This document shows, one piece after another, positions 1-64,000 of a stretch of 64,000 nucleotides of DNA. Position 1 is the first letter of the stretch; the number at the start of each line of letters is the position of its first letter. The position numbers and the translations under genes were made by a program. Under the pieces are notes generated by a model, which ran no database searches, was not told the origin of the DNA, and saw nothing but the letters and a program-made list of their open reading frames with translations. The stretch is from Arthrobacter sp. CAU 1506 (GTDB lineage: Bacteria; Actinomycetota; Actinomycetes; Actinomycetales; Micrococcaceae), in contig NZ_SUKC01000010.1 in NCBI RefSeq assembly GCF_005047635.1, forward strand, positions 62,001 through 126,000. The letters are read 5' to 3'.

Positions 1-32
1 ACGGCAGTGCTTCCGTTGCGCGCATCCGTCGA

Positions 33-179
33 CGCTGACACCGCCAGGCGTCGCCTGAGTTAGTCCCGGGCGAACAGCTGGCGCTGACACCGCCAGGCGT
101 CGCCTGAGTTAGTCCCGGGCGAACAGCTGGCGCTGACACCGCCTGGCGCCGCCTCGGGTCAGTCCCGGGTGAACAGTTC
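33..179. repeat. Three 49-bp tandem repeats made from the 3' end of the NmrA-like gene
   Basis: Three head-to-tail units start at 33, 82 and 131. The first two look identical and the third is diverged. The third unit contains the final codons of the minus-strand NmrA-like gene, which end Leu-Phe-Thr-Arg-Asp-stop. The other two carry the same reading with small changes (Gln-Leu-Phe-Ala-Arg-Asp followed by TAA). The repeat therefore looks like local amplification of the gene's 3' terminus. There are no unique spacers, so it is not a CRISPR array. No gene is seen in bases 1-158. Confidence 0.85.
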
Positions 180-1019
180 GCGCAGGCTCAGCGCCGGGCG
201 CCCGGTCAGCAGGTCCACGTCGTGGGTCACCAGGTCCAGTTCCCCGGCTGCGATCGCCGTGTAGGTACTGACCCACGCGTCCAGCTGCCAGCCAGGGGCG
301 CCGAAGTGTGCACGGCTGGAGTAGGCCTCCTCCACCGTTTCATTGAGGAACGACGTCGGACGGCCGGTTGCCTCGGCGATGGCGACTGCCGCCTCGGCCA
401 GGGTCACTGATTCCGGACCCGTCAGCTCATAGGTGAAGCCGGCGTGCGGCATCGGTTCGGCAAGGATCGCTGCCGCCGCGCGGGCAACATCTTCGCGCGC
501 CACAAACGCCGCCTTCCCCTCGCCGGCCGGGCCACGGATGACGCCCGCTTCGTCGGCGAAGAGCGGCAGGATATCCGCGTAGAGGTTGTTGCGCAGCAGC
601 GTGTGCTTCAGGCCGGATCCGCGCAGCTTCTCCTCTGTGGCGAAGTGGTCGCGTGCCAGCGTGAAGGTGGCGTCTTCGGCCGCGCCGATGAACGAGGTGT
701 AGACGATGTGTTCCACGCCGGCGGCGATGGCGGCGTCAATGAAGGTGAAATGCTGCTCAAGCCGGTCTTCGGCTTCGGCGGCGGAGACCATGAACAGCGT
801 CTCGACGCCGTCCAGTGCCGCGGCAACGGCGGCCTTGTCGCCATAGCCGGCGCGCGCCGTCGTCGTTCCCGGCAGTTGCGGCGCGCGGGAGGGATCGCGA
901 AGGATCAGCCGCAGCGGCAGGTTCTGCTCCGCCAGCATGCTGGCTACCATCCCGCCCACTTGGCCAGTGGAGCCGGTGACGGCAATCGGGGTTACCTCGG
1001 GGGAGTCGGGTGCGCTCAT
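159..1019 (-). CDS. NmrA-like NAD(P)-binding reductase (atypical SDR)
   Basis: The 286-residue protein opens with a Rossmann nucleotide-binding motif, GSTGQVGG at residues 16-23. An NmrA/QOR2-like body follows, and the C-terminal part includes a typical ELTGPESVTLAEAA segment. Such proteins bind NAD(P)H and either reduce small carbonyls and quinones or act as redox sensors; the substrate cannot be told here. The ATG at 1019 was chosen because the Rossmann motif then lies at the normal distance from the start; the longer upstream reading is antisense to gluQ. The gene is divergent from gluQ, with about 90 bp between the starts. Its stop lies in the last unit of a tandem repeat derived from its own 3' end. 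Confidence 0.85.
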   Translation of the reverse strand: MSAPDSPEVTPIAVTGSTGQVGGMVASMLAEQNLPLRLILRDPSRAPQLPGTTTARAGYGDKAAVAAALDGVETLFMVSAAEAEDRLEQHFTFIDAAIAAGVEHIVYTSFIGAAEDATFTLARDHFATEEKLRGSGLKHTLLRNNLYADILPLFADEAGVIRGPAGEGKAAFVAREDVARAAAAILAEPMPHAGFTYELTGPESVTLAEAAVAIAEATGRPTSFLNETVEEAYSSRAHFGAPGWQLDAWVSTYTAIAAGELDLVTHDVDLLTGRPALSLRELFTRD

Positions 1020-1109
1020 GGCTACAGCATATTCGCCCCCGGCTACCGCGGCAGGCGGGGACCAGGCAACAGCCCGCTTTGGCTGCGCTGGTGCTGCTAC
1101 CGTGGGGAC

Positions 1110-2042
1110 GTGCCAGCAGCCCAGAGTCCCGCCGGTCCGCTGCCTCCAGCCGGTCGGTTCGCGCCCAGCCCTTCCGGTGAACTGCACATCGGCAACCTGC
1201 GCACCGCGGTGCTGGCCTGGCTCTTCGCGCGCAGCAGCGGCCGCCGCTTCCTCATCCGGGTGGAGGACCTGGACCGCGCGCGTGCCGGCTTCGAGGCCCA
1301 GCAGTTGGAGGACTTGGCGGCCATCGGACTCGACTGGGACGGCGAGGTGGTGCGGCAAACCGACCGCGGACCGATCTACCAGCGCGCCCTCGAGCAGCTG
1401 GCCGCGGCCGGTCTGGTCTACGAATGCTTCTGCACGCGGCGGGAAATCGCGGAAGCTCCCAGCGCTCCGCACGCCCCGGAGGGCGCTTACCCTGGGACCT
1501 GCCGAAACCTCACCGACGCTGAACGCGAGCAGCGCCGCCAAGACCGCCCCGCCGCGCTGCGGCTGCGCACCGACACCGCCAGCTACACGGTCGCCGACCG
1601 GCTGCACGGCGACTACACCGGCATGGTGGACGACTTTGTGTTGCGGCGCAACGACGGCGTTCCGGCCTACAATCTCGCGGTGGTGGTGGACGATGCAGCC
1701 CAAGGCGTGGACCAAGTGGTGCGCGGCGACGACCTGCTGTCCTCCGCGCCTCGGCAGGCCTATCTTGCGCGGCTGCTGGGGCTGCCGCCGGTGGAATACG
1801 CCCATGTGCCGCTGGTCCTCAATGAACGACGGCGGCGCCTGGCCAAGCGCGATGGCGCGGTGACACTGGGGGCCCTGGCGATGGCCGGGCTCAAGGCCTC
1901 CGCTGCGCGGGGCATGCTGCTGCAATCGCTGCAGCTGCCGGACGCGCCGCTGGACCAGCTGGCCGGCGACTTCCGGCCGGAGGCACTGCCGCTGGAGCCC
2001 TGGATCTTCGACCCGCCGCAGGTAGCACTCTCCGGCGGCTGA
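1110..2042 (+). CDS. gluQ: Glutamyl-Q tRNA(Asp) synthetase
   Basis: This truncated GluRS paralogue attaches glutamate to queuosine in tRNA-Asp in the cytoplasm. It has 310 residues, the usual length for the family, which lacks the anticodon-binding domain. The class I signature is HIGN at about residues 26-29, within FAPSPSGELHIGN. The KMSKS-like loop is RLAKRDG near residue 245. The zinc site typical of GluQ is complete: Cys-x-Cys (ECFCT), then Tyr-x3-Cys in AYPGTC. The start is the GTG at 1110, which places FAPSPSG near residue 17; the upstream in-frame extension is antisense to the neighbouring gene and unlike the family. Confidence 0.93.
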   Translation: MPAAQSPAGPLPPAGRFAPSPSGELHIGNLRTAVLAWLFARSSGRRFLIRVEDLDRARAGFEAQQLEDLAAIGLDWDGEVVRQTDRGPIYQRALEQLAAAGLVYECFCTRREIAEAPSAPHAPEGAYPGTCRNLTDAEREQRRQDRPAALRLRTDTASYTVADRLHGDYTGMVDDFVLRRNDGVPAYNLAVVVDDAAQGVDQVVRGDDLLSSAPRQAYLARLLGLPPVEYAHVPLVLNERRRRLAKRDGAVTLGALAMAGLKASAARGMLLQSLQLPDAPLDQLAGDFRPEALPLEPWIFDPPQVALSGG

Positions 2043-2173
2043 CTTTCCGCCGCCCGCACGCCGTCTGGCCCGGTGTGTCCGCCGGGGTCGGCCCGCCGGA
2101 CCAGGCCGCTCCGCTGACCCGGACTTCATGCGGCGTTTGCCTGCGCTTTCCCCGGAGGGGCTAGCTTGAGGGC

Positions 2174-2980
2174 GTGGGCGGACTCTTCGTTGCGTTGGGC
2201 GACAGCTTTACCGAGGGCGTGGGGGACTACAACCCGAATTTCCCCAACGGCGTGCGCGGCTGGGCGGACCGGGTGGCCAAGCAGCTGGGCAAGCAGGACC
2301 CGGACTTCCGGTATGCCAATCTGGCCGTGCGCAGCAAGCGTCTGCGCCAGATTGTCGCCGACCAACTGGAACCGGCCATCGCCATGGAACCCACGTTGGT
2401 CTCTTTCTACGCCGGCGGCAACGACATTCTGGAGTTCAAGCGCAGCATGCCGGAGTTGATGGCCGAGTACGAATCCGCCGTCAGCCGGCTGGCCCAGACC
2501 GGCGCGCGCCTGATCCTGTTTACCGGCTTTGAGGTCATGCTGCCGCCGGTGCTCGAACCGATGCGTCGGCGAAACTGGGCGTTCAACGAGGCGGTCCGGG
2601 AACTGTCCCGCCGGTACGACGCCGTGCTGGTGGACCACTGGGCGTTCGAGCGGTACCAGGACCGCCGAATGTGGGACACGGACCGGCTGCACATGTCCGC
2701 GCAGGGGCACCGATACATGACCGCGCGGGTACTCGAAGCCCTCGGCGTGGATCACACCCTGCAGCTGAAACGGCCTGAACCCATGGTGCCGGCTGGTTGG
2801 CGGGAAGCGATCCGCCGTGAACGTGACTGGTTGCAGGAATGGGTGCTCCCGATGTTCGGCCGCAAGTTCAAAGGCGTCACGTTGGGCGATAACCTGCCGC
2901 CGCGCTGGCCGGAACCGGTACAAGTCTCGCGCGGGCTGAAAAAGCTTGCCCGGCAGCGTTCTGCCGCGTCTGCTGATTGA
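2174..2980 (+). CDS. SGNH/GDSL-type hydrolase
   Basis: The 268-residue protein has the SGNH blocks in order: GDSFTEG at residues 9-15 (Ser11 the predicted nucleophile), the oxyanion Gly and Asn in YAGGNDI near residue 80, and the Asp-His pair in DRLHMSAQGH near residue 178. These enzymes cleave esters (lipase, acyl-hydrolase or deacetylase activity). There is no signal peptide, so it is predicted to be cytoplasmic. The start is the GTG at 2174; a CCGGAGGGG stretch lies about 14 bases upstream. It follows gluQ in the same direction after about 130 bp. The long basic C-terminal tail after the catalytic His is outside the SGNH core and its role is unknown. Confidence 0.87.
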   Translation: MGGLFVALGDSFTEGVGDYNPNFPNGVRGWADRVAKQLGKQDPDFRYANLAVRSKRLRQIVADQLEPAIAMEPTLVSFYAGGNDILEFKRSMPELMAEYESAVSRLAQTGARLILFTGFEVMLPPVLEPMRRRNWAFNEAVRELSRRYDAVLVDHWAFERYQDRRMWDTDRLHMSAQGHRYMTARVLEALGVDHTLQLKRPEPMVPAGWREAIRRERDWLQEWVLPMFGRKFKGVTLGDNLPPRWPEPVQVSRGLKKLARQRSAASAD

Positions 2981-3137
2981 GACGCGCTCCGGTGGCCGCT
3001 CCAAACCTGCCGTTTGCCGCCCGCGCAGAGAATAACGGGGTGGAGGCGTGCCTTATTGTCCTGCAGCGGTTGTACGCTGATGCCACAACTACAGGCCTGC
3101 GGCCAAGCCGCGCCGTCGGGAAAAGGAGGCTGCCGCC

Positions 3138-4409
3138 GTGACAGTCCAGGAACCGCGCGAGCCGGTCCCGGCGCTCGCTGTTCCGGCGGCGTTCCAAGAG
3201 CCAGTCGTGAAGGTCCGGCCCGGCTGGGTCACCGCCGTGGTGCTGACCAATCTCGGCATCAACGCTGCGTTCTTTGGCCCGCTGCAGGTCTTGCTGGCCC
3301 AACAAGCGCAGACGTTCGATGCGGTGAACAAGGAAGCGGTCCTGGCGTTGGCCACCGGATTTGGGGCTGCGGTCTCGCTGGTCGCGAATCCGATTTTCGG
3401 CGCGCTGAGCGACCGCACCACTTCCCGGTTGGGACGGCGGGTGCCGTGGGTCCTCGCTGGCGGCGTGTTGGGCTTCGCGGCGCTGTTGCTGCTTTCCGGC
3501 GCGCCCAACATCGCGGTGATGGTGATCGGCTGGTGCCTGGTGCAGGCCGGCTGCAACGGAGCTTACGCGGCCGTCACCGCCAGCATCCCGGACCGCGTGC
3601 CCCGACGGCAGCGCGGCAGGATCGGCGGACTGGCGGCCATCGGCCAGACGCTGGGGATCGTGATGGGGGCGGTGCTGGCCAACCTTGCCGGCGGTTTCGT
3701 CGCCGGTTACATCTACTGCGCCGTGTTCCTGCTGGTCAGCATCATCCCGTTCGTGATTGCCGGCCGTGACACACCGCTGGATAAGAGAGACCGCCCGGCC
3801 TTCGGCTGGGGCAGCTTCCTGAAAAGCTTTTGGATCTCCCCGGCCAAGCACCCCGATTTCGGCTGGGCGTGGCTGACCCGGTTCCTGGTCAACCTGGGCA
3901 ACAACATCTTCACGCTGTACCTGTTTTTCTTCCTGCAGGACGCCGTGGGACATCCGAACCCCGCCGCCGGTGTGCTCCTGCTGACCGGTATCTACGCCGG
4001 CATGGTGGTGCTGATGGCCTTGCTCGGCGGGCCGCTGAGCGACAGGGTGGGGCGGCGCAAGCCCTTCGTGATCGCGTCCTCGGTGACCATCGCGACTGCC
4101 TCCGTCATCGTGGCGCTGGCTCCTGAGTGGCCGGCGGTCATCGCGGCCGCGTGGGTCCTCGGGGCGGGCTTTGGCATGTTCCTGGCCGTGGACTTCGCCC
4201 TGCTGACCGAGGTGCTGCCCAGCGCTGCCGACCGCGGCAAGGACATGGGCGTCATCAACATCGCGGCCTCGTCACCCCAGGTCATTGCCCCGCTGATCGC
4301 TGCACCCACAGTGCTCTACCTCGGCGGCTACACCGCACTGTTCTTCCTGTCGGCCGCCATCGGCCTGCTCGGAGCGGTCTTCGTCGTCAAGATCAAGGGC
4401 GTGCGCTAG
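3138..4409 (+). CDS. MFS transporter, 12 membrane segments
   Basis: The 423-residue inner-membrane protein has a soluble N-terminus of about 30 residues followed by about twelve hydrophobic helices. The MFS loop 2-3 signature appears as GALSDRTTSRLGRR, and the equivalent motif in the second half is GPLSDRVGRRKP. It is most like actinobacterial sugar permeases, but the substrate is not determined. The GTG start is supported by a strong AAAAGGAGG seven bases upstream. It stands alone between the GDSL hydrolase and a small conserved gene. Confidence 0.88.
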   Translation: MTVQEPREPVPALAVPAAFQEPVVKVRPGWVTAVVLTNLGINAAFFGPLQVLLAQQAQTFDAVNKEAVLALATGFGAAVSLVANPIFGALSDRTTSRLGRRVPWVLAGGVLGFAALLLLSGAPNIAVMVIGWCLVQAGCNGAYAAVTASIPDRVPRRQRGRIGGLAAIGQTLGIVMGAVLANLAGGFVAGYIYCAVFLLVSIIPFVIAGRDTPLDKRDRPAFGWGSFLKSFWISPAKHPDFGWAWLTRFLVNLGNNIFTLYLFFFLQDAVGHPNPAAGVLLLTGIYAGMVVLMALLGGPLSDRVGRRKPFVIASSVTIATASVIVALAPEWPAVIAAAWVLGAGFGMFLAVDFALLTEVLPSAADRGKDMGVINIAASSPQVIAPLIAAPTVLYLGGYTALFFLSAAIGLLGAVFVVKIKGVR

Positions 4410-4543
4410 CTTCGGGGGCCAAGCAACAAGGCGGTGCTCAAGCCGTCTCCGCAACATTCACGACAGCAAGCCCGGCGACGAGCCCCTTGGTTTCCGCCGT
4501 TGACCGGAGGACGATTAAAGGGTCGAGGTGAAGGAGGTTTGTG

Positions 4544-4729
4544 ATGTGCTACTCCTCGAACAGGGATTTCGGTTGGCGCTTCAGGAAGGAAAACGAGCGC
4601 ACACCGGAGACCCGCAGGGAAGACCAGGACACCAAGGGCGAGACCTGGACGAAGTCCGATGACTCCGAAGTGAAGGCTTTCCTTGACCAGTCCCCAGTCG
4701 ACGAACCGGCCAGCGACCGGCGGTTGTAG
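4544..4729 (+). CDS. Small conserved actinobacterial protein, function unknown
   Basis: This 61-residue protein begins Met-Cys-Tyr-Ser-Ser-Asn-Arg-Asp-Phe-Gly-Trp, an opening I associate with small uncharacterised actinobacterial proteins. The rest is very polar and charged, with no membrane segment. The ATG at 4544 is preferred over the in-frame GTG at 4541 because AAGGAGG (4531-4537) then lies six bases upstream. A strong terminator follows 20 bp after the stop, so it is probably transcribed as a short unit. Confidence 0.75.
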   Translation: MCYSSNRDFGWRFRKENERTPETRREDQDTKGETWTKSDDSEVKAFLDQSPVDEPASDRRL

Positions 4730-4749
4730 CCGAGACCCTAGATAACCAT

Positions 4750-4780
4750 TGAAGCCCCGCAGAAAACCTGCGGGGCTTCA
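4750..4780 (+). terminator. Rho-independent-type hairpin
   Basis: A perfect 13-bp stem (TGAAGCCCCGCAG paired with its complement) closes a five-base AAAAC loop. It lies 20 bp after the small conserved gene. There is no long T-run, which is common in high-GC actinobacteria. Confidence 0.85.
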
Positions 4781-5010
4781 AGCACACCAGCTCACTCACA
4801 ATTTCGCGTCCGTAGCCGTCCAAACTGAACCGGCTGAGCCGGAGCGGCTCTCCGGCAGGAGCGCCGGAGATGAACCCGAATCCGGCTTCGGCGGTGCCCT
4901 CTGCCTTTTCATGGTGCGGTGCGCGTCATATTCTGGAGCCGTTGCAGCTTGCTTTGCATTGATAGCCCGACCCTTCGGAGCCGGCCCCTCGCTCGAGAAG
5001 GAGGCGCAGG

Positions 5011-5979
5011 GTGGCGCATATCCAACTGCTGGGCACCGGCGGTACTATCGCGTCGCGCGGCCACGGCACCGGGGGAGCTGTCGCAGTCGACGCTTCGTCC
5101 GCGCTGGTCAATACGCAATACGGCGATGTCACGGTCAGCGCCCGTGACGTCCTGACGATCGGCAGCTACCGGCTGGACCTGGCAGACCTGCGCCGGATTG
5201 CCGAGGCAGTAGGGCAGGCCCTCGCGGACCCAGACACCGACGGAGTGGTGGTCACGCACGGTACGGACACCCTGGAGGAAACGGCCTTCCTGCTGGACCT
5301 CGTACACTCCTCGCCCAAGCCGGTGGTCCTCACCGGCGCCCAGCGCACGGCCGACAGCCCCGATGCGGATGGCCCGCGCAACGTCGCCGAGGCGGTCCGC
5401 GCAGCAGCCGACGAGCATTTGCGCGGCGCCGGAGCACTCGTCTCCTTCAACGGAACAGTCCGTTCCGCCCGGGGTGCCCGCAAAGTACATACCACCGCGG
5501 ACAGTCCTTTCAGCGGGGGCACGGAAGTGGCGCACATGGTGGGCGGCCAGCTCGTCGTGACGGCCACACCCCGGCGCTACCCTCCCTTGCCGGCTCTGCC
5601 GCCCGCGTTCGATGACATCCGCGTGGACATCATCACCGCCTACCCCGGTGCGACACCGGACTTGTTGGACCACGCCGTGCAGCTCGGGAGCCACGCCGTC
5701 GTGCTGGCCGGTACCGGGGTTGGCAACGCGGGTCCGGGGTTCGCCGAGGCCGTGAAACGGGCGACGGCGGATGGCTGCGTCGTGGTGCTCAGTACCCGAG
5801 CACCGTGGGGACCTGTGGTTCCCACCTATGGCAATGGCGGGGGCATTGATCTGGTGGAAGCCGGTGCCGTCCCTTCAAGGGACCTCAACCCCTTCCAAGC
5901 CCGCATGCTCACCGCCGCCCTGCTGTCACAGGGCAAACCGCCAGAAGAATTCCCAGAGATGTTCGAAACCTACCTGTAA
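5011..5979 (+). CDS. L-asparaginase-family amidohydrolase
   Basis: The protein has 322 residues. Both catalytic threonine blocks of the bacterial asparaginase/glutaminase family are present: LGTGGTIAS (Thr12) and [14 protein letters not shown] (GTD triad near residue 88). A lysine in ARKVHT fits the third triad position. There is no signal peptide, so it should act in the cytoplasm. It is the first gene of a five-gene same-strand run (29, 38, 46 and 19 bp gaps) with an imidase-like deacetylase, an MFS permease and two SDRs. That setting suggests it hydrolyses an amide intermediate rather than simply asparagine, which is inference. GTG start with AGAAGGAGG upstream. Confidence 0.87.
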
Positions 5980-6008
5980 GAACATCTACCGCCACCAGAG
6001 GAGAGACC

Positions 6009-6887
6009 ATGTCCAAGAAAATCTACGTCTCGGTCGGCATTGACGTCGACGCCGTCGGCGGCTGGTTGGGCTCCTACGGCGGAGAGGACTCGCCAGGCGA
6101 TATCTCCCGTGGCCTGTTCGCTGGCGAGGTAGGCGTGCCCCGGCTGCTCCAGCTCGCCCAGCGCCGTCAGATGCCCGTGACCTGGTTCTGGCCGGGGCAC
6201 TCGGTCGAGACATTTCCAGAGCAGTTCGACGCCGTGGTTGCTGCCGGCCACGAAATCGGGGTGCATGGCTACAGCCACGAAAACCCGATCGCGATGACGC
6301 GGAAGCAGGAGACCGAGGTTCTTGACTACTGCACCGACCTCATCGAGCGGCGTTCCGGACGCAAGCCGGTTGGCTATGTGGCTCCTTGGTGGGAGTTCTC
6401 CCCGGTGACCAACGAGATCCTGCTGGAGCGCGGGTTCCTCTATGACCACTCGCTAATGCACGACGACTTCACCCCTTACTACGTGCGGGTTGGAGACAGT
6501 TGGACCAAGATCGATTACGAGGCCGAGTCGGCCGGGGAATGGATGAAACCGCTGGTGCGCGGCCAGGAGACCGATCTCATCGAAGTGCCGGCATCCTGGT
6601 ACCTCGATGACCTGCCGCCGATGATGTTCATCAAATCCAGCCCCAACAGCCACGGTTTCGTCAGCCCCAGGGACATCGAACAGCTCTGGAGAGACCAGTT
6701 TGACTGGGTGCACCGCGAGATGGACTACGCCGTCTTCCCGATCACCATCCACCCCGACGTATCAGGCAAGCCGCAGAACCTGCTCATGCTCGAGCGGCTG
6801 TTCGACCACATCCAGCAACACGACGGCGTTGAGTTCGCGGTCATGGAAGACCTCGCGCGGGACTTCGCCGCCCGCAACCCCCGCTAG
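6009..6887 (+). CDS. Polysaccharide deacetylase-fold hydrolase, HpPgdA/cyclic imidase type
   Basis: The 292-residue protein has a NodB-type fold. The predicted metal site is Asp12/Asp14 ([11 protein letters not shown]) and the HGYSH motif near residue 95, preceded by WFWPGHS. The opening [16 protein letters not shown] and the late [14 protein letters not shown] block are typical of the Helicobacter HP0310 (HpPgdA) subfamily. As I recall it, that subfamily includes Pseudomonas enzymes that open cyclic imides such as succinimide. There is no signal peptide, which argues against a peptidoglycan substrate and for a small cytoplasmic one. ATG start with GAGGAG upstream. It lies in the asparaginase operon. 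Confidence 0.82.
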
Positions 6888-6925
6888 GGCCCTTATGGGT
6901 CCTGGCGTCAAAGAAAGCAACTGCC

Positions 6926-8263
6926 ATGTCAACACCACGTTCGGCCCACGGTCGCTCGGTAGAGCCGTGGAATGTCCCGATCACCAAGAAGACCATCACG
7001 CAGGTCTCCCTCGTCTGCTTTATCGCCTGGGTTGCCTCGGTCTATGACTACACGCTTTTCGGCACCTTGCTGCCGGTCATCGCGGAGGAGTTCGGCTGGA
7101 CGACCGCGCAATCCACCGCCGTCAACACCTTCGCAACGATCGGCGTCTTCATCGTCTCCCTGCTCGTCGGCACCATCCTCGACCGGATGGGCCGCAAACG
7201 AGCCCTCATCATCCTCATGCTCGGCGGAGCGGTGGCTTCCGGCCTGACCGGCCTTGCGGCCGGCGCCGTCAGCCTGGTCATCATCCGTTCCTTCACCGGG
7301 TTCTCCATGTCCGAGGAGGTCGTCAACGCGGTCTACCTGAACGAGATCTACAAGGAGGCCAAGAGCCGGGGCCTGATGTACTCCCTGGTGCAGGGCGGCT
7401 GGCCGGTCGGGGCACTGATTTCTGCAGGCCTCTCGGCGCTGCTGCTGCCGATCATCGGCTGGCGCTGGACCTTCGTGGTGGCCGCGATCCTGTCCCTGGG
7501 CGTGGTGGCCATGGCCCTCCGGCTGCCCGAATCTCCCACCTTCGCCGCCATGCAGGAGGTCAAGCGCCGCCGCGCTGCCGGCGACGTGGACGGCGCCCAC
7601 CGGCTGGCCGACGAACACGACCTCGAGGAGGCAGCCCATCACGCCACCGGCGTCAAGGATGTCTTCACCCCCGAGTTGCGCTGGCACACCATCCTTCTGG
7701 CCTTGGCGTGGTTCTTCAACTGGATCTCCATCATGATTTTCTCGGTCCTTGGCAGCACCATTCTGGTCGATGCCAAGGGGGTTTCCTTCGACAACGCCCT
7801 GCTCATTCTGGTGCTGGCTAACGCGGTGGGCTTCGTCGGCTACGTCTTCCACGGCTGGCTCGGGGACAAAATCACCCGGAAGCGCACCGTCGTCCTCGGC
7901 TGGTTGGCGGGCGGCATCGTCAGCCTGATCATGCTGCTGGGTCCGGGCATCCCGGGAATCATCATCCCGCTGTACGCGCTGACCCTCTTCTTCCTCACCG
8001 GCCCCTACGCGGCGCTGCTGTTCTACATGGGCGAATCCTTCCCCGTGCACGTCCGCGGCATGGGCACCAACGTGGCCCACGTGATGGCACCGGTCGGCGG
8101 CATCGCCGGCTCCGGCTTGCTGTCCATCCTGCTCGCCGCCGGAGTGGATACGGGCTGGGCGGCGATCATCACCGGCACCGGCGGCCTCTTCATCTCCGCG
8201 CTGTGCATGGCCGGCACGCACACTATCCGCGACGCCCATCAGAAGACGACGGTGATCGCATGA
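6926..8263 (+). CDS. MFS transporter, metabolite:H+ symporter type
   Basis: The 445-residue protein has about twelve membrane helices. The loop 2-3 signature is GTILDRMGRKRA and its second-half counterpart is GWLGDKITRKRT. A soluble central loop of about 50 residues contains the PESPTFAAM block typical of the AAHS/metabolite:H+ symporters, which import aromatic or organic acids. It lies third in the asparaginase/imidase-like operon and is probably its uptake system. The ATG start has only a weak purine-rich leader (AAAGAAAG), so translation may partly depend on the upstream gene. Confidence 0.87.
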   Translation: MSTPRSAHGRSVEPWNVPITKKTITQVSLVCFIAWVASVYDYTLFGTLLPVIAEEFGWTTAQSTAVNTFATIGVFIVSLLVGTILDRMGRKRALIILMLGGAVASGLTGLAAGAVSLVIIRSFTGFSMSEEVVNAVYLNEIYKEAKSRGLMYSLVQGGWPVGALISAGLSALLLPIIGWRWTFVVAAILSLGVVAMALRLPESPTFAAMQEVKRRRAAGDVDGAHRLADEHDLEEAAHHATGVKDVFTPELRWHTILLALAWFFNWISIMIFSVLGSTILVDAKGVSFDNALLILVLANAVGFVGYVFHGWLGDKITRKRTVVLGWLAGGIVSLIMLLGPGIPGIIIPLYALTLFFLTGPYAALLFYMGESFPVHVRGMGTNVAHVMAPVGGIAGSGLLSILLAAGVDTGWAAIITGTGGLFISALCMAGTHTIRDAHQKTTVIA

Positions 8264-8309
8264 TGTGCAGTGATGCCAGCCGCAAGAACAACAGAAGGGA
8301 GGTCGCCGC

Positions 8310-9089
8310 GTGAACCGCGACGATGGTCTTGAGGGCAAGGTCGCCGTTATTTCCGGCGGGGGCAGCGGAATCGGTCGGGCGCTGGCTGTAGCCTACGCTC
8401 GGGCCGGAGCCCACAATGTGATCGGCTACCTTCCTTCCGATCCACACGATGCTACGGACACGGTCCGTGCCGTCGAGGAGGCCACGGGCCGCTGCGTCGC
8501 CGTCCCGATGGACGTGCGCCGTTTCGAGGACACGGAGCGGCTGGCCCAAGCAGCGCTGGATGAGTTCGGCCGGCTGGACATCGCGGTGGCGGCCGCCGGT
8601 ATCCTGCGCCGGGCGCCGCTGGCCGAGATGACCGACGAGGCGTGGGACGACATGATGGCCGTCGACCTCTCCGGCGTCCTCCGCGTCTTCCGCTCCTGCA
8701 GCATGCGGATGAACGACGGCGGAGCGATGGTCGCCACCTCCTCGATTGCCGGCGGAGTCTACGGCTGGGAGGAGCACAGCCACTATGCCGCCGCCAAGTC
8801 CGGCCTGCTCGGTCTGTGCCGGTCATTGGCCGTGGAGTTGGCTCCGCGGCGGATCCGGGTCAACGCAATTATTCCGGGGCTCATCGAGAGCCCGCAGTCG
8901 CTGGACCCGGTGAACTCGCTGGGCCGGGAAGGCCTGGACGCTGCCGGATCCATCATCCCGTGGGGCCGGGTCGGCAACGTCGACGAGGCCGCCCGCGCCA
9001 TCCGCTTCATGACCAGCGACGACTCGGCCTACATCACGGGACAACAACTTATTGTCGACGGCGGGCTGACCGTCCGCTGGCCCAGCTGA
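8310..9089 (+). CDS. Short-chain dehydrogenase/reductase (SDR)
   Basis: The 259-residue classical SDR has the cofactor motif SGGGSGIGRA at about residues 16-25, the NAG-like block AAAGIL near residue 95, a catalytic serine in ATSSIAGG, and YAAAK for the Tyr/Lys pair. It ends with the usual ITGQQLIVDGG block. It should oxidise or reduce an alcohol/carbonyl with NAD(P). The GTG start has GGGAGG seven bases upstream. It is fourth in the five-gene operon and is followed 19 bp later by a second SDR, so two successive redox steps, or an epimerisation by oxidation and reduction, are possible. Confidence 0.88.
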   Translation: MNRDDGLEGKVAVISGGGSGIGRALAVAYARAGAHNVIGYLPSDPHDATDTVRAVEEATGRCVAVPMDVRRFEDTERLAQAALDEFGRLDIAVAAAGILRRAPLAEMTDEAWDDMMAVDLSGVLRVFRSCSMRMNDGGAMVATSSIAGGVYGWEEHSHYAAAKSGLLGLCRSLAVELAPRRIRVNAIIPGLIESPQSLDPVNSLGREGLDAAGSIIPWGRVGNVDEAARAIRFMTSDDSAYITGQQLIVDGGLTVRWPS

Positions 9090-9108
9090 GTGTCGGTCAG
9101 GAGTCCAG

Positions 9109-9861
9109 ATGGAACGACAGCTTGTAGGTAAGATCGCGGTGATCTCCGGCGGAGGCAGCGGAATCGGTGCGGCCATTGCGCTGCTCTTTGCCCGGGAAGG
9201 CGCCGACGTCGCGCTGCTGGACCGGGACGAACAGCACGCTGCGGCCGTGGCCGAGGAGTCCGGATCCTTCGGCGGCCGCACCGCTGCCCTTGCTGTGGAC
9301 GTGACCGACAGCGAGGCCGTGCGGCGCGCGATGGACGACGTCGCGGCAACATTCGGCGGCATCGACATCCTGGTCAGCGCCGCCGGCATCCTCGACGAGA
9401 CGCCGCTGCTGGAGATGACCGAAGCGACGTTCGACAAGACTCTCGCAGTGGACCTCAAAGGCGTATTTCTGGCTGCGCGTTGGGCCGCGCCGCACATGGT
9501 CGAGCGCGGCGGCGGCCGGATTATCAACATCGCCTCTCAGCTCGGGCTCAAGGGGGGCGTTGGCTTAACCCACTACGTGGCAGCCAAGGCGGGAGTGATC
9601 GGCATGACTAAAGCCATGGCGCTGGAGTTGGCCGGGCACCACATCCTCGTCAATGCGATCGCGCCGGGGCCCATCTTCACGCCGTTGATCGAGGGGCTTT
9701 CCGAAGAGTGGAAGGCCGCCAAACAGGCCGAGCTTCCCATTGGCCGTTTCGGACAGGCCCATGAGGTAGCGCCCACCGCCTTGCTGTTGGCCTCCTCGCC
9801 CGGCGGAGACCTCTATACCGGACAGACATTGGGCCCCAACAGCGGCGACGTGATGCCGTAG
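9109..9861 (+). CDS. Short-chain dehydrogenase/reductase (SDR, FabG-like)
   Basis: The 250-residue classical SDR has SGGGSGIGAA near residue 15, SAAGIL for the structural Asn-Ala-Gly position, a serine in IASQLGL and YVAAK as the catalytic Tyr/Lys pair. The C-terminal block DLYTGQTLGPNSGDV replaces the more usual TGQ...VDGG. It is the last gene of the asparaginase/imidase-like operon. AGGAG lies seven bases before the ATG. Substrate unknown. It and the upstream SDR are clearly different in sequence, so they are not a recent duplication. Confidence 0.88.
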   Translation: MERQLVGKIAVISGGGSGIGAAIALLFAREGADVALLDRDEQHAAAVAEESGSFGGRTAALAVDVTDSEAVRRAMDDVAATFGGIDILVSAAGILDETPLLEMTEATFDKTLAVDLKGVFLAARWAAPHMVERGGGRIINIASQLGLKGGVGLTHYVAAKAGVIGMTKAMALELAGHHILVNAIAPGPIFTPLIEGLSEEWKAAKQAELPIGRFGQAHEVAPTALLLASSPGGDLYTGQTLGPNSGDVMP

Positions 9862-9925
9862 GTTGTCATCGCTTTGTTTCGGTGCTTGGCTGACGCAAAA
9901 CGGTCCACATCTGGGAGAGGACACC

Positions 9926-10186
9926 ATGCACGCGTCAACGATGTCGAAGACAACCATGCGGGCCGGTATTTTGTTGGGTGTCATTGCAGTGCTCATGATC
10001 GCGTTTGGCCCACTGATTCTTGGCAACTTCGGAACAACGACTGTTATCGAAGATGCACCCGTCGCGATGGCAGTATCTACGACCTATCAGCTGGTAACGG
10101 CGACATTTCTGCCGTTTTCGGCGGCGTTCATCTCCGCGGCCCTGGTCATGCGCCATTCGGATACGCTTGCCAGTTCGAAGACCTGA
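9926..10186 (+). CDS. Small membrane protein, two predicted helices
   Basis: This 86-residue protein has two hydrophobic stretches, about residues 13-33 and 50-72, separated by a short polar loop. I do not recognise a family. The ATG at 9926 is chosen because GAGAGGA precedes it closely; an upstream in-frame start would overlap the SDR terminus and lacks a ribosome site. It lies 64 bp after the SDR operon and may be a separate unit. Confidence 0.6.
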   Translation: MHASTMSKTTMRAGILLGVIAVLMIAFGPLILGNFGTTTVIEDAPVAMAVSTTYQLVTATFLPFSAAFISAALVMRHSDTLASSKT

Positions 10187-10359
10187 GCACCTCTTGCGAT
10201 AGACCGGTTGATGCGCCGCCGGTTATGTCACCGACTGTCCGCACGGGATGCTCTCGTGCTGTGCCAGAGCGAGTGAAGATGCGCCCTCAGCACCCCCCAA
10301 TCATTTCTACGAGGCGTAGAATTGACGTGTCCGGTCCACTCGCCAGTGAAAGGACGGTC

Positions 10360-10890
10360 ATGGACTTCTTCCTCGGACTGCCGCTGGGATGGGCAATCGC
10401 CGCGCTGTTCAGTGGAGCGATGATCCGGTCCAACACCACGTACTGGCTGGGCCGTGGTGTTGCCGCCGGCGCCAGGCGCACCCGTCTGGAGAAGTATGCG
10501 GACAGCCAGCTGATGCGCCGGGCGGAGGCGATGACGGCCAGATTCGGGCCGGTCGCGGTGACCCTGTGTTTCCTCACCGTCGGCCTGCAGACTGCGGTGA
10601 TCGGCAGTTCGGGCATTGTTCGCATGCCGCTGCGCCGCTTCCTACCCGCAGTCATCGTCGGCAGCCTGATCTGGGCCGTCGTCTACGCCACCATCGGGCT
10701 GGCCGCGATCGCGGCCTGGTTCGCACTCATTCTCGCCTCCCCGGGGGCGGCGGTTGGTGCCGCGGTGGCGGTCGCCGTCGTCGTACTTTTCTTGGTGAAG
10801 CGGCGCGCCACGCGCCATCATGCGGTAGGGGCGGACGACGGCGATGCTCCGGCTGGGCGGGAAAGGCTGGTCGAGCGGCTGCAGCGATGA
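10360..10890 (+). CDS. DedA/VTT-family membrane protein
   Basis: The 176-residue protein shows the VTT (SNARE-associated) pattern: an N-terminal re-entrant hydrophobic stretch with a short YWLGRG motif, a cytoplasmic segment with MTARFGPVAV, then helices with the Gly-rich GSSGIVRMPLRRFL block and a terminal helix. Family members (DedA, TMEM41B/VMP1) are lipid scramblases or flippases involved in undecaprenyl-phosphate and phospholipid movement. It is at the short end of the family range. ATG start with AAAGGA upstream. It lies 34 bp before a K+ channel gene on the same strand. Confidence 0.72.
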   Translation: MDFFLGLPLGWAIAALFSGAMIRSNTTYWLGRGVAAGARRTRLEKYADSQLMRRAEAMTARFGPVAVTLCFLTVGLQTAVIGSSGIVRMPLRRFLPAVIVGSLIWAVVYATIGLAAIAAWFALILASPGAAVGAAVAVAVVVLFLVKRRATRHHAVGADDGDAPAGRERLVERLQR

Positions 10891-10923
10891 CGGAACCGTG
10901 CGCCGGGAGGATAATGGTGCGCG

Positions 10924-11607
10924 ATGAGCACGGTCCCTCATAGTTCCGCTCGACGACGAGGGCAGCGCCTGTGGGTGCTGCTGCGTCCTATCCTGACCGG
11001 CATCGCCCTACTGGTGGTTTTCTACGCGATTCCGCTCGATCGGAAAGGCTCGATCATTGCGCTTCTGATCGGCGTCGGGGCGCTGGCCGTGCTGGTCGCG
11101 TGGCAAATACATGCGGTGACCACGTCGCCGTCGCCGCGTCTGCGTGCAGTGGAGTCGCTGGCCACGTCGATTCCGCTCTACATTGTTCTCTTCGCCAGTT
11201 CCCACGCCACCATGTCCTACTGGGACCCCAACGCCTTCTCGGAGCCGCTGGACCGAACCGACTCCTTGTACTTCACGATCACCACGTTGGCCACGGTGGG
11301 ATACGGGGACATCGTCCCGGTATCGCAGGCGGCTCGGGTATCCGTCACCGTGCAAATGGTCACCGGGCTGGTGCTGCTGGGCCTGGTGATCAAGATGTTC
11401 GTGGGGGCGGTGGATGTGGGCCTCCGGAACGCCGCGGACAAGCCTGCCAGCCAGAGTGAGGCCGACCGGCTTGCGCCCGACCATCAACTCGACGACGGCC
11501 CTGCCGAAACCGGCGGGCCAGAGGCCGGCATCGGCGGACCCGCCGGACCTGAGGGGCCCGAACCCGGCACTGGCGGACCCGCCATTGGCGGGCCCGCCAG
11601 CAGGTGA
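10924..11607 (+). CDS. Two-helix potassium channel protein with Gly/Pro-rich tail
   Basis: The 227-residue protein has two N-terminal helices (about 20-36 and 42-62), a further helix near 80, and a pore loop with the K+ selectivity filter TVGYGD at about residue 125, followed by the inner helix. It is a KcsA-like ion channel. After about residue 165 the protein is low-complexity and acidic, ending in repeated GGP units (GGPEAG, GGPAGP, GGPAIGGP). No RCK domain is present. GGAGG lies 13 bases before the ATG, a long spacing. It converges on the next gene with only 13 bp between stops. Confidence 0.85.
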   Translation: MSTVPHSSARRRGQRLWVLLRPILTGIALLVVFYAIPLDRKGSIIALLIGVGALAVLVAWQIHAVTTSPSPRLRAVESLATSIPLYIVLFASSHATMSYWDPNAFSEPLDRTDSLYFTITTLATVGYGDIVPVSQAARVSVTVQMVTGLVLLGLVIKMFVGAVDVGLRNAADKPASQSEADRLAPDHQLDDGPAETGGPEAGIGGPAGPEGPEPGTGGPAIGGPASR

Positions 11608-11620
11608 GCCAGGCTTTCAG

Positions 11621-12103
11621 CTACCAGTCGGCGCCAGGATTGGCCGGAGCAGCGCCAGGATTCGACGGGGCAGCGCCAGGATTCGCTGGTGCTCCGCCGG
11701 ATGTGCTCGGCTGATCAAGTTTGAGGGCCCGCGCTTTGACATGTTCGAACTCTTGCTGGTTGATCGCGCCAGAGTCCAGCAGTTCCTTGGCCTTTGCAAT
11801 TTCCGCACTCGGACTGGAGCCAGCCACTCCGCGGATATACGACTCGGTGTCCATCCGCATCGCCTGCGACGCCGCGTGGCTGCGCTCGGCCATGCCCCTG
11901 CCCCGTGCGATCAGATAAATCAGCGACGTCAGGAAGGGCAGGAAAAGCAGGAAGATCAGCCATACCGCCTTCAGCCACCCGTTCAGCGACCTGTCACGGA
12001 ACAGGTCGGTGATGATGCCGAAGAGCACGAAGAGGTAGGCGATGAAAGCGAACGCCCAGAAGAACCACCAGATAGTGTCCCAAAACGATTCCCCGAAGTT
12101 CAT
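11621..12103 (-). CDS. PLDc_N/SHOCT-domain membrane protein
   Basis: The 160-residue protein begins with two hydrophobic helices (about 8-35 and 45-67) typical of PLDc_N-type small membrane proteins, ending in LIYLIARGRGMAER. A soluble SHOCT-like motif follows (IAKAKELLDSGAINQQEFEHVKARAL, given here by its residue range about 103-128). The tail has three PxNPGAAP repeats. The ATG at 12103 is chosen over an in-frame GTG at 12112 because GGAGGT then sits seven bases upstream. Function unknown; SHOCT proteins are thought to assemble or sense at membranes. Confidence 0.8.
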   Translation of the reverse strand: MNFGESFWDTIWWFFWAFAFIAYLFVLFGIITDLFRDRSLNGWLKAVWLIFLLFLPFLTSLIYLIARGRGMAERSHAASQAMRMDTESYIRGVAGSSPSAEIAKAKELLDSGAINQQEFEHVKARALKLDQPSTSGGAPANPGAAPSNPGAAPANPGADW

Positions 12104-12361
12104 GGCACCCACCTCCGATTTCCCGGTACCACCGCACCGGATAGCCTAGAGCCCTTCCAGAACGTGGGCGCAGTCTACAACCTCACCGGGCAGAGCCGTC
12201 AAGACCTCGCCACGTGGGGGCCGCCGGAGTTGCGGGAGCTGTAGGAGCATTAGGGGAGGTGGCGGTGGAAATGACTCCCTGTGCCTCGCGCGGTTTGCCG
12301 AGTGGTCCTGCCGGCGCCAACCGTCGGCCGAGCACGGAAAGCTGACCCATCCACCGTTAGT

Positions 12362-12865
12362 GTGGGGTGGGTGGAAGCCCAGATTCTTGCGACCGTTGTT
12401 TGCGGTCTGCTCATCGCCGTCGGAATTGCCGGCATCGTCGTGCCCGTTTTGCCCGGCACCATCACCATCGGCATCAGTTTGCTGGTCTGGGCCATAGCCT
12501 TGCAAAACATGGTGGGCTGGGTGGTCTTCGCCATCGGCATGGTGTTCGTGGCCGCCGGTATGCTGGCCAGCCTGGTGCTCACCGGGCGGCGGCTGAAGCA
12601 GCGTCAAGTGCCCAACTGGTCCATCCTGGTTGCCGTGGTGGCGGGCGTCGTCGGGATGTTTGTGATTCCCGTGGTGGGTCTGTTCATCGGGTTCGCGGCC
12701 GGGCTGCTGCTCAGTGAATTCGCACGACGGCGGCACTTCGGCCAGGCGGTCGACGCCAGTTGGGCAGCGCTCAAGGCGGTGGGCCTCGGCATGCTGGTGG
12801 AGCTGGGCTGCGCCTTCGCGGCCGGGGCCGTCTGGGTCATCGGCGTGCTGGTGCAGTTTGTCTAG
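12362..12865 (+). CDS. DUF456 membrane protein
   Basis: The protein is about 167 residues with five hydrophobic segments. It contains the DUF456 hallmark GIVVPVLPGT early in the first helix pair and a later GFAAGLLLSEF. The family's function is unknown. The start is uncertain: GTG at 12362 or 12371, neither with a clear ribosome site; an open frame back to 12281 has no support. The stop lies three bases from the end of the convergent Lrp/AsnC gene. Confidence 0.72.
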   Translation: MGWVEAQILATVVCGLLIAVGIAGIVVPVLPGTITIGISLLVWAIALQNMVGWVVFAIGMVFVAAGMLASLVLTGRRLKQRQVPNWSILVAVVAGVVGMFVIPVVGLFIGFAAGLLLSEFARRRHFGQAVDASWAALKAVGLGMLVELGCAFAAGAVWVIGVLVQFV

Positions 12866-12868
12866 AAG

Positions 12869-13339
12869 TCAGTCCTGTTGGAGCAGTCCGGTGGTCCGGT
12901 AGGGGATCACTTCGCGGAGGAACATCTGCGTGGACGTGCGCGTGATACCGGGACAGAACCGGATCTCCTCGCTCACCCGGTACAGGTCGTCCGGGCTGTG
13001 CGCCACCACGCGGATCAGCAGATCGGTGTCGCCGGCCGGGGCATGGCATTCGAGCACTTCCGGAATCTTCCGCAGGGCGTCGACTGCATCATTGAGCTTG
13101 CTCTGGTCCAGCTCAGCGCTGACCATCGCCATCACGCCGCGGTCCAGCGCCTCGGGGAGCACCCGGGCCGAGTGGGTGCGCAGGCATCCCGAAGCGGCAA
13201 GGCGTTCCAGTCTGGAGTGAACGGTTCCGCGCGCCAGGCCAAGCCGCTGCGCCAGCATCATCACCGGGACGCGTGGGTCCTCGTCCAGGGCAAGCAGGAT
13301 CCGCCGGTCGGTGGCATCCAGTTGCTGCAAATTGACCAC
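12869..13339 (-). CDS. Lrp/AsnC-family transcriptional regulator
   Basis: The protein has about 156 residues. An N-terminal winged helix-turn-helix (LDATDRRILLALDEDPRV, then LAQRLGLARGTVHSRLERL) is followed by a RAM ligand-binding domain (GVMAMVSAEL... DTDLLIRVV). These proteins bind amino acids and form octameric DNA-wrapping assemblies. The start is taken as GTG 13339; a TTG at 13330 has AGGAAG eight bases upstream and may be the true one. No clear target operon is adjacent. Confidence 0.85.
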   Translation of the reverse strand: MVNLQQLDATDRRILLALDEDPRVPVMMLAQRLGLARGTVHSRLERLAASGCLRTHSARVLPEALDRGVMAMVSAELDQSKLNDAVDALRKIPEVLECHAPAGDTDLLIRVVAHSPDDLYRVSEEIRFCPGITRTSTQMFLREVIPYRTTGLLQQD

Positions 13340-13545
13340 TTCCTGTCGCTCGGGTGATCTCTGCTTGAACAGTCTGATCAAGTATAAGGCAGCCCCTTGC
13401 GCGGATTGTAGGCATGCTGCTGGAATAACTATCAGATCGGGCGAAGCCACAAGCCGCCGCTCGTTGAGGTGCACAGTACCTGCTCACGACGCAGGGCAGT
13501 GTTTGCGGGCCCGCGAAGCCCGGACCTTGTTGTTCACACAGCCGA

Positions 13546-13584
13546 AGACCCCTGCCAGTCCGTATTCCGGGCCGCCAGGGGTCT
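13546..13584 (-). terminator. Possible terminator hairpin
   Basis: A 9-bp inverted repeat (AGACCCCTG with CAGGGGTCT) is separated by a 21-base loop. It lies about 45 bp after the stop of the minus-strand membrane gene. The large loop makes it a weaker candidate than the others in this window. Confidence 0.4.
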
Positions 13585-13627
13585 CGCTGGTTAAGGGGTC
13601 TGCTGAGGAGGTCTTTTCAGCGCCGGA

Positions 13628-14158
13628 CTAGGCTGCATCCGCCGGAGTATCGCCATTGCTGGGCGGGAGAGTGCTCCGTTTCTCCTTTGGCTGGAAGAAG
13701 CGTTTGGAGCCCAGGAACAGGACGATGGCCAGGCCCACGGTCACCACGATGAACGAGAGTGTGGTGTTCCCGGACATGAAACTGCGGGTGATGCTGTAGA
13801 TCAAGGTGAACAGGCTGCCAAACATGATGCCGTTGGCCAGCACCCGGTTGCGCTTCTCGACCAGCAGGCTCAGGCCGAGCAGGGCGACGGAAGAGATCAG
13901 CGTCATCGTGGTGACGTTGCGGTTGTAGGTTTCGTACGCATCGTCGTACGCGCGGTAGGCCGCGTCGTACTTCTCCTGCAGTTCCCGTTGCTGCGCCAGC
14001 TCTTCGGCCGTTGGGTCTGACTTCTGGAAGACCTGCTCCTGCGGAAACTGTGGCATCTCCGGTGGCGCATAAAACGTGCGGATGCCCAGCCCAACAAAGA
14101 GCGCGATGATGACCCCCAGGAAGACCGTATAGACGGCCTTGAGAACTTTGTTGTCCAT
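13628..14158 (-). CDS. Four-helix membrane protein, unrecognised
   Basis: The 176-residue protein has helix 1 at about residues 8-28. A soluble extracytoplasmic-type stretch follows, rich in Gln, Glu, Asp and Tyr (EYDAAYRAYDDAYETY-like, about residues 45-80). Three more helices lie near 85-99, 107-125 and 133-150, and a Lys-rich end follows. I do not recognise a named family. The ATG at 14158 has no strong ribosome site. It is the last minus-strand gene before tRNA-Ala. Confidence 0.7.
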   Translation of the reverse strand: MDNKVLKAVYTVFLGVIIALFVGLGIRTFYAPPEMPQFPQEQVFQKSDPTAEELAQQRELQEKYDAAYRAYDDAYETYNRNVTTMTLISSVALLGLSLLVEKRNRVLANGIMFGSLFTLIYSITRSFMSGNTTLSFIVVTVGLAIVLFLGSKRFFQPKEKRSTLPPSNGDTPADAA

Positions 14159-14352
14159 GGCGTGAGTCTATGGGGCGGTTTTGTCCCGCCGGCTGGGGCG
14201 CCAGTGAACGCTGCACATTCGTTATCAGAGTGGGTAAACCGGGTGGGCCGCTGTTGTGCTGGCCGGCACGGAGGTGTGTCTGGCTCGCAACACTGCATCC
14301 CGTCAGCTTTGCGATCACCCCGCCGCAGACTTATGATCAAACGCAGTGGCAC

Positions 14353-14425
14353 GGGGCTTTAGCTCAGTTGGTAGAGCGTTTCGTTCGCAATGAAAAGGTC
14401 AGGGGTTCGATTCCCCTAAGCTCCA
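14353..14425 (+). tRNA. tRNA-Ala(CGC)
   Basis: The 73 bases fold as a full cloverleaf. The acceptor stem is GGGGCTT with AAGCTCC and contains the G3-U70 pair that identifies alanine tRNA. The D-arm is GCTC-AGTTGGTA-GAGC, the anticodon loop is TTCGCAA with anticodon CGC (codon GCG), and the T-arm is AGGGG-TTCGATT-CCCCT. The anticodon stem has one G-U pair at its base. The CCA end is not encoded. No integrase or attachment repeat is seen next to it. Confidence 0.95.
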
Positions 14426-14497
14426 CTAAAGACGCGGGACTTCTTGGTTCCGGCTCCCAAATAAGACACATCCCACAGTCGCGTTGGTGCTCATCCG

Positions 14498-14798
14498 CTA
14501 GTTGTGGTTGCCGGACCAGCTTTGCAGCTCGACAATGTTGCCCTCAAGATCACTCACGTAGCACCAAGTGACTCGGCGCCCTTCGGCTGTTTGAAGCGTT
14601 ACGATCTCTCCGACGTCCGCCCCTCCGTTTTCATGGACGGCTTCCCGAGCAGCGTTCCAGATCGGATCCGGCGTGATCGCGCTCGGGTGGCACGAGCTCG
14701 CAACCGAAGACGCGCCCATAGAAGTCGGCAAGTCGTCGCCAGTCGGTGACAATCACGTTGACGTGGCCGAACCGGGCACCGAGGGGTGCGCGTGTCAT
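14498..14798 (-). pseudogene. Decayed VOC/glyoxalase-superfamily gene
   Basis: The start (MTRAPLGARFGHVNVIVTDW, then LADFYGRVFGCELVPP) matches the first beta-alpha-beta unit of a VOC-domain protein. The end (EIVTLQTAEGRRVTWCYVSD, then EGNIVELQSW) matches the last unit. The two are in different reading frames, and the middle of the domain (roughly 40-50 residues of a usual 130-150) is missing. The gene has therefore suffered an internal deletion with a frameshift. What remains cannot form a complete metal site. Confidence 0.82.
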
Positions 14799-15003
14799 GG
14801 GCTCGATGTTAGTACCACGCACACGCCTCGTCTCCTGGTCAGTTACATGTCATCCATGACGGCCGGTTAAGAGCGTTCCAGCTGCCCGGTCTAAGAGGTT
14901 TTCCGGAGATTGCCTTACGCGGGGCCCCCTCCGTCCGATTGCATCCGTTAGCACCCGTGACCGCATTTCCGCAGTCGGGAGCACGACGAACGGATCCAGT
15001 CTG

Positions 15004-16554
15004 ATGAAGTCCCTCATCCGCGCACTCCTCGGAGCAGCCCTCGGATCTTCACTGCTCGCGTCAGCACTCGTTGTCAGCACCCCGGCCCAGGCCGTGGCGC
15101 CGCTGAGCGCAACCTACCAGAGCTACACCGCTCCCAACGGTCTCAGCAGCCAGTACCACGTCTACGCCGACGGCATCGATACGAGGAAGGCCGTCGGGGT
15201 CCTGTTCGTCTTCCACGGGGACTACTCCCGCCCGGACCAGTCATACGTCCACCATCCCAAGGGCTCCGTCATGAAGAAGATGGCGGCGGAGGCGGCCAAG
15301 AAGAACATGATCATGGTTCCCGTCATCACCCCGGACAAAAAGGGCGGCATCACTTGGTGGGAGAACGCCGACCGTAACGGAGACTGGTTCCGCTCATTGG
15401 CGACGAGCTTGATCGCCAAATACAAACTCGATTCCCGGCGCATCTGGCTTCACGGCTACTCTGGCGGCGCTGAATTCATCACCTATGAACTCCTCGCGGA
15501 TCGCCAGGAATGGATTAAGGGCGGCGGGGCCACCATCGTGGGCGGCGGCGGATACGACGGCATGCAGACAGCACCCACCGCTGCCGTAAAGAAAATGAAG
15601 CTGCACTGGATCAGCGGCAGCCGCGACGGCAAGGGCGGCACCAGTCTGAAGACCTGGTCCGCCCTGGACACTGCCAAGCGGGCACAGAAAAAATACAAGG
15701 CCCTCGGGTTCACCAGCACGAAGATGACCGTGCTCCCGGGTGTCACGCATTACACCTACAACATGCCGAAACTGCTGGCCAACGACCTGAAAGCCATGCC
15801 GGCTGCCCTCGCCCCGCCCAAGGCCAAACTGGGGGATGTTGTCGCGGTGGATTCCGCCGGCAAGCTGTACATCTACCCGTCAGCCAGGGGCAGGGACCTG
15901 AACAAGCGCCGCTACGTTTCCGCCGGCTGGGGAACATCGCTGGCCGTCGAGATCGCCGACTGGAACGGCGACGGCATCCAAGACCTGATCGCCAACTGGA
16001 AGGATGGTCGGCTTACCGTCGACTATGGGCTAAAGAACGGTGGCTTCAAACGCTCCACGCTGGGCACCAGCGGCTGGCATCGCAACACGATCCTCGTCAC
16101 CCAATGGAAGACCACGGACAAGTTCCCCAGCATCATTGCCAAGAACCGCGACGGCAAGCTGTATTCGTACGCCAACAATGATGGTGCCAAGCCAGAGCCG
16201 CGGAAGCTGCTCAGCTCCGGCAAATGGAAGAGCCAGCACGTAATGGCCATGGACTTCGACGGCGACACCAAGATGGACCTGGTCGCCCGCAATGCTGCCG
16301 GCCAGCTGAAGCTCTATCGCTCCAACGGCAACGGCCGGCTCATCAAAGAGACCCGCAAAATGATCAGCCGTTCGAACTGGAACGTCATGACGCACCTGTC
16401 CGCGGCTGAAGGGCACCTGGCCGCGGGCCAGCCAGGAATCCTGGCCCGCGATAAGAAAGGCAACCTGCACTTCTACCCGGTCTCCGGAAAGAAGATCCAG
16501 AAGCGCGTCACTGTCGGGGTCGGGGGCTGGAACGGTCTGAAAATCGGCTCATAG
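15004..16554 (+). CDS. Secreted alpha/beta-hydrolase with C-terminal FG-GAP/VCBS-like repeats
   Basis: The 516-residue protein has a Sec signal peptide (basic start, hydrophobic core, cleavage after AQA near residue 30). The first half is an esterase-like alpha/beta-hydrolase: an HGDYS oxyanion region near residue 75, the nucleophile elbow HGYSGG near residue 157 and a late GVTHY likely bearing the catalytic His. From about residue 285 the protein has repeated Asp/Gly-rich blades (DWNGDGIQDLI, MDFDGDTKMDLV), as in FG-GAP integrin-like propellers that bind calcium. Role: probably cleavage of an extracellular ester or polyester. The ATG has a weak ribosome site. Confidence 0.85.
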   Translation: MKSLIRALLGAALGSSLLASALVVSTPAQAVAPLSATYQSYTAPNGLSSQYHVYADGIDTRKAVGVLFVFHGDYSRPDQSYVHHPKGSVMKKMAAEAAKKNMIMVPVITPDKKGGITWWENADRNGDWFRSLATSLIAKYKLDSRRIWLHGYSGGAEFITYELLADRQEWIKGGGATIVGGGGYDGMQTAPTAAVKKMKLHWISGSRDGKGGTSLKTWSALDTAKRAQKKYKALGFTSTKMTVLPGVTHYTYNMPKLLANDLKAMPAALAPPKAKLGDVVAVDSAGKLYIYPSARGRDLNKRRYVSAGWGTSLAVEIADWNGDGIQDLIANWKDGRLTVDYGLKNGGFKRSTLGTSGWHRNTILVTQWKTTDKFPSIIAKNRDGKLYSYANNDGAKPEPRKLLSSGKWKSQHVMAMDFDGDTKMDLVARNAAGQLKLYRSNGNGRLIKETRKMISRSNWNVMTHLSAAEGHLAAGQPGILARDKKGNLHFYPVSGKKIQKRVTVGVGGWNGLKIGS

Positions 16555-16684
16555 CCCCCAGGCGCAAGCAGGCTGACGTCGGTCCCTGGGCTCGCGCATA
16601 CGGATCGTGGGTGCCCGCATGTGGGCGGCACAACGGTGTGTCCGCCAGTACGGCGGCCTTGAGTTGCCGTAGATATGAAGGGAC

Positions 16685-17665
16685 ATGAAACGCATCCGCC
16701 TTGCCCTCGCCGCCGTGCTGCTGACTGGGCTGACAGCCTGCAGCGCCCCGGTCCTTGAAGCCCCCGTCGCCACCGAATCACCATCTGCCACCCCATCCCC
16801 GGTGGTTCCGCAGCCCAGCGGCCAAGCCAAGTCCGCGGCGCCCGAACCAAAGGCTGAACAAGGACCCGCTGCCGGCACCGCGCTGGAGCAGCTAGCCACC
16901 ATCGACGTAAAGGGTCGGGCACCGAAGACCGGGTACTCCCGGGACCAGTTCGGCAAAGGATGGAAGGATCCCGACCGGAACGGGTGCGATGCGCGTAACG
17001 ACGTCCTGCAACGGGACCTGGACCGCACCGTGCTCAAGGCAGGCGACTGCGTCGTGACCTCAGGGGTGCTGGCCGATCCGTTCACTGCGACGACCATCGA
17101 GTTCGTCCGTGGCAATACCACCAGCAGCGCTGTGCAGATCGACCACGTCGTCGCCCTCTCGGACGGATGGCAGAAGGGCGCCCAGCAACTGGCCCCGAAC
17201 CAGCGTGAAGCGTTCGCCAACGACCCGTTGAACCTGTTGGCAGTCGACGGCCCCACCAACGGGGCCAAATCCGACGGCGACGCGGCCACTTGGCTGCCGC
17301 CGAACAAAGCGTTCCGCTGCGAGTATGTGGCGCTGCAGACCGCGGTGAAAGCCAAATACGGGCTGTGGATGACCAAGGCGGAGCGGGAGGCGATCAAGAA
17401 CGTCCTCAGCAGCTCGTGCCCGGACCAGCCGGTGCCAGCCGACGGGGGAGCGGCGGTGCCGGCCGCCGCAGCTCAGGCCCCGGCGACAGAGCCCAAACCG
17501 GTCCCGGCCAAGGAAGCTCCCACGCAGGTCCCGGCCGGTGGCAAGGTCTACTACTCAAACTGCACCGCGGTGAAGAAGGCCGGCGCGGCACCCATCAGCG
17601 CCGGTGATCCGGGCTGGGACAAGAAATTCGACCGCGACGGCGATGGAGTCGGCTGTGAGTCCTGA
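16685..17665 (+). CDS. Lipoprotein HNH nuclease (DUF1524/GmrSD-C type) with excalibur domain
   Basis: The 326-residue protein is exported as a lipoprotein; the lipobox is LTAC with Cys19. A Pro/Ala-rich linker leads to an HNH-type nuclease domain with IDHVVALSDGW (catalytic His near residue 155), then NDPLNLLAVDGPTN and the K-S-D-x-D-A-x-x-W-L-P-P core. A second Ala/Pro linker precedes a C-terminal excalibur calcium-binding motif, with Cys in YSNCTAV and the DRDGDGVGCES ending. It probably degrades extracellular DNA at the cell surface. It follows the secreted hydrolase by 130 bp. Confidence 0.88.
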   Translation: MKRIRLALAAVLLTGLTACSAPVLEAPVATESPSATPSPVVPQPSGQAKSAAPEPKAEQGPAAGTALEQLATIDVKGRAPKTGYSRDQFGKGWKDPDRNGCDARNDVLQRDLDRTVLKAGDCVVTSGVLADPFTATTIEFVRGNTTSSAVQIDHVVALSDGWQKGAQQLAPNQREAFANDPLNLLAVDGPTNGAKSDGDAATWLPPNKAFRCEYVALQTAVKAKYGLWMTKAEREAIKNVLSSSCPDQPVPADGGAAVPAAAAQAPATEPKPVPAKEAPTQVPAGGKVYYSNCTAVKKAGAAPISAGDPGWDKKFDRDGDGVGCES

Positions 17666-17734
17666 CCAGCCGGGTAAATGAGGAGCAACCTACTACGCCT
17701 GATCTCGGGATAGCCGCCAGACTGTCCGGGGACG

Positions 17735-17986
17735 TCATCCGTCCTTCCGGTTGCGGATCGTCAGCCAGAGCGCTCGCAGGCTAAAGGCCAACATCAAGGC
17801 CAGTCCCAGGGCTGCTAGTCCTAACATTCCGAGGGTGACACCGATCCGGACTGGAGAGGGCCGGATGCCGTCGTTGGCCTCACTGATTCCACCAAAACCG
17901 AGCCAAGAGAAAAAGGCACAGGTCAGACCTAGGACAATCATCAGGAACCCAATAGCGGATGCCGCTGAGTTCGATACTTTACCCAA
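17735..17986 (-). CDS. Small membrane protein, two helices
   Basis: This 83-residue protein has hydrophobic segments at about residues 12-33 and 47-72 with a short acidic loop between them, and a positively charged end. No family is recognised. The TTG start at 17986 is supported by GAGGTG about nine bases upstream. It lies between two exported-protein genes and may be independent. Confidence 0.5.
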   Translation of the reverse strand: MGKVSNSAASAIGFLMIVLGLTCAFFSWLGFGGISEANDGIRPSPVRIGVTLGMLGLAALGLALMLAFSLRALWLTIRNRKDG

Positions 17987-18081
17987 GTCTGTGCACCTCG
18001 CTTCCCCTTGCCCTCTGCCTCATCCTAGATCGTGGCCCTTGTCCCTCCCCGCAGATAAAAAGCCGGAAAGACACGGCAAGA

Positions 18082-18108
18082 GGCGGCCTCCCTGGCTGGG
18101 AGGCCGCC
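18082..18108 (-). terminator. Terminator hairpin for the decapeptide-repeat gene
   Basis: A perfect 11-bp stem (GGCGGCCTCCC with GGGAGGCCGCC) closes the five-base loop TGGCT, about 20 bp downstream of the minus-strand stop. Confidence 0.8.
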
Positions 18109-18127
18109 CCTGGCGGAAAGACCGAGA

Positions 18128-18937
18128 TCAGTTGCCGAGCAGGCCGGCCTTCTCGGCGGCCTTAGCAGCCTTCCAGTCAGCCTTGCCGTCGGCCTTGACT
18201 TCCTTCCAGTCAGCGTGGCCCAGGGCCTTGGCGGTCTTCCACTTAGAGTCCGCCTCGGCCTTGACTGCCTTCCAGCCAACAGCCGGTGCTTCGTCGGCGG
18301 GTGCCTCTTCAGCCGGTGCTTCGTCGGCGGGTGCCTCTTCAGCCGGTGCTTCGTCGGCGGGTGCCTCTTCAGCCGGTGCTTCGTCGGCGGGTGCCTCTTC
18401 AGCCGGTGCTTCGTCGGCGGGTGCCTCTTCAGCCGGTGCTTCGTCGGCGGGTGCCTCTTCAGCCGGTGCTTCGTCGGCGGGTGCCTCTTCAGCCGGTGCT
18501 TCGTCGGCGGGTGCCTCTTCAGCCGGTGCTTCGTCGGCGGGTGCCTCTTCAGCCGGTGCTTCGTCGGCCGGAGCCTCATCAACCGGTGTCACGGGCAGTT
18601 CCTCCACCGGTGCATCCTCAATCGGAGCCTCGGGCGCGTCCTCGACGGGTGCCTCATCAACCGGTGTCACGGGCAGATCCTCCACTGGCGCCGGCTCCTC
18701 AACCGGGGTTTCGGGAGAAACTTGGTTGGCGACCAACAGCGACGGCGAGATGTACACATTCTCGGCAGTGATGGACACCAACGAATCCTGCGTTTCGGTG
18801 ACGGCCGAGGTGACTTCTGCTGGTGCAGCGGTCGGATTCTCGGCGGCCGACGCGATCCCTGCTCCTGCAGTGGTCACCACTCCTGCGGTAACTACAGCTG
18901 CTGCGAGACGGCCGGTCTTGGCGATTCGAAACGACAT
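18128..18937 (-). CDS. Secreted repeat protein with acidic decapeptide repeats
   Basis: The 269-residue protein has a Sec signal peptide (about residues 1-31, cleavage after ASA). A mature N-terminus of about 50 residues is followed by a Pro/Glu/Asp-rich region with PVEDAPEAPIEDAPVEE-like units, then nine perfect copies of APADEAPAEE. The C-terminal 50 residues switch to a basic Trp/Lys/Ala region (WKAVKAEADSKWKTAKALG-like). The acidic PEVK-like spacer plus basic tail suggests a cell-wall or extracellular stalk protein. No LPxTG anchor is seen. ATG 18937 has TTGGAGC six bases upstream. The repeat tract could change length by slippage. Confidence 0.83.
   Translation of the reverse strand: MSFRIAKTGRLAAAVVTAGVVTTAGAGIASAAENPTAAPAEVTSAVTETQDSLVSITAENVYISPSLLVANQVSPETPVEEPAPVEDLPVTPVDEAPVEDAPEAPIEDAPVEELPVTPVDEAPADEAPAEEAPADEAPAEEAPADEAPAEEAPADEAPAEEAPADEAPAEEAPADEAPAEEAPADEAPAEEAPADEAPAEEAPADEAPAEEAPADEAPAVGWKAVKAEADSKWKTAKALGHADWKEVKADGKADWKAAKAAEKAGLLGN
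18281..18570 (-). repeat. 30-bp perfect tandem repeat, about 9.7 copies
   Basis: Nine full units of 30 bp from 18301 to 18570, plus a 20-base partial at 18281-18300, encode the APADEAPAEE decapeptide. Only the last unit differs, by one base. Because the period is a multiple of three and contains no stop triplet, extra open frames appear on both strands; these are not genes. Confidence 0.97.
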
Positions 18938-19187
18938 TTTTTGCTCCAATTCTTTGTGGGAATGTTGCGGTTTAACCGTTACATCGCCGATCGAGCAGTC
19001 GCAAACGAAGAGGAAATTTAGGTGAATTCAGGGTCAGGTGCGCTTAACGATTCGGACAGGGCGGCCCTATGTGTGTCACCCTGCGCCTTGCACAGTCGAG
19101 ACCGCTGACTGGCTGGGCACCCGGACCATCCCCAGACCCCCGTCGGGCCTGGGCAGCAATGGCCACTGCTAGGCCATGGCCTGGCGG

Positions 19188-20330
19188 TTACGGCTTCCTG
19201 CCGGCCAGGATGTCCCTTGCAGCCGTTCCGCGGGCGCCCTTGCAGTCTTGCGTGTACCAGTTGACCGCCGCGTTTCGGTCGGCGCCCATCCGATAGGCCA
19301 TGCAGTCGGCGACCATTTCGACCCCGTTGTTGGTCTTGAAGATCTTGTTCAGCCGCCGGTCCATCGCCTCAAGGTCGTTGCCGTAGAGGCGGAAGGTGAT
19401 GATGTGGGCGCACTCGTGCAGGGCGATCGCCTTGTGCTGGCTGCCTTGGTAGCCCGGCGCCATTTCAATCCGCAGCGATCCTGAGTGGGCGGTGCTTTCG
19501 GACCCGCCCTTCTTCACGGTGATGATCTGGTTGGGGCAGTACTTCTTCATGTAGTCATAGGAGAGCTTGCGGTATCCGGTGTAGCTGCGCGGGTTCTCGT
19601 GCCGGACCGTCCCGGTCTTGGAGGTCCAGCCCTTTTCGTACGCCGACGCGTTCACCACAATCCGGTATTTCCTGGAGACGTTGGACTTCGTCTTCGGCGT
19701 CTTGGCAATAACCAGGGGCGGAATGCCGCTGCTCTTTTTCTTCCAGGCGAGCTTCTGCACCGTGACCCATTGACCGTTCTTGCGCATTTGCAGGGCACCC
19801 GTGCGGGCAGATCTACCGGTCCAGACGTAGAGGCCGTGCCGGGCTTGGTCGCCAGCGGCCACTTTGCCATCGGCCTCCGCGAACGGCTTTGTGTAGTTCG
19901 AATAGCGGTGGTTGACCACGGAGCGGGAACGCTGCCAGGTGACCTTCTGGGCCGGGCTCGCGGACAGGGTCTTGCCGCCCTCGGTCGCCGCGATGCGAAG
20001 CTGTACGGTGCCTTCTTTGGCCATCTTGTAGCCGAGCGTTGTTTTGCCTCGCTGACCCAGTGCCTTCGAAGCGACCGTCTTCCAGCCAGTTCCGCTCTTC
20101 TTTTGCAGGGCGATGCGGAAGGTGGCGGACGACGGATCGTGCCAGACCGTGACCTTCTTGGCCGGCTCCCAGGGGTAGCTGTCCAACGAGGATCCGTGAA
20201 TGACCGGTGCCGCATAGGCCGGGGCAGCCGGAATGGCCACTGGCACCGCGGCCGCAGGTTGTCCGCCGAAGACCGTGATGCCAACCGCAGCGGCCACCGA
20301 GGCAAGGGCGACGATCAGACGAGTGGACAT
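19188..20330 (-). CDS. Secreted protein with HExxH zinc-protease-like domain
   Basis: The 380-residue protein has a Sec signal peptide with cleavage after an Ala-rich stretch near residue 28-40. Two Trp/Lys-rich beta-type domains (about residues 50-240) look like surface or wall-binding modules. The C-terminal part has HECAH at about residues 305-309, with a downstream Glu/Asp in GVEMVADCMA near residue 338-342 that could supply the third zinc ligand. It is likely an exported metallopeptidase or a relative of one. The ATG has AAGAGG upstream. It may act together with the neighbouring secreted hydrolase and nuclease, but it is separated from them by other promoters. Confidence 0.78.
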   Translation of the reverse strand: MSTRLIVALASVAAAVGITVFGGQPAAAVPVAIPAAPAYAAPVIHGSSLDSYPWEPAKKVTVWHDPSSATFRIALQKKSGTGWKTVASKALGQRGKTTLGYKMAKEGTVQLRIAATEGGKTLSASPAQKVTWQRSRSVVNHRYSNYTKPFAEADGKVAAGDQARHGLYVWTGRSARTGALQMRKNGQWVTVQKLAWKKKSSGIPPLVIAKTPKTKSNVSRKYRIVVNASAYEKGWTSKTGTVRHENPRSYTGYRKLSYDYMKKYCPNQIITVKKGGSESTAHSGSLRIEMAPGYQGSQHKAIALHECAHIITFRLYGNDLEAMDRRLNKIFKTNNGVEMVADCMAYRMGADRNAAVNWYTQDCKGARGTAARDILAGRKP

Positions 20331-20452
20331 GGCCTCTTCTTCCGGATGCTGACGAGGAAACGTGCGTCGAGGCAGCCGGGCTCGGCAGGTTGCGACTCAT
20401 CGCAAGTGGATTCTAGCCGTCAACAGCGGCTTCACGGTGCAACCCGGAGGAC

Positions 20453-21634
20453 TCAAGGAGCTGGTGGCGGAGGAAGCTCAATCGGGTCGCGCAGGCTGCG
20501 TCCCATCGCGAGCCTGGCGACCATCGGAATCCCCATCAGGCCCAGCACGGCGTTGCGCAGCAGCAATTGCAGACGGTTGCGTGGTGCGAACGCTGCGCCG
20601 AGCCCGATCGCTGCATCCTGCTTCGCGCTGACAAGCGGTGCCAGCTGCCGCTCGTATGCGGCAAACGCTGCGGGACAGTTTCCTCCAGACCTCTGGAGCT
20701 CGGCCGCCAGGACGTAGGCCTCCACCATCGCGAGCGCCGATCCCTGACCGGCCAACAGAGACGGGCACGCGACGGCGTCGCCGATCAGCGCCACCCTGCC
20801 GCGCCACCACGTCGGCATGCGGATTTGGCTCGCCCTATCGAGGTAGAAGCTGCGGGCTCCGGGCATCTGCTGCAGGATCGCCGGCACCTCCCAGCCGACC
20901 CCGCCCAGTCGCGCACGCAGCAACTCCTGCTGGGCATCCGCATCCTCCACCGGCACCTCCCCGTCATAGCGAAAGGTGAAGCAAAACATGGTCCCGCCGT
21001 CGCGCTGTGAGAAGCGAAGCGCCTGCACGCCCACCTCGGTATGCGTCACTGCGACCAGTTCGTCACGCGGACTGTAGTCGTCCACCTCGAATGCGGCCAC
21101 GGTGATGCCCAGGTAACGTTCGAACTCCTGCTCAGGCCCGAAGGCCAGCGACCGGATCCTGGAGTGCAGGCCATCGGCCCCGACAACGAGGTCGAACTCC
21201 CGCGGGACACCGCGGGCAAATTCGACGCGTACGCGCCCGCCGTCGTCGTTAAGCGACTGAACGGTGTCGCCGAAGATCGTTTCGACCTCGCCGTTCAGGG
21301 CGTCGTAGATTGCCGCCGCCAGATCGGAGCGGCCGATGCTGACGTACCGGCCGCCGGCCCCGCCGATGATCTTGCGGGGATCCAGATGGGATATTCGCCG
21401 CCCGTTGCCGGAGACTTCGCGCAGCTCGTGGACCCGGTACCCCTCCGCCATCAGCCGCGGGACGATGCCCATCCGGTCGGCCACGTCGAACCCGGAGCCC
21501 CAGAAGTCCACCAAGTAGCCGCCTTGCCGCAGCCGGGGAGCGTGTTCGACGATCGTCGGCTGGTGTCCAGCCCGCCACAGCCAGTAGGCGAGCGTGGGGC
21601 CGGCAATCCCCGCCCCGACGATCAGCACCCTCAT
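20453..21634 (-). CDS. FAD-dependent monooxygenase (PHBH fold)
   Basis: The 393-residue protein starts with the dinucleotide motif GAGIAGPTLAYWL near residue 7. It has the second FAD contact VVGADGLHSRIRS near residue 150 and the third, GRVALIGDAV, near residue 275, in the order of group A flavoprotein monooxygenases. These hydroxylate aromatic or polyketide-like substrates with NAD(P)H and oxygen; TetX-like drug-inactivating enzymes are relatives. The ATG at 21634 is chosen because GAGGG lies eight bases upstream and the FAD motif follows at once. No partner gene is adjacent. Confidence 0.87.
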   Translation of the reverse strand: MRVLIVGAGIAGPTLAYWLWRAGHQPTIVEHAPRLRQGGYLVDFWGSGFDVADRMGIVPRLMAEGYRVHELREVSGNGRRISHLDPRKIIGGAGGRYVSIGRSDLAAAIYDALNGEVETIFGDTVQSLNDDGGRVRVEFARGVPREFDLVVGADGLHSRIRSLAFGPEQEFERYLGITVAAFEVDDYSPRDELVAVTHTEVGVQALRFSQRDGGTMFCFTFRYDGEVPVEDADAQQELLRARLGGVGWEVPAILQQMPGARSFYLDRASQIRMPTWWRGRVALIGDAVACPSLLAGQGSALAMVEAYVLAAELQRSGGNCPAAFAAYERQLAPLVSAKQDAAIGLGAAFAPRNRLQLLLRNAVLGLMGIPMVARLAMGRSLRDPIELPPPPAP

Positions 21635-21777
21635 GAGAGCCGCCCTCACATCTGGGTTCACCGGACGGTCTCAGACTAGTGCGGGCCGTCTCCGCCAGGA
21701 AGCCTTGAAGACTGCGCCAGCTAGACCTCCACCTGTCCGCCCGTAGACACGGTTAGCCGAGCAGGTCATAACCACGG

Positions 21778-22782
21778 CTAGCCGGGCAGCCCGAAGAGGG
21801 CGGCAAGCCTCCGGTCGGTGTCGGCGAGGGCGGCGGTGTCGAAGGTGTTGGTGGTGACCATGAGTTCATCAGCGCCGGTCACCTCCAGCAGCAGCCCGAG
21901 CCGCTGAGCCACGTGGTCTGCGGTCCCGTGGACAGCCGCGGCCAGTGTCTCGGCTACGAGCGCCTGCTGCCGCGCCGTCATGGACAGGGCCCGAATGGAG
22001 TCCACCGATTCGAGCGGCGGGAACTCCCCGCGGGTGCGGGATTGCGCCATCGCCCACGCCTCGGGCAGCAGCAGGTCCCGCGCCGCCTCGGCTGAGTCGG
22101 CCACGGCCACGTTCGCCGAGGCAATCACGTACGGTTCCGCGTAATAGGCGGAGGGCCGGAAGTTCTTCCGGTACCGCGCCAGCACGCCGCGGGCCACGTC
22201 AGGCTTGCGGCCGGTAAAGGCCGGACCACCAACAACGACGGCGAGGCCCGCCTTGGCAGCGATCTCCGCGCCTTTGCCGGTGGCCAGCACGAAAGGCGGC
22301 GTTGCACCGCCGTCGTACGGGCGGGCAGTGATGGCGGCGGTGCCGCCGAGGTAGGACAGCAGTTCGGCCAGGTCCTCGGCGAAGCGGTCCGCGGCGTCCT
22401 TGTCCTGCCGCAGCGCTGACCGCACGGCGGGCGTGAAGCCCACGGACCGGCCGACGCCGAGATCGATCCGGCCGGGGAAGAGCGCCTGCAGGGTCGCGGC
22501 TTGTTCGGCCACCACCAGGGGCTGGTGGTTGGGCAGCATCACTCCGCCGGAGCCAACGCGGATCCGCTGGGTCTGCGCGGCTACCGCGGCCATCAACACG
22601 GTCGGGGCGGAACCGGCGATCCCGGGCACGCCGTGATGTTCGGCCACCCAGAACCGGTGGTAACCCAGGCGCTCGGCATGCTGCGCGCGCCGGACCGTGG
22701 TGGCCAGCGCGTCGGACGCAGCACTGCCCGCGCGGGCATTGGCGCGGTCCAAGATGGAGACAGGAATCGGCGGAAGCTGCAT
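21778..22782 (-). CDS. LLM class flavin-dependent oxidoreductase (luciferase-like)
   Basis: The 334-residue protein has the luciferase-like TIM-barrel pattern: ILDRANARAG at the start, RFWVAEHHGVPGIAGSAPTVL near residue 50 (given in parts), VGSGGVMLPNHQPLVVAEQ, and GRIDLGVGRS near residue 108. This arrangement is typical of the MsnO8/YhbW-like group, which uses FMN or F420. Substrate unknown. ATG 22782 is preferred to an in-frame GTG nine bases upstream, though neither has a strong ribosome site. It lies 46 bp downstream of nagB on the same strand and may be co-transcribed. Confidence 0.86.
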   Translation of the reverse strand: MQLPPIPVSILDRANARAGSAASDALATTVRRAQHAERLGYHRFWVAEHHGVPGIAGSAPTVLMAAVAAQTQRIRVGSGGVMLPNHQPLVVAEQAATLQALFPGRIDLGVGRSVGFTPAVRSALRQDKDAADRFAEDLAELLSYLGGTAAITARPYDGGATPPFVLATGKGAEIAAKAGLAVVVGGPAFTGRKPDVARGVLARYRKNFRPSAYYAEPYVIASANVAVADSAEAARDLLLPEAWAMAQSRTRGEFPPLESVDSIRALSMTARQQALVAETLAAAVHGTADHVAQRLGLLLEVTGADELMVTTNTFDTAALADTDRRLAALFGLPG

Positions 22783-22828
22783 ACCAGTCACAACAGGGCT
22801 GGCCGGCGGCTATTCCGTCGAGTCAGAT

Positions 22829-23590
22829 TCACGGCGCTGACGCACCGGCCGGAAGCAGCGACGCCGCTTCCACGTCGGTGAGGACGGTGACGTCCGGGTG
22901 CAGTTGCAGCACGGAGGCCGGGCAATCCGGGTGGACCGGGCCGGTCAGGGCATCGCGGAGGGCTTCGGCTTTGTCCCGGCCCTGCACCAGCAGCAGCAAC
23001 CGCTTGGCGTCCAGGATGGTTCCCAGGCCCTGGGTAATGCAGCGGGTGGGAACGTCGTCGAGGCAATCGAAGAAACGGGCGTTCGCCTGGCGCGTGCGTT
23101 CTGTCAGTGCTTCCACCCGGGTGCGGGAGTTCAGGGCTGAGCCTGGCTCGTTGAAGGCCAAGTGGCCGTTGTGGCCGAGGCCCAGGATCTGCAGGTCGAT
23201 GCCGCCAGCGGAGGCGATGGCCGCCTCGTAGTCAGCGGCCGCCTGATCCACGTCCGGCCGGCAGGCGTCCGGCAGCAGAACCGTCGCACGGTTCAGGCCC
23301 AACGGCGTGATCACCTCGCGCTCGATGACCGCGGCATAACTCTCCGGGTGGCCGGCCGAAAGCCCGATGTATTCGTCCAAGGCAAACCAGCGGACGGCCG
23401 CCAGGTCCAGTTGACGGCGTGCCAACGACTGGTACAGCGGCAGCGGGGAGGAACCCGTGGCCAGGCCGATGACGGCCCGGGGCCGCTCTTCGACGAGTCC
23501 GGCGACCAGGTCTGCGGCCACGGTTCCGATCTCCGCGGCGCTGTGGTGCGACAGGTGCAGCTTGCGTTGCTGGTCGACGGGGGCGCTCAT
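22829..23590 (-). CDS. nagB: Glucosamine-6-phosphate deaminase
   Basis: This enzyme converts glucosamine-6-phosphate to fructose-6-phosphate and ammonia. The 253 residues carry the family blocks: ATGSSPLPLY (phosphate site, about residue 44), FALDEYIGL (about 71), GLGHNGHLAFNEPGS (catalytic Asp/His region, about 137) and TQGLGTIL (about 188). The length is normal. Its ATG overlaps the stop of a 29-codon leader ORF (ATGA), with only a modest AGGG site of its own. No nagA is next to it, so amino-sugar catabolism must be completed elsewhere in the genome. Confidence 0.93.
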   Translation of the reverse strand: MSAPVDQQRKLHLSHHSAAEIGTVAADLVAGLVEERPRAVIGLATGSSPLPLYQSLARRQLDLAAVRWFALDEYIGLSAGHPESYAAVIEREVITPLGLNRATVLLPDACRPDVDQAAADYEAAIASAGGIDLQILGLGHNGHLAFNEPGSALNSRTRVEALTERTRQANARFFDCLDDVPTRCITQGLGTILDAKRLLLLVQGRDKAEALRDALTGPVHPDCPASVLQLHPDVTVLTDVEAASLLPAGASAP

Positions 23591-23676
23591 GGAAGCCCTG
23601 TCTGGTTCGCGAGTGCCGAACGGCGTGGCCGTTGTGCGGCGTCCATTCTCGGGCGCGGGGGCAGGTCAAAGTTCAT
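23587..23676 (-). CDS. Leader ORF translationally coupled to nagB
   Basis: A 29-codon ORF begins with ATG at 23676, has AAGGAA about seven bases upstream, and ends in a TGA that overlaps the nagB ATG as ATGA. The peptide is basic and proline-rich (MNFDLPPRPRMDAAQRPRRS, then ALANQTGLP). The site and overlap are seen directly. That ribosomes terminating here feed nagB is inference. The peptide itself may have no function. Confidence 0.5.
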   Translation of the reverse strand: MNFDLPPRPRMDAAQRPRRSALANQTGLP

Positions 23677-23837
23677 GACACGTTCCTTCATCGGTACTGG
23701 TGGCATCTGCAGGAGGCGGGTATTCGCTGGCATAACAGAAACAGGTTGCAGAAAGGTTATCGAATACCGCCGGCCGAGCACTTCGACCAGCGCCCGATCA
23801 TGCGGTCAGCGAACCCGGACAGGACTTGGCTGAGGTG

Positions 23838-24935
23838 TCAGAGCAGCACGTCGAAGCCGGCGTGCGGGGACAGCGTGCCGTTGGCCTGCACCTGGACGGA
23901 GTGCCTTCCCGCGTAATGCACGCGCGTGGTCATCTGCCGGAAGCCGTGCTTTTTGCGGAACCGGCGCACCTCGCCGGGCGCCAAATCGGCCACCGCCAAC
24001 TTGAACACCTTCGGAGCCAGCGAACCGTTGGCCTTGACGTAGTGCACCACGTAGTCCAGCGCAACGCGTGCCGGCTCTGCTGCGTCATTGCGGAGTTCGA
24101 CGGCGAAGCCCAGTTCCCCGGGCAGGCGGACAACGCTGTGGTCCAGTTGCGGGGCGGACACCGCCACGGCTCCGGAGCTAAAGCCCAGCGTGGCGAGCGC
24201 ATCGGGGTCCGCCTTCTTCACCAGGGTCCGCAGCCCGTGCCGGGTGACCCAGGCCGCGCGGTCGCCCGACGCCTTACGCCAGCGTTCGGCGGTGGCTACA
24301 GTTTCGGCCGCGTCATGCCGCGACAGGTCGTTCAGGTGGTTGGCCACGGAGCGCCGGACGGTCTCGCTCTCATCCAGGTACAGGTCGTCGAGGATCGGCA
24401 GCGTCGCTGCCGGCCGGGCGACGATGCCCGGTACACGGACGGCCCAGGGCAGATACGGCCTGGTGCCTTCGCTGGCCAGCCGTCGAACGTGTTCATCCGG
24501 GTGCGCCGTCCAGCCGCGAATCGCGTCCAGCGCGCGGTCCAGGTCCTGGATCAATAGCCGTCGGATGGCAAACTCGCTGCTCATCCGCGGCGTCAGCTCC
24601 GCGAGCAGGGCCAGCGCGTCATCGAAGGCCCGCTGGCTTCCGTCCTGGAGCGCCAGGGTGACCGCTGCCTCGCCGACCGGCCACAGGATCCAGCCGGTAA
24701 AGCCGTCATCGGCGAGGGTGCTGCGGAAGACTGCGGCAGCCCGCTCGTAGCCGCCGTTCAGGTCCTCCATCAGTGCCGTCGCGAGCAGCCCCGCCCGCGC
24801 CCGCAGGGCCAATGGTTCAAGACGGCCGCCGGCTTCCTCAAGGGCCGGCCAGACAGGCTGGTCGGCTGCCCCGGCCAGCGACGTGCGCAGTTGCGCCACC
24901 GCGGACGGACCCAGCAGGTCGTTCATGATTCCCAC
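23838..24935 (-). CDS. DNA alkylation repair protein, AlkD-like HEAT-repeat glycosylase
   Basis: The 365-residue protein is helical with HEAT-like repeats. It has PRMSSEFAIRRLLIQDLDR and WTAHPDEHVRRLASEGTRP regions (given as short parts) and the SVANHLNDLSR motif typical of the DNA alkylation repair family, which removes alkylated bases. A C-terminal beta-rich domain of about 100 residues follows (VVRLPGELGFAVELRN... HYAGRHSVQVQANG). The GTG at 24935 has GGAGG six bases upstream and is preferred to the ATG nine bases downstream. It is divergent from an alpha/beta-hydrolase gene. Confidence 0.85.
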   Translation of the reverse strand: MGIMNDLLGPSAVAQLRTSLAGAADQPVWPALEEAGGRLEPLALRARAGLLATALMEDLNGGYERAAAVFRSTLADDGFTGWILWPVGEAAVTLALQDGSQRAFDDALALLAELTPRMSSEFAIRRLLIQDLDRALDAIRGWTAHPDEHVRRLASEGTRPYLPWAVRVPGIVARPAATLPILDDLYLDESETVRRSVANHLNDLSRHDAAETVATAERWRKASGDRAAWVTRHGLRTLVKKADPDALATLGFSSGAVAVSAPQLDHSVVRLPGELGFAVELRNDAAEPARVALDYVVHYVKANGSLAPKVFKLAVADLAPGEVRRFRKKHGFRQMTTRVHYAGRHSVQVQANGTLSPHAGFDVLL

Positions 24936-25103
24936 GGCGGTCCTCCGGGTCGGCTGAGCGATGTGTTACATCCCAGCCTATGGCTCTCCCACGGCGCCAA
25001 TCGTCCTCAGCCAACTCGCGGGGCCGGTCTTAGGACGGCAGCTGTCCTGAATTGGGCCCGAGGGGTGTCGTGGGGCACGGACCGGGCATTAGAGTCACCT
25101 GAC

Positions 25104-25826
25104 ATGGACATCATCCTCGTACCCGGATTCTGGTTGGACGCGTCATCGTGGTCGGAGGTGACTCCGCCGCTGGAAGCCGCAGGGCATCGGGTCCACCCGC
25201 TGACGCTGCCCGGCCTGGAGTCACCGGAGGCCCCGCGGGCGGGCATCGGCCTCCGCGACCACATTGATGCCACGCTGAAAGCAGTGGATGAGCTGGGCGG
25301 GCCGGTGATCCTGGTGGGTCATTCCGGCGGCGGAGCCATCATCCATGGCGTGGTGGACCAGCGACCGGATCGCATCCTTCGCGCCATCTATGTGGACAGC
25401 GGCCCGTTGGGCGAAGGCGGCGTGATCAACGACGAGCTTCCCGCCGAAGGGGAAGACGTGCCGCTGCCGGACTGGAGCCTGTTCAGCGACGAGGACCTGG
25501 CCGATCTGGACGAGAGCCTCCGGACCGCGTTCCGGGCCCGCGCCATTCCGCAGCCGAGGGGCGTTGCCCAGGACCCGCAGCACCTCTCCGACGAGCGCCG
25601 GTTCAACGTCCCGGTCACGATCATCACCTGTGAGTTCACGCCGGAACAGCTGCAAGGCTGGATCGACGCCGGGGCGCCGCAGGTGGTGGAGCTGACCAGG
25701 ATCAAGGATGTGGAGTACGTCCATCTACCCACCGGGCACTGGCCGCAGTTCACCAAGCCCGCCGAACTGGGCGAGGCCATTCTGGCCGCAGTGACCAAGA
25801 CAGCCGGGGCAACACAGGCATCATGA
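25104..25826 (+). CDS. Alpha/beta-hydrolase
   Basis: The 240-residue protein has the oxyanion strand LVPGFWLDASSW near residue 6 and the nucleophile elbow VGHSGGG near residue 73. A late acid/His region includes HLPTGHWPQFTKP, in which His in TGHW is the likely catalytic base. It resembles small esterases and salicylate-esterase-like hydrolases; the substrate is unknown. The stop overlaps the start of the next gene by four bases (ATGA), so the two are translated together. Confidence 0.85.
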   Translation: MDIILVPGFWLDASSWSEVTPPLEAAGHRVHPLTLPGLESPEAPRAGIGLRDHIDATLKAVDELGGPVILVGHSGGGAIIHGVVDQRPDRILRAIYVDSGPLGEGGVINDELPAEGEDVPLPDWSLFSDEDLADLDESLRTAFRARAIPQPRGVAQDPQHLSDERRFNVPVTIITCEFTPEQLQGWIDAGAPQVVELTRIKDVEYVHLPTGHWPQFTKPAELGEAILAAVTKTAGATQAS

Positions 25827-26353
25827 GCACGGCCACCCTGTTGCCCGCCGTCGAGGCGGCGCTCGCCGAGCACGGTCTGACCTACGAGGTGCTGGCCTGC
25901 GACCCGGACTTGGCCGACACCGCGGCGTTTTGCGAGCACTACGGCTTCACCCTCGACCAGTCGGCGAACACCATTCTGGTGACGTCCAAGAAAGTCGAAC
26001 CGGCCAAATACGCCGTCTGCGTGGTGCTGGGAACCACCCGGTTGGACGTCAACAAGACCGTCCGGGAACTGCTGGAGGTCAAGCGCGCGTCCTTCGCCGA
26101 TGCCGAGACCACCCGAGCCGTGACCGGGATGGAGATTGGGGGAGTGACCGCCATCGGCACCTCGGGCCACACGATTTACATCGACTCGGAGGTGCTGCAG
26201 CGCGACAGCGTGGTGATGGGCGGCGGCAACCGCACCAGCAAGCTGCTGCTCAAGCCGCAGGAACTGGCCAAGCTGCCCCACGCCGTCGTTGTTGAGGGGC
26301 TGGCGAAGCCCGCCGTGCCGGCCCCGGCCGCCGGCAGCCGAGCCGCCGGATAG
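25823..26353 (+). CDS. YbaK/EbsC-type aminoacyl-tRNA deacylase
   Basis: The 176-residue protein is of the YbaK/ProX-like family, which hydrolyses mischarged aminoacyl-tRNA in trans. It shows the family pattern KYAVCVVLGTTRLDVNK, then EVKRASFADAETT, GMEIGGVTAIG and VVMGGGNRTSK, where the Gly-rich loop near residue 135 is the substrate pocket. Its start overlaps the stop of the alpha/beta-hydrolase as ATGA, so translation is coupled. It may act on Cys-tRNA(Pro)-like errors, as YbaK does. Confidence 0.85.
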   Translation: MSTATLLPAVEAALAEHGLTYEVLACDPDLADTAAFCEHYGFTLDQSANTILVTSKKVEPAKYAVCVVLGTTRLDVNKTVRELLEVKRASFADAETTRAVTGMEIGGVTAIGTSGHTIYIDSEVLQRDSVVMGGGNRTSKLLLKPQELAKLPHAVVVEGLAKPAVPAPAAGSRAAG

Positions 26354-26369
26354 CGCAGGCTTCCCTTAT

Positions 26370-26388
26370 CTTGGCTTGCCTTACCTTG
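26370..26388 (+). promoter_or_regulatory. Candidate IdeR/DmdR iron box
   Basis: On the minus strand the 19 bases read CAAGGTAAGGCAAGCCAAG. This matches the IdeR/DtxR consensus TTAGGTTAGGCTAACCTAA at 12 of 19 positions by eye, including the central AGGC core. It lies 38 bp before the ferritin ATG, where an iron regulator would act on a ferritin gene. No experimental support. Confidence 0.5.
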
Positions 26389-26425
26389 CTGGCGGTGGTA
26401 CAAAACGGCACATAATCTGGGAAGC

Positions 26426-26932
26426 ATGGGACTCACAGGAAAACTTGCAGAAGCGTTCAACGATCAGGTCACGCTGGAACTCCAGGCCTCCGTGGTCTAC
26501 CGCCAACTGGCCATTGACATGGATGCCATCGACCTGCCCGGCATCGCCGGCTGGTTCCGGGCCCAGGCCGAGGAAGAGGTGGTCCACGCCAACAAGTTCA
26601 TCGACCACATGACGGACCGCGGCGCCCACCCGAAGATCCAGGCGATCACCGCTCCGATGGTGTCCGCCGGCACCGTGCTGCAGGCGTTCGAAGCCTCGCT
26701 GGCGCACGAGAAGAAGGTCTCCGAATCCATCCGCGACCTGTACCGGCTGGCGCAGCAGGAAGGCGACATCGACTCCATCCCGCTGCTGAACTGGTTCATC
26801 GAAGAGCAGCTGGAAGAAGAAGCCACCGTCGGCGAGATCATCGGCCGGGTCAAGCTGGTCAACGACGACGGCCCCGGACTGCTGCGCCTGGACGACCAGC
26901 TCGGCTCCCGCACGGCTGCGGAAGACAGCTAG
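26426..26932 (+). CDS. Ferritin (bacterial Ftn)
   Basis: This cytoplasmic iron-storage protein has 168 residues, the normal length. The helix A-B ferroxidase residues are seen as Glu in VTLELQASVVYRQL (about residue 17), Glu/His in AEEEVVHANKF (about 50-53), and Glu and Gln in IEEQLEEEATV (about 127). Glu in LAHEKKVSESI (about 94) completes the set. GGGAAG precedes the ATG. A candidate IdeR box lies upstream. The stop codon TAG lies inside the 6-bp target duplication of the adjacent IS481-family element, so the protein is unchanged by the insertion. Its original downstream hairpin is now on the far side of the element. Confidence 0.93.
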   Translation: MGLTGKLAEAFNDQVTLELQASVVYRQLAIDMDAIDLPGIAGWFRAQAEEEVVHANKFIDHMTDRGAHPKIQAITAPMVSAGTVLQAFEASLAHEKKVSESIRDLYRLAQQEGDIDSIPLLNWFIEEQLEEEATVGEIIGRVKLVNDDGPGLLRLDDQLGSRTAAEDS

Positions 26933-27893
26933 CTGTAATGACCTGAGAGGTTGGGTACGCGGCTGGCCGGTGGTTGACCTTTGAGTGAGGTGTGCCCGCG
27001 GTGATGATTGTAGTCGTGGAGCCAGGCCGGGAATGCGGCGACCCGTTCTGCCTCTGACCGGTACGGTTTGGCGTAGGCCCATTCCTCCATCAGGGTGCGG
27101 TTGAAGCGTTCGACTTTGCCGTTGGTCTGCGGCCGGTAGGGGCGGGTGCGTTTGTGTTGATCTCGCCCAGGGCCGCGGCGAAGGGCAGGGAACGGTAGCA
27201 GGCGCCATTGTCGGTCAGGACGCGCTGGACAGTAATGCCGCAGGAGGCGAAGAACGCGTTCGCCCGGGCCCAGAAGCCGGCGGCGGTTTCCTTCCGCTCG
27301 TCGGCGAGGATCTCTGTGTAGGCCAGCCGGGAGTGGTCGTCCACCGCGTTGTGCAGGTACGCATAGCCGGGCCGGCGGTTGGCTGCGCTTCCGGTCCTGT
27401 TCCTGTTCCCGCTTGCCTTTCCGATCATCCGGTGTCCGCCGCCGTCGGGGATCCGCCCGAGCTTTTTGACGTCCACGTGTACCAGGTCCCCCGGCGCGGC
27501 ATGCTCGTAGCGGCGGATGTTCCGTCCGGTGGCGCGGTCCAGCCAGGTCAGTTTCGCCAGCCCGTAGCGGGAGAGTACCCGGTGCACGGTCGAGGGGTGG
27601 AGGCCGAGCAGGTAGCCGATCCTGGCCGGGCCCCAGCGTCGGTTGATCCGCAGTGCGATGATCCGCCGCTCCCGGCGGACCGGGGTGCGGCGCGGACTGC
27701 GGTCCGGCCGGCTGGACTGGTCCTGCATGCCGGCCTCGCCGTGTTCCCGGTATCGATTGGCCCAGCGTGAGGCGGTCGTGACGCAGACCTGGAACCGTTC
27801 CGCCGCGCGGCGCAGCGGCCAGCCGTCGTCGACCACGCATTTGGCCAAGCGCAGGCGGCCCTTCGGAGTCAGGACGGCATTAGCATGGGACAT
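26929..27893 (-). pseudogene. IS481-family DDE transposase, broken by a single-base frameshift
   Basis: The N-terminal HTH (WPLRRAAERFQVCVTTASRW) and the first two catalytic regions (VHVDVKKLG and VLTDNGACYRS) are in one frame. After GEI the frame is lost near 27157. The remainder (KRTRPYRPQTNGKVERFNRT, with the catalytic Glu) is in the next frame. Inserting one A/T at that point would restore the usual reading, so a one-base loss in a short A-run is the simplest explanation. In the shifted frame the protein ends on the TAG supplied by the target sequence, not by the element itself. Confidence 0.88.
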
Positions 27894-28004
27894 TGAAGAC
27901 CTCCGGTGTGAAGATGTGGACTCTCGACAAGCCCCACCTCACCCGGAGGTCTTCTTCATGTCATTCAGCCACGCCGCGCGTCCCTAACGTCCGTGGTCAA
28001 TACA
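26934..28004 (-). mobile_element. IS481-family insertion sequence, 1071 bp, with 6-bp target duplication
   Basis: The ends are inverted repeats starting TGTAATGACC (left) and, on the other strand, TGTATTGACC (right), with about 21 of 28 bases matching by eye. The element is flanked by direct repeats GCTAGC at 26928-26933 and 28005-28010. This fits the NCTAGN target preference known for IS481. It holds one transposase gene, frameshifted once. Between the transposase start and the right end lies a 12-bp inverted repeat (27895-27906 with 27943-27954, GAAGACCTCCGG) that could limit read-through transcription into the transposase. Confidence 0.93.
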
Positions 28005-28044
28005 GCTAGCGGCTGGGATTCCCGCCTCAACCACAACGCGAAGG

Positions 28045-28078
28045 ACGACGTCGGCGCTCACCTGGGCGCCGACGTCGT
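28045..28078 (+). terminator. GC-rich hairpin, probably the original ferritin terminator
   Basis: A perfect 13-bp stem (ACGACGTCGGCGC with its complement) surrounds an 8-base loop. Before the IS insertion it would have lain about 45 bp after the ferritin stop. The ACGACGTCGG core recurs in two other terminators in this window. Confidence 0.75.
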
Positions 28079-28188
28079 GCTTCACGCGGGTGGCAGCACC
28101 CTTGACAGGGTGCTGATTCCCGTGTCGACTCGGTCCCAAGCTGTGCCCGGGGAAGCGCCGGGCCCTGAGCAGACCGGGAGAATCGGGC

Positions 28189-28782
28189 ATGAGTACGGTG
28201 GTAGTGCAGGCGTTCATCACCTTGGACGGAGTTGTCCAGGCGGGCGGCGGGCCGGACGAGGACCGCGAAGGCGGCTTCGAGCACGGCGGTTGGCAGGCCG
28301 GCTACGACGACGGGGACATTGTCAGCGAGTGGGAGAGCAGGACCGAGGCGCTGCTGCTGGGCCGGAAGACGTACGAGATCTTCGCGGGTTCCTGGGGCGT
28401 GTGGGACGAGAACGCCGACGGCCTGTTGGGCGAGCTGACGCGGAGGTACAACCGGATCCCCAAGTACGTTGCTTCGGACACGCTGACCGATCTTGGCTGG
28501 AAGAACTCGCAGCTGCTCGGCCCCGACGTGCCCACCGCAGTGAAGCAGCTGCGGTCAGAGCCGGGCGGCGAGATCCGCATCTGGGGAAGTACGCAGCTGA
28601 TCCGGACGCTGGCCGAGCACAACCTGATCGATGAGTACCGGCTGGTTGTCTACCCGCTGGTGCTGGGCGACGGCAAGAAGCTGTTCGGCGACGGATTCCC
28701 GCTCAGCCGGCTCAGCTTGGCCGAGTCCCGGGCACTGCCCTCCGGAATCCTGATCAACATCTACAAGCCGGCTGCGGGCTAA
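28189..28782 (+). CDS. Dihydrofolate reductase-like (RibD C-terminal) protein
   Basis: The 197-residue protein has the DHFR/RibD-C fold: an opening VVVQAFITLDGVVQA, the NADP-contact block ALLLGRKTYEIFAG near residue 55, YVASDTLTDLGW in the middle, and a late WGSTQLIRTLAEHNLIDEY (in parts) followed by LVVYPLVLGDGKKLF. Such single-domain proteins are NADPH-dependent reductases of unknown substrate, distinct from true FolA. The ATG has GGGAGA nine bases upstream. It lies 100 bp after the displaced ferritin terminator. Confidence 0.85.
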   Translation: MSTVVVQAFITLDGVVQAGGGPDEDREGGFEHGGWQAGYDDGDIVSEWESRTEALLLGRKTYEIFAGSWGVWDENADGLLGELTRRYNRIPKYVASDTLTDLGWKNSQLLGPDVPTAVKQLRSEPGGEIRIWGSTQLIRTLAEHNLIDEYRLVVYPLVLGDGKKLFGDGFPLSRLSLAESRALPSGILINIYKPAAG

Positions 28783-28956
28783 CGGTCCATCCGGAGTCCA
28801 CGACGGCGCGGACACGCCCCTATCGGGTGCCTTGTTTCCGCCGAGGTCCATGGGGGTCTTGCCCATGATGGGTGGCGCCCCTAGGTTGTAAGTGGACGCC
28901 TGCGGGGATAGGTTCCCGACCGGGAGCCGGCGGTGCGGCCAAGAAGGATAATCAGT

Positions 28957-29160
28957 ATGGCAACAGGCACCGTCAAGTGGTTCAACGCCGAAAAGGGTTT
29001 CGGCTTCATTAGCCAGGATGACGACGGACCGGACGTGTTCGCGCACTTTTCGGCCATCTCTTCCGGCGGCTACCGCTCCTTGGAGGAAAACCAGCGGGTG
29101 GAGTTCGACGTGGTGCAAGGCCCCAAGGGCCTGCAGGCAGAGAACATCCGCACGCTCTAA
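28957..29160 (+). CDS. cspA: Cold-shock protein CspA family
   Basis: The 67-residue single CSD protein is a single-stranded nucleic acid chaperone. It has RNP1 as KGFGFI (residues 14-19) and RNP2 as VFAHF (about 28-32), with KWFN at the start. The ATG has AAGAAGGA about nine bases upstream, preceded by a roughly 150-bp untranslated stretch that could be a cold-shock leader. A strong terminator follows within 15 bp. A second, different Csp lies at 55840-56046. Confidence 0.95.
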
Positions 29161-29174
29161 CAAACCTGGATGAA

Positions 29175-29207
29175 CTGCGCCCCCGGACCGTGGGTCCGGG
29201 GGCGCAG
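29175..29207 (+). terminator. Terminator hairpin of cspA
   Basis: A perfect 15-bp stem (CTGCGCCCCCGGACC with its complement) closes a three-base GTG loop, 14 bp after the cspA stop. It also faces the end of the convergent VOC gene. Confidence 0.9.
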
Positions 29208-29222
29208 TCGTGGGCGCGCTGT

Positions 29223-29594
29223 TTAGACGTGCTGATCCACGATGATGGGGTTGCCGTCCGGGTCCACCAACATGAAGCTCGCGGGGCCAGTCGTTCCCTC
29301 CTCGGCTTCCGACAGGAATTCAACGCCCTCCGCTTTCAGTTCGCGCTGGAGTTCACGCACGTCCGTGAACGAGTCCAGTGCCTGCGCGTTCTGGGTCCAA
29401 CCCGGGTTGAAGGTCAACGCGTTCTTCTCGAACATGCCCTGGAAGAGGCCGATGACGGTCTCGCCGTTCTTCAGGATCAGCCAGTTCTGCGAGATGTCAC
29501 CGCCGTGATCGCTAAAGCCGAGCTTCTTGTAGAACGCAGCGGAAGCCGCGATGTCCTTGACGGCGAGGCTGATCGAAAAAGCGCCGAGTTCCAT
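29223..29594 (-). CDS. VOC-superfamily (glyoxalase-like) protein
   Basis: The 123-residue protein has paired beta-alpha-beta-beta-beta units: [20 protein letters not shown] at the start and a second module ending [17 protein letters not shown] (in parts). A single VOC domain of this kind normally acts as a dimer, with metal sites formed between modules. Substrate unknown. The ATG at 29594 is chosen because GTGGAG lies six bases upstream; the longer open frame is antisense to other sequence. It converges with cspA across a shared terminator. Confidence 0.85.
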
Positions 29595-29683
29595 GGGTTG
29601 CTCCACTCTGCCGAACGATGAATTTCTCTGATGATAGCCGCGGCCCGCGTCGCCACCGGCAGCACGGCGCGTCAGCCCTGCCC

Positions 29684-30010
29684 TTAGACCTGGTCGTCCG
29701 GAACGTCGACTTCGATGGCGTCGAAGTCCTCCCCGGCCGTGAGCTGGCAGCCGAGCCGGCTGCGGGCCTCGTCCCGCGGGCCGGCGGTGCACTCGAGCAT
29801 CTCTCCTTCGTCGTCGCCGATGTCCGGCAGCCCGTCGAGGTACTCGGGCCGGACGTAGACGTGGCAGGTGGCGCACATGGCCTGGCCGCCGCATTCGCCG
29901 ACGATGCCGTCCACGCCGTTGGTGACCGCGGCCCGCATCAGTGACGTGCCGGGGTCCACGTCCAGGACGTCAACGTCGCCGTCGGAGTGGTGGAAGCTGA
30001 TCTTTGCCAT
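29684..30010 (-). CDS. [2Fe-2S] ferredoxin, putidaredoxin/adrenodoxin type
   Basis: The 108-residue protein has four cluster ligands at Cys40, Cys46, Cys49 and Cys88 in the C-x5-C-x2-C-xn-C pattern of vertebrate-type ferredoxins; an extra Cys74 is present, as in putidaredoxin. It shuttles electrons to P450s. It starts 12 bp after the P450 stop in the same direction, so it is the likely electron donor of that P450. No ferredoxin reductase is found in the window. The ATG has AGAAAGAA-type purines upstream. Confidence 0.93.
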
Positions 30011-30022
30011 GGTTCTTCTTTC

Positions 30023-31357
30023 CTAGTTCCAGGTAACGGGGAGGCTGGTGATGCCGCGGAACACCCAGCCATCCCAGGTTTCGGGCCGGCGGTTGTCGGT
30101 GCGCAGCCCCGGGAAACGTTGGTAGGCCAGCGGCACGGCGATCTGGCCGATGGAGGTCTTCGCGGCCCAGTGCCCGGCGCACAGATGCACGCCGCTGCCG
30201 AAGGCAAGATGGGCGGTCTTGGGTCGGAAGATGTTGAACTCGCCGGCCGTAGGTCCGAAATGGTTCACGTCCCGGTTGGCGGATCCCACGACGACGCCGA
30301 GGCCTGCACCCGCGGGCAAGGACACCCCGCCGAGCGTTGTCGCACGGGTGGTCTCCCGCGGATACATGCCGATGGGGGAGAGCCACCTGACGGTCTCGTC
30401 GAACACCGCCGGCCAAAGCGAATCATCGTTGAGCACTGTGTGGCGCTGTTCGGCATGCCGGCTCAGCGCCCACACGATGTTGGTGACCATGTGCTGCGGC
30501 TCGTTCATGCCGCCGGAGATGGTCAGCTTCACATTGGCGGCAACGTTGTCGAACGGCAGTCCGCTGTTGGCCAGCGCCGAGGTCATCGACGCGTTGGGAT
30601 GCTGCTGGTAGAACGGGATGAGTTCGTCGAGGATAGCATCCAGCTCGGCCCTCGACGCCGCACAGCGAGCCCAGATGGCCTGGTCGTCGAGCACGTTTCC
30701 GGCGCCGGCGATGAAGTCGTGCGACCAGCGGCGCATGTGCTCCACCGTGACGTCTTTCAGGCCCAGAAGGTCGATCAGGTTCTGCGAGGCGACCGGGGCG
30801 GCGTAATCGCGGTTGAGGTCCGCTTGGTCCGGGCCCTTTCCTTCGAGGACGTCGAGGTATGTCCGCGCGTTGCGTTCGAAGACCGGCGCCCAGGCTTCCT
30901 TGATGTTCTTGGGCCGCAGCACCGGGTTGATGGCAGCCCTGTCCGCTGCGTGCTCGGGGTCGTCCTTGCGCAACATGGGCTGGGCTCCAAGCGCCCGGTT
31001 CATGGTGGCGCCGCTGACGTTGGCGCTGAAGATCTCCTGGTCCAGTTCCACGGCGTGGCACCCGGCGTAACTGGTCACGAGGAACTTGTTGAGCGCCGGA
31101 ACCCAGGCGACCGGGGACTCGCTCCGCAGGCGCTCATACGTGGGGTAGGGGTCAACCATGAGCTCCGAGGGATTCACCCAGTCGGCCACTGGGGCCACGG
31201 GGGCCACGGGGTGGGCAGCCGGCGCAGATGCCGCAGCCGCCGCGGGCCGCGCCGTCGCGGTCTCGGTGCCGATGATGTCCGGCCGCGTCATAACGCCGGC
31301 GTTCTCTGAGTCTCCACCGAAGCCGTAGGGGCATTGGCCTTCGAGGGCGGCAGACAT
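30023..31357 (-). CDS. Cytochrome P450, CYP255/GcoA-like
   Basis: The 444-residue P450 has the K-helix ExxR at Glu321/Arg324 (DETVRW), the heme loop FGSGVHLCAGH with Cys393 as iron ligand, and an I-helix block SGGMNEPQHM at about 281-290. The acid-alcohol pair there is Asn285-Glu286 instead of Asp/Glu-Thr. The C-terminal stretch (WDGWVFRGITSLPVTWN) and NPxEVYERLR-like start recall GcoA, the aromatic O-demethylase P450; this comparison is from memory. An Ala/Pro-rich extension (about residues 36-58) precedes the core. AGGAGG lies six bases before the ATG at 31357. It is divergent from a LysR gene. Confidence 0.92.
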   Translation of the reverse strand: MSAALEGQCPYGFGGDSENAGVMTRPDIIGTETATARPAAAAASAPAAHPVAPVAPVADWVNPSELMVDPYPTYERLRSESPVAWVPALNKFLVTSYAGCHAVELDQEIFSANVSGATMNRALGAQPMLRKDDPEHAADRAAINPVLRPKNIKEAWAPVFERNARTYLDVLEGKGPDQADLNRDYAAPVASQNLIDLLGLKDVTVEHMRRWSHDFIAGAGNVLDDQAIWARCAASRAELDAILDELIPFYQQHPNASMTSALANSGLPFDNVAANVKLTISGGMNEPQHMVTNIVWALSRHAEQRHTVLNDDSLWPAVFDETVRWLSPIGMYPRETTRATTLGGVSLPAGAGLGVVVGSANRDVNHFGPTAGEFNIFRPKTAHLAFGSGVHLCAGHWAAKTSIGQIAVPLAYQRFPGLRTDNRRPETWDGWVFRGITSLPVTWN

Positions 31358-31429
31358 GTGTCCTCCTGGAATCGAACGAACAGTGAAGACCAGTGTGACC
31401 CCCGGACTTCTCCTAGTAAACTGCGGATA

Positions 31430-31448
31430 TTCGTACAACTTCCTCGAA
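31430..31448. promoter_or_regulatory. Candidate LysR-type operator (T-N11-A box)
   Basis: TTCG, eleven bases, then CGAA forms the classical LTTR dyad. It lies 13 bp before the lysR ATG and about 73 bp before the P450 start, in the 104-bp divergent intergenic region. A second dyad, AAAC-5-GTTT, lies at 31447-31459 next to the lysR start. The positions suit autoregulation and control of the P450 operon. Confidence 0.5.
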
Positions 31449-31461
31449 ACTGTAGGTTTAG

Positions 31462-32376
31462 ATGCCAAAGTTCACCCTGCGCCAACTGGAACTCTTCGCC
31501 GCGCTGCCAGACCATCCCACGCTGAGCTCTGCGGCGTCGGCACTGCACATCTCCGAATCGGCGCTCTCCCATGCACTGAACGAGCTGGAGGCAACGGTGG
31601 GAGAACAGCTGTGCGTCCGCCGGAAAGCACGTGGCATGTGGCTGACCCAGGCCGGCCAGTACCTGGCCGCCAGGGCACGGACCATCTTGAAGGAAACCGA
31701 CGGGCTGGTCAGCGAACTGGCCGGCGTCGGCGGGGTGCTGAGAGGGCCGGTGGCCCTGGGCTGCTACACCGGGCTGGCCAGCAACGTGCTGCCGTCGGTC
31801 CTGGAAGGCTTCGGCAAGCTGCATCCGGGCGTGGACATCAGCATTACGGTAGGCGATCACGGCGACCTGCTGCCCCGGCTGGAGACCGGCGCACTGGATG
31901 CGGCCATCGTCTACGACATTGGCATGCCGGCCGGCCTGCAGCGCCAGGCGATCTACCAAACGGAAGTGATGGCCATCCTGGCGGAATCACATCCGCTGGC
32001 CACCAAGCCGGAACTCGACCTCGCCGACCTGGCCCCCGAACCGCTGATCATGCTTGAGTCGGTCCCCAGTACCGGTTATACCCAGCTCATGTTCGCGGAA
32101 CGGGGGCTGACGCCAACGCTGGCAGCCCAAGTGCCGCAGATCGACCTGGTCCGAGCCCTCGTGGGCCGCGGCCTGGGATACAGCTTGCTGATGTCCCGCC
32201 CCAACCAGATCCCGGTCACTACCGAAGGCCTCCCCATCGTTTCCCGGCCGCTGCTGCCGCGGGCAGGCGGAACCTCGGTGGTGGCAGTCTGGCCCGACGG
32301 TATTGCCCTGAGCGCGCGGGCGCAGGCGGTCATGGACTATGCCTCTGAGGTGCTGGAAGGCATCGTCACCGCTTGA
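31462..32376 (+). CDS. LysR-family transcriptional regulator
   Basis: The 304-residue protein has an N-terminal winged HTH (LRQLELFAALPDHPTLSSAA, then LHISESALSHALNELE) and a long linker helix. A periplasmic-binding-like effector domain follows from about residue 90 (GPVALGCYTG, then a VYDIG region). It is divergent from the P450-ferredoxin operon, the usual position of its activator, and probably senses an aromatic or related substrate of that P450. The effector is not known. Confidence 0.92.
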   Translation: MPKFTLRQLELFAALPDHPTLSSAASALHISESALSHALNELEATVGEQLCVRRKARGMWLTQAGQYLAARARTILKETDGLVSELAGVGGVLRGPVALGCYTGLASNVLPSVLEGFGKLHPGVDISITVGDHGDLLPRLETGALDAAIVYDIGMPAGLQRQAIYQTEVMAILAESHPLATKPELDLADLAPEPLIMLESVPSTGYTQLMFAERGLTPTLAAQVPQIDLVRALVGRGLGYSLLMSRPNQIPVTTEGLPIVSRPLLPRAGGTSVVAVWPDGIALSARAQAVMDYASEVLEGIVTA

Positions 32377-32385
32377 CGGCTATGG

Positions 32386-33951
32386 CTACGGCTCCGGCGG
32401 GTGTCGGTGTTCCCTTCGTTCACGCACACGCTGCTCGTGCTCCAACCGGTGGTGTTCCTCGCGTTCGTGTTCCGCCGGGATCAGCTCCGGGTGGTTCAGC
32501 CGGGAGTGCCGGCGGCCGTACAGGAAGTAGATGCCCAGCCCGATGGCCAGCCAAATAGCAAAGCGCACCCAGGTGAGCGTGGTCAAGTTCAGCATCAGCC
32601 AGAAACACAGCGCCGCGGCCAGGATCGGCACCACCGGCGAGCCCGGCACGCGGTAGGCGCGCGGCAAGTCCGGCCGCTTCTTCCGCAGCACCACGACGCC
32701 GATGCTCACCAGGATGAAGGCGGAGAGCGTCCCGATGTTGATCATCTCTTCCAGCACGTCCACGTTAGTGAAACCGGCAACCAGGGCAACCAATGCGCCG
32801 GACAGGATCTGCACGCGCGCCGGGGTCTTTTGGTGCTCGGTCGTATGGCTTAGCCAGCGCGGCAGCAGACCATCACGGCTCATCGCGAAGGCCACGCGGG
32901 CGAGCCCCATCAGCAGGACCATGATGACGGTGGTGAGCCCGATCAGGATGCCGACCGATATGACCTGCGCGGCCCAGTCCGCTCCGACGTCTATGAACGC
33001 TGTGGCGAGGGAGGCCTCATCCGCCGCGGCCAGATCCTTGTAGGAAACCATGCCCGTCAGGGCCAGGGTAACCAGGATGTACAGGACGGTGACGATGGCC
33101 AGGCCGCCGAAGATCCCCCGCGGAAGCGTTTTCTGCGGATTACGGACTTCCTCCGCGCTAGTGGCAACGACGTCAAAGCCGATAAAGGCGAAGAACACCA
33201 GTGCCGCGCCGGCCAGAATGCCCAGCGCGCCGTACTGCTGCGGCTCCGCACCGCTGAGGAAGGAGAACAGCGACTGGGTCCAGACGCTTCCCCCGGTGCC
33301 CGTGGTGGGTACCGGCTCCGGCACGAACGGCGTGTAGTTCTCGGCCTTCACGAACATGAAGCCCACAACGATCACGAACAGGACGATGGCGATCTTGATG
33401 AGGGTAAAAACGTTGTTTACCCGGGCCGACAGTTCGGTGCCGAGCACCAGCAGGGTGGTGAAGATGGCAACGATCAGCAGCGGCCCCCACGTCAACTCCA
33501 GGCCGAAGACGCTGACGGTGGAGGGGACATCCATGTCGAAGAGCAGGAAAACGTTGCTGAGATAAATCCCCCAGTACTTGGCGATGACCGCCCCGGCCGT
33601 GAACAGCTCCAGTATCAGGTCCCAGCCGATGATCCACGCCAGCAGCTCGCCCAGCGTCGCGTAAGTGTAGGTGTACGCGCTGCCCGCCACGGGGATAGCG
33701 GAGGCGAACTCCGCGTAACACATGATGGCCAGCGCACAGGTGATGGCCGCCAGCACGAAGGACAGGGTGACAGCCGGGCCGGCAAAGCTGCCGGCGGCTT
33801 TCGCGCCGACGGAGAAGATGCCGGCCCCGACCGCGACCGCCACACCGAGGATCATCAGGTCGAAGGTGCTCAGCGTGCGTTTAAGCTCCCTCCCTGGCTC
33901 CTCCGAGTCCGCCATGGACTGTTCGATCGACTTGGTCCGAAAGAGGCTCAT
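32386..33951 (-). CDS. APC-family amino acid permease, CAT-like
   Basis: The 521-residue membrane protein has about 12-14 helices. It carries the APC signature of helix 1, ILGVAVAVGAGIFSVGAKAAG (in parts, about residue 36-55), followed by a Gly-rich helix 3 and a long cytoplasmic loop with FIGFDVVATSAEEVRNP, typical of cationic amino acid transporters. The last 40 residues form a His/Glu/Arg-rich tail (EREEHHRLEHEQRVRERREH-like) with no membrane segment, perhaps a metal- or pH-sensing extension. The ATG at 33951 is chosen because the family start follows it; upstream sequence lacks homology. It converges with lysR 9 bp away. Confidence 0.88.
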   Translation of the reverse strand: MSLFRTKSIEQSMADSEEPGRELKRTLSTFDLMILGVAVAVGAGIFSVGAKAAGSFAGPAVTLSFVLAAITCALAIMCYAEFASAIPVAGSAYTYTYATLGELLAWIIGWDLILELFTAGAVIAKYWGIYLSNVFLLFDMDVPSTVSVFGLELTWGPLLIVAIFTTLLVLGTELSARVNNVFTLIKIAIVLFVIVVGFMFVKAENYTPFVPEPVPTTGTGGSVWTQSLFSFLSGAEPQQYGALGILAGAALVFFAFIGFDVVATSAEEVRNPQKTLPRGIFGGLAIVTVLYILVTLALTGMVSYKDLAAADEASLATAFIDVGADWAAQVISVGILIGLTTVIMVLLMGLARVAFAMSRDGLLPRWLSHTTEHQKTPARVQILSGALVALVAGFTNVDVLEEMINIGTLSAFILVSIGVVVLRKKRPDLPRAYRVPGSPVVPILAAALCFWLMLNLTTLTWVRFAIWLAIGLGIYFLYGRRHSRLNHPELIPAEHEREEHHRLEHEQRVRERREHRHPPEP

Positions 33952-34225
33952 GGGACCAGTATTCTCAGGATGGCCCGCCTCGGATACCTTTATTCGTCCA
34001 AAAGTGGGCGAACAACCCGCAGATCGAGCCCCCAGTGCGCGGTGAATCGATCCTCGGCTCGGTGCGTCGGCCCTGCCACCCTTGCGGCTGTTGCCAACCT
34101 CCACGAGTCGGGCCTAAACTCGCGCCCACAGTCCCAGTCTGGGAGGTCTCCGGAACCTCTGCCCATCGGGCGTCCGGCGCGACCGGAGCTCCGCGTTTTG
34201 GACACAGACAGAACAGGAAATTGCC

Positions 34226-34549
34226 ATGACCAAGTACTTGTTCCAAGGAAAGTATGTGGGCGAGGGAATCAAGGGCCTGATGCATGAAGGGGGATCCAAA
34301 CGACGCGAGGCCGTGGTCCAGGCATTGGGGTCGGTGGGTGGATCACTGGAGTGCATCTACTATGCCTTCGGGGAGACCGACGTCTTGGGAGTCTTTGACA
34401 TCCCTGATGCGCCCAGCGCCGCTGCCCTGTCGCTGCTGATCAATTCCAGCGGGGCAGTGGATTTGCGCCTCACACCGCTCATGACACCCGAGGACCTCGA
34501 CGCCGCGGCGGGCAAGACGCCGTCGTACCGGGCCCCCGGACAGCAGTAG
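34226..34549 (+). CDS. GYD-domain protein
   Basis: The 107-residue protein begins MTKYLFQGKYVGEGIKGL and contains the family blocks FGETDVLGVFDIPD and a central Gly-rich ALGSVGGSLE. GYD proteins have a ferredoxin-like dimeric fold; their role is unknown, and some are tied to stress or metabolite handling. ATG with AGGAAA eight bases upstream. It is divergent from the APC permease over 274 bp in which I see no other gene. Confidence 0.82.
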   Translation: MTKYLFQGKYVGEGIKGLMHEGGSKRREAVVQALGSVGGSLECIYYAFGETDVLGVFDIPDAPSAAALSLLINSSGAVDLRLTPLMTPEDLDAAAGKTPSYRAPGQQ

Positions 34550-34565
34550 GCGGCCAACAACCGGC

Positions 34566-35570
34566 CTAGCGGCCTAGCCGCTGCCGGCTCGTGCGGGAGT
34601 GCTGTTCGTCCCACCAGGCCAAGACGCGGGTGCCGTAGAAGGTGAGCCATTTGGATGGTTCGCCGGGCGGCACATCGACCTCAAACCAGACGCGCCCCGG
34701 GTGGCGGCGTTCCTGCAGCCATGTTCCGTCCGGCTGCCGGGCAGCGCGGATGACCTCCACGGCATCGGCCAGCCGCGGATCAGGTGCGGCACCGTCGTAC
34801 AGGCAAGCAGACCTGAAATAGTCCATGGCGTTCAGCGCACTGTGTACGTGCCGGAACGGGTAGCCGAAGTGCGTGGCCCACGGACCGACGATCGCTCCGG
34901 TGGACTTGGTGTAGAGCAGCCGGCGTTCCAGCAGGTAATCCTCGCCGGTGTGGCGGGCGGTCCGGAGCTCGTCGGATCCGCCGGTGGCGGACTCGTAGTA
35001 CAACAGGCCCTTGAGCGAATTGAGCGTGGAGTGGAAGGAGGAGCGGGTGGAGCCCTCGACCCACTCGCAGTTCCAGCCGCCGTCGGGCAATTGATGCTCC
35101 AGGAACCAGGTCGCGATTCCGCTGACATTCGCTCCCAGCCACGCGCCGTTGGCGAGCGTGAACGCGTTGATGCAGCAGTCCACTTCGCCGTCCCAGTACG
35201 GCAGGTCGTCGTACTCCCAGCGGCTGTTGGCGGCGAGCCGTTCGGCGGTGCCGTCGAGAGCGGCCGGATCGAGGCCCCAGTCCCGCAGCGTATTGAGCGT
35301 CCAGGTGGTGGCGGTCCATGGCTGGCCGGCTCCCTCGGCCGCTTCCGGCCCCTGGAAGTCGAAGCCAGCGGGAAAGTAGGCGCCGCCGGCCCACTGCCCG
35401 TCGGGGTCCTGATGGGACAGCAGCTCCGCGGCGAATCCTTCGGTCGCCATGCGGGCCCTGGTCTCCAACCATTGCCCAGCCGGAAGCTGGGCGAGGTCCC
35501 GTTCAACCTGCCAGCGGAGGGCGGGGTCGGAATCGAGCATCCAGTCGAGCGGCGCCGTCTCGGGGTCCAT
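34566..35570 (-). CDS. Squalene-cyclase/prenyltransferase-repeat fold protein
   Basis: The 334-residue protein is an alpha-toroid type protein with repeated QDPDGQWAGGAYF, QLPDGGWNCEWVEG and RQPDGTWLQE units, the QW-like motifs of terpene cyclases. It lacks the DxDD catalytic motif of class II cyclases. It may be a non-catalytic or differently acting alpha/alpha toroid; actinobacterial members are uncharacterised. The ATG at 35570 has no good ribosome site. It faces the GYD gene across 16 bp. Confidence 0.8.
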   Translation of the reverse strand: MDPETAPLDWMLDSDPALRWQVERDLAQLPAGQWLETRARMATEGFAAELLSHQDPDGQWAGGAYFPAGFDFQGPEAAEGAGQPWTATTWTLNTLRDWGLDPAALDGTAERLAANSRWEYDDLPYWDGEVDCCINAFTLANGAWLGANVSGIATWFLEHQLPDGGWNCEWVEGSTRSSFHSTLNSLKGLLYYESATGGSDELRTARHTGEDYLLERRLLYTKSTGAIVGPWATHFGYPFRHVHSALNAMDYFRSACLYDGAAPDPRLADAVEVIRAARQPDGTWLQERRHPGRVWFEVDVPPGEPSKWLTFYGTRVLAWWDEQHSRTSRQRLGR

Positions 35571-35594
35571 GGGGAACAGAGTAGCGGCCGCTGG

Positions 35595-35672
35595 CAGTGA
35601 GCAACACCGGGCTCTGGCTGTCGGGCGGCAGAACAGTGAGCAACACCGAGCTCCGGCCGTCGGCTGGCAGAA
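35595..35672. repeat. Two 39-bp tandem repeats
   Basis: Two units begin CAGTGAGCAACACCG at 35595 and 35634, with a 39-bp period, and a partial third at 35673. They differ at about five positions. 39 is a multiple of three, but no plausible gene uses them. They lie between the toroid gene start and the terminator of the decarboxylase. Confidence 0.8.
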
Positions 35673-35688
35673 CAGTGGGGAAAGCAGA

Positions 35689-35726
35689 GGACGACGTCGG
35701 CACCCGGGCGGGCACCGACGTCGTCC
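35689..35726 (-). terminator. Terminator hairpin of the benzoylformate decarboxylase gene
   Basis: A 12-bp perfect stem (GGACGACGTCGG with CCGACGTCGTCC) around a 14-base GC-rich loop lies about 30 bp past the minus-strand stop. It has the ACGACGTCGG core shared with hairpins at 28045 and 40492. Confidence 0.8.
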
Positions 35727-35755
35727 GCTTTAAGCGAGAGGACCCTATGGGGTGA

Positions 35756-37366
35756 TCAGCCGGCGACCACCTGCGCGTCAATGAGCACCGGGCCGGTGGC
35801 TTGCAGTGCCTTCTGGTAGGCCGCCTCGAACTCCTCGCGGGTGTTGGTCCGCTCGGCGGGCACCCCGTAGCCCTCGGCGATCGAGACGAAGTCGATGCCG
35901 CCAAGCTTCAGCCCGGGCACGTCCGGCACGCCCATCCGCTGGGCGAAGCCGGCCAGGGCGCCGTAGCCGGAGTTGTTGACGATGACGAACACCGTGCGGG
36001 TCTGCCGCTGTGCCGCCGTGTAGAGCGCGGTGATGCCATAGTTTGCGGAGCCGTCGCCAACGGTCGCCACGATGGTTTTCGCCGGATCGCCGAGGGCCAT
36101 GCCGACCGCCACCGGCAGGCCGAAGCCCAGGCCGCCGGACGCCGGGAAGTTGTACATGCCCGGGCGGTCGATGGCGATGCGCTCGAGGTAGTCCAGGTCC
36201 AGCGTGGTGGTCTCGTTGACGTAGGCGACCGTGTCATTGACATGGGCGTTCAGTACTTCGAGGATTTCGGTGCCGGTCATGCCGTCCGGCGAGGTCTTGG
36301 CCGCCGGCAGTTCCCGGCTGCCGGGCTCGCCGCGCCGCTGGCCCCGGTCCGTGACTCCACGGGCCAGCGCCTTCGCCGCTCCTGCCACATCGGCGACGAC
36401 GGACCGGCCGAACGGCGCGCGGGTCGCTTCCCGGGGGTCCTGCGTGAGTTGAATGACCTGGGTTCCGGACTCGAGGTAGTTGCTCGGTTCCCAGCGGTGA
36501 TACCGGAAAACGGCGGCGCCGAGGACCAAGACCACGTCGTGGCCGGCGAGGCGGTCACGCACCGACTGGATGCCCGGGACGAGGACGCCTTCGAAGTTCG
36601 GATGGGTCGTGGGGAACGGGCCGCGTGATGGCGAGGGAGCGACGAAGACGGAGGCACCGGTTTTCTCGGCCAGCGCCACGACGGCGTCGAACACGCTGGG
36701 ATCCTCGACGGCGGCGGCGTCCACTTGGGGGCCGACGACGAGCGCGAGCTTCCGCGCACCGTCGACGGCCGCGATGAGTTCCCGCGCGAGGGCATCGGTG
36801 AGGCCGCCGGCGCTGACCACCGACCGCTCGGTGAGCAGGGCGTCGTCGTCGAGCGCGGGCTCCGCCCAGTCATCAAGCGGAACCGAGACATAGACCGGCC
36901 CGCGCGGCTGGGCGGACGTCTCGAACACCGCCTGCGAGAGCGTGCGCGGCACGTCCGCGGCGGCCAGCGGCTCGTGCGAGTATTTGACCAGCGGCGCCGT
37001 CAGGATCGAGGCGTCGGCGCTAGCCAGCATCGTCTCCTGCCCCACGGTGCGGCGGACCTGCTGCCCGGCCAGGATGACCATGGGGATATGGCCGTAGTGG
37101 GCGTTGGTCAGCGCACCCATGGCGTTGCCCGAACCGGAGGCCGCGTGCAGATTCACCAGCGCGGGGTTGCCGGTGGCGCGCGCGTAACCCTCGGCCATCC
37201 CCACCACTACCTGCTCATGCAGGCCGAGGACGAAGTCGAATTCCTCGGTCAGCCCGGCCAGGAAGGGGAGCTCGTTGGACCCGGGGTTGCCGAAGATAGT
37301 GGTCATGCCGTGCGCACGGAACACGTCCAGAGTCGTCTCCAGTACCGTCTTCTTTATGCTCGCCAC
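35756..37366 (-). CDS. mdlC: Benzoylformate decarboxylase (ThDP enzyme)
   Basis: This thiamine-diphosphate enzyme converts benzoylformate to benzaldehyde and CO2. The 536 residues align by eye throughout with Pseudomonas putida BFDC. The catalytic set is present: Ser30 in FGNPGSNEL (S26), Glu51 in LHEQVVV (E47), His74 in VNLHAASG (H70), and the His of VFRYHRWEP near residue 285 (H281). The ThDP motif is GDGSANYGI...VNNSGYG. GTG start with GGAAGG upstream. It is 34 bp downstream of an LDH/MDH-family dehydrogenase that could supply its 2-oxo acid. This enzyme family also handles other 2-oxo acids, so substrate is predicted, not proven. Confidence 0.87.
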   Translation of the reverse strand: MASIKKTVLETTLDVFRAHGMTTIFGNPGSNELPFLAGLTEEFDFVLGLHEQVVVGMAEGYARATGNPALVNLHAASGSGNAMGALTNAHYGHIPMVILAGQQVRRTVGQETMLASADASILTAPLVKYSHEPLAAADVPRTLSQAVFETSAQPRGPVYVSVPLDDWAEPALDDDALLTERSVVSAGGLTDALARELIAAVDGARKLALVVGPQVDAAAVEDPSVFDAVVALAEKTGASVFVAPSPSRGPFPTTHPNFEGVLVPGIQSVRDRLAGHDVVLVLGAAVFRYHRWEPSNYLESGTQVIQLTQDPREATRAPFGRSVVADVAGAAKALARGVTDRGQRRGEPGSRELPAAKTSPDGMTGTEILEVLNAHVNDTVAYVNETTTLDLDYLERIAIDRPGMYNFPASGGLGFGLPVAVGMALGDPAKTIVATVGDGSANYGITALYTAAQRQTRTVFVIVNNSGYGALAGFAQRMGVPDVPGLKLGGIDFVSIAEGYGVPAERTNTREEFEAAYQKALQATGPVLIDAQVVAG

Positions 37367-37400
37367 TGGTCTGCCTTCCTAGTATTTTCGTTGCTTGCGT

Positions 37401-38429
37401 TCACTGCGTTGGTTGGCCTGGCCGGCCCGGCTCGTGTGAAATCTCCTGGGACAGGTTGAGTGCGGCTGCCTCCCGCACCGACGCTGCAGCTGTCACCAGG
37501 GCAGCCTGCTCCTCGGGGGAGCCCTGCCAGTCGGCCACCTTGGCCTTGCCGGCGCTCATGGTTACCGGCAAAGCGATGAAAGCCTCGTCCAGCCCTCGGG
37601 CTCCCGCGGTCCACACGGCGGCGGGAAAGGTTTCGCCGCGGGCCATCATGGTGATCATGCGGACCACACCGAGCGGGGTGGTCCAGCCTGAACTCCGGCC
37701 TGGTTCCAAGGCAGACCAACGGTGGAACCAGCCATCAATGTCCTGGCGGATGTTTTCCTGCTGGGAAGCGGTCAGGGTCACCGGCGCGCCGTCGACCGTC
37801 ACGGCACTGAAGCACGGCACCTGCCCCTTGCCGTGCTCGCCCAGGACCTGGGCGCTGACCCGATGCGGTTCGACTCCAAGTTCCTTGGCGATGGCGGCCT
37901 GGAAGCGGACCGAGTCGTTGATGCTGTAGCCCAGGATCCGGTCCGGGCTGATGTCGGTGATCCGGTGCAGGCACTCGGCGAGGACATCGACCGGGTTGGA
38001 CAGCAGCAGGACGACACCGTTATGGCCCGAGAGCTTCTCAATGGTCGGGGCCAGCAGCCTGAGCAACCGCAGATTCGCGGCGAGGAAGTCGCGCCGGTCC
38101 CCGCCGGGCACCTCCGGGGCCGACGCGGCCACGATGACCAGGTCAACTTCTTCCCAGGAATCGGCCGCCGCTGGATCAACAACATCCAGCCGGGGCGCCC
38201 TGACGCCAGCCAGGATCTGGGCCTCGGAAATGTCGATGGCGTGGGCGCGCGCGACGTTCTCTTTCACATCGACCAGATGGATCGTTGTGCCGATGCCGGC
38301 CAGTGCCAGTTGGTACACCACGCCCGAGCCAATGAGTCCGGCAGCGCCGATCACGGCTATGCTGCGGGGCCACGCCTGACTTTGATCCGTGCTGTGCCTG
38401 GCACTTGGCGGATTGGTTTCAGCTTTCAC
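37401..38429 (-). CDS. LDH/MDH-family 2-hydroxyacid dehydrogenase with unusual specificity residue
   Basis: The 342-residue protein has the Rossmann motif GAAGLIG at residues 28-34 and the catalytic set Arg112 (GGDRRD), Asp172, Arg175 and His199 (LGEHGKG). At the position that is Gln in LDH and Arg in MDH (from the PG-x-x-R loop) it has Glu106 (APEVPGGDR). This suggests neither lactate nor malate is the natural substrate. With mdlC 34 bp downstream, an aromatic or bulky 2-hydroxy acid such as mandelate is plausible; that is inference. A 20-residue extension precedes the fold. GTG with GGAAGAAGAG upstream. Confidence 0.85.
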   Translation of the reverse strand: MKAETNPPSARHSTDQSQAWPRSIAVIGAAGLIGSGVVYQLALAGIGTTIHLVDVKENVARAHAIDISEAQILAGVRAPRLDVVDPAAADSWEEVDLVIVAASAPEVPGGDRRDFLAANLRLLRLLAPTIEKLSGHNGVVLLLSNPVDVLAECLHRITDISPDRILGYSINDSVRFQAAIAKELGVEPHRVSAQVLGEHGKGQVPCFSAVTVDGAPVTLTASQQENIRQDIDGWFHRWSALEPGRSSGWTTPLGVVRMITMMARGETFPAAVWTAGARGLDEAFIALPVTMSAGKAKVADWQGSPEEQAALVTAAASVREAAALNLSQEISHEPGRPGQPTQ

Positions 38430-38657
38430 TGTCTCTTCTTCCGTTTCAGGAGGAGCCTGAGCGTTCCGAGGAACTGATCGTCGATCCCCAGGGTCTTGTG
38501 CAGCATACCCACGTCCGAGCCCGGGTTGCAGCCAGCCGCCGTCGTCTGACCGAAGGATCCCGGCACGAGCTGCTCCCGGATCGCGGGGAACCACAGTGCA
38601 GGGCAGCAACCAAGCGCGGTGCACCGGGCGGCCTGTCGCACCGCCCCGCGCGGAGGC

Positions 38658-40253
38658 TCAGCCCAGGAGCGTGCCTTCCCCGGCACCGGAGGGTTTGGGG
38701 TCGGGGAGCTTCATCATGCGGAAGGAGTTGGCCAGGCCGGCGAGCCCGGCGAGTATTGGGATGAACAGCGCGATTTGAAGCGCGATGGGCCGTGCGTCCG
38801 TGTTGATGCGGATGATCTCGTCCTGGACGTCCTCCGGTTGGCCGGCGAGGAGTTCCTCGAGTTGCGTGTTGCTCAGTACCTGCGCATCCTCTTCCAGCAC
38901 CTGCGCGACTTGCTGCTGTTCGTCGGGCGCGAGTACCGTGCTCGACGTGGCCATGCTGGTGAAGATGATCGAGAGCGATGCCAGCATGATCGCCCCGGCA
39001 AACGCGAGCCCGAAGGAGAGGCCGAACGATCCCGCGGCGGAGTTCACACCGGCGGCCTCGCTGACCCGCTCGTCCGAGATCGGCGACAAGGTGTAGTCGT
39101 TGAGTTGGGACACCAGCAGTCCGAGACCGCATCCCGAGATCACCAGCGGGAGCAGGAGCCACCAGCCGGAGTCCGCGCGCGGTACCAGCGGCACGAGCAC
39201 CAAAAGGCCCACTGTCAGGATGAGGAAGCCCCACCTGATGAGGCCGGCCGGGCGTCGCGTCGCCGCCTTCTTTCCGGCGAGCATGGCGATCGCGAACATG
39301 GTGAGCGAGAGCGGGGCGATCGACAACCCTGCCTGCAGGGCGTTGTATTCGAGCACCATCTGGAGGTAGATCGGCAGCACGATCATCGTGCCGCCCAGGG
39401 CGATCTGCTGGAGCATCTGGCCGGTGGCACCGAAGCGGAAAGCCTTCGATTGGAACAGGTCCGGGTCCAGCAGCGTCGGCTTGTTGTGGCGCTTGCGCCG
39501 CTTGAGCCAGTAGACCAGCCCGCCCAGTGCGACGGCACCGACGGCAATGATGGCGCCCACTGCTTCGCCGCCTTCCTGCCAGACCAGGATGCCGAGCACG
39601 ATGCCGCCCATTCCGAGGAAGGAAAGAATCGATCCGACGGCATCGAGCTCGCGCGGCCCCGTGTACGGCACGTCGCGGACAAGCTTGATGCCGGACAGCA
39701 CGACCGCGATGATCAGGACTTCCAGCAGGAAGGCGACGCGCCATGAGAGGAACGTGGTGATGAAGCCGCCGAGCAGGGGCCCGACCGCTGCGGCGATCGC
39801 AGCGGAGGCTCCGACCAGGGCATAGGTCCGTTTCTGCGCCGCGCCCTCGAAATTGCCATGGATGAGGGACTGCATGGACGGAAGCAGGAGCGAGGCACCC
39901 AGCCCGCCGATGAGGGCCCAAAAGATGATGATCGGGAGCAGGCTCTGGGCCAGCGTCATCGACACGGCGCCAATGGCGTAGCAAGCGAGACCGATCACGT
40001 AGGCGCGCTTGCGCCCGATCAGGTCGCCAATCTTGCCGCCGATGAGGATGAAAGCGGCAGATACCAGTGCTTCCAGCGCAATCGTCGACTGGAGGCCGCT
40101 GACGGTTGTGCCTATGTCTCTCACCACGGCGGAGATCGAGACGTTCATGATCGACGTGTCGACCACCAGCACGAACATCGCCATGGCCAGCAATAGCGCC
40201 AGCCGGCCGTTGAACGGCTCTGCCCCGGTGCCACCCCCGTTCGGCGCGCTCAT
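38658..40253 (-). CDS. DHA2/EmrB-type MFS permease, 14 helices
   Basis: The 531-residue protein has the 14-helix pattern. Motif A is GGKIGDLIGRKRAYVIG (in parts, near residue 73), helix 1 contains VLVVDTSIMNVS, and a polar stretch in the last third (SSTVLAPDEQQQVAQVLEED, about residues 440-475) faces one side. Drug or metabolite export is usual for the group. It is upstream of the 2-hydroxyacid dehydrogenase by 228 bp on the same strand, so it could belong to that unit, but the gap allows a separate promoter. Confidence 0.87.
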   Translation of the reverse strand: MSAPNGGGTGAEPFNGRLALLLAMAMFVLVVDTSIMNVSISAVVRDIGTTVSGLQSTIALEALVSAAFILIGGKIGDLIGRKRAYVIGLACYAIGAVSMTLAQSLLPIIIFWALIGGLGASLLLPSMQSLIHGNFEGAAQKRTYALVGASAAIAAAVGPLLGGFITTFLSWRVAFLLEVLIIAVVLSGIKLVRDVPYTGPRELDAVGSILSFLGMGGIVLGILVWQEGGEAVGAIIAVGAVALGGLVYWLKRRKRHNKPTLLDPDLFQSKAFRFGATGQMLQQIALGGTMIVLPIYLQMVLEYNALQAGLSIAPLSLTMFAIAMLAGKKAATRRPAGLIRWGFLILTVGLLVLVPLVPRADSGWWLLLPLVISGCGLGLLVSQLNDYTLSPISDERVSEAAGVNSAAGSFGLSFGLAFAGAIMLASLSIIFTSMATSSTVLAPDEQQQVAQVLEEDAQVLSNTQLEELLAGQPEDVQDEIIRINTDARPIALQIALFIPILAGLAGLANSFRMMKLPDPKPSGAGEGTLLG

Positions 40254-40491
40254 GGGTGGCCGCCTAAGCGGCCCGCGGTCTTCGGTTTGGTGGCGGACAT
40301 GTCGCCTCCTCTGGCGTCGCCCGGGCAGTTACGCCCGGCGCGTGCTGTCCTGCACGAGCACATGAAACCACAACCGGCCAGGAAGCGAAAGGGCTCTGTC
40401 GCCGGGCCCCGCCGGGACAGGCGGCGTCGGGGCGGCCGCGGGCACGCGGAGCCGCTGGCACAGGGCCGGTCTCGGTCTATTCCGGAGAAGG

Positions 40492-40529
40492 AAAGGTACG
40501 ACGTCGGCGCCGGCCGACGTCGTACCTTT
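40492..40529. terminator. Near-perfect 17-bp hairpin terminator
   Basis: AAAGGTACGACGTCGGC pairs with its complement over 17 bp around a four-base GCCG loop, about 14 bp past the dienelactone hydrolase stop on the minus strand. T-runs occur on both sides, so it could work both ways. It shares the ACGACGTCGG core with two other terminators in the window. Confidence 0.88.
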
Positions 40530-40542
40530 GGGATTGGCGAGG

Positions 40543-41241
40543 CTACTTCACCTTGTCCTTGAGGAACTGCACCGCCCGGCTCCACGCCAGCTTGGCCGCT
40601 TCCGGCCGGTAGTTGCCCTGCGGGTTCTCGTCATTGTGGAAGGCATGCGGGGCGTCGTAGAAGTAGTAGTTCACTTCCGCGCCGGATTCGCGGCGGATCT
40701 GCTCCTCCTGCGCCTTGGCCTTCTCCACCGGGTAGGACGTGTCCTGCTCGCCGTAATGGCCCTGGATGGCGGCGCGGACACCTTCGTAGGAGTCGGGCAG
40801 GCCTTGTCCCACGCCGTAGAACGGCACGGCGGCGCTGATCTTCTCGCCCTGCTGCGCGGCCAGCGCGAGCACAAAGCCGCCGCCCATGCAGAAACCGATG
40901 GCGCCCACGGTGGAACTGGTGACCGCCTCGTGGGCCAGCAGGTAGTCCACGGCGCCGGCCAGCAGGCGCGCACCTTCTGCCTCGGGCAGCTTGGACATCA
41001 TTTGCGCCGCTTCCTTGCCGTCGTGGGCAATGCGGCCGCCGAACAGGTCTGGGGCCAGCGCCACGAAGCCTTCTGCTGCCAGTCGGTCGGCCACGTCGCG
41101 GATGTGGTCCACCAGGCCCCACCACTCCTGGATGACGATGACGCCGGGGCCGGACCCGGACTCCGGGAGGGCCAGATAACCGTGGGCCTCGCCGCCTGCG
41201 GACTCGAAGGTGACATTCTGAAAGGTCGGGTTTTCAGCCAA
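40543..41241 (-). CDS. Dienelactone hydrolase-family protein
   Basis: The 232-residue alpha/beta-hydrolase has the DLH nucleophile elbow GFCMGGG near residue 108, where Cys replaces the usual Ser, an EWWGL block near residue 38 with Glu, and a late HAFHND bearing the catalytic His (about residue 195). DLH hydrolyses dienelactones in the ortho-cleavage pathways of chlorinated and other aromatics; many homologues act on other esters. The TTG at 41241 is chosen because AGGAG lies six bases upstream; an upstream in-frame ATG has none. No catechol dioxygenase is adjacent. Confidence 0.87.
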   Translation of the reverse strand: MAENPTFQNVTFESAGGEAHGYLALPESGSGPGVIVIQEWWGLVDHIRDVADRLAAEGFVALAPDLFGGRIAHDGKEAAQMMSKLPEAEGARLLAGAVDYLLAHEAVTSSTVGAIGFCMGGGFVLALAAQQGEKISAAVPFYGVGQGLPDSYEGVRAAIQGHYGEQDTSYPVEKAKAQEEQIRRESGAEVNYYFYDAPHAFHNDENPQGNYRPEAAKLAWSRAVQFLKDKVK

Positions 41242-41380
41242 AGTCCTACTCCTGATCGCTCGGGGCATACGGCATCAGTCTAGGGACAGGCACCGAAGAT
41301 GTCTCGCCACGCTCGCGGCTGCTCGCCGCGTGCGCTGCCCCTCGCGCAGGCGGCCCGGACTGTGACCCTCGCGCCCGCCA

Positions 41381-41426
41381 CGGACCGTCGGCGGCGACGG
41401 GCGCGCCCCTCACCGCCGACGGTCCG
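41381..41426 (-). terminator. Terminator hairpin of the flavin reductase operon
   Basis: A 14-bp stem (CGGACCGTCGGCGG with its complement) around an 18-base loop lies 18 bp past the stop of the flavin reductase gene on the minus strand. Confidence 0.75.
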
Positions 41427-41443
41427 CCTTGCGGTGCGGCGAC

Positions 41444-41956
41444 TCAGGCCGCGGCGCTTTCACGGAAGCCGCCCAGCCGGCCGCCGTGGAAGACCAAGGG
41501 GTCGCCGTCGTCGGCCACCATCTCCAGCACTCTGGCGATGACCAGCACGTGGTCACCGCCGTCCAGTTCCTGCTGGATGGTGCAGTCGATCCAGCCAACG
41601 GAACCGGCAATGTGCGGGGTGCCGTAGGCGGACTGGTTCCATTCGATGGCCGCGAACTTGTCCTCGGATTTGCCCGCGAGTGCCTTGCAGACCGGCTGCT
41701 GGCCGTCGGCGAGCAGGTTCACGCTGAAGCTGGCGGAGCTGCGGATTTTCGGCCAACTGGTGGACGTGCGGGCGATGCTGAAGGTGACCAGCGCCGGGTT
41801 GAGCGAAAGGGCCTGGAAGGTTCCCACGATCAAGCCGCAGGGACGGCCGCTGGCCGGATCGGTGGCGCAGATCGCCGCGACGCCGGTGGGGAAGTGGCGC
41901 ATGACGGCGCGGTACTGATCGGGCTGGATTGCCGGGGTGACGGCCGCGAGGTTCAT
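41444..41956 (-). CDS. Flavin reductase (HpaC-like)
   Basis: The 170-residue protein has the flavin reductase fold: FPTGVAAICATDP near residue 22, GLIVGTFQALSLNPALVTFS (in parts) for the FMN site, SFSVNLLADGQ, and a late ARVLEMVADDGDPLVFHGG. It should give reduced FMN to a two-component monooxygenase. It is the last gene of a three-gene operon with an amine oxidase and an NtaA-type FMNH2-dependent monooxygenase, which supports that role. GAAGC-type purines precede the ATG. Confidence 0.88.
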   Translation of the reverse strand: MNLAAVTPAIQPDQYRAVMRHFPTGVAAICATDPASGRPCGLIVGTFQALSLNPALVTFSIARTSTSWPKIRSSASFSVNLLADGQQPVCKALAGKSEDKFAAIEWNQSAYGTPHIAGSVGWIDCTIQQELDGGDHVLVIARVLEMVADDGDPLVFHGGRLGGFRESAAA

Positions 41957-41965
41957 GGCGCTTCC

Positions 41966-43288
41966 TTAAGTCGTGGGGGCAAGTTCGGCGGTGGCTGCGG
42001 GGATGCTGGCCCGGACGTTCCGCGCCGCGCGCAGGCCGCTTTCGATCGCGCCGTCAATGAAGCCGGCCCAAATGTTGGCGTAGTCGCTGCTGGCGAAGTG
42101 CAGCACGCCGGCATTTTCTTGCTGCGCCGCCAGGTACCGAGTCAGCTGGCCCGGCTGCTGGATCAGCCAGGTTTCCTGTGAGTACGGGTCCGCCATCCAG
42201 TCGTGTCCGGTGCACTCCAGCACTTCAAGGTCATTGCGCCAGACCTGCAGGGCGCTGCGCACGGCCTGGACGTCGTTGACGTCAAGCCGCGTGGCATCGG
42301 CGCCGAACGCGACCAACACAGCGTCGGTCTCGCTGACGAATTCGGTGCGCACCACCGCGAGCGGGTGGTGCTGCGAGGAGTAGGCGAAGAACGGCTTGAT
42401 CGGGCCGCGCACCCGGATCCAGGCTTTGACACCCCGCGACGCGGTTTTCTCGATGCTGGGCCGGAGCTTGCCCTCCGACAGGCCGGGTGTGATGTCGAGC
42501 TGGTGAAGGATGTTCTGCGGGACCGTCAGCACCACGCGGGACGCCGAAATGGTGCGGCCGGCACCGTACGTGACTAGGGCGGACCCGCCGTCGTGCTCGA
42601 TCGAGGCGACGGCAGAGCCCAACCGGATGTCGGCGCCGGAGTCGCGGGCAATGGCGTCCGCCAGGCTGCGGGTGCCGCCGGTCAGCCGGAAGATGGCCGA
42701 CGCCTCGTGCATCAGGTGCCAGGAACCGGCCGTCGCAGCCGTCCAGCGCAGCGCGTTGGCGTAGGCGCACCGGTCCAGTGGGGCGTTGAAGTGGCCCACC
42801 CAGGCCGCTTCGTTGGCATTGCGCTCGTCCTCGGACAAGTCCAGCTGGTCCAGCTTCTCCTGCAGATTGAACTGGTCGACGTCCTCGATGCCGGGCGCCG
42901 CCAGTGGCCTGTCCGGGCGGGGGATCCACTTCATCGTGTCTTCGAGCAGGCGGGTCATGCCAGGGTCGATGAGTTGCATGAAGTCCTCGAGGTTGCCGCG
43001 GCGCACGTGGCTGCCAGCCAACCAGTACGTCTCCTCGGAACGGGGGCCGCGGGTCACTTCCAGGCCGTAGCGGGTGACCTCCGCCCAGGAATGCGGCTGC
43101 GTCCAGTGCAGCCAGGTGCCGCCCATCTCCAGGTCGCGGCCGAGCCGGTGGTCGGTCCAGGTACGTCCGCCGATCCGGTCCCGCGCTTCCAGGACAACGA
43201 CGTCCAAGCCTTGGCGCGTCAGCTCGCGGGCCGTCACCAAACCGGCAAATCCGGCGCCGACAACGACAACATCGGTTGTTTCAGTCAT
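41966..43288 (-). CDS. Flavin-containing monoamine oxidase
   Basis: The 440-residue protein has the FAD motif GAGFAGLVTARELTRQGLDVVVLEARDRIGGRTW at residues about 11-44 (given in parts: GAGFAGL and EARDRIGGRT), then GGTWLHWTQPH. A C-terminal FAD contact, WAGFIDGAIESG, lies near residue 410. These enzymes oxidise primary or secondary amines to aldehydes with H2O2. A covalent-Cys motif is not evident. It lies between the flavin reductase (9 bp away) and the LLM monooxygenase (46 bp), so the operon probably handles an amine-bearing substrate. AGGAGA precedes the ATG. Confidence 0.88.
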   Translation of the reverse strand: MTETTDVVVVGAGFAGLVTARELTRQGLDVVVLEARDRIGGRTWTDHRLGRDLEMGGTWLHWTQPHSWAEVTRYGLEVTRGPRSEETYWLAGSHVRRGNLEDFMQLIDPGMTRLLEDTMKWIPRPDRPLAAPGIEDVDQFNLQEKLDQLDLSEDERNANEAAWVGHFNAPLDRCAYANALRWTAATAGSWHLMHEASAIFRLTGGTRSLADAIARDSGADIRLGSAVASIEHDGGSALVTYGAGRTISASRVVLTVPQNILHQLDITPGLSEGKLRPSIEKTASRGVKAWIRVRGPIKPFFAYSSQHHPLAVVRTEFVSETDAVLVAFGADATRLDVNDVQAVRSALQVWRNDLEVLECTGHDWMADPYSQETWLIQQPGQLTRYLAAQQENAGVLHFASSDYANIWAGFIDGAIESGLRAARNVRASIPAATAELAPTT

Positions 43289-43334
43289 CCGTGGTTCTCC
43301 TGCTTCGTTCTGTGGGTGTCTTGCCTGAACTGGG

Positions 43335-44738
43335 TTAGGAAGCGATGGCGACGGCGGTGCCCGCGCGATGGCCGGTGGCCGGATGTCCCGGAAGGGTGTA
43401 ATGATGCCCGGGGCCGTACAGCTTCTCGCGGAGCGTCAACTGCGCGTCGGTGGGCTGCGGGGCTTCCGCCGCGAGCCCTTGGCGGCGCAGTTCGGGCAGG
43501 GCGTGCTCGATGAAGTGCTTCCAACTGTCGGGCTTGGTGGCGTAGCTGAGGTTGATGCCGTCCACGTCCGCCTCGTCGCGCCAGCGCCTGATGTCGTCCG
43601 CGACAGTGCTGGGCGAGCCCACAATGGTGCTTCCGGTGCCGCCAATCCCGAGGAACTCGGCGACGGCCCGCGGCGTCCACACCCGGTCCGGATCGGCCTT
43701 GGAGAACATGTCCACGATCGATTGCACGCCGCGGGTTTTGACGTGCTGCAGCGGCGCGTCAAGATCTGCCTCGGACAGGTCGATGCCCGTCCAGCCGGCA
43801 AACCGTGCCAGGGCACCTGCGAGGCTGACCTGGGCGCGGGCCTGGTCATGCAGCGCGGACGCCTCTTCATCGGTAGGCGCCACGATGACCGTCAGCAGGA
43901 CCACCACCTTGATGTCGTAGGGCCCGCGGCCGTTTTCGACGGCGGCCTGCCGGATCTTCTCCACGCTGCGGCGGGCTTGTTCCACCGAGACCGCGTTGAT
44001 GAACACGGCCTCGGCGTGGCGTCCGGCGAAGGCCATCCCACGCGGAGAGGATCCGGCCTGGAACAGCACGGGAGTTCTTTGCGGGGACGGCTCGCACAGA
44101 TGGATGCCGGGAACGGAGAAGTACTTGCCGCTGTGCTTGATGGGGTGCACGCGGGCCGGATCGACGAAGGTGGCTCCCTGCTGGTCACGGACGACGGCGC
44201 CGGGCTCCCACGACTGCTCCCACAGTTTGTAGAGGACCTCCATGTATTCCTCGGCCAGCTCATAGCGTTCGTCGTGCTCAAGCTGCTGCGACAAGCCCAC
44301 GTTCCGTGCCGCGGACTCCGAATACGAGGTGACGATATTCCATCCCACGCGTCCGCCGGTCAGGTGGTCCAGTGTGCTGAAGCGCCGCGCCATTAAGTAC
44401 GGCGGCTCGTAGGTCAACGAGGACGTGACACCGAAGGTGAGTCTCTCGGTCACCGCCGCCATCCCGCTGACCAGCAGCAGCGGGTCGTTGATCGGGAACT
44501 GCGCGGCATCGCGCAACGCAGCATCCGGACGGCCTTCGTACACATCGTGGTAGCCGATGGTGTCGGCCAAGAAGATCCCGTCGAACCCGGCGGCTTCGAG
44601 CGTCCGGGCCAGGTCCTTCCAGTACGCCAGGTCCTTGTAGCGGTGGCCCTGGTCCGCCTCGTTGCGCCACGACCCGGCGGTGAGATGGGCCGGGGAGTTG
44701 GTATCGAAGGCGAAGAGGCTCAGGGGTTGGTCTTTCAT
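43335..44738 (-). CDS. FMNH2-dependent monooxygenase, NtaA/SnaA/DszA family
   Basis: The 467-residue protein has the family pattern LFAFDTNSPAHLTAGSWR at the start, GFDGIFLADTIGYHDVYEG near residue 45 (in parts), LTFGVTSSLTYEPPYLMARR, WNIVTSY near residue 137 and a QAGSSPRGMAFAGRHAEAVF FMN-phosphate region near residue 225. Relatives oxidise nitrilotriacetate, dibenzothiophene sulfone and similar substrates, using FMNH2 from a separate reductase, which here is in the same operon. ATG 44738 has AAGGAAG 11 bases upstream. It is the first gene of the operon and lies divergent from iclR across a strong palindromic operator. Confidence 0.9.
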   Translation of the reverse strand: MKDQPLSLFAFDTNSPAHLTAGSWRNEADQGHRYKDLAYWKDLARTLEAAGFDGIFLADTIGYHDVYEGRPDAALRDAAQFPINDPLLLVSGMAAVTERLTFGVTSSLTYEPPYLMARRFSTLDHLTGGRVGWNIVTSYSESAARNVGLSQQLEHDERYELAEEYMEVLYKLWEQSWEPGAVVRDQQGATFVDPARVHPIKHSGKYFSVPGIHLCEPSPQRTPVLFQAGSSPRGMAFAGRHAEAVFINAVSVEQARRSVEKIRQAAVENGRGPYDIKVVVLLTVIVAPTDEEASALHDQARAQVSLAGALARFAGWTGIDLSEADLDAPLQHVKTRGVQSIVDMFSKADPDRVWTPRAVAEFLGIGGTGSTIVGSPSTVADDIRRWRDEADVDGINLSYATKPDSWKHFIEHALPELRRQGLAAEAPQPTDAQLTLREKLYGPGHHYTLPGHPATGHRAGTAVAIAS

Positions 44739-44782
44739 AGCAGCGACACTTCCTTGCACCATTGAAAAGAGGAGGGCTGTAT

Positions 44783-44807
44783 GTTCAGTATCTGAACGTG
44801 GCGTTCA
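44783..44807. promoter_or_regulatory. Overlapping palindromes, candidate IclR operator
   Basis: GTTCAGTATCTGAAC (44783-44797) and TGAACGTGGCGTTCA (44793-44807) are each perfect 6-3-6 inverted repeats and share the central TGAAC, giving three GTTCA-type half-sites in 25 bp. The site lies between the monooxygenase operon (start 45 bp away) and the iclR start (97 bp away). IclR-type regulators bind such short palindromes, often as pairs of dimers. Confidence 0.7.
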
Positions 44808-44903
44808 ATTTATCCCTGCGTGCGAGTAGTGTCAATGGTTCGGGACGTAAGGTGGTACTGCCCGCCACAACACGGCCCCTACGGCCGGGAGGAACCCAAG
44901 ACC

Positions 44904-45692
44904 ATGACGGAGACAGAACCGCTCGCGGAGGGCGCTGACGCGCCGGACCTCGCCAACAAGTCCGTGGTCAAAGCCATGGCGCTGCTGCGCGAGCTGGGTC
45001 GCCACCCGCAGGGAATCACCGTCACCGAGCTGGCCCAGCACGTGGGCCTGAGCCGCCCCACGGCGTTCCGGCTGCTGTTGAGCATGGAGCAGGTCGGGTT
45101 CGTCGACCGGACCGACAACAACTACACGCTTGGCTGGGAAGTGGCACGACTCGGGCGTCTGGCCGACCCGACGGCGGGCGTGGGTGCGAAGGTCCAGCCA
45201 ATCCTTGAGCGGTTCGCCCAGGAGATCAACGAGACCGCAACGTTTGCACTGAACAAGAGCGCCACGGAGTACGACCTCATCGCCGAGGCGTCAGCGTCGA
45301 GGATGCTCAGCGTTTCGCAACTGTATGTCCACCGCCAATATCCGTTGTACGCGAGTGCGACCGGCAAAATCCTGCTGGCCGACCTGGACGACGACAAGAT
45401 CGTCCAACTGCTGCCCGAAAAGCTCACCCCGATCACTCGGCGGACGATCACCGACCGCGGCGTCCTGCTGCAGGAGATCCACGAAGTCCGGCGGAACGGG
45501 TACTCCGTCCTGGACAACGAACTCGAGGAAGGCCTCTTTGCCGTGGCCGTCGCCGTCCGGGATGCCGACGGATTCCTCCTCGGCGGACTCACGGCGACGG
45601 GGCCGGACCAGCGGTTGAAATCCGGCCGCCTGCCCAGCATCGTGGAGAACCTGCACGTCACGGCCGAGAAAATCGCCAAGGCCCTCGGCTAG
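44904..45692 (+). CDS. IclR-family transcriptional regulator
   Basis: The 262-residue protein has an N-terminal winged HTH (GITVTELAQHVGLSRPTAFR in about residues 42-65), then GFVDRTDNNYTLGWEV. The C-terminal GAF-like effector domain has the family blocks YASATGKILLA and RRNGYSVLDNELEEG, near residues 150 and 200. It is divergent from the flavin monooxygenase operon and probably represses or activates it through the palindromes at 44783-44807. The ATG at 44904 has GGAGG 12 bases upstream; an upstream in-frame ATG has no family sequence. Confidence 0.92.
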   Translation: MTETEPLAEGADAPDLANKSVVKAMALLRELGRHPQGITVTELAQHVGLSRPTAFRLLLSMEQVGFVDRTDNNYTLGWEVARLGRLADPTAGVGAKVQPILERFAQEINETATFALNKSATEYDLIAEASASRMLSVSQLYVHRQYPLYASATGKILLADLDDDKIVQLLPEKLTPITRRTITDRGVLLQEIHEVRRNGYSVLDNELEEGLFAVAVAVRDADGFLLGGLTATGPDQRLKSGRLPSIVENLHVTAEKIAKALG

Positions 45693-45880
45693 GCCGGAGA
45701 CTACGAGCGCCGTCGTACTGAGAAACGTGCCGGCAGGTGTGCGCTCTGCTCCAAGCTTCATGCATCGGTTCACAAGAAGGAGTGGTCGCCGGAGCGTAAC
45801 GTCGGTGGCTCCACCATCGTCCGTGCAGGGGCAGTCCACGCGGCGCAGTCCCGGGCGCACTTGAGAGCCAAGGAGAAATC

Positions 45881-47587
45881 ATGACCGCAGGGGAACCGAT
45901 CGACTACATCGTCGTCAACGGCGTGATCTACACCAGCGATCCCCAGCAGGAATGGGCCGAGGCGTTCGCGGTCTCCGCCGGGAAAATCGCGGCGGTCGGA
46001 ACCGAGGATGCCGTCCGCCGTTTGGCAACGGACGAAACGCCGACGATCGATCTCGCCGGACGTTTCGCCATGCCGGGCCTGGTGGACGTCCATGCCCATC
46101 TGGGACTGGGTGGCCGCCAGCAAGCGTTCGAGTTGCCGATCCTGCCCACCGATTCGGTTCCCGAGATCCTGGCCAAGGTGCGGGCATGGACGGAGCGGCT
46201 CCAGCCCGGCAAATGGGTCGTCGGAGGCATTGTGGGCTCCACGGTGATCGACGACCTCACCACCGACGATCTGGAAGCCCTGGACGACGCCGCCCAAGGC
46301 CACCCGGTGATGCTCCGCGACGATTCGATGCATAATCGCTGGGTCAACTCCCGGGCGCTGGACATCATGGGAGTAACGGCCGATTCGCCCGATCCCGACG
46401 GCGGGTCCTATGTGCGGAATGCCGACGGGGAACTCACCGGCGTCCTGTACGAGCTGGCCGGAAATCTGGCCGAGTCGGCTGTGGCGGAAGCGGTTGAAGA
46501 TCCGGCCGCGCACAATGCCACCGCCATCAAGACCGCTGTACACACCCTGAACTCCTTCGGCATCACCGCCGTCCAGGAGGCAGCCACCATGGACTACGCC
46601 CTGGAGACCCTGCACCGCCTTGACGAGCAGCGGCAACTCACCGCCCATGTGGTCGCGTCCATGCCGTCCCGCACCTTCATTGAACCCGGCATCACCGGGG
46701 CGGAGCTGTACGACGTCGGTGCCCGCCACCGGAGCGCCCATGTGCGGCCGGACTTCTCCAAGTATGTGTTGGACGGGGTGCCGATGACCCGGACCAGCGC
46801 CATGCTGCATCCGTACATCTGCAGCCACCACAGCCACGACCGCGACTTCACCGGGGAGCCGCTGTGGGGGCTCGACGAGCTGGTGGAATCGCTGGAGGAT
46901 CTGGTGGACCGGGGGCTGCACGCGAAGCTGCATGCCACCGGCGATGCTGCGGTCCGCCGGGTCCTCGACGCTGTGGAGCGGGTCCGTGCAAGCCGCGGGG
47001 AGGGGCCGATCTTCCAGATCGCCCACGTGGAATACATCGACGAAGCCGACCTGCAGCGCTTCGCCGAGCTCGGTGTTGTCCCCGACGCGTCGCCCTACCT
47101 CTGGTTCCCCTCGGTGATCCAGGAAAGCATTGCCAAGCAGATCCCAGCGGAGACCTTCGATAAGTCGTGGCCGCTGCGGGACCTCTTCGAGTCCGGTGCA
47201 CTGGTGAGCGGCGGCTCCGACTGGCCCTGCGCGGCGCCCACGCCCGACCCCTGGACCGGATTGGCGACCATGGTGACCCGGCGAAATCCGGATTCAACGG
47301 TTCAGGGAGAACTCAACGCCGGCCAGTCCATCGGGATCCAGCAAGCCGTGGCAGCCTTCACCCGCAACCCGGCCGCCGCCATGGGGCTCGGAGAGGTGAC
47401 AGGAACTCTCCGCCCCGGGCTGTCCGCGGATTTCATCGTGCTGGACCGCAACGTTCTCACCGAGAACCCGGCCGCAATCCACCAGACCACGGTGCTTCAG
47501 ACGTACTTTGAGGGCCGGCTGGTCTACGAGGCAGCCGGCGAGGATGCGGCAGGTGTGGCCGCCGGTCTGGCCGGAAGCGCCAGGTAA
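45881..47587 (+). CDS. Amidohydrolase (YtcJ/amidohydrolase-3 type)
   Basis: The 568-residue metal-dependent amidohydrolase has HAHLGL at residues 69-74 (His ligands), Lys in FSKYVLDG near residue 290 (possible carboxylated lysine), HATGD near residue 345, HVEYID near residue 382, and GSDWP near residue 446 with the conserved Asp. It could deaminate or hydrolyse an imine, imide or amide. It follows iclR by 188 bp on the same strand, so it may be a later gene of the same regulon. AAGGAGA precedes the ATG. No substrate is evident. Confidence 0.88.
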   Translation: MTAGEPIDYIVVNGVIYTSDPQQEWAEAFAVSAGKIAAVGTEDAVRRLATDETPTIDLAGRFAMPGLVDVHAHLGLGGRQQAFELPILPTDSVPEILAKVRAWTERLQPGKWVVGGIVGSTVIDDLTTDDLEALDDAAQGHPVMLRDDSMHNRWVNSRALDIMGVTADSPDPDGGSYVRNADGELTGVLYELAGNLAESAVAEAVEDPAAHNATAIKTAVHTLNSFGITAVQEAATMDYALETLHRLDEQRQLTAHVVASMPSRTFIEPGITGAELYDVGARHRSAHVRPDFSKYVLDGVPMTRTSAMLHPYICSHHSHDRDFTGEPLWGLDELVESLEDLVDRGLHAKLHATGDAAVRRVLDAVERVRASRGEGPIFQIAHVEYIDEADLQRFAELGVVPDASPYLWFPSVIQESIAKQIPAETFDKSWPLRDLFESGALVSGGSDWPCAAPTPDPWTGLATMVTRRNPDSTVQGELNAGQSIGIQQAVAAFTRNPAAAMGLGEVTGTLRPGLSADFIVLDRNVLTENPAAIHQTTVLQTYFEGRLVYEAAGEDAAGVAAGLAGSAR

Positions 47588-47606
47588 GCAGAGCGGACCT
47601 GCTGCA

Positions 47607-48095
47607 CTAGCCGGCGCTGCCTCCTCGCTTCAGAAAGGCGGCGAGATTCGCCAGGGAGGAGGCCAGCCCGGCTACGTGGTCGGTGGATGAAATGCCCGGC
47701 GGAACATTCGTGGCGGCTACGCTCACCAGTGTTCCTTCCGATTGCGCCTGCAGCTCCCACGTCATGGTCATCGTCCCGGCGAAGCCGGCCTCGTCGGACA
47801 TGAACCTGATCAGCTGCACGAGTTTCTCGCCCGGGACCAGGTCAACGAACTCGACGTTGGTGACGTCCGTGGTGTCGGAGGTCTTTCCGAGGCCGGAGGC
47901 GTCCAGATAGGTCAGGACCATGCGGAAACCGCCGCCCACCCCCGGAGTGAAGTGCTCCACGCGGGCCACCATGCCCTCCGGCGGCAACCATTTTTCCAGG
48001 CTGTCGGGGTCGGTCAGGGCACTGTAGATCGTCGACGGCGGCGCGCTGATCAACAGGCTTCCCCGATCGACCCTGTGGGCGTTCTCGTCCATCAT
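47607..48095 (-). CDS. SRPBCC (AHSA1/START-like) domain protein
   Basis: The 162-residue protein opens with ISAPPSTIYSALTDPDSLEKWLPP, the AHSA1 signature, and continues through GGGFRMVLTYLDASGLGKTSDT (in parts). A helix-grip fold gives a hydrophobic ligand pocket; roles range from polyketide cyclisation to co-chaperone work. ATG 48095 (or the next ATG, three bases on) has AGAGGCAGG upstream. It converges with the amidohydrolase and is divergent from xdhA. Confidence 0.85.
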   Translation of the reverse strand: MMDENAHRVDRGSLLISAPPSTIYSALTDPDSLEKWLPPEGMVARVEHFTPGVGGGFRMVLTYLDASGLGKTSDTTDVTNVEFVDLVPGEKLVQLIRFMSDEAGFAGTMTMTWELQAQSEGTLVSVAATNVPPGISSTDHVAGLASSLANLAAFLKRGGSAG

Positions 48096-48343
48096 CCTGC
48101 CTCTGCGCGTCGGCGGTCTTGGGCCTTGACTGGCTTCGAGGGTAGCAGGCGCGCCGCTTTCGGTGGGGCGCGAGCCCGCCAAACGGCGGAAGCCGGGGCT
48201 CGCCGTCGTGCTCTGAAATGAGTGTTTCCTGGCAGCCATTCCCATGCCGGTCGTGACGTTTTATCATGGGCAGTTACGGTGACCAGCCGGCCGGGGAGTG
48301 CTGAGATCCAGCCCGTGTTCCGACGGCGGAGGAGCGTGAGGCA

Positions 48344-49797
48344 ATGGAGCCGCATGAGGTGAAGGTCAACGGCGTGCCACGGGTGTTGGCCGCCGGACCG
48401 CAGGTCAGCCTGCTTGACTGGCTGCGCGGCCAAGGGCTGACCGGGGCCAAGGAAGGCTGCGCCGAAGGGGAATGCGGCGCGTGCGCGGTGCTGGTGGCGC
48501 GCGAGGACGGGCCGGACCGCACCCGCTGGACGGCCGTCAACTCCTGCCTGCCGGCGGCGCTGGCCTTCGACGGCGGGGAAGTGGTCACGTCCGAAGGGCT
48601 GGGACGCGCTCCGGGGGCCTGCAGCGCCGAGGAGCTCCACCCGGTCCAGCGCGAAATGGCGGACCGCGGCGGCTCCCAGTGCGGCTACTGCACGCCCGGC
48701 TTTGTCTGTGCCATGGCGGCCGAGTACTACAGGCCCGAACGGCAGCCCGCCGCGGAAGAGCGGGAGCCTTGCCACGGCCCCAACGGGTTTGACCTGCACG
48801 CGCTGAGCGGAAACCTGTGCCGCTGCACCGGCTACCGGCCCATCCGCGACGCGGCCTACGCCCTCGGCGCGCCGGCCGAGGCGGATCCGCTGGCCGCCCG
48901 ACGTGAGGCATCGGCTCCTGCCGCCAAACGGACCCGGTTCGTCTCCAGCGGGACCGAATTCATCCGTCCCGAAACGCTGCAGGAGCTGTTGAACCGGCTG
49001 GAGCAGGATCCCGACGCCGTCCTGGTGGCCGGGGCCACCGACGTCGGGGTTGAACGCAACCTGCGGCACAGCCGCCCGCGGTTAGTGTTGGCCATTGATC
49101 GGCTGGAGGAGCTGCGCGGCCTGGACATCGCGACCGAGTACGTGGAGATCGGCGCCGCCCTCGCGCTGAGCGAAGTCGAGCAGGGGCTGGGCGGACGGGT
49201 GCCGCTGTTGAGCGAGCTCTTCCCGCAGTTCGCTTCCCGGCTGATCCGGAACAGCGCCACGCTCGGCGGCAATCTCGGCACCGGGTCTCCGATCGGCGAC
49301 GCCGCGCCGGTCCTGCTGGCCCTCGACGCCACCCTGCTGCTCACTTCACCGCGAGGTGAGAGGTCAGTGGCGCTCGCCGATTACTTCACCGGCTACCGCC
49401 AGACCGCGCGCGAACCGGACGAGATCATCCGCGCCGTTCGGGTGCCGCTGCCGCTGGCTCCGATCACGGCGTTCCACAAGGTGGCCAAGCGGAGATTCGA
49501 CGATATCTCCTCGGTGGCCGTCGCGTTCGCGGCCAGGTTCGACGGCGCCGTCGTCGCCGATGTGCGGATTGGGCTGGGCGGCATCGCCGCGACGCCGCTG
49601 CGGGCCAAGGCCACCGAGGATGCGCTGGCCGGCAGGGAACTGACCCGGGAGAGCGCGGCGGAGGCAGCCGCTGTCCTGGCATCCGAGGGCACCCCAATGG
49701 ACGACCACCGGGCCAGCGCCCGCTACCGCGCCGCAATGCTGGAGCAGGCGATGCTGCGGTTCTATGCCGACAACGCGCCGGAACTGGAGGTGATCCG

Positions 49798-49801
<4 letters not shown>
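48344..49801 (+). CDS. xdhA: Xanthine dehydrogenase, iron-sulfur/FAD subunit
   Basis: The 485-residue subunit has the plant-type [2Fe-2S] cluster (GCAEGECGAC at residues 38-47, then NSCLPA), a second cluster (SQCGYCTPGF and LCRCTGYRPI), and an FAD domain from about residue 200 (VLVAGATDVGVE, then NSATLGGNLGTGSPIGD near 310-330). The chain passes electrons from the molybdenum site to NAD. It overlaps xdhB by four bases (GTGA). Substrate is probably hypoxanthine or xanthine; the family also includes other N-heterocycle hydroxylases. Confidence 0.92.
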
Positions 49802-52175
<2,374 letters not shown>

Positions 52176-52179
<4 letters not shown>

Positions 52180-53018
52180 TGGACTGGCTGGCTGCGGTGC
52201 AGAACCTGCGCGACGACGGACGACCCGGTGTGCTTGCCACCGTGGTCTCCGTGCGGGGTCACGCGCCCCGCGAGGCCGGCGCCAAGATGGTCATCGCCGC
52301 AGACGCTCTCTGGGACAGCATCGGCGGCGGGAACCTTGAGGCCGAAGTGATCGACCGGGCCCGCCGCATGATCGCCGATGCGGCCGAAGCGCCCGAAACC
52401 CTGACGTTTGCGCTCAACGAGCACGCGGCGAACCAGCATGGACGCCAGTGCTGCGGCGGCGAAGTGCGGGTCCTGCTGGAGCCGCTGCGCCATGATCCGG
52501 TGGTGGCAATTTTCGGCGTCGGGCACGTGGGGTTCGAGCTGGCCCGGATCCTCTCCCGGCTGCGCCTGCGCCTGCACCTGACCGACAGCCGGGCCGGGCA
52601 GCTCGATCCGCTCCGGCTGGCCGACGTGACTGCCGGCAGCGCCACCGTCACGGTCCACCACACCCCGGCACCGGAGACTGTGCTGCAGGCCTTGCCGGCC
52701 GGCTCGCACGTTTACATCATGACCCACGACCACGCCGAGGACTTCCTGCTGTGCGACGCCGCACTGCGCCGGGGCGGCCTGGATGTGGGCCTGATCGGCT
52801 CGACGGCAAAATGGGCCCGGTTCCGGCAGCGGCTCCGCGCGGAAGGGCATGACGACGTCGACTCCATCCGCTGCCCCATCGGCTTGCCCGGCACCGGCGG
52901 AAAGGCGCCCGCCGCCATCGCCGTCGGGGTCGCCGCGGAACTGCTCGGCAGGCTGGGCAGCGCAGTGCCGGAAGCTTCCGGGCCGGCGCCCCGCGCGGTT
53001 TCGAAGCTTCCGGAATAG
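52176..53018 (+). CDS. xdhC: Molybdenum cofactor insertion/sulfuration protein XdhC
   Basis: The 280-residue protein supplies sulfurated molybdenum cofactor to the XdhB subunit. It has VVSVRGHAPREAGAKM near residue 25, GGGNLE near 50 and the Rossmann-like FGVGHVGFELARIL near 112, the usual XdhC order. It also has the Cys-rich NQHGRQCCGGEVR block near residue 90. ATG 52176 overlaps the xdhB stop by four bases. It faces a convergent D-2-hydroxyacid dehydrogenase. Confidence 0.92.
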
Positions 53019-53047
53019 CCGGCACCGAGGGCGGCTCCCAAACAGGT

Positions 53048-54079
53048 CTAGGACGGCGCGGCGAAGCCCAGCTTCTTGTCGATCACGTTCTCCAGCGGCT
53101 GCTGCTGGGCGTAGCGGCCGAAGTTGTCCGCGAACTGCCCGGCGAGCTGCGGCAACCAGCCCCGGGCGTCGCCGCTCAGGTGAGGGGAGATGATCACGTT
53201 ATCCATCGACCACAACGGGTGGTCGGCCGGCAGCGGTTCGACGTCGAACACGTCCAAGGCAGCTCCGGCGATGGCTCCGGCCTGCAACGCCTCCACCAAT
53301 GCCTGGGTATCCACGCTGGCACCGCGGCCCACGTTGATCAGCCGGGCCGTGGGCTTCATGGCCTTCAGCACGGGGGCATCGATGAGGTGCCGCGTCTGTT
53401 CGGTCAACGGTGCCACCATCACCACCCAGTCAAAGCCACCGACGACGTCGGCCAGCTCGGACGATGCGTATATCTCGCCGAAATCCTCATCACCGCTGCG
53501 GGAGGTGCGCCCGGCCCCAGCGACGTGCAGGCCCATGGCTTTGAGCACGCGGGCAATCTCGCGGCCGATCGACCCGGTGCCGACGATGAGCGCCCGGCCG
53601 GATTCCAGCCGTTCGGTTTCCCTGTGCTGCCAGGTCCGCTCCCGCTGCAGAGACAGCAGGCCCGGCAGGTTCTTGGCGAAAGCCAGCATCCCGGCGAGCA
53701 CGAACTCCGCCATCGGACGGTCGAAGATGCCGCGGGCGTTGGTGACCACCACGCCTGATTCCCGCAAGTCGTCGAACAGGAGCTTGTCCACGCCGGCGGC
53801 CACCACGTGAATCCACTCCAGCGAGCCGGCGGCATGCCAGGCATCCTCCAGCGCGGAGGAGAAGAAGTCCCAGAGCAACAGCACCTGCGCCCCCTCCAGC
53901 GCCTCGGCCAGTTGGTCCGCAGTGGCATACCGGACTTCGGCGGCAGCTTCCACATCCTCCATGCCCGGCGGGAGGTTGTCCTTGTACAGCACGGCGACCA
54001 CCGGCTTGTCGGTCGGCCTCGGGGCGGTCTCCCGGTCGCCGGCCTCGAAGGCCTGGTGTTCCGTCAAGGTCTCCTGCAT
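53048..54079 (-). CDS. D-isomer-specific 2-hydroxyacid dehydrogenase
   Basis: The 343-residue protein has the NAD motif GTGSIGREIA near residue 155 and the catalytic triad of the family: Arg in INVGRGASVD (about 245), Glu in LDVFDVEPLP (about 272) and His in ISPHLSG (about 293). It reduces or oxidises a D-2-hydroxy acid, substrate unknown. ATG 54079 is chosen over the ATG three codons earlier because GGAGG then lies nine bases upstream. Confidence 0.88.
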   Translation of the reverse strand: MQETLTEHQAFEAGDRETAPRPTDKPVVAVLYKDNLPPGMEDVEAAAEVRYATADQLAEALEGAQVLLLWDFFSSALEDAWHAAGSLEWIHVVAAGVDKLLFDDLRESGVVVTNARGIFDRPMAEFVLAGMLAFAKNLPGLLSLQRERTWQHRETERLESGRALIVGTGSIGREIARVLKAMGLHVAGAGRTSRSGDEDFGEIYASSELADVVGGFDWVVMVAPLTEQTRHLIDAPVLKAMKPTARLINVGRGASVDTQALVEALQAGAIAGAALDVFDVEPLPADHPLWSMDNVIISPHLSGDARGWLPQLAGQFADNFGRYAQQQPLENVIDKKLGFAAPS

Positions 54080-54307
54080 CTCGGCCATCCTCCACCTTTT
54101 CCGTTGCCGCATGGGCCCTGGGCTCGGGGCCGTGACCATCCTAGAGGAGTGCGCGGTGTCGGAGCTCAGAACTGCGCGGCGTCGAGGAGGGCCCGCGATG
54201 CGCTCAAACATCCGGTTGCCGTTGAATGATTCCGTGGGCACCTGTCAGCGCACCGCTTGCAGGGCCGCCAAGAACGGGACGGGAGTGCGGTCCTACCACC
54301 CAGGCTG

Positions 54308-54997
54308 TCACCTGCGGGGCGGCTGGTTGCCTTTGGTCTTGAGTTCTCCCAGCTGGCCCTCGACTTCGGCGCTGGCCTCCAGCCATTCGAACGCGGCCTG
54401 TACCTGGGGCGAATCCGGGTCCGACCAGGCGATTTCATTCCGGGCCGCGGCCTCTGCCTCGATCCGACGGGTCTCGCGCTCGGCCTCGCGGGCAGCCGAC
54501 TGCATGTCGGTTGCGCTGCCGGCTGCTGCCGACGCGGCCTGCTGCATGCCCAGCGTGGCCTGGGCCACGCTGTGGCGGGCTTGCAGAGCCTGGAACTGCA
54601 TCCGGCTTTCGTCGATCCGGAGGGACAGCCGGCCCAGCTCGCCGTTCAGTTGCCGCCACTGTTCGGCCATGCGCTCGTACTGGCGGGAGAGCGCTTGCAC
54701 GCGCTTGGACGCGGTGATGCTGCGGTGCAGGGCCTCGCGGGCGCCGTCGTCGTCGCCCCTGGCCACGCACTCTTCGGCGTAGCGGTCGCAGTAGGCCTGC
54801 TCGGCTTTGGCCTCGTCAAGCAGCAACTCGATCCGCCGGCAGTCAGCGGCGATGTCGGCAACGCTGCGGCGGGCTTGGTCCACGGCGTCGTACTGCTGTT
54901 GCTGGCTTGCAGCGATAGTGGCCATCGGATCCACCGGCGGTTCTTTGGCGGTGCGGTTGGCACGGATAATGCGTCCGATACGGCGTTTGATGGACAC
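54308..54997 (-). CDS. PspA/IM30-family membrane-associated coiled-coil protein
   Basis: The 229-residue protein is almost wholly helical with Gln/Arg/Ala/Glu heptads, opening MSIKRRIGRIIRANRTA with the amphipathic N-terminus of PspA-like proteins. PspA binds stressed membranes and forms rods or scaffolds. It starts with GTG one base after the stop of a membrane-anchored gene, so the pair is translationally coupled. AGGAG lies six bases upstream. No PspB, PspC or PspF is nearby. Confidence 0.82.
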   Translation of the reverse strand: MSIKRRIGRIIRANRTAKEPPVDPMATIAASQQQQYDAVDQARRSVADIAADCRRIELLLDEAKAEQAYCDRYAEECVARGDDDGAREALHRSITASKRVQALSRQYERMAEQWRQLNGELGRLSLRIDESRMQFQALQARHSVAQATLGMQQAASAAAGSATDMQSAAREAERETRRIEAEAAARNEIAWSDPDSPQVQAAFEWLEASAEVEGQLGELKTKGNQPPRR

Positions 54998-54998
54998 A

Positions 54999-55712
54999 TC
55001 AGCTCCTAGAGGGGTTGGGCCGGCGTTGCGCCGGGGCGGACCGGCGGCGCGGCTGGGCGCCCAGCCATCCGTGTGGCGGGACAGGAGCGCCGTGACCGCT
55101 AGGGGTGCCGTAGCCGCCAGGAGTGCCGCGGTAGGACGAAGACCACGCTTGCAGCGCCTCGATTTCGCGGGACAAGTGCCTGCCGGCGAGTTCCAACTGT
55201 TCGGCGTCGGCGGAATAGCCGGCCTCCATCAAATGCTGCCGCAGTTCGCCGGAAAGCCGGTTCAGTTGGTCCGTCCGGGCCGCCAAGCTGGTGGCCAGGG
55301 AACGCTTGACGCTAGGCTCCGGCTCTCCTTCGGCCAGCTTCAGTTGTTCATCCAGAGTCCTGGATGCGGCCTGGAGCCGGTCCGCTACCAGCGGCAGTTC
55401 GCCGACCGGGCGGCCCTCCGCGAAAGCGGCGGCCAGAGCACGTCCCGTCGCGTCGGCCGAGCGCTGCAGGCCGAGCCGTTGCCGCGCAAGGCGGCGGCCG
55501 GCGTCGTCCTTGGTGTAGCTGCGCACCGTGAGGGTCCCCGTGCGCAGCCCGTTCCGGAGCAGGCTGGATCGCCGGATCCGCCGAATCAGCAGCCATGTAC
55601 CTACGGCAACTGCCGTGCCGAAGCACAGCATGGTGATGCCGGTGAACAGGAGGATCTGCAGGACCATGTCAGCCAGGAAGGATCCGGAACTCGCGGTCGC
55701 CGTCATGCTCAT
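54999..55712 (-). CDS. Membrane-anchored partner protein of the PspA homologue
   Basis: The 237-residue protein has one N-terminal helix (about residues 13-43) followed by a basic patch, a long coiled-coil region and a Gly/Pro/Arg-rich tail (GTPGGYGTPSGHGAP, then APAQRRPNPS). It could tether the PspA homologue to the membrane. Start ATG 55712 or, with better GAGG spacing, ATG 55706. It ends one base before the PspA gene start. I do not recognise a named family. Confidence 0.7.
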   Translation of the reverse strand: MSMTATASSGSFLADMVLQILLFTGITMLCFGTAVAVGTWLLIRRIRRSSLLRNGLRTGTLTVRSYTKDDAGRRLARQRLGLQRSADATGRALAAAFAEGRPVGELPLVADRLQAASRTLDEQLKLAEGEPEPSVKRSLATSLAARTDQLNRLSGELRQHLMEAGYSADAEQLELAGRHLSREIEALQAWSSSYRGTPGGYGTPSGHGAPVPPHGWLGAQPRRRSAPAQRRPNPSRS

Positions 55713-55773
55713 GCCTCAAGTTTGCCCCCGAAGGACCGGTTCCTGCCAGTACGAGGAAAAGTCCGGGAAAACA

Positions 55774-55807
55774 ATGGAGCCGGCTCCCTTGCGGGAACCG
55801 GCTCCAT
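55774..55807 (-). terminator. Terminator hairpin of cspA (second copy)
   Basis: ATGGAGCCGG pairs with CCGGCTCCAT, extended by three GC pairs past one mismatch, with a four-base TTGC loop. It lies 33 bp past the minus-strand csp stop. Confidence 0.8.
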
Positions 55808-55839
55808 CAGAAGACTAGTGCGGCGTTGCCGCTGCCGTC

Positions 55840-56046
55840 TTAGAGGCCGCGGATGTTGGCAGCCTGCAGACCCTTGGGGCCCTGCACGGTTTCGAATTCG
55901 ACCTTCTGGTCTTCGCGCAGCTCGCGGTATCCGCCATTGTTCTCGATAGCCGAGTAGTGAGCGAAAACGTCGGCCGAGCCGTCGTCCGGAGCGATGAAGC
56001 CGAAGCCCTTTTCAGAGTTAAACCACTTGACGGTTCCAGTTGCCAT
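55840..56046 (-). CDS. cspA: Cold-shock protein CspA family (second copy)
   Basis: The 68-residue single CSD protein has RNP1 KGFGFI and RNP2 VFAHYS, and opens [16 protein letters not shown]. It differs from the Csp at 28957 mainly in the loop [15 protein letters not shown] with GGAGGAG seven bases upstream. The 303 bp before it toward the desaturase include an AT-rich stretch that may be its leader or promoter. It is divergent from a fatty acid desaturase, a fit with cold response. Confidence 0.95.
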
Positions 56047-56349
56047 TTTGTACTCCTCCGAGTAATTTCACGATCCGCGGACTTCACGAATCGCTTGCAG
56101 CGGTGTTTTTTCGTCCGCCGTTCAGAGAAGCACAAGCCCTTCGGTGAAGGGCCCGTTGCTCAAAATCAAATGCGCAACACAACAACTACAAGTTTCACAG
56201 TACACGATAGCTGCGGGGATGCCGAATGGCACTACCACGGACTGCCGCGTTCAGCGTCCGTTCAGCAAGGCCGCGTAGAGTGATCTTCATCTACGGGGTA
56301 TCTGCCCACTAAAGCGGCTGGGAAGTCGGACCCAACCACCGAAGGCCGC
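56047..56349. other. Divergent control region of cspA and the desaturase gene
   Basis: 303 bp without a gene. Near the csp start it holds a GC-rich leader with a small hairpin (CCCTTCGGTGAAGGG at 56138-56152). The centre (about 56160-56205) is unusually AT-rich for this genome and is the likely promoter area of the minus-strand csp. Toward the desaturase I see CGTTCAG twice (direct repeat), but no clear -35/-10 pair. A long transcribed leader for the cold-shock mRNA is plausible, as in other csp genes. Confidence 0.45.
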
Positions 56350-57453
56350 ATGAACTTATCTGTATCTCCACCTGCAACCTCCACCCGCACTAGGCGGGGT
56401 TCGGCGGCAGCCACTGGCTACTCCCAACTCCTGAATACTGTCCGGGACGCCGGCCTCCTCAGGAAGCGCCGCGGCTTCTACATCAGCCTGTTCGTGGCGC
56501 TGGCTTTGGGGCTCGGCGGTGCGGTCACCGGCTTTGTGCTGCTGGGCCACAGCTGGTTCCAGCTGCTGATTGCAGCGGCACTCGGGATCCTGTTCACGCA
56601 GTTGGCGTTCCTGGCCCACGAGGCCGCCCACCGGCAGGTCTTCGAATCCGGACCCGCCAACGACCGGGCCGGAAGGTTCCTGGCCAACGCCGTGGTGGGA
56701 ATCAGCTTCCAGTGGTGGATGAATAAGCACAGCCGCCACCATGGCAACCCCAATACGATCGGCAAAGACCCGGACATCGAACAGGACACTATTTCGTTTC
56801 TGCCCGAGCAGGCGGCCGAGCGGAAAGGCCTGATGGCCTGGTTTACCCGCCGCCAGGGCTACCTGTTTTTCCCGCTGCTGATGCTCGAGGGCATCAACCT
56901 GCACGCCACGTCGATCAGGTCGCTGTTTGCCCGCGGCCAGGTCAAGGGCCGCAAGCGGGAACTGTCCATTCTCTTCGCCCGGCTGTCGCTCTACATCGCC
57001 GCGATCTTCATCTTCCTGCCCACCGGGATGGCCTTCGCCTTCATCGGGGTCCAGTTGGCCGTCTTCGGGGTGTACATGGGCGCGTCGTTCGCCCCGAACC
57101 ATAAGGGCATGCCGTTGATCCCCAAGGATTCCAAGGTGGACTTCCTCAGCCGCCAGGTCTTGACCAGCCGCAACATCATCGGTCGGACCCGGCTGGGGAG
57201 CGGTTCCATCAACGCCCTTATGGGTGGGCTGAACTACCAGGTGGAGCACCACCTCTTCCCCAGCATGCCGCGGCCCAATCTGGCCAAGGCCGCCGAGATC
57301 GTGCGCGAGTACTGCGCCACGCACAAGATCCCGTACACGGAAACCTCGCTGCCCAAGTCCTACGGAACGGTGGTCCGGTACCTGAACAAGGTGGGGCTCT
57401 CCGCCCGGGACCCGTTCGACTGCCCGATGGTGGCCCAGTACCGCCGGCTCTAG
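56350..57453 (+). CDS. Membrane fatty acid desaturase (acyl-lipid type)
   Basis: The 367-residue protein has the three histidine boxes of di-iron desaturases: HEAAH near residue 91, HSRHH near residue 126 and QVEHHLF near residue 299. Two membrane-helix pairs lie between them, near residues 45-85 and 205-240. The VxHHxFP-type third box fits delta-9/front-end-type acyl-lipid desaturases, which increase membrane fluidity. Being divergent from cspA suggests shared cold induction. The start ATG has a weak ribosome site. Confidence 0.9.
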   Translation: MNLSVSPPATSTRTRRGSAAATGYSQLLNTVRDAGLLRKRRGFYISLFVALALGLGGAVTGFVLLGHSWFQLLIAAALGILFTQLAFLAHEAAHRQVFESGPANDRAGRFLANAVVGISFQWWMNKHSRHHGNPNTIGKDPDIEQDTISFLPEQAAERKGLMAWFTRRQGYLFFPLLMLEGINLHATSIRSLFARGQVKGRKRELSILFARLSLYIAAIFIFLPTGMAFAFIGVQLAVFGVYMGASFAPNHKGMPLIPKDSKVDFLSRQVLTSRNIIGRTRLGSGSINALMGGLNYQVEHHLFPSMPRPNLAKAAEIVREYCATHKIPYTETSLPKSYGTVVRYLNKVGLSARDPFDCPMVAQYRRL

Positions 57454-57482
57454 TAGCGCTCAGGACGTTCCCGGCTCGAAGG

Positions 57483-57535
57483 ACTGTACCGATAACGCCC
57501 GCTTCCCGCGCGGAGATGGGCGTTATCGGTACAGT
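57483..57535. terminator. 18-bp perfect hairpin between convergent genes
   Basis: ACTGTACCGATAACGCCC pairs with its complement over 18 bp around a 17-base loop, with T-rich bases on the plus-strand side. It lies between the desaturase stop and the end of the aldo/keto reductase gene and probably ends both. It is the longest stem in the window and less GC-rich than the others. Confidence 0.85.
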
Positions 57536-57559
57536 CGTTTTCGTTGAGGCGGGTCCGCT

Positions 57560-58390
57560 CTAGAGCTGGGTGAAGGCAGCCGTGGCCGGATCGGCCCCGA
57601 TACGGCCGCCGGCATCAAGCGCCGTGATGGCGGCCAGGTCCTCCGCATCGAGCGTGAGCCGTGCTGCGGCCAGGTTTTGCGCTATCCGGTCCGGGTTGGC
57701 GGACTTGGGGATCACGATGTTCCCGTTGGCCAGATGCCAGGCGAGCACCACCTGGGCCGGAGTGGCCAGGTACTTTGCTGCGATGGCGGTGACCGTCCGG
57801 CCCTCCAGATCGGCGCCCTGGCCCAGTGGGCTGTAGGCCTCGACGGCGATGCCGTGCCTGCGGCTGAGCGCTGCCACATCGCGCTGCTGGAAGGTCGGGT
57901 GGATCTCGATCTGGTTGACCGCCGGCACCGTGCCCCCGGCGGCCAGCAGCGTCTCCAGGTGGTCGGTCATGAAGTTGGAGACGCCGATGGCCCGGCTCAG
58001 GCCCTCGGTGTAGATCTCCTCAAGCACCTGCCAGGCCTGTACGTAAAGGTTCTGCGACGGCACCGGCCAGTGGATCAGGTACAGGTCCACGAAGTCCAGG
58101 CCGAGTGCGCGCAGGCTGGCGTCGAAAGCTTCCCTCGCGGTCGCTTGTTCGCCGTTGCGCAGTTTGGTGGTGATGAACAGGTCCTCGCGGGCAATCCCGC
58201 TGGCCTTGATCGCGGCGCCGACGCCGGACTCGTTGCGGTACGCGGCGGCCGTGTCGATGTGGCGGTAGCCCGCCTCGAGCGCAGCCTCGACCGCCTGCTG
58301 GGTTTCGGCCGGCGGCACCTGGAAGACGCCGAAACCCAGTTGCGGGATGGCGACGCCGTTGTTGAGGTCGATGGTGGGCACAGTGACCAC
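57560..58390 (-). CDS. Aldo/keto reductase (2,5-diketo-gluconate reductase type)
   Basis: The 276-residue TIM-barrel protein has the AKR tetrad: Asp in HIDTAAAYRNE, Tyr of the same AAAY block, Lys in FITTKL, and His in LIHWPVP near residue 107. The NADPH site is IPKSANPDRIAQN near residue 228. It matches the AKR5 group that reduces ketones and sugars; the true substrate is open. GTG start with AAGGAG six bases upstream. Confidence 0.88.
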   Translation of the reverse strand: MVTVPTIDLNNGVAIPQLGFGVFQVPPAETQQAVEAALEAGYRHIDTAAAYRNESGVGAAIKASGIAREDLFITTKLRNGEQATAREAFDASLRALGLDFVDLYLIHWPVPSQNLYVQAWQVLEEIYTEGLSRAIGVSNFMTDHLETLLAAGGTVPAVNQIEIHPTFQQRDVAALSRRHGIAVEAYSPLGQGADLEGRTVTAIAAKYLATPAQVVLAWHLANGNIVIPKSANPDRIAQNLAAARLTLDAEDLAAITALDAGGRIGADPATAAFTQL

Positions 58391-58420
58391 AGGATGCTCC
58401 TTCGTACAGGGGATGTGGAA

Positions 58421-58882
58421 CTACTTTTTCGGGACCAGCACGCCGTACACGCGCAGTTCGGCCAGATGCTGTCCGTCCTGGTCGTGGATGGAGATGTCCA
58501 CGATGTTGTTGCGGCCGAAGCGGGTGCGCTCGATGCCGGTGGCGATCAGGCGTGAATCCGCCGCACCGGGTGCAATGTAGGTAATTTCGGCCTGCCGGGA
58601 GACGGACGGGCGGCCCAGCGATTCGCACACAAACGCGAAGCAGGTGTCGCCCAAGGTGAAGAGATAGCCACCGTGCAGGATGTGGTGGCCGTTCAGCATG
58701 TAGTCTTGGACGGCCATGGCCATGACCACGCGGCCCTCTTCGGCCTCGAGCACTTCAATGCCGAGGTGCTGTGATGCTTTGTCAGACGCGTAGCGGTGGC
58801 GGACCAGGTCCTCGACCGTGGCAAACTGCGCGTTGGGGGCAGGGGTGGTCAACGGTGTCCTCCCGGACGTGGCATGGATCAT
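58421..58882 (-). CDS. PaaI-type hotdog thioesterase
   Basis: The 153-residue hotdog-fold protein has the PaaI pattern MLNGHHILHGGYLFTLGDTCFAF near residue 70 (HGG motif), then AEITYIAPG. PaaI cleaves phenylacetyl-CoA and related aromatic acyl-CoA; homologues have wider use. It is close to no phenylacetate gene here. ATG 58882 is chosen because the family start follows it. Confidence 0.85.
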   Translation of the reverse strand: MIHATSGRTPLTTPAPNAQFATVEDLVRHRYASDKASQHLGIEVLEAEEGRVVMAMAVQDYMLNGHHILHGGYLFTLGDTCFAFVCESLGRPSVSRQAEITYIAPGAADSRLIATGIERTRFGRNNIVDISIHDQDGQHLAELRVYGVLVPKK

Positions 58883-58956
58883 TGGCGTGATCCACGCTAC
58901 CAAGCCCGGACCCCTGATCACGCGCCCGGCATTGCTCTGCAACCCGCCGCCGGGGC

Positions 58957-59250
58957 TCAGTCCTCGCTGGAGAGGATCTTCCGCCGTGTGCTCAGCAGGT
59001 CGACGCCCGGCCGGTAGGCGATGTAGTTTTCGGCTGTGTCCAGCACGTGCACCACGTGCGCCCGGTCGGCGCCGACCAAACCGATACCCAGTTCCGCCCG
59101 GCGGTAGAGGTTCTGCTGGCCGACCTCGGCCACGGAAAGGTCGAACCGCTTCCGCACTTCGGCGATGATCGGTCGCAGTACCGAGCGTTTTTCCTTCAGC
59201 GAATGGACATCCCCCAGGAGCAGGTCGAACTCAATCCAGCCGATCCACAT
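58957..59250 (-). CDS. DUF503 (YlxP-like) protein
   Basis: The 97-residue protein begins MWIGWIEFDLLLGDVHSLKE and has the family's RPIIAEVRKRF and VAEVGQQNLYRRAELGI blocks (in parts). DUF503 proteins such as YlxP are linked to ribosome maturation, with unclear role. ATG 59250 is taken because upstream in-frame sequence does not match the family. It lies between a thioesterase and a MarR gene, all minus strand. Confidence 0.82.
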   Translation of the reverse strand: MWIGWIEFDLLLGDVHSLKEKRSVLRPIIAEVRKRFDLSVAEVGQQNLYRRAELGIGLVGADRAHVVHVLDTAENYIAYRPGVDLLSTRRKILSSED

Positions 59251-59260
59251 GCGGACGAGT

Positions 59261-59767
59261 CTAGGGCAGGTGGTCCATCGCTTCACACGGGTTGGAGTTC
59301 GGTTGAGCCCGGTGGATCTCCATGGCGAGCCGTTGGATGAGGCCGGACAACAGGCTCACCTCGTCCGCCGCCAGGCTGGACAGCAGGCCTTGCTCAGCGG
59401 CATCCAGGCGCCTCTCGTACGTCGACAGCACTGTGCGCCCTTGCCCGGTCGGGACGATCTTGCGGGCCCGCCGGTCGTTGGCCGCGGGAACGCGTTCCAC
59501 CAGCCGGGCAGCCACCAGTCTGTCCAAGAGGTACGTCAGCACCGTGCGGTCAATCGCCAAGTGTGCGCCGAGTGCCTGTTGGTTCGGCGGATCCCGGTGG
59601 ACGACGGCGGAAAGCACCTGGTAGCCGCGGATCCCCTCGGGCATGCCGGCGACTGCCTCCTCGAACCGGGACTGGTATCCGCGCAGCACCATGCCCAGAT
59701 TCCAGCCGAGATCGCCGGGAATCGCGTCGGGCCGTGGGATATCGGCCGCTGCAGGGGCTCCTGTCAT
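59261..59767 (-). CDS. MarR-family transcriptional regulator
   Basis: The 168-residue protein has a central winged HTH: NQQALGAHLAIDRTVLTYLL, then a wing with PAANDRRARKIV (Asp-Arg-Arg typical of MarR). Helices at both ends form the dimer. It is divergent from an F420-type NADP reductase gene, and a palindromic operator with an overlapping promoter lies between them. No strong ribosome site before ATG 59767; earlier in-frame starts are possible. Confidence 0.88.
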   Translation of the reverse strand: MTGAPAAADIPRPDAIPGDLGWNLGMVLRGYQSRFEEAVAGMPEGIRGYQVLSAVVHRDPPNQQALGAHLAIDRTVLTYLLDRLVAARLVERVPAANDRRARKIVPTGQGRTVLSTYERRLDAAEQGLLSSLAADEVSLLSGLIQRLAMEIHRAQPNSNPCEAMDHLP

Positions 59768-59795
59768 GGGACACATCATAACCGGTTACACGAAG

Positions 59796-59824
59796 TTGCA
59801 CAGATATTCTGTCGAGAATATAGT
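59796..59824 (+). promoter_or_regulatory. Promoter with embedded MarR operator
   Basis: TTGCAC (59796-59801), a 17-bp spacer and TATAGT (59819-59824) form a good sigma-70-type promoter for the plus-strand NADP reductase gene. Within it the palindrome ATATTCT-GTCG-AGAATAT (59804-59821) has 7-bp perfect arms and overlaps the -10 element. The layout predicts that MarR binding blocks RNA polymerase. Confidence 0.75.
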
Positions 59825-59862
59825 CTGTCCAGCCACATATTTTTTACTGACTGGAGTTGGCC

Positions 59863-60510
59863 GTGGAGCTTGGCGTGATTGGCATTCTGGGAGCGGGGCA
59901 GGTGGGGACGGCTGTGGCGCGGCAGGCGCTCAAGGCCGGATATCGCGTGAAGATCGCCACGGCTAAACCGGCAGCCGAGATCGCCTTGCTGGCCGAGATC
60001 ATCACGCCGGGAGCAGAAGCGGTCGATGCAGCCGAAGCTGCGGCGGCGGACCTCGTCGTCGCGGCCGTTCCCCTGCACAAGTACCGCACGCTGCGTCCGG
60101 ATCTGTTGGCCGGAAGGACCGTCGTCGACGCCATGAACTACTGGGCGCAGACCGACGGTGTGATTGCCGACTTCGACGACGAGCGCGGCAGCAGCGAGGT
60201 CATCCAAGAGTTCCTGGCGGGCGCGCGCCTAGTGAAATCGCTGAACCACATTGGTTATCGAGAGCTTGAGGTGGACGCCCGCGAACCCGGATCCGCCGAC
60301 CGGCGCGCCCTGGCTCTTGCCTCCGACGACGACGACGCCAAGGCGGTGGTTGCCGGATTCATCGACCGGCTCGGCTATGACCCGATCGATGCCGGTCCGC
60401 TGTCGGCCGGCCGCGTCTTCCAGCCTGGGACCACCATCTTCAATGCGGCCCATACGGCCAAACAACTCCGAGGTCTCTTGGCCGAGGCAAACGAACCCGC
60501 CCGCCCCTGA
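59863..60510 (+). CDS. NADPH:F420 reductase-like (NPR/coenzyme F420-dependent NADP reductase family)
   Basis: The 215-residue protein has a Rossmann motif GILGAGQVGTAVA near residue 8 and the family's KSLNHIGYRELE block near residue 126. Proteins of this family pass hydride between NADPH and F420, or are ProC-like reductases of other substrates. GTG 59863 is preferred to TTG 59857 because GGAG then lies six bases upstream. It is 29 bp before a luciferase-like flavoenzyme, which could be its partner, and both are behind the MarR-controlled promoter. Confidence 0.84.
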   Translation: MELGVIGILGAGQVGTAVARQALKAGYRVKIATAKPAAEIALLAEIITPGAEAVDAAEAAAADLVVAAVPLHKYRTLRPDLLAGRTVVDAMNYWAQTDGVIADFDDERGSSEVIQEFLAGARLVKSLNHIGYRELEVDAREPGSADRRALALASDDDDAKAVVAGFIDRLGYDPIDAGPLSAGRVFQPGTTIFNAAHTAKQLRGLLAEANEPARP

Positions 60511-60539
60511 CGACGTCAGTGAACAGAACAGGACACACC

Positions 60540-61583
60540 ATGGAAATCGGCGCTTACAGCTTCGGCGACACGCAGCTTAACCCGGACGGCTCGCAGCGCG
60601 GGACGTCCGAGGCAGTCCGCAATCTCTTCGAGGCGATCGTCCAAGCTGATCACGCTGGCCTGGATTATTTCGGAATCGGCGAACACCACACCACCAGCAT
60701 GCCCGCGTCCTCACCGGGCGCGATCGTGGCAGCAGCCGCGGCTGCGACGAAGCAGATCAAGCTCGGCAGCGCGGCCAGCATCATTTCCACCGACGATCCC
60801 GTTCGCGTCTTCCAGCAGTTCGCCACGGCCGACGCGATTTCCGGCGGCGGCCGGATCGAGATCACCGCGGGCCGCGGTTCGTCGGTCGAGACCTTCCCGC
60901 TCTTCGGCTACGACCTGGGCGACTACGACGAACTGTATGCGCAGAAGCTGGACCTGCTGATGACCATCAACAACAGCGCCACGCCCGAAGTGAACTGGGA
61001 CGGCTCCCGGCGGCCGGCCATCACGAACCTGGCCGTGGTGCCGCGCCCCGCCGCCGGGCCGATGCCCATCTGGTTGGCCACCGGAGGCAACGCAGGTTCT
61101 TCGGCCCGGGCCGGTCAATTAGGGCTGCCGGTCTCCTACGGGATCATCGGCGGGGCACCGCACCGGTTCGCGCCGCTGGCCGAGCTTTACCGTCGCAGCG
61201 CTGCACAGGCGGGCCATTCGGGTCCGGAGATCAAGGTGTCCGTGGCAGCGCTGGGCCTGGTGGCCCCGACCAAGCAGGAGGCCCTAGACAGGTTCTACCC
61301 GGGCTGGCACAACCTCAATGTGGAAATGGGGCGGCTGCGCGGCTGGCCCGCCCCGGACAAGCGCGCCTTCCTGGCCCAAGCCGAGGCCCCGGGCGCCTAT
61401 TACGTGGGCAACCCGGACGAAGTCGCCGAGCGCATCGTCCACCTGCACGGCCATCTGGGGCACATGCGCCACTTCCTCCAGACCGACATCGGCGGGCTGC
61501 CGCATGAGCACCTGCTCGAATCCATCCAGCTGCTGGCCACCGAGGTGAAGCCGCGGGTCGAACGCCTGCTGGCCCGGAAATAG
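60540..61583 (+). CDS. LLM class flavin-dependent oxidoreductase
   Basis: The 347-residue TIM-barrel protein has the family blocks DYFGIGEHHTTSMPASSPGAIV near residue 45 (in parts), the FMN/F420 region LGSAASIISTDDPVRVFQQF near residue 80 and GGRIEITAGRGSS near residue 104. It then has the conserved IWLATGGNAGS near residue 180. It is the second gene of the MarR-controlled operon. ATG 60540 has AGGAC six bases upstream. Substrate unknown. Confidence 0.88.
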   Translation: MEIGAYSFGDTQLNPDGSQRGTSEAVRNLFEAIVQADHAGLDYFGIGEHHTTSMPASSPGAIVAAAAAATKQIKLGSAASIISTDDPVRVFQQFATADAISGGGRIEITAGRGSSVETFPLFGYDLGDYDELYAQKLDLLMTINNSATPEVNWDGSRRPAITNLAVVPRPAAGPMPIWLATGGNAGSSARAGQLGLPVSYGIIGGAPHRFAPLAELYRRSAAQAGHSGPEIKVSVAALGLVAPTKQEALDRFYPGWHNLNVEMGRLRGWPAPDKRAFLAQAEAPGAYYVGNPDEVAERIVHLHGHLGHMRHFLQTDIGGLPHEHLLESIQLLATEVKPRVERLLARK

Positions 61584-61589
61584 GCGAGG

Positions 61590-61623
61590 CAGGGTGCCGG
61601 CACTCCGCAGCGCCGGCACCCTG
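61590..61623. terminator. Hairpin between convergent genes
   Basis: CAGGGTGCCGGC pairs with its complement over 12 bp around a ten-base loop, between the LLM stop and the NmrA-like gene end. It could serve both genes. Confidence 0.75.
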
Positions 61624-61637
61624 TCACCGAGAATGTC

Positions 61638-62240
61638 CTAGTTGGCTACGGTGAAGCGCCGGTTTTCATGCTGCGGGTTTTCCAGCTCATCGAGCACCGC
61701 CACGGCGAAGTCCTGCGTGGAGACGCTCTCGCCGGCGGGTGAATCGGCGCCCAGCTTATAGCTGCCGGTGCGCTCGCCGGGCGCGATCTGCGGCGCGGGA
61801 GCCAGCATGGTCCATTCCAGGCCGGACGCGGAGCGGTACAGTTCCAGAACTTCGGCCATGGTGGTGGCCTCGGGCTTGTAGTCCTCCGGGAAGCCGGGCA
61901 GGTCCTTCAGCTGCACGCCGTCCACCTCGGTGGCGCCGGCGCCACCCACCACGAACAGCCGCGCCGGGATGAGGGTCTCGGAGATCGCCTCGTGCGCATC
62001 CACGAACGGCGCGTGGGACTCGCCGGTGCGCGACGGCGGGATGGAAAGGACGACGACGTCGTGCTCGCCGGCAACCTGCTTGTAGGTCTTCACGTCGGAG
62101 AGCTCCGCCGCCAGGGTGGATGCGCCATCCATCGCGGTGCCGCTGCGCGAAATCGCGGTGACCTGGTGGTCGCGGCGCAATGCCTCTGCGGTGATCTGGC
62201 TGCCGACCATGCCGGTGGCGCCGTAGACGGCAATCTTCAT
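61638..62240 (-). CDS. NAD(P)H-binding NmrA-like reductase
   Basis: The 200-residue atypical SDR has GATGMVG near residue 8 and a C-terminal EWTMLAPAPQIAPGERTG block. Such proteins include flavin reductase-like and quinone-linked reductases; the exact role is unclear. ATG with GAGAGGAC six bases upstream. It is distinct from the NmrA-like protein at 159-1019. Confidence 0.85.
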   Translation of the reverse strand: MKIAVYGATGMVGSQITAEALRRDHQVTAISRSGTAMDGASTLAAELSDVKTYKQVAGEHDVVVLSIPPSRTGESHAPFVDAHEAISETLIPARLFVVGGAGATEVDGVQLKDLPGFPEDYKPEATTMAEVLELYRSASGLEWTMLAPAPQIAPGERTGSYKLGADSPAGESVSTQDFAVAVLDELENPQHENRRFTVAN

Positions 62241-62312
62241 CTGGAAGTCCTCTCATGGGGTGAAACGGTCGGCTGGCACTCTCGTTTCAACCACGGACCT
62301 AAGCTAGAGGAC

Positions 62313-63056
62313 GTGGACAACACGGTGGACAGCCAGGCGAACCAAGCGGAGCTGGCGGCAACAGTCGTCTTGTTGCGCGACAGCGCGGACGGACTCGAGG
62401 TCCTGATGCTGGAACGGCCTGGCAAGGGAACCTTCGCAGGGGCCTGGGTATTCCCCGGCGGCAAGGTGGATCCGGACGACTATCTGGAAGCCGAGGCGGA
62501 AGCCGGCGTCCCCGCCTCGCCGGGCACCGCCGTCGTCAATGGCCTAGCCAAGCAACTGGCCGCGGCGAGGAATGCCGGGGTGCGCGAGACGTTCGAAGAA
62601 ACCGGGCTGCGGATTGCCGGGCAGGAGCTGGTGCACCTGTCCAACTGGGTGCCCCGGCACAGCCTGGTTCGCCGCTTCCAAACATGGTTCTTCCTGGCCG
62701 CAGCGCCGGACGGAGAGGTCCAGCTGAACGACGACGAGTTGGCCGGCTACGCGTGGATGTCGCCAGCCGAGGCACTCCGCCGGCACCAGGCCGGCAGCAT
62801 GCAACTGGTCCCGCCCACCTGGGTCACGCTGCACGAACTGAGCGGCTTCGCAACGGTGTCCGACGCCCTGGCTGCGGTCCGCGGCGCGCGGCCCTTCGAC
62901 TTTGAAAGCCACGTGATCGATGATCCGGCCACCGGCCAGATCATCGTTTGGGCGGGCGACGATGCGTACCCCGGGCCCGGGCCGGCGGCGTCCGCCGGGG
63001 CACGGCACCGGCTCTCCACCGGGTCGCTGCCGTGGCGGTACGAACGGGACCACTAA
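62313..63056 (+). CDS. NUDIX hydrolase, NUDT19/RP2-like
   Basis: The 247-residue protein opens its NUDIX fold with WVFPGGKVDPDDY near residue 47, and the box RETFEETGL is near residue 93. The insertion of about 30 residues between the FPGGK strand and the RExxEE helix is typical of the NUDT19/RP2-like group, which cleaves CoA esters or similar diphosphates. Catalytic Glu residues are present in the RETFEE motif. GTG 62313 has GAGG only two bases away, so GTG 62325 is possible. It is divergent from the NmrA-like gene. Confidence 0.82.
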   Translation: MDNTVDSQANQAELAATVVLLRDSADGLEVLMLERPGKGTFAGAWVFPGGKVDPDDYLEAEAEAGVPASPGTAVVNGLAKQLAAARNAGVRETFEETGLRIAGQELVHLSNWVPRHSLVRRFQTWFFLAAAPDGEVQLNDDELAGYAWMSPAEALRRHQAGSMQLVPPTWVTLHELSGFATVSDALAAVRGARPFDFESHVIDDPATGQIIVWAGDDAYPGPGPAASAGARHRLSTGSLPWRYERDH

Positions 63057-63129
63057 ACCCCTATTCCGCCCGCCGATGCGCGCCTCTAGACTTGTGGCAC
63101 CTGCTGCCTGCATAGACCGGGAGACCGCC

Positions 63130-63369
63130 ATGAAGAACGCACTTACGAGGGCCACCAAGAAAAAGTCCTTCAAGGACCTGAGCACCGGCCAGAAGCTGCG
63201 GGTTGGCCTCACCGCCGCGGTGCAGATCGCCCTGCAGACCGCCGCGCTGAGGGACCTGAAGAAGCGGCCGGCCGCCATGGTCAACGGGCCGAAGCCGGCG
63301 TGGTTCGCGGCGTCGTTCCTCAATTTCGTTGGCCCTGCGGCCTACTTCCTCTTCGGCCGCAAGCGCTGA
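63130..63369 (+). CDS. Small PLDc_N-like protein
   Basis: The 79-residue protein has a basic N-terminus, an amphipathic middle (LRVGLTAAVQIALQTAALRDL) and a short hydrophobic end, FLNFVGPAAYFLFGRKR, which recalls the PLDc_N motif. Likely membrane-associated. ATG with GGGAGA six bases upstream. Function unknown. Confidence 0.62.
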   Translation: MKNALTRATKKKSFKDLSTGQKLRVGLTAAVQIALQTAALRDLKKRPAAMVNGPKPAWFAASFLNFVGPAAYFLFGRKR

Positions 63370-63574
63370 ATCCCTAAACACAATCCGTTGAATATTTCAA
63401 TCCACTGCTCCTAAACCCCGTCAAACACTGTCTTGTGGTTTCGGCTGGGTAACGATGCCCTAGAGTGTTTGACGTCACGAAGTGGCATCGACCACACTTG
63501 AAATAGTGAACGCGTGTTCGGTCAGCGAACAAGTGGTCTGTATCCCCGTTCTCCTCGGGGCAGAAGGAGTGGAA

Positions 63575-63625
63575 ATGAAATGTGCGCTGAATAGGGCGCC
63601 GCACCGGGATGAGTTGCTGTCATGA
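63575..63625 (+). CDS. 16-codon leader ORF coupled to the ABC permease
   Basis: An ORF with AGAAGGAG seven bases before its ATG reads MKCALNRAPHRDELLS, and its TGA overlaps the permease ATG (ATGA). A small hairpin (CCCCG with CGGGG, 63544-63560) lies just upstream of its ribosome site. The permease has only a weak site of its own, so coupling is likely. The single Cys could be a sulfur-sensing codon, as in other actinobacterial leader peptides, but one Cys is thin evidence. Confidence 0.5.
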   Translation: MKCALNRAPHRDELLS

Positions 63626-64000
63626 GCGCTCCGACGGTGACAACAGACAGCCAGGGTGCCGCGGCCAGCCGGCCGCGCAAGCGCCCTGCGAAGAAGCGCC
63701 CCACCAAGCAGTTGCTGGGGCTGGCCGGTATTTTGGCGTTCTTGCTGGTGTGGGAATTGGTGCCGCGGGTGGGGATTGTGGAAGCGCGCTTCCTGCCGCC
63801 GGCGTCCGATGTCATCGCGATGCTGTTCAACGATTTCGGGTTGACGGCTTTCTGGGTGGCGGTGGGCGAGACCATGTTGGCGTGGTTCCTGGGCCTGTTG
63901 ATGGCCGTGCTGCTGGCAGTGGTGCTTGGGTTCATCATCGGTTCGTCCAACTTCCTGCGGAAGGTCACTAACTCCACGGTGGAGTTCCTGCGCCCGATTC
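63622..64000 (+). CDS. ABC transporter permease, SsuC/TauC/ThiX type (partial)
   Basis: The reading runs off the window end after 126 residues. It has a polar, Arg/Lys-rich N-terminus of about 30 residues, a first helix (LLGLAGILAFLLVWELVP) and FLPPASDVIAMLF. A loop with FWVAVGETMLAWFLG leads to the second helix, the pattern of the BPD-type permeases for taurine, sulfonates, nitrate or thiamine precursors. The ATG overlaps a leader ORF. The ATPase and binding protein would lie beyond 64000. Confidence 0.85.
   Translation, partial: MSAPTVTTDSQGAAASRPRKRPAKKRPTKQLLGLAGILAFLLVWELVPRVGIVEARFLPPASDVIAMLFNDFGLTAFWVAVGETMLAWFLGLLMAVLLAVVLGFIIGSSNFLRKVTNSTVEFLRPI

Follow-up and report, generated by a model that had tools for sequence, protein, structure and literature searches.

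An LDH/MDH-superfamily dehydrogenase gene paired with benzoylformate decarboxylase in Arthrobacter sp. CAU 1506 and other actinobacteria: a possible NAD-linked route for mandelate-type acids

In the window that we analysed, a 64,000-nucleotide stretch of the Arthrobacter sp. CAU 1506 genome whose numbering is used throughout, an NAD-type 2-hydroxy acid dehydrogenase gene of the lactate/malate dehydrogenase (LDH/MDH) superfamily (37401..38429, minus strand, 342 aa) is followed 34 bp downstream, on the same strand, by a gene for ThDP-dependent benzoylformate decarboxylase (BFDC; 35756..37366, minus strand, 536 aa). The gap (37367..37400, minus strand) holds a plausible ribosome-binding site, AGGAAGG, ahead of the GTG start of the decarboxylase gene, and we consider it rather likely that the two genes are co-transcribed as a two-gene operon. 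Comparison with other genomes supports the view that the coupling of BFDC to an LDH-fold 2-hydroxy acid dehydrogenase of NAD type recurs in at least two actinobacterial lineages. We put at about 60% the probability that the pair serves a 2-hydroxy-2-arylacetate, for example mandelate or a ring-hydroxylated mandelate, making the dehydrogenase a proposed (S)-mandelate-type enzyme.

The decarboxylase by itself is ordinary. It scores 612.9 bits against the curated NCBIfam equivalog NF005485 (cut-off 493), and its best solved relatives in the PDB are BFDCs (E about 1e-152 to 1e-145). The catalytic residues of the Pseudomonas putida enzyme, S26, E47, H70 and H281, are all kept (S30, E51, H74 and H290 in the window protein), as are the pocket residues T377, F397, A460, L461 and F464. 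The coordinates and the alignment confirm a sequence-only reading of this DNA, which had placed the dehydrogenase gene 34 bp upstream of an enzyme with all four BFDC catalytic residues.

The dehydrogenase gene, present in a single copy in the genome, begins with a GTG just downstream of a plausible ribosome-binding site (GGAAGAAG), and this start matches that of the A. luteolus homologue. Ldh_1_N and Ldh_1_C (PF00056/PF02866) are the only Pfam matches of the protein, which has the Rossmann NAD domain and the alpha/beta C-terminal domain of the superfamily; the ApbA/ApbA_C domains of the ketopantoate-reductase type are absent from it in Pfam. An AlphaFold model based on a 13-sequence alignment (mean pLDDT 85.4, pTM 0.85, residues 240-247 poor) found its best PDB fold matches among LDHs and MDHs (TM about 0.7-0.8), and LDH and MDH were also the best matches in the PDB sequence search. 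Against curated models the best scores were 137-149 bits, where the LDH and MDH models require about 280-300: 136.9 bits for the L-LDH model (cut-off 303.55) and 149 bits for the MDH model (cut-off 283).

The specificity position, 102 in dogfish LDH numbering, is Arg in MDH and Gln in LDH (PMC4109310). In the window protein it is neither; it is occupied by Glu106 (codon GAG, 38112..38114, minus strand), which pairs with Arg102 of halophilic MDH in an ungapped alignment. The residues Arg109, Asp168, Arg171 and His195 (Arg112, Asp172, Arg175 and His199 in the window protein) are invariant in the alignment of 18 homologues. Both the retention of these four residues and the Glu in place of Gln or Arg had been noted earlier and hold, with numbering from the GTG start. 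Asp54, where the second strand ends, is likewise invariant in all 18 homologues, as in NAD-linked enzymes; in the LDH/MDH fold this residue selects NAD.

The Glu had also been taken as a hallmark of the system, and here the sequence-only reading fails. Position 106 is Glu in all eight Micrococcaceae sequences, Leu in a divergent genus, which has the clearest mandelonitrile-type clusters, and Ala in a third family. Because of the Leu and Ala in other clades, Glu106 is ruled out as a pathway marker; it is a trait of the Micrococcaceae clade and does not define the pathway. Co-conservation of Glu106 and Arg237 in the eight Micrococcaceae sequences suggests a possible salt bridge across the pocket, in a model whose residues 240-247 are of low confidence. 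It is also not obvious how a phenyl ring would fit into a pocket with a Glu, which counts against an aryl substrate such as mandelate.

The dehydrogenase is rare in Micrococcaceae, where it was found in 8/395 genomes (the named species are Arthrobacter luteolus, A. silvisoli, A. mobilis, A. mangrovi and Nesterenkonia haasae). At a greater distance (31-39% by BLAST), homologues are present in 7/247 genomes of one large-genome actinobacterial genus and in 3/22 genomes of a third family. All of these homologues, including the divergent ones, branch apart from an Arthrobacter LDH and halophilic MDHs, in a tree whose deeper joins are on long branches and unsure; the nearest relative of the window protein is that of A. 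luteolus (support 97/92). Scanning genome contigs with the single protein as query retrieved no relatives, and an alignment-based scan retrieved only six true ones, together with halophilic malate dehydrogenases caught via the Rossmann pattern; the plasmids searched held no relatives. BFDC genes (E <= 1e-120) occur in 33/395 genomes of the family, as compared to 8/395 for the dehydrogenase, and many genomes with BFDC have no dehydrogenase.

Where both genes are present, they are found together. In the four Micrococcaceae genomes that carry both, they lie within 10 kb of each other (4/4; about 0.005 per genome under a simple null), and in the divergent genus the dehydrogenase adjoins a BFDC-family gene in 7/7 genomes, so the pairing is more than chance. 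The clusters around the pair vary in order, with BFDC-ALDH-amidase-dehydrogenase-LysR-nitrilase-MFS in one genome (G028) and dehydrogenase-MFS-amidase-nitrilase-ALDH-BFDC-LysR, within about 10 kb, in A. silvisoli; A. mangrovi groups the dehydrogenase, MFS, ALDH and BFDC genes with a ketopantoate-reductase-family dehydrogenase. Five genomes of the divergent genus have the order amidase-nitrilase-BFDC-dehydrogenase-ALDH, and the other two have dehydrogenase-BFDC with a nitrilase; at the four loci where the gap between BFDC and dehydrogenase genes was measured, it is 17-22 bp. The BFDC-family protein of this genus is 35% identical to the window BFDC and, at 465.6 bits, falls just under the cut-off of 493. 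The cluster nitrilase resembles NitA (6zby, E 2.8e-97), and the amidase resembles indoleacetamide hydrolase at scores (418 and 490 bits) below the cut-off. The nitrilase, amidase and ALDH genes that in several cases stand beside the pair fit mandelate-type substrates.

In four dehydrogenase-bearing genomes, those of A. luteolus, A. mobilis, N. haasae and a MAG, no close BFDC was found; the MAG contig stops 0.7 kb past the dehydrogenase gene. In A. luteolus the place of BFDC is taken by an ABC transporter and an enolase-superfamily gene, the latter (L009:8429-9502) 72 bp upstream of the dehydrogenase. The best curated model for the enolase-superfamily gene is talarate/galactarate dehydratase, below cut-off. 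We rejected mandelate racemase as its identity: alignment to 2og9 shows Lys-Ile-Arg for the Lys-x-Lys motif and Asn for the Asp of the Asp-His pair. At L015:9541-13148, 1.1 kb separates the Nesterenkonia dehydrogenase from an acetolactate-synthase-like ThDP enzyme with flanking GcvT-like genes; the two are perhaps another dehydrogenase-decarboxylase pair. In the third family (L142-L144), the dehydrogenases have an aromatic-ring FAD monooxygenase on one side and, on the other, an enolase-superfamily gene with mandelate racemase as its best PDB match. A gentisate-dioxygenase-like cupin is also present, and this is possibly an undescribed aromatic pathway.

BFDC genes in the family also have other partners. 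At six loci in several Micrococcaceae (L136, L137, L148, L149, L139 and L013), ketopantoate-reductase-family dehydrogenases that are 43-61% alike adjoin BFDC and ALDH genes, and these are candidate D-mandelate dehydrogenases. In the window's own genus, two BFDC orthologues (87-88%; L132:7052-8866 and L134:11180-12994) have no LDH-like gene and adjoin a fumarate-reductase-like FAD protein.

For the clusters of the relatives, the simplest reading is a route from nitrile or amide through hydroxy acid, oxo acid and aldehyde to acid with mandelonitrile as substrate, that is, mandelonitrile/mandelamide to mandelate, benzoylformate, benzaldehyde and benzoate. The LDH-fold enzyme would oxidise the (S)-2-hydroxy acid with NAD+, a stereochemistry that we infer because the LDH superfamily is L-specific, and in a direction suggested by the partner genes. 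In this reaction His199/Asp172 would accept the proton, Arg175 would bind the carboxylate, Arg112 would close with the loop and Asp54 would pick NAD. BFDC would then decarboxylate the aryl-2-oxo acid, and the aromatic aldehyde so formed would be oxidised by a general aldehyde dehydrogenase. The pair would in this way perform the job of P. putida MdlB and MdlC with an unrelated NAD-linked dehydrogenase.

The coupling of an LDH-fold enzyme to BFDC, as first proposed for this locus, stands as recurrent in at least two lineages, whereas in the genome of the window nothing else of the pathway is clustered at the locus, and a search for relatives of the cluster nitrilase gave none. In the same genome, the best match to the ketopantoate-reductase enzyme reaches 29% and is no orthologue, there are 29 ALDH matches (best 41%) with none at the locus, BenA does not appear above cut-off, and one PobA-like protein matches strongly but stays under its cut-off. 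These results suggest that a hydroxymandelate is no less likely than mandelate to be the substrate here.

Elsewhere in the window, an FMN-dependent monooxygenase (NtaA/DmoA family), an FAD amine oxidase and a flavin reductase form a tight row with gaps of 46 and 9 bp (41444-45692). An IclR-type regulator of the PcaR/PobR kind runs divergently from this row, which lies beside the pair and is likely a catabolic operon. The amine oxidase (41966-43288) lies about 3.5 kb upstream of the pair, separated from it by genes of other function with gaps of 175-289 bp; it led us to consider an octopamine/synephrine route, for which we found no direct literature support. On the plus strand, 45881-53018 encodes an amidohydrolase and then molybdopterin dehydrogenase-type genes (FAD/2Fe-2S and MoCo subunits), and at 29684-31468 a small ferredoxin-like ORF lies beside a cytochrome P450, with a divergent LysR regulator.

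Other explanations of the pair have to be weighed against an aryl substrate. The dehydrogenase might act on a non-aryl (aliphatic or polar) 2-hydroxy acid, with BFDC as a broad 2-oxo acid decarboxylase, so that the pair would make or break an aliphatic aldehyde. The polar Glu106, the talarate/galactarate dehydratase-like gene (below cut-off) beside the nearest homologue in A. luteolus, and two homologues that lie near acetolactate-synthase/sulfoacetaldehyde-type TPP enzymes rather than BFDC all point in this direction. We nevertheless consider it unlikely, as the BFDC passes its family cut-off with pocket residues A460, L461, F464 and F397 kept, and in the sister and outgroup clades the gene belongs to nitrilase-amidase-BFDC-ALDH clusters. 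In vivo the enzyme could also run as a reductase, turning the aryl-2-oxo acid into the 2-hydroxy acid in a side branch that competes with BFDC. The equilibrium of LDH-type reactions does favour the hydroxy acid; in the relatives, however, the nitrilase and amidase of a cyanohydrin route would supply hydroxy acid, and its oxidation would be pulled by BFDC and ALDH, which makes this direction quite improbable.

That the protein is an ordinary lactate or malate dehydrogenase, beside BFDC by accident, we regard as very improbable. Its fold and catalytic residues are the same, and its closest PDB relatives by sequence and fold are LDH and MDH; yet its scores reach only about half of the LDH and MDH cut-offs and position 102 carries neither Gln nor Arg, and on these two grounds we rejected this identity. 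The linkage to BFDC, conserved in two lineages, and the branch separate from an Arthrobacter LDH and halophilic MDHs argue against it as well.

Oxidation and decarboxylation of an aryl 2-hydroxy acid by the pair would share with P. putida mdlABCDE both the sequence of 2-hydroxy acid to 2-oxo acid to aldehyde and a BFDC of the same family. The differences lie in MdlB, which is FMN-dependent and of another fold, whereas the window has the NAD-type LDH/MDH-superfamily protein in its place and no MdlB gene adjacent to its BFDC gene; moreover, no racemase was seen at the window locus. The statement in the sequence-only reading that known mandelate pathways are FMN-linked was too broad, since the ketopantoate-reductase family includes NAD-linked D-mandelate dehydrogenases, known from Enterococcus (Wada et al. 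2008, cited in PMC12350541). These share NAD-linked mandelate oxidation or reduction with our proposal and have the homologues beside BFDC in several Micrococcaceae clusters described above, but they belong to another protein family and have the opposite expected stereospecificity. The L-2-hydroxyisocaproate dehydrogenase (HicDH) clade resembles the window protein in having neither Gln nor Arg at 102 with the other catalytic residues kept, and its one characterised member uses another 2-hydroxy acid (PMC4109310); that clade has insertions between 102 and 109, where the window protein aligns gapless to MDH and LDH.

Nitrilase genes adjoining mandelate-degrading genes, as in the clusters of the relatives, have been described for P. 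fluorescens EBC191, where the nitrilase is thought to serve plant mandelonitrile (cited in PMC8955678), and for a nitrilase-mandelate pathway cluster of Bradyrhizobium (cited in PMC3599355); in contrast to these systems, the window locus has no nitrilase. We found no report in the open literature of an LDH-superfamily dehydrogenase in a nitrilase-mandelate cluster, and no LDH-family mandelate dehydrogenase in the open full-text literature, a scope that leaves out most subscription papers. What would be new, given the substrate that we propose, is the use of a non-orthologous, NAD-type dehydrogenase of LDH fold in the mandelate/benzoylformate route; the route itself is known.

A broader hypothesis, to which we give somewhat less than an even chance, is that this dehydrogenase group is an undescribed LDH/MDH subfamily of NAD-dependent (S)-mandelate (or hydroxymandelate) dehydrogenases, independent of both the FMN-dependent MdlB and the D-specific ketopantoate-reductase type, that serves cyanohydrin/mandelate catabolism in several actinobacterial lineages, and that in its Micrococcaceae branch Glu102 replaced Gln/Arg as the specificity residue. 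If true, this would add another substrate change at position 102 to a textbook superfamily and a third unrelated solution for mandelate oxidation. It would also provide mandelate dehydrogenases that are NAD-coupled and probably (S)-selective, of use in work with chiral 2-hydroxy acids, and for actinobacteria that metabolise plant cyanohydrins or mandelate it would correct the annotation 'malate/lactate dehydrogenase'.
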